This document shows positions 1 through 9,109 of a stretch of DNA of 9,109 nt, piece after piece; within the stretch, counting starts at the first letter, position 1; every line of letters starts with the position of its first letter. The position numbers and the translations under genes were made by a program. The stretch comes from Burkholderiales bacterium (GTDB taxonomy: Bacteria > Pseudomonadota > Gammaproteobacteria > Burkholderiales > Burkholderiaceae_C). Under the pieces are notes generated by a model. It did no database searches. It was not told the origin of the DNA and saw only the letters and a program-made list of their open reading frames with translations. The stretch spans positions 1-9,109 of the forward strand of contig CANJKD010000050.1 of NCBI GenBank assembly GCA_947474415.1, in the 5' to 3' direction.

Positions 1-569
1 AGCAGCGCCAGCGGTTCGGTGAGGGCGTCGGCATCGAGCGCCATCAGGCCGGGGAACAGTTCCAGCGCGGTCGCGAAACCGGCCACCCAGGGGTAGACGG
101 CGTCGTTGCCGGCAGGGGTCGAACCGCCCTCCTCGTCATCCTCAGGGTCAGCGAAGTCTTCGAACGACTTGCCGGGCGACGCGGGTTCGTCACCGGGCTC
201 ATCGCCCGCCTCGTCGTCGAGCTCGAACACCCAGGGGTCGAACCACTGGCGGCGCGTGATAGCGTCGTCGAGCTCGGCATGGCGGCGGCACGCCAGCGCG
301 TGCAGGCGCGATGCATCGAAGCGGGCGGGCAGCGAGCGGCCGTCGACATCGGTGATGTACGGCAACCAGCGCATCGGCGGCACGGCCTGGGGTTGGAGCA
401 GCACGCCGCAGAGAAAACCGTCGAGCATGCTCACGTCCAGCGCTTCGAGCGGCGCGGGCACGGTATCGAGCAGGACTTGAAGCTCGTCGAGCTCGTGCGC
501 GGTCAGCGGTTGAGTGGCGACACGCCGCTCGGGGCGAGGCGGGGGTGGGCGGTGGCTGTGGGAAGGCAT
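1..569 (-). CDS. YecA/UPF0149 family protein (3' end cut by window edge)
   Basis: The reading frame is open from an ATG at 569 to the window edge, giving 189 visible residues. The N-terminus is a short Pro/Arg-rich stretch. Residues about 22-60 then read LTAHELDELQ... and MLDGFLCGVLLQP, the start motif of the YecA/YgfB (UPF0149) family, followed by PMRWLPYI. An acidic low-complexity segment at about 116-150 (many D, E, G and P) precedes YPWVAGFATALELFPGLMAL, the second conserved block. Many family members carry a C-terminal SEC-C zinc-binding motif; that part would lie beyond the left edge. The biochemical role of the family is poorly defined. No good Shine-Dalgarno sequence is visible, so the start is the most likely ATG rather than a proven one. 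The family assignment rests on recognised motifs and is fairly secure. Confidence 0.85.
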   Translation of the reverse strand, partial: MPSHSHRPPPPRPERRVATQPLTAHELDELQVLLDTVPAPLEALDVSMLDGFLCGVLLQPQAVPPMRWLPYITDVDGRSLPARFDASRLHALACRRHAELDDAITRRQWFDPWVFELDDEAGDEPGDEPASPGKSFEDFADPEDDEEGGSTPAGNDAVYPWVAGFATALELFPGLMALDADALTEPLAL

Positions 570-648
570 GGGCGGATTGTGGCGTGCACGGCACGCTTCC
601 TTCAAGTTGGGGATGGCAGGCCATCGGGTGCGCCCCTAGAGTGCCGCT

Positions 649-808
649 CGTTGCTGCATTGCGCGCCGCGCGGTGCAGCCACCAGATTCAGATCTTCGCA
701 AGGCCGGCTTTGCATTTCGATGCAGGCGCGGAACCGATACCGGTCCCAACGACGTCCTTTCTGAAGGACTTCCAAGCCCACCCGTTCGCGCGGGTGGGCC
801 TTTTTTTT
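649..808 (+). ncRNA. Candidate small structured RNA ending in an intrinsic terminator
   Basis: The gap between the YecA-family gene and the LysR-type gene has no convincing protein-coding frame, but it contains consecutive short hairpins on the plus strand. These are CTGCA/TGCAG (654-658 with 674-678, with inner CGCG pairing), TGCAT-TTCG-ATGCA (711-724), ACCG-ATAC-CGGT (733-744), GTCCTT-TCTG-AAGGAC (754-769) and the terminator at 776-808. Both flanking genes lie on the minus strand, so the terminator must serve some other plus-strand transcript. The 5' end is a guess: a weak -10-like TAGAGT at 637-642 has no good -35. It does not resemble 6S RNA, tmRNA or a tRNA as far as I can see. This is inference from structure only. 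Confidence 0.3.
776..808 (+). terminator. Strong intrinsic terminator reading on the plus strand
   Basis: A perfect 9-bp stem, GCCCACCCG (776-784) paired with CGGGTGGGC (791-799), has a TTCGCG loop and is followed by CC and eight consecutive T (801-808). On the plus strand this is a textbook rho-independent terminator. On the minus strand there is no T-run after the stem, so it should not terminate the LysR-type gene, whose stop codon lies only five bases beyond the T-run. Confidence 0.8.
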
Positions 809-812
809 GGGG

Positions 813-1811
813 TCAGCCCGGGGGCTCTGGCTCGAAACCAGGTTTGAACGCCGCGCGCAGATGCGCCACCAGCGCTTGCACCGCCTTCGGTGTGCTCGGG
901 CTCCAGGGCCGCATCGCATAGACCGCGTCGCCGAAGAAGCCGACCGGTCGCCACGGCGTCATCACCTCCCGCAGCCGCCCGCTGCGCAGCGCGTCGACGG
1001 CACTGAAATCAGGCAGCAACGCCAGGCCCAGCCCGGCCAGCGCGGCGCCGCGCAGCAGCTCGCTGTTGCTGGCCCGGAACGGGCCCTGCACCGTGACGCT
1101 TACCCGCTCGGGCTCGCGCTCGGGCTCGCCCTTCGATGGCCGCAGCACGCGCTCGAACTTCCACAGCGCCGGGCCGGGTCGCAGGTACGGCAGGCACAAG
1201 TGCGTGGCCAGTTCGGCGGGGTCTTGCGGTGTGCCGTGGCGGCGCAGGTAGGCGGCACTGGCCACCAGCACCGAGCGCGACTCGCACAGCTTCCACGCCA
1301 CGTGGTTTTCCGGCGGCGCACTGGTGTGGCGCACTGCCAGATCGAAGCCTTCGTGGGCCAGCGTCACGAGCCGGTCCGACAGCTCAAGCTCGATGCGGAT
1401 GTCGGGGTGGGCGCGCAGAAAGCTCTCGATCTGCGGCGCGACCTGCTGGCGGCCCAGCGCCACCGGCGCGGTCACCCGCACCAGCCCGCGCGGCTGGGCT
1501 GCCAGGTCACGCGTTTCGGTCACGCTGCGGGCGATCTGCGCGAAGCTCTCGGCGGTCTGCGCCACCAGTTGCTGGCCGGCTTCGGTGAGGCGCAATGAGC
1601 GCGTGGTGCGCTGCACCAGCGTCTGCGCAACAGCCCTTTCCAGCTCGCTGATGCGCTGGCTCACCGCCGCCTTCGACAGCCCGAGCCGCTGCGCCACCTG
1701 CGTGAAGCTGCCCAGCTGGGCGAGCAACGTGAGCGTGTGAACCTGTGGCCACAGCAGGTCGATGCGCTGTTCGGGTGGCAGCGTGGGCAGCGGGACGGGC
1801 GAGGTGGGCAT
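813..1811 (-). CDS. LysR-family transcriptional regulator (CrgA-like group)
   Basis: This 332-residue DNA-binding regulator is divergent from mmsA. The N-terminal winged helix-turn-helix is clear: GSFTQVAQRLGLSKAAVSQR at about 34-53, then ISELE and RTTRSLRLTEAG. It is followed by a linker helix and a periplasmic-binding-protein-like effector domain from about residue 108 (GLVRVTAPVALG) to about 315, with the ELSDRLVTLAHEGFDLAVR segment typical of the CrgA-like subgroup. Length is near the family norm of about 300, with some 15 extra N-terminal residues and a Pro-rich tail (EPEPPG). The ATG at 1811 is the only good start upstream of the helix-turn-helix. The divergent position and a palindrome in the shared intergenic region imply that it controls mmsA and possibly itself. 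The inducer cannot be read from the sequence. Confidence 0.93.
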   Translation of the reverse strand: MPTSPVPLPTLPPEQRIDLLWPQVHTLTLLAQLGSFTQVAQRLGLSKAAVSQRISELERAVAQTLVQRTTRSLRLTEAGQQLVAQTAESFAQIARSVTETRDLAAQPRGLVRVTAPVALGRQQVAPQIESFLRAHPDIRIELELSDRLVTLAHEGFDLAVRHTSAPPENHVAWKLCESRSVLVASAAYLRRHGTPQDPAELATHLCLPYLRPGPALWKFERVLRPSKGEPEREPERVSVTVQGPFRASNSELLRGAALAGLGLALLPDFSAVDALRSGRLREVMTPWRPVGFFGDAVYAMRPWSPSTPKAVQALVAHLRAAFKPGFEPEPPG

Positions 1812-1833
1812 GGGCTGGAACTGACAGGGGTTG

Positions 1834-1855
1834 ATTGTTCAGTCTATCGAACAAT
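1834..1855. promoter_or_regulatory. Palindromic LysR-type binding site between the regulator gene and mmsA
   Basis: ATTGTTC (1834-1840) and GAACAAT (1849-1855) form a perfect 7-bp inverted repeat with an 8-base spacer. It contains the T-N11-A pattern (T1838, A1850) associated with LysR-type regulators. Its centre lies about 64 bases upstream of the predicted mmsA transcription start and 33 bases upstream of the regulator's ATG. That geometry fits an activator recognition site that also allows autorepression. The sequence symmetry is direct observation; the role is inferred. Confidence 0.7.
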
Positions 1856-1873
1856 GAAAGCGGTGGCAGGCAA

Positions 1874-1902
1874 TTGGCAAGCGCCGGGCAGCCGCTTAGA
1901 CT
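1874..1902 (+). promoter_or_regulatory. Predicted sigma-70 promoter of mmsA
   Basis: TTGGCA (1874-1879) and TAGACT (1897-1902) are separated by 17 bases, a good housekeeping-type promoter. Transcription would start near 1909, giving a leader of about 30 bases before the ATG at 1939. An 8-bp inverted repeat, CAATTGGC (1871-1878) and GCCAATTG (1904-1911), brackets the promoter and may be a second protein contact. Confidence 0.55.
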
Positions 1903-1938
1903 GGCCAATTGATTCCGCATCCACCAGGAGACACCACC

Positions 1939-3459
1939 ATGGCCGCACCCGAAGCCTTCGCAGCAAGCACCGAAGTCGGCCACTTCATCAACGGCCGCGC
2001 CGCACCGAGCACCAGCGGGCGCCGCCAGCCGGTCTTCAACCCGGCCACGGGCGCGGTGGCGCGCCAGGTGGCGCTGGGCTCGGAGGGTGAAGTGAGCGCC
2101 GCCGTGGCCGCCGCGAAGGCCGCTTTCCCGGCCTGGGCCGACACGCCGCCGATCCGCCGCGCGCGCATCATGAACACCTTCCTCGGGCTGCTGAACCAGC
2201 ACCGCGACACGCTCGCCGCCATGATCACCGCCGAGCACGGCAAGGTGTTCACCGACGCGCAGGGCGAGGTCACGCGCGGCATCGACATCGTCGAGTTCGC
2301 CTGCGGCGTGCCGCAGTTGCTGAAGGGCGACTTCACCGATCAAGTGTCAACCGGCATCGACAACTGGACGTTGCGCCAGCCGCTCGGCGTGGTGGCCGGC
2401 ATCACGCCGTTCAACTTCCCCGTCATGGTGCCGATGTGGATGTACCCGGTGGCCATCGCCTGCGGCAACTGCTTCATCCTGAAGCCGAGCGAGCGCGACC
2501 CTTCGGCCAGCGTCTTCATGGCCGAATTGCTGAAGCAGGCCGGCCTGCCCGACGGCGTGTTCAACGTCGTGCAAGGCGACAAGGTGGTGGTTGACGCGCT
2601 GTTGACGCACCCCGACGTGCGCGCGCTGAGCTTCGTCGGCTCGACCCCGATCGCGCAGTACATCTACGACACCGGCGCGCACCACGGCAAGCGCGTGCAG
2701 GCGCTGGGCGGCGCGAAGAACCACATGGTCGTGATGCCCGATGCCGACATCGAGCAGGCCGTCGATGCGCTGATCGGCGCGGCCTACGGTTCGGCCGGCG
2801 AGCGCTGCATGGCGATCAGCGTGGCGGTGCTGGTGGGCGACGTGGCCGACAAGATCATCCCGAAGCTGGCCGAGCGCGCCAAGGCCCTGATCATCAAGAA
2901 CGGCATGGAACTCGACGCCGAGATGGGCCCCATCGTCACGCGCCAGGCGCTGGAGCGTATCGAGGGCTACATCGGCGTGGGGCTTGAGGAAGGCGCGACG
3001 CTGGTCGTCGACGGGCGCGGCTGCAAAGTGGCCGGCCATGAGGGTGGTTTCTTCACCGGCGGCACGCTGTTCGACCACGTCACGCCCAACATGCGCATCT
3101 ACAAGGAAGAGATCTTCGGCCCGGTGCTGTCGTGCGTGCGCGTGCCCGACCTCGCAGCGTCGGTCGACCTGATCAACGCCCACGAGTTCGGCAACGGCGT
3201 GGCCTGCTTCACCAGCGACGGCAACGTGGCGCGCGAGTTCTCGCGCCGCGTGCAGGTCGGCATGGTCGGCATCAACGTGCCCATTCCGGTGCCAATGGCC
3301 TGGCACGGCTTCGGCGGCTGGAAGCGTTCGTTGTTCGGCGACATGCACGCCTACGGCGAGGAAGGGGTGCGCTTCTACACCAAGCAGAAGTCGGTCATGC
3401 AGCGCTGGCCGGCGAGCATTGGCAAGGGTGCTGAGTTCGCGATGCCGACGGCGAAGTAG
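1939..3459 (+). CDS. mmsA: Methylmalonate-semialdehyde dehydrogenase (CoA-acylating)
   Basis: This 506-residue cytosolic enzyme of the aldehyde dehydrogenase superfamily converts methylmalonate semialdehyde (or malonate semialdehyde) with NAD+ and CoA to propionyl-CoA (or acetyl-CoA), in valine and related catabolism. Visible motifs are [11 protein letters not shown] with the conserved Asn159, LKPSE with Lys182, GSAGERCMA with catalytic Cys290 and EEIFGPV at 390-396. In place of the usual general-base Glu loop it has LGGAKNH at about 256-262, a hallmark of the CoA-dependent methylmalonate-semialdehyde subgroup. An upstream in-frame ATT (1909) is unlikely as the start: AGGAG at 1926-1930 sits 8 bases before the ATG at 1939, and the N-terminus then matches the family. 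The gene stands alone behind its divergent LysR-type regulator. Its last 86 bases including the stop are duplicated about 1 kb downstream. Confidence 0.95.
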
Positions 3460-3461
3460 GC
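3376..3461 (+). repeat. 86-bp direct repeat, copy 1 (3' end of mmsA)
   Basis: This stretch covers the last 27 codons of mmsA, the stop codon and two more bases. It is identical in all 86 positions to 4440-4525, at an offset of 1064 bases. Identity stops abruptly on both sides (C3375 versus A4439, T3462 versus G4526). It marks the left boundary of the toxin-antitoxin islet. Confidence 0.95.
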
Positions 3462-3525
3462 TTGGCCTTTGAAGAATGCGGGCAGCACGTTGAAGCATCC
3501 ACCAGCTTGCGGCTCTACGGAAGTA

Positions 3526-3561
3526 TTGACGATACGTATTGCTCGCTTATTATTGGCGAGC
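3526..3561 (+). promoter_or_regulatory. Promoter and palindromic operator of the toxin-antitoxin operon
   Basis: TTGACG (3526-3531) and TATTAT (3548-3553), 16 bases apart, form a strong sigma-70 promoter. A perfect inverted repeat, GCTCGC (3541-3546) and GCGAGC (3556-3561), encloses the -10 box, and an 8-bp palindrome ATACGTAT lies in the spacer (3532-3539). Binding there by the helix-turn-helix antitoxin, with or without toxin, would block RNA polymerase. That is the usual autoregulation of type II modules, inferred here from position. Confidence 0.65.
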
Positions 3562-3817
3562 GAACGCGATCAACTGGCAACCGAAAGCCCTTCGCCAACT
3601 GCGCAAGATTGAAGTTCACGTGGGGAAGCAGATCCGAACGGCGGTGAGTACTGAACTCGTTGACTTGTCGAAGGCCAGGAACGTCAAGGCCCTCACGAAT
3701 CACGACCACGGGTATCGCCTGCGCGTAGGCAACTACAGGGTCTTCTTCGACTTTGACGGTGCGGTCTGCATCGTAAACATTGAAGAGGTCAGGAAGCGCG
3801 ATGAACGCACGTACTGA
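3539..3817 (+). CDS. RelE/ParE-family toxin of a type II toxin-antitoxin pair
   Basis: The protein is up to 92 residues. The conserved part begins at INWQPKALRQLRKI (about residue 11) and contains HDHGYRLRVGNYRVFFDFDG and a C-terminal RKRDERTY. These are typical of the RelE/ParE fold, whose members are mostly ribosome-dependent mRNA endonucleases or gyrase inhibitors. The first in-frame start is a TTG at 3539, but it lies inside the predicted promoter, and no ATG or GTG follows before the conserved region. The real start is therefore uncertain; homologous proteins would be expected to begin near 3560-3569. The gene overlaps the antitoxin gene by 17 bases, which fits translational coupling. 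Toxin-first order is HigBA-like. The fold assignment is firm; the exact target and the start are not. Confidence 0.85.
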   Translation: MLAYYWRANAINWQPKALRQLRKIEVHVGKQIRTAVSTELVDLSKARNVKALTNHDHGYRLRVGNYRVFFDFDGAVCIVNIEEVRKRDERTY

Positions 3818-4133
3818 GTTTCAGGTCATCGTTGGTCAGGACGGAAAGCCTGCCTTCGTCGTGGTGCCCTACGAACAGTTCCGCCGCATGAAAGGCGGCT
3901 TCACACATGGCACCGTACCGGACGAAGTGGTCAACCTGTCGTTCGAGCGTGGCGTGTCCGCGATGGCCGCATGGCGCGAGCACTTTGGCTTCACCCAAGC
4001 CGAGGTCGCGGCCCGCATCGGCATCACCCAGGCGGCATACGCCCAGATGGAGAGAGTGAAGCAACCTCGCAAGGCCACGCTTGAAAAGGTGGCGGCGGCC
4101 TTGGGTCTTGAAGTCGAACAACTTCGCTGGTAA
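3801..4133 (+). CDS. Xre-type helix-turn-helix antitoxin with Phd-like N-terminus
   Basis: This 110-residue partner of the upstream toxin starts at an ATG with AGGA six bases upstream, inside the toxin's last codons. A TTG 21 bases earlier is possible but lacks support. Residues 6-30 (FQVIVGQDGKPAFVVVPYEQ...) resemble the short N-terminal strand-helix of Phd/YefM-type antitoxins. Residues about 52-110 form an Xre/Cro helix-turn-helix with FTQAEVAARIGITQAAYAQM followed by ATLEKVAAALG. The protein should neutralise the toxin and repress the operon through the palindrome over the promoter. Which half binds the toxin is not evident. Confidence 0.85.
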   Translation: MNARTEFQVIVGQDGKPAFVVVPYEQFRRMKGGFTHGTVPDEVVNLSFERGVSAMAAWREHFGFTQAEVAARIGITQAAYAQMERVKQPRKATLEKVAAALGLEVEQLRW

Positions 4134-4439
4134 CCAGTGACGGCCACCGCCTGCGGGCTCATGTCTCGAAGGCGCCACCGTTCGCTTTGCGGGTCACCAC
4201 GGCGAAGTCTTTGACCACGCTGAATTCTTGCTCATGGCCCCCAACGATGACATCGGCGCTCCTGGACCGCTTGCTGGCTCACGTCGACACCGTTCTGATC
4301 GAGGGCAAGAGCTACCGCGGACAGGATCACGCCTGAAGCCTCGCTGCGCCCCCAGCGCCAGCTTCAAGCCAATGCCACCGCGAAATCCTCAGCATTTTGA
4401 AACCGGCCAAAACTCAGCACGTTCGCACCGGCGCCCATA
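4134..4439. other. Gene debris downstream of the antitoxin
   Basis: These 306 bases hold no intact gene. Besides the istB tail described separately, two minus-strand frame tails look protein-like. One ends at a stop at 4159-4161 with residues FSVVKDFAVVTRKANGGAF. The other, with MGAGANVLSFGRF and then DFAVALA, ends at about 4364 and is cut off upstream exactly at the repeat boundary (4440). I do not recognise either. Abrupt joins of unrelated ends suggest successive insertions and deletions. Confidence 0.5.
4247..4336 (+). pseudogene. 3'-terminal remnant of an IS21-type istB ATPase gene
   Basis: In this frame about 29 codons plus a stop read TSALLDRLL, then HVDTVL and EGKSYR. This is the C-terminal pattern of IstB, the AAA+ helper ATPase of IS21-family transposons (ALLDRL...GxSYR). 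The rest of the protein (about 230 residues, with Walker motifs) is missing, and the upstream bases do not continue the alignment. It is a fossil of an insertion sequence inside the islet. The identification rests on a short motif, so confidence is moderate. Confidence 0.6.
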
Positions 4440-4525
4440 TACACCAAGCAGAAGTCGGTCATGCAGCGCTGGCCGGCGAGCATTGGCAAGGGTGCTGAGT
4501 TCGCGATGCCGACGGCGAAGTAGGC
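4440..4525 (+). repeat. 86-bp direct repeat, copy 2 (detached mmsA 3' end)
   Basis: Identical to 3376-3461. It carries the last 27 mmsA codons and stop (4521-4523) without the body of the gene, so it is a pseudogene fragment. It ends six bases before the stop codon of the convergent PIN-domain gene. If the islet were removed by recombination between the copies, mmsA would be left intact and directly convergent with that gene. Confidence 0.95.
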
Positions 4526-4530
4526 GGTCG

Positions 4531-4926
4531 TTACAGCACCCGGACGCCGGGCAAAGTCCGCATCGCCTTGACGAAGGTGGCCGTGTATTCGCACGGCGTA
4601 CTGGCGTTCTTCAGGGCAATCATGGTGTCGGCAAAGTCACACGCCCGCTCGCCGCAAAGGCGGACGGCGTGGCTCAGCCGGTCGCGGTCTTCAAATGAGA
4701 AGGCGGCGCTTTCGAGCAGAGAAGCTATCGCCGTCAGCGCTTCGGCAGGTGCGAAACCATAGAGGCGCCCCAAAACCCAGACCAGCTCGACCAGCACCAT
4801 ATCGTTGACGAAGAACGCGCCTGGTTCACCGTCATGTGCCGCCAGCAGGCGCGAGGCCGCTTTCAATTGCGCGGGTTCGTCGGCCGTCAACAGGCTAACC
4901 AGGACATTCGTGTCCAGGCCGATCAT
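4531..4926 (-). CDS. vapC: PIN-domain toxin of a VapBC-type module
   Basis: This 131-residue predicted endoribonuclease starts with MIGLDTNVLVSLL, the PIN-domain opening with the first catalytic Asp at residue 5. The second acidic residue is Glu47 in VLVELVW, and the third is in CDFADTMI (Asp97 and/or Asp100). The C-terminal end has TFVKAMRTLPGVRVL where relatives usually show TFD; the expected Asp is Val here. That may weaken metal binding, though the fourth acidic position is the least conserved in the family. A start 54 bases upstream is possible but lies inside the antitoxin gene and lacks family similarity. It begins 10 bases after the antitoxin stop without a clear ribosome site, suggesting translational coupling. 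VapC-type toxins cut tRNA or rRNA; the target here is unknown. Confidence 0.87.
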   Translation of the reverse strand: MIGLDTNVLVSLLTADEPAQLKAASRLLAAHDGEPGAFFVNDMVLVELVWVLGRLYGFAPAEALTAIASLLESAAFSFEDRDRLSHAVRLCGERACDFADTMIALKNASTPCEYTATFVKAMRTLPGVRVL

Positions 4927-4936
4927 GGGCGCCGCG

Positions 4937-5200
4937 TCACTTCGGCTTGCGCGAACGCTGGAGGCGATCAACAGCCGCATCGGCCACCGCCTCGTTCATT
5001 TGGCCGGTGCTCACTGCGGCTCGGCCCGGCTGCTTCAGCAGCCCGACGATGGACAGCGCAGAGCGATTCAGTGAGCGCACGGAAATCGATCCATCGTCGT
5101 TCAGCTTGAAGTCGAGCTGAGTTCCCCGCTCGATCTTCAAATGATCACGGATGGCTTTGGGCACCGTGACTTGGCCTTTGATGCTGACGGTAGCGAGCAT
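4937..5200 (-). CDS. vapB: AbrB/SpoVT-type (VapB-like) antitoxin
   Basis: This 87-residue protein has an N-terminal swapped-hairpin AbrB domain: VSIKGQVTVPKAIRDHL at about 5-21, then GTQLDFKL and GSISVR. The C-terminal half (about 50-87) is probably the flexible part that binds the PIN toxin. The ATG at 5200 has AAGGAA on the minus strand (5208-5213) as ribosome binding site. A small inverted repeat, GGAA-AA-TTCC (5201-5210), sits just before the start and could be part of an autoregulatory operator. It is the first gene of the pair and is followed 10 bases later by the toxin gene. Confidence 0.88.
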   Translation of the reverse strand: MLATVSIKGQVTVPKAIRDHLKIERGTQLDFKLNDDGSISVRSLNRSALSIVGLLKQPGRAAVSTGQMNEAVADAAVDRLQRSRKPK

Positions 5201-5287
5201 GGAAAATTCCTTACTTTTTCACGGCGCGGCAACAGATTTTGACAATTTCTGCAAACGGGCACTGGCGACCGACACCGCTGGTTTGAA

Positions 5288-5311
5288 AGCAGCTCCCAGC
5301 TCGGAGCCGCT
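5288..5311 (-). terminator. Weak terminator-like hairpin after the ABC operon
   Basis: On the minus strand, AGCGGCTCC and GGAGCTGCT pair over nine positions (one G-U) around a six-base loop, 20 bases after the permease stop codon. The following bases (CTTTCAAACC) are only weakly T-rich. It may stop or slow transcription before the toxin-antitoxin pair that lies downstream in the same direction. Confidence 0.4.
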
Positions 5312-5330
5312 CGGTCTCTCCCGCAAAGCG

Positions 5331-6158
5331 TCAGAGGCGCTCGGCCTCCGCATCACGCGGCTGCCACTTCATCAGCCGCTTCTCGATTCGGCCCACCGCG
5401 CCATCGAGCATCAAGGCGAACCCGGTCAGCACCAGAATGCCGGCCATCACGGTGTTGATGTCAAACGCGCCTTCGGCCTGCAGGATCAGGTAGCCGACGC
5501 CGCGCGACGAGCCCAGGTACTCGCCCACCACCGCGCCCACGAAGGCCAGGCCGACGCTGGTGTGCAGCGAACTGAAGACCCAGCTCGTTGCGCTCGGCAG
5601 GTACACATGGCGCAGCAGCTGTCTTTGCGATGCCCCCAGCATGCGCGCGTTCGCCAAAATCACCGGGCTGACCTCCTTCACGCCCTGGTAGACGTTGAAG
5701 AAGACGATGAAGAACACCAGCGTGATTCCGAGCGCCACCTTGCTCGCGATGCCGAGCCCGAACCAGACCGCGAAGATCGGCGCCAGAATCACCCGCGGCA
5801 TGCTGTTCAGCGCCTTGATATAGGGCTCGGCGATGGCGGCGGCCATCGGGCTGAGGGCCAGCCACAGGCCACAACCCAAGCCCAGCGCCGTGCCCAGGCC
5901 GAAGGCGAGCACGGTTTCGAGCAGCGTCACCCACAGGTGCTGGTAGATGTCGCCGTTGGTGATGAACCAGGCCCAGATGCGCGCGAAAACCTTCAGCGGC
6001 TCACCGAAGAAGAACGCCGCCTGCTGGTCGTTCTCGAACATGATCGGCGGGATCAGGCCGGGCTTGGTGGCCACATGCCAGACGACGAAGATCGCGACCA
6101 GCAGGCCGAGCTGCCAGACGCGCAGGTTGGCGTGGCTGGGTTGGATGGATTTCCACAT
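5331..6158 (-). CDS. ABC importer permease (SsuC/TauC type)
   Basis: This 275-residue inner-membrane subunit belongs to the nitrate/sulfonate/taurine importer group (BPD transport family). A first membrane segment lies at about 16-31 (QLGLLVAIFVVWHVA). Further segments are at about 76-102, 113-137 and 143-157, then the EAA-type coupling loop ARMLGAS...VYLP at 181-198, which contacts the ATPase, and last segments at about 201-216 and 236-252. A GTG 12 bases upstream (6170) is an alternative start; the ATG at 6158 is preferred because GAGGTG precedes it at a workable distance. It is the third gene of the operon, separated from the ATPase gene by 119 bases containing large hairpins. The substrate is not evident. 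Confidence 0.9.
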   Translation of the reverse strand: MWKSIQPSHANLRVWQLGLLVAIFVVWHVATKPGLIPPIMFENDQQAAFFFGEPLKVFARIWAWFITNGDIYQHLWVTLLETVLAFGLGTALGLGCGLWLALSPMAAAIAEPYIKALNSMPRVILAPIFAVWFGLGIASKVALGITLVFFIVFFNVYQGVKEVSPVILANARMLGASQRQLLRHVYLPSATSWVFSSLHTSVGLAFVGAVVGEYLGSSRGVGYLILQAEGAFDINTVMAGILVLTGFALMLDGAVGRIEKRLMKWQPRDAEAERL

Positions 6159-6170
6159 GATCGTCGGCAC

Positions 6171-6248
6171 CTCAGCCGCCGCCGGGCCGCCCCAAGGCGG
6201 CTGAGCACCAGGGGCCCCTCAGGGACCCCTTCGTGGCCCCTGAGGGGC
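6171..6248. repeat. Two adjacent REP-like hairpins inside the ABC operon
   Basis: CTCAGCCGCC (6171-6180) pairs with GGCGGCTGAG (6196-6205), a 10-bp stem. Nine bases on, GCCCCTCAGGG (6214-6224) pairs with CCCTGAGGGGC (6238-6248), a perfect 11-bp stem. GC-rich paired palindromes of this kind occur as repeated intergenic elements in Burkholderiales genomes (general knowledge; copy number cannot be seen here). Neither is followed by a T-run on the minus strand, so they are more likely to affect mRNA stability or partial termination than to end the operon. A third small hairpin, GACGTG/CACGTC (6260-6279), overlaps the ATPase stop codon. Confidence 0.6.
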
Positions 6249-6277
6249 AGTAGCGAAGCGACGTGGCGGTTGTCACG

Positions 6278-7105
6278 TCACGCCGCCAGCTGCTGCCGGT
6301 AGCCCTTCAGCACCTCTTCGCGCAGCACGCTCCAGATCGCCTGATGCAGCTCGACGAAGCGTGGCGTGACACGCACCTCGGCGACGTCGCGCGGGCGCGG
6401 CAGGTCGATCACGAACTCGCCGATCAGGTGCGCGGCCGGGCCGGCACTGAGGCAGACGACGCGGTCGCTCATCGCGATCGCTTCATCGAGATCGTGCGTG
6501 ATGAACAGCACCGCCTTTCTCTTCGCCGCCCACAGGGCCAGCACTTCGTTCTCCATCAGCTGGCGGGTCTGGATGTCGAGCGCGGAAAAGGGCTCGTCCA
6601 TCAGGATGATGTCGGGGTCGAGCACGAGTGTTTGCGCCAGGCTCACGCGCTTGCGCATGCCGCCCGAGAGCTGGTGCGGATAGCGGTCTCCGAAACCGCC
6701 GAGGCCGACGCGCCGGAGCCAGTCTTCGGCCTGCGCGCGCGCATCGGTGGCGCCGCGAAACTCCAGCCCGGCCATCACGTTCTGCGAGGCGGTGCGCCAG
6801 GGCATCAGCGACTCGGCCTGGAACATGTAGCCGGCGCGGGTGTTGGTGCCGGCGAGCACCTCGCCGAACACCCGCACCTCGCCCGTGCTCGGCGCGAGCA
6901 GCCCCGCCGCCACGTTGAGCAAGGTGCTCTTGCCGCAGCCGGTCGGGCCGACGACCGAGACGAATTCGCCGGCCCCGACGCGCAGGTTCACGTCGCGCAG
7001 GGCGGTGTAGCGCTGGCCGGGATCGTCTTTCGAGACGAAGGTGCAGGAGACGCCGTTCAGCGTCAACGCGGCCGCGCCGACGGCATCGGTCGGCAGGTCA
7101 ACCAC
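6278..7105 (-). CDS. ABC importer ATP-binding subunit (SsuB/TauB type)
   Basis: This 275-residue ATPase energises the importer on the cytoplasmic face of the membrane. All nucleotide-binding motifs are present: Walker A GPTGCGKST (53-61), Q-loop Gln96 in FQAESLMPW, signature LSGGM (146-150), Walker B IILMDE (166-171), D-loop SALD and switch His204 in ITHD. The chosen start is the GTG at 7105, four bases after the binding-protein stop, with GAGG eight bases before it. An ATG at 7132 would overlap the previous gene by 23 bases and has no ribosome site. A much longer open frame extends to 7318, but its extra part is Ser/Arg/Pro-rich shadow of the binding-protein gene. The C-terminal tail (about 235-275) is typical for the sulfonate/nitrate group. 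Confidence 0.93.
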   Translation of the reverse strand: MVDLPTDAVGAAALTLNGVSCTFVSKDDPGQRYTALRDVNLRVGAGEFVSVVGPTGCGKSTLLNVAAGLLAPSTGEVRVFGEVLAGTNTRAGYMFQAESLMPWRTASQNVMAGLEFRGATDARAQAEDWLRRVGLGGFGDRYPHQLSGGMRKRVSLAQTLVLDPDIILMDEPFSALDIQTRQLMENEVLALWAAKRKAVLFITHDLDEAIAMSDRVVCLSAGPAAHLIGEFVIDLPRPRDVAEVRVTPRFVELHQAIWSVLREEVLKGYRQQLAA

Positions 7106-7109
7106 GCAC

Positions 7110-8135
7110 TCAGCCTCGCAGGTACGTGGCATTCGCGCGCTTGACGAACTCGTTGGTGTAGATCGCGCCCAGGTCGATCTTCGCGGCGGCGATTTCGGGG
7201 TCGATGCTGGCCAGCGCCCGGCGCGCGGTTTCGGCGCCGGCCTCGGGGAACATGCCGTCGACCGATAACGCGCCCTTCGCGGCCAGGAAGGCGTCGACAT
7301 ACACGGCGCGGTCGCCAAGCAGGTAGGCCTCGGGCACGGCCTTGATGATGTCGCCGGCGCCGGCTTGCTGGATCCATTTGTCGGCTCGCACTATCGCGTT
7401 GGCCAGCGCCTGCGCGGTGGCCGGGTTCTTGTCGATGAAGCTTTGCGGGGCGTACAGGCAGGCGGCCGGCATCGGGCCACCGAAGATGCGGTCGGCCTCG
7501 GCCACCACACGGGTGTCGGACACCACTTTCAGGTCGCCGGACCGCAGCAGCAAGGTGATCACCGGGTCGAGGTTGCTGATGGCGTCGATCTGGCCCGAGC
7601 GCATGGCCGCCACCGCGCCGCTGCCGGCGCCCACGCCGATGATGGCCACATCGCCCGGCTTCAGCCCGGCCTTGGCGAGCACGAAGTTGGCGAGCACGTT
7701 GGTGCTCGAACCGGGCGCCGTGACGCCGAGCTTCTTGCCCTTCAGCTCAGAGACGTTTTTGAAGTTGGGCATCGTCTTAGGGTTCACGCCGAGCACGATT
7801 TGCGGCGCGCGGCCCTGCAGCACAAAGGCGCGCAGGCGCTGGCCTTTCACCTGCATGTTGATGGTGTGTTCGAACGCACCTGAAACCACATCGGCACTGC
7901 CGCCGATCAGGGCCTGCAAGGCGCGCGAGCCGCCGGCGAAGTCGGCGATGGTGACTTCAAGGCCCTCGGCCTTAAAGTAGCCCAGGCTTTCGGCGATGGT
8001 CAGCGGCAGGTAGTACAGCAGGTTCTTGCCGCCGACGGCCAGGGTGAGCTTGGGCTTTTCGATGGCCTGCGCTCGCACGAAGGCCGGCAGCGCCATCAGC
8101 GAAAAAGCGGCGAGGACAAGACAGCGGCGTTGCAT
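7110..8135 (-). CDS. Periplasmic substrate-binding protein of the ABC importer
   Basis: This 341-residue exported protein is of the SsuA/TauA/NMT1-like type. The signal peptide is clear: MQRR, a hydrophobic core to about residue 20, and a cleavage site after AQA (22-24). The mature part begins PKLTLAVGGKNLLYYLPLTIAESLGYFKAEGLEV, the usual first lobe, followed by GSADVVSG, LKGKKLGVTAPGS and RSGQIDAISN, all typical of this family. The frame stays open far upstream of 8135, but that part has no signal peptide and overlaps the divergent protease gene, so the ATG at 8135 is used despite a weak ribosome site. It is the first gene of the three-gene operon. Family members bind sulfonates, nitrate, bicarbonate, pyrimidine precursors or aromatic acids; the ligand here cannot be named. 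Confidence 0.92.
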   Translation of the reverse strand: MQRRCLVLAAFSLMALPAFVRAQAIEKPKLTLAVGGKNLLYYLPLTIAESLGYFKAEGLEVTIADFAGGSRALQALIGGSADVVSGAFEHTINMQVKGQRLRAFVLQGRAPQIVLGVNPKTMPNFKNVSELKGKKLGVTAPGSSTNVLANFVLAKAGLKPGDVAIIGVGAGSGAVAAMRSGQIDAISNLDPVITLLLRSGDLKVVSDTRVVAEADRIFGGPMPAACLYAPQSFIDKNPATAQALANAIVRADKWIQQAGAGDIIKAVPEAYLLGDRAVYVDAFLAAKGALSVDGMFPEAGAETARRALASIDPEIAAAKIDLGAIYTNEFVKRANATYLRG

Positions 8136-8241
8136 CGACAAGGATTCCGGGTGGTGTGTTGGCAGTGAATCTATCCGGCCGCGCCCTGCAGCGAAAGCGG
8201 GGAAACACACCCCCAACGAATCCCGCGTCACGGCTGGCCCG

Positions 8242-8247
8242 TAGAAT
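8242..8247 (+). promoter_or_regulatory. Possible -10 box of the serine protease gene
   Basis: TAGAAT lies with its last base eight bases before the ATG at 8256. A start of transcription about seven bases downstream would fall at or next to the ATG, giving a leaderless or nearly leaderless mRNA. This agrees with the lack of a ribosome binding site. No convincing -35 is visible 17 bases upstream (AATCCC), so the call is tentative. Confidence 0.35.
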
Positions 8248-8255
8248 GATTTTCG

Positions 8256-9109
8256 ATGACCTTGTTGCAACTTCGGGCGGCCGCCCTGCAGACGCTCGTG
8301 CTGGCTTGCTCGCTGGGGTTGGCGCTCAGCGCGGCAGCGCAAGGCAAAGCGCCCGCTGCCACCTCCGCTTCGCCAGGCGCAGCGCCCGCTTCTGCCGCGC
8401 CGCCTGAGCCCCCGGCATCGGCAACGCTGTCGCTCTCGGCTCGCAAGGTGTACGAGCAGGCGCGTTCGCAACTGGTGCAAATTCGCACCGTGCTGAAGGG
8501 CCGCGCGAGCCAGACTTCGGTCGGCTCGGGCTTCGTGGCCTCGCGCGAAGGCCACATCATCACCAACTTCCATGTCGTCGCCGAGGCTGCGCTGAAGCCC
8601 GAGCGCCATGACCTCGTCTACGTGACCGCCGACGGCCGCGAGGCACCGCTGGTGATCCTGCAACTCGACGTGCCGCACGATCTGGCGCTGCTGAAGGCTG
8701 CCGACGGTGCCGCCGCGATCGGCGCCACAGGCACCACCGGCAAGACCAGTAACACCAGCGCCGCGCCGCGCAGCTTCGACGCACTGGCCTTCCGCCCCGA
8801 GGCGCACACGCTGGCGCAGGGCGAACGCATCTACTCGCTCGGCAACCCGCTCGACGTCGGCTTTGCCGTCACCGAAGGCACCTACAACGGCCTCGTGAAG
8901 CGCAGCTTCTACCCGCAGATCTTCTTCGGCGGCGCCCTCAGCGCCGGCATGAGCGGTGGCCCGGCGCTCGACCAGGAAGGCCAGGTGGTGGGCATCAACG
9001 TGGCGCGCCGGGTCGATGGCGAGCAGGTCAGCTTCCTGGTGCCGGCGAGCTTTGCGATGGCCTTGCTGGCGCGCGGGCGCGACGCTGCGCCGATCAAGGC
9101 GGCCGCCTA
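8256..9109 (+). CDS. Exported trypsin-like serine protease (3' end cut by window edge)
   Basis: 284 residues are visible and the frame is open to the edge. An N-terminal signal peptide (LQTLVLACSLGLALSAAA, cleavage near residue 28) is followed by an Ala/Pro-rich linker to about 57. A trypsin-like domain of the Deg/HtrA-related group comes next, with the full catalytic triad visible: His106 in TNFHVV, Asp142 in PHDLALLK and Ser233 in GMSGGPAL. Between the Asp and the next core strand is a low-complexity insertion (about 150-172, rich in Gly, Thr, Ala and Ser). Such proteins act in the periplasm or outside the cell, often in protein quality control. Whether PDZ or other C-terminal domains follow is beyond the window. 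It diverges from the ABC operon with 120 bases between the two starts. Confidence 0.9.
   Translation, partial: MTLLQLRAAALQTLVLACSLGLALSAAAQGKAPAATSASPGAAPASAAPPEPPASATLSLSARKVYEQARSQLVQIRTVLKGRASQTSVGSGFVASREGHIITNFHVVAEAALKPERHDLVYVTADGREAPLVILQLDVPHDLALLKAADGAAAIGATGTTGKTSNTSAAPRSFDALAFRPEAHTLAQGERIYSLGNPLDVGFAVTEGTYNGLVKRSFYPQIFFGGALSAGMSGGPALDQEGQVVGINVARRVDGEQVSFLVPASFAMALLARGRDAAPIKAAA

Follow-up and report, generated by a model that had tools for sequence, protein, structure and literature searches.

The window, the whole stretch of 9,109 nucleotides that was analysed, belongs to a Burkholderiales draft genome (hereafter the bin) of 509 contigs that is 68% complete. It carries an intact mmsA gene followed by a patchwork segment and an exact second copy of the mmsA 3' end, behind which a PIN-domain toxin gene with its antitoxin and an ABC transporter operon lie on the opposite strand (Table 1). 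Self-comparison of the window gave a direct repeat of 86 bp with 0 mismatches and a spacing of 1064 bases; to its left 4 of 10 bases are unlike between the copies, and to its right the mismatch is immediate. The GC content of the segment between the copies was 59.1%, compared with 68.3% in mmsA up to position 3375. These results agree with the preliminary description, made from the letters alone, which had reported a perfect duplication with sharp edges around an AT-richer segment of 978 bp. Its account of the contents also held: the toxin-antitoxin pair matched PF05016, PF01381 and TIGR01552 and is kept in five other genomes, the insertion-sequence (IS) debris consists of an istB piece and an IS end, and no integrase or other recombinase gene was recognised in 3462-4439, only the toxin, the antitoxin and IS scraps.

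Table 1. Features of the mmsA locus in the window
Feature	Position	Strand	Evidence or remark
mmsA, CoA-acylating methylmalonate-semialdehyde dehydrogenase, intact	1939..3459	+	TIGR01722, 690 bits versus cut-off 448
Repeat copy 1	3376..3461	+	mmsA final 27 codons, stop and GC; self-comparison
Inter-copy segment	3462..4439	.	978 bp, 59.1% GC; mosaic
Toxin-antitoxin module	3526..4133	+	Near-full length common to five other genomes
RelE/ParE-type toxin reading frame (predicted)	3560..3817	+	PF05016 6.2e-7 (frame from 3539); alignments
Antitoxin (predicted), short N-terminal Phd-like stretch and C-terminal HTH	3801..4133	+	PF01381 3.5e-11; TIGR01552 2.3e-5; 434-repressor chains
Acyl-CoA carboxylase carboxyltransferase scrap, frameshifted, doubtful	4157..4227	-	Matches of 40-62 nt, 77-82% identical, to carboxyltransferase genes of this kind from 4 genomes
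istB (IS21-family helper ATPase), last 30 codons and stop	4244..4336	+	IstB comparisons
IS21-type right end, two terminal repeats (CAGCATTTTGAAACCGGCC, CAGCACGTTCGCACCGGCG)	4384..4439	+	Terminus inferred at 4439
Repeat copy 2, likely mmsA 3' stump	4440..4525	+	Flush with inferred IS terminus
PIN-domain toxin (VapC-like), outside repeat	4531..4926	-	PF01850 1.9e-9
AbrB/MazE-type antitoxin (VapB-like)	4937..5200	-	PF04014 1.1e-7; TIGR01439 4.9e-10
ABC transporter, taurine/sulfonate/nitrate type: permease, ATPase, binding protein	5331..8132	-	Profile matches

Perfect direct repeats within one contig were counted in the 121 largest contigs of the bin, including the window (1,150,268 bases; words occurring more than 6 times were skipped). 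There were 17 non-overlapping repeats of at least 24 bp and five of at least 40 bp; the 86-bp repeat is the longest, and the remaining four of the five are nearly tandem, with spacings of 60-90. By this census the 86-bp repeat is more than chance. With positions 3300-4600 as query against the whole bin, the one match was the window. Within the window, a 12-bp match between 3461-3472 and 5170-5181 is probably due to chance, and no Rfam family matched anywhere at gathering scores.

The RelE/ParE-superfamily toxin adjoins a DNA-binding antitoxin, and the two form a predicted type II pair. Aligned with five other genomes, the module begins at a promoter-like TTGAC..ATACGTAT and ends with the stop codon of the antitoxin, and its flanks are unconserved; the toxin codon aligned to the start of four relatives is a non-standard start codon. 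Some match to the module was obtained in 23 of 299 genomes (2-5 candidates per genome were scored in the genome searches for the module, the tail and the IS end), and a near-full-length module was present, besides the window's own, only in G014, G086, G139 and G215, to which a separate search added G001. In other genomes the module occurs without the mmsA tail. Since no direct repeats longer than 16 bp flank it in the five other genomes, a repeat like the 86-bp one is not a regular companion of the module.

Behind the module lies a stretch that may derive from an acyl-CoA carboxylase carboxyltransferase gene; this identity is tentative, with one intact relative matching PF01039 and the window's own 33-aa fragment giving no Pfam match. 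The switch from the gene scrap to istB is abrupt, between 4228 and 4243, and no microhomology was established at this inferred joint. Along 28 aa, the istB piece was 71% identical to the IstB protein encoded by a Caballeronia plasmid, and its DNA was 80% identical to a same-genus istB end, the latter gene matching PF01695 at 5.5e-19, and the window's piece itself scored 23.5 bits with PF01695, slightly below the cut-off. Contig C94 of the bin gave a second, weak IstB-family match (27.7 bits, 490-aa frame). Elements of the IS21 family, as described in PMC10122671, carry two repeats at each end and have CA as their terminal bases. Like them, the window has the istB 3' end and, after it, a right end that carries two terminal repeats and stops abruptly; unlike them, its remnant is about 195 bp long, without istA, left end or visible target duplication, and has TA for CA. 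A composite-transposon layout is absent, a single IS right end lying in the window. The plasmids searched held no copy of the IS end, and it was not found among the few candidates scored in other contigs of the bin.

The IS terminus was placed by comparison with right ends in other genomes. Out of 14 loci, L178 and L154 are one and the same place, eight short matches without the two-repeat layout (L371, L374, L375, L376, L378, L381, L382, and L383) were left out and taken as chance, and five were kept, with L396 added. Four of these six matches are strong (L154, L182 at 8e-9, L183 at 7e-8, and L396) and two are weak (L369 and L370; E 0.002 per genome in a search of 399 genomes). As in the window, istB lies directly upstream of the right end in L154 and L396, and the other four ends have no istB within the roughly 1.5 kb examined. 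The last istB codons are absent from L397, and no full end of the two-repeat layout was recognised in L398-L400 and L233, L400 having one similar stretch. The window and the six other ends align up to the final two bases, CA in 6/6 comparison ends and TA in the window, and then diverge, with one further common base (C) in three of the six. The perfect repeat begins at 4440, the next base after the inferred terminus; an end at 4437 was superseded by this wider comparison. Because of the TA and the further common C, the terminus can be placed no more precisely than to one or two bases. Copy 2 has its left edge directly beside the end of similarity to six IS right ends and is therefore likely an mmsA 3' stump.

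The arrangement can be explained, with what we consider an even chance of being right, if copy 2 is the stump of an IS-cut mmsA and the toxin-antitoxin segment came in behind a replacing intact mmsA. An IS21-type element would have transposed into mmsA 27 codons before the stop, at the point corresponding to the 3375/3376 boundary. The donor would have been a same-species strain with a different region behind mmsA, consisting of the toxin-antitoxin module and the gene scrap. Recombination would have used homology within mmsA on one side and an illegitimate joint at 4228-4243, at the istB piece, on the other, as in homology-facilitated illegitimate recombination (HFIR), by which kilobases of flanking DNA can enter. 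The exchange would have made mmsA whole and left a scar made up of the IS right end and the 86-bp stump, the latter still joined to its former flank on the vapC side. The two tails are identical, and donor and recipient must therefore be very close kin. HFIR in transformable bacteria, as described in PMC6382021, has one homologous and one illegitimate joint and segments of 3 to 10 bp. On the replacement reading, the window would share with it a homologous side (mmsA), an illegitimate side and an adjoining restored gene, and we infer the replacement step here from this end product; it differs from HFIR as described, where the segments are short, and its donor and recipient molecules were not observed. 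Movement by homologous recombination through mmsA, suggested in the preliminary description, thus survives as an idea, but its form has changed to an intact allele replacing an IS-cut gene.

The flanks of mmsA in relatives were compared with the replacement reading. When the complete window served as query, similarity in mmsA ended at 3447-3467 in 15/15 relatives, and at 3457-3467 in the eight same-genus ones, the spot at which one would expect a pair of downstream haplotypes to diverge. Between-species alignments ending near a stop codon are common, and for the replacement reading this edge is a matter of consistency alone. Sliding identity along mmsA gave no clear mosaic. The ABC operon adjoins mmsA in four of the eight same-genus loci (G003, G004, G008, and G009), the operon of the other four not being within the sequenced stretch compared, and in G004 the vapC-vapB-ABC stretch matches the window's at 80% identity. 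An IS-cut mmsA, mmsA running directly into the toxin-antitoxin module and mmsA running directly into vapC were not found in the genomes searched, which comprised one per species and none of the window's species.

An islet integrated at the mmsA 3' end, in the manner of islands at tRNA genes, had been proposed from the sequence. The 86 bp would then be attL and attR, with a tyrosine integrase acting in trans. Some genomic islands do restore the 3' end of the gene that they enter, and the window resembles these in having an intact target gene and a second 3'-end copy past the insert; the position at a gene 3' end, the long identity and the AT-richer content suit such an event, and 11 Phage_integrase matches lie elsewhere in the bin. 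Recurrence of the arrangement was sought in 176 loci containing the mmsA end, seven of which were left out as the window's own loci or with the stop beyond the locus. The remaining 169 loci, with 146 distinct mmsA ends, showed neither a direct second tail behind mmsA nor other cargo between two tails, the latter being something that the preliminary description had proposed to look for in relatives; in 23 of these loci the downstream DNA was shorter than 1100 bases. Tail matches in 5/169 loci (two from one genome) were all inverted, 26-41 bp long and inside or upstream of mmsA, and were for these reasons taken as chance. The exact tail pattern occurred in at least 119 genome stretches, with one match each in the 80 listed, and tail-only searches of the relatives' genomes gave no second tail among the matches listed. 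Viral contigs did not contain the exact pattern and phages gave no tail match; with the segment plus tails as query, phages matched at the toxin-antitoxin boundary only, at 72-74% (3 records of 2 phages). Plasmids gave no match to the inter-copy segment, and the tail matched 27 places in 23 plasmid records of 288 kb or more at up to 86.7% identity, 4 records having two places; all 8 annotated listed rows were mmsA. Unlike islands that rebuild a 3' end, the window has no integrase in the segment, no recurrence was found, and the left edge of copy 2 coincides with the IS terminus, which integration would leave unexplained. These points, together with plasmid tails that are at most 87% identical and mmsA wherever annotated, speak against the attachment-site reading, which was rejected and which we regard as extremely improbable. 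The literature titles surveyed, including those on mmsA with islands, held none on such a scar.

Several other routes could give two identical tails. A cis duplication would have set a full second mmsA downstream of the toxin-antitoxin segment, after which the adjacent IS would have deleted everything as far as codon 480 of this second mmsA; it predicts the same flush joint between IS and tail, and a recent event would explain the perfect identity. Adjacent deletions are known for IS families other than IS21. Other traces of such a duplication are missing, however, nothing upstream of mmsA being repeated in the window, and no direct second tail follows any of the 146 distinct mmsA ends within the DNA examined, which leaves this route unlikely, if deserving of weight. 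The preliminary description had raised a second copy continuing into a full mmsA paralogue in relatives, which is nearly what one would expect from the IS junction, but no relative with the intermediate was found. The flush joint would also be produced by a 1064-bp tandem duplication, in which an IS end attacks the sister chromosome and the second toxin-antitoxin copy is then deleted. Here the second tail would at first precede TTGGCC..., and given what stands behind the second tail an extra deletion exactly 2 bases past the stop would be needed, so that we consider this course very unlikely. Barely credible is an 86-bp staggered break, in which captured fragments filled a double-strand break with long overhangs that were copied on each side: it would yield the a-b-a structure in one step and suits the patchwork insert, but no Ku was found in the bin (68% complete), and a right edge at the stop codon together with a left edge at the IS terminus would be a double coincidence.

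The two tails could also have been woven together during assembly, if the haplotypes of two community strains were joined via the common IS end and tail. One strain would carry mmsA, the toxin-antitoxin module and the IS remnant and the other the IS inside mmsA, which are the parental haplotypes of the replacement reading. The draft genome to which this contig belongs is fragmented, and a short-read assembler could be led astray by the common IS piece, roughly 195 bp long. Contig overlaps in the bin gave no readable assembler word length. Such a weave is quite improbable in view of the behaviour of the bin's contigs, which tend to stop at common repeats and not to cross them (of 29 between-contig matches of at least 40 bp, 25 are situated at a contig end or about 200 bases from one at most); with few candidates scored, no other contig of the bin yielded the IS end, and the flanks are native neighbours in four same-genus genomes.

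Chromosomal type II modules are described in plastic intergenic sites, such as ccd between folA and apaH and mazEF in relA-mazG, in a 2020 review that calls the movement and integration of toxin-antitoxin modules unelucidated (PMC7167474). The window's bare module of ~600 bp likewise lies between core genes, at sites differing among genomes; unlike those modules, it keeps a scar of an IS end and a likely gene stump that hints at the entry route. The locus retains a junction from which one module arrival can be reconstructed and tested, with no unknown mobile cassette needed. A perfect 3'-end duplication around cargo need not be an integrase attachment site, and an IS terminus at one edge with haplotype divergence at the other could mimic that picture. 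It is possible, though rather doubtful, that gene rescue serves as an entry route, whereby a core gene is inactivated by an IS, an intact allele acquired from a neighbour is selected, a bare module that chanced to trail that allele is carried in and the stump remains as a datable scar. Were this a general route, many module arrivals would be recognisable by a 3'-end stump behind an IS end.

Self-comparison of the window confirmed the perfect duplication of the mmsA 3' end reported in the preliminary description. Each of the two 86-bp direct copies spans the final 27 mmsA codons, the stop codon and the GC that follows, and the copies are identical. The source is contig C50 of a draft genome (2.9 Mb, 509 contigs, 68% complete), in which a search with window positions 3300-4600 returned the window itself as the sole match. 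The 121 largest contigs (1.15 Mb) contain 17 perfect, non-overlapping direct repeats of 24 bp or longer; the mmsA-tail repeat is the longest of them, and the remaining four of at least 40 bp are nearly tandem. A 12-bp match, CTTGGCCTTTGA, between the right edge of copy 1 (3461-3472) and the vapB-like gene (5170-5181) is probably due to chance. The toxin-antitoxin operon and insertion-sequence debris noted between the copies were both recognized.

Features of the mmsA tail duplication and its surroundings
Feature	Position	Extent
mmsA tail, copy 1	3376-3461	86 bp
Toxin-antitoxin module, RelE/ParE-type toxin and HTH antitoxin	3526-4133	~600 bp
Carboxyltransferase scrap, doubtful	3' of module	
istB 3' end and right end of IS21-type element	3' of carboxyltransferase scrap	last 30 codons of istB
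mmsA tail, copy 2	4440-4525	86 bp
PIN toxin and AbrB/MazE-type antitoxin	4531-5200	

The istB end and IS end are common to the window and L154, a locus of same-genus genome G002, with the last 49 bases to 4437 identical and divergence beyond the shared IS end. Five further ends of the same layout were kept, namely, strong matches L182, L183, and L396 and weak matches L369 and L370 (E ~0.002 per genome, 399 genomes searched). Positions 4438-4439 are TA in the window and CA at the equivalent bases of all six other ends; one further base, C, is common to three of the six, after which all differ. A pair of repeats and a final CA at each end are also described for IS21-family elements (PMC10122671). 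Because the six ends resemble the window to this point and then diverge, and their layout is IS21-like, the IS terminus most likely lies at 4439, followed from 4440 by an mmsA stump in a filler-free joint. Upstream istB was present in L154 and L396 and absent from the examined flanks of L182, L183, L369, and L370, whose right ends are perhaps relics, or else a non-autonomous derivative. In L183, the end is apparently fused into a lipoprotein-like reading frame.

Most simply, copy 2 is the 3' stump of an IS-cut mmsA allele, still joined to its own vapC flank. An IS would have cut one allele, leaving the stump attached to that flank, and recombination would have brought in an intact mmsA together with the toxin-antitoxin segment downstream of it, joined on one side by homology within mmsA and on the other illegitimately between 4228 and 4243, at the change from scrap to istB. 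A close-kin donor would fit, because both tails are identical while the nearest of 146 distinct mmsA ends differs at 7 of 84 tail bases. Neither parental haplotype was found among the genomes compared (one per species), and sliding identity gave no clear recombination mosaic along mmsA.

The copies were alternatively considered as attachment-site repeats of an islet integrated at the mmsA 3' end, as the preliminary description had suggested, but this was not borne out. Of 176 loci with an mmsA 3' end, 7 were dropped and the other 169 screened, with downstream DNA averaging 3.5 kb and shorter than 1100 bases in 23; none of these loci, which comprise 146 distinct ends, contained a direct second tail. 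Five short inverted tail matches were taken as chance. As originally noted, no recombinase gene was recognized in the segment, and the draft genome's 11 integrase matches lie elsewhere. The exact tail pattern was absent from viral contigs, phages matched only the toxin-antitoxin boundary, and plasmids did not match the segment; plasmid matches to the tail reached at most 87% identity and were mmsA genes wherever annotated. Duplication through a staggered break is weakened, because no Ku was found in the draft genome (68% complete). The contig could also be an assembly artifact in which two strains were joined through the IS end. This is made less likely by the tendency of contigs in this genome to stop at repeats they share, with 25 of 29 such matches lying at a contig end or close to one, and by the IS end having been seen in it once.

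When the entire window was used as query, alignments to mmsA stopped at 3447-3467 in all 15 relatives, eight of the same genus (3457-3467) and seven others of the family. Downstream of mmsA lie a VOC-type gene in G008 and G009, an amidase-like gene in G003 (farther along in G009), and a transporter gene, then vapC-vapB, in G004; names except vapBC were assigned by eye. Since downstream DNA varies among same-genus genomes, two same-species haplotypes that differ in this downstream DNA would be expected to part at about the repeat's right edge, and the nearby alignment stops agree with the IS-cut stump without proving it. Gene content in the interval from mmsA to the ABC operon differs among four same-genus genomes (L155, L156, L159, and L160), which makes this interval a variable spot. 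The second toxin-antitoxin pair begins 5 bases past copy 2; G004 carries the same PIN/AbrB pair beside the same ABC operon, with 80% identity over 4537-6161.

Nearly full-length relatives of the module between the copies (76-81% identity) occur in genomes G001, G014, G086, G139, and G215 in differing surroundings (translations judged by eye), and conservation is confined to the stretch from the promoter-like start to the antitoxin stop, with none beyond either. The window's toxin may be silent, because the codon at 3560-3562, which corresponds in the alignment to the start of the toxin in G014, G086, G139, and G215, is not among the standard start codons. The G001 start (L152 around 2450) deviates too, and both toxins are possibly silenced. 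Shortly upstream of the G001 relative is a second pair (L152 1473-2070, contig C74), which we take to be HigBA-like from its look. The G014 relative (L162 2382-2969, contig C7), adjoined by a GNAT-like frame, separates the ATPase gene from the permease gene of an ABC transporter operon that looks to be the same one; it would be curious if modules had arrived there twice independently.

The components are of known kinds, namely, an IS21-type remnant, a type II toxin-antitoxin pair, and a recombination scar. The locus is useful for its readable junction, because a 2020 review (PMC7167474, section 16) describes the way in which toxin-antitoxin modules become integrated in genomes as unelucidated. 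Elsewhere in the draft genome (L251 7065-7316, contig C17), repeats such as GGTTCATCCCCACGCACGTGGGGAACGCC, spaced 61 bases apart, resemble a CRISPR array.
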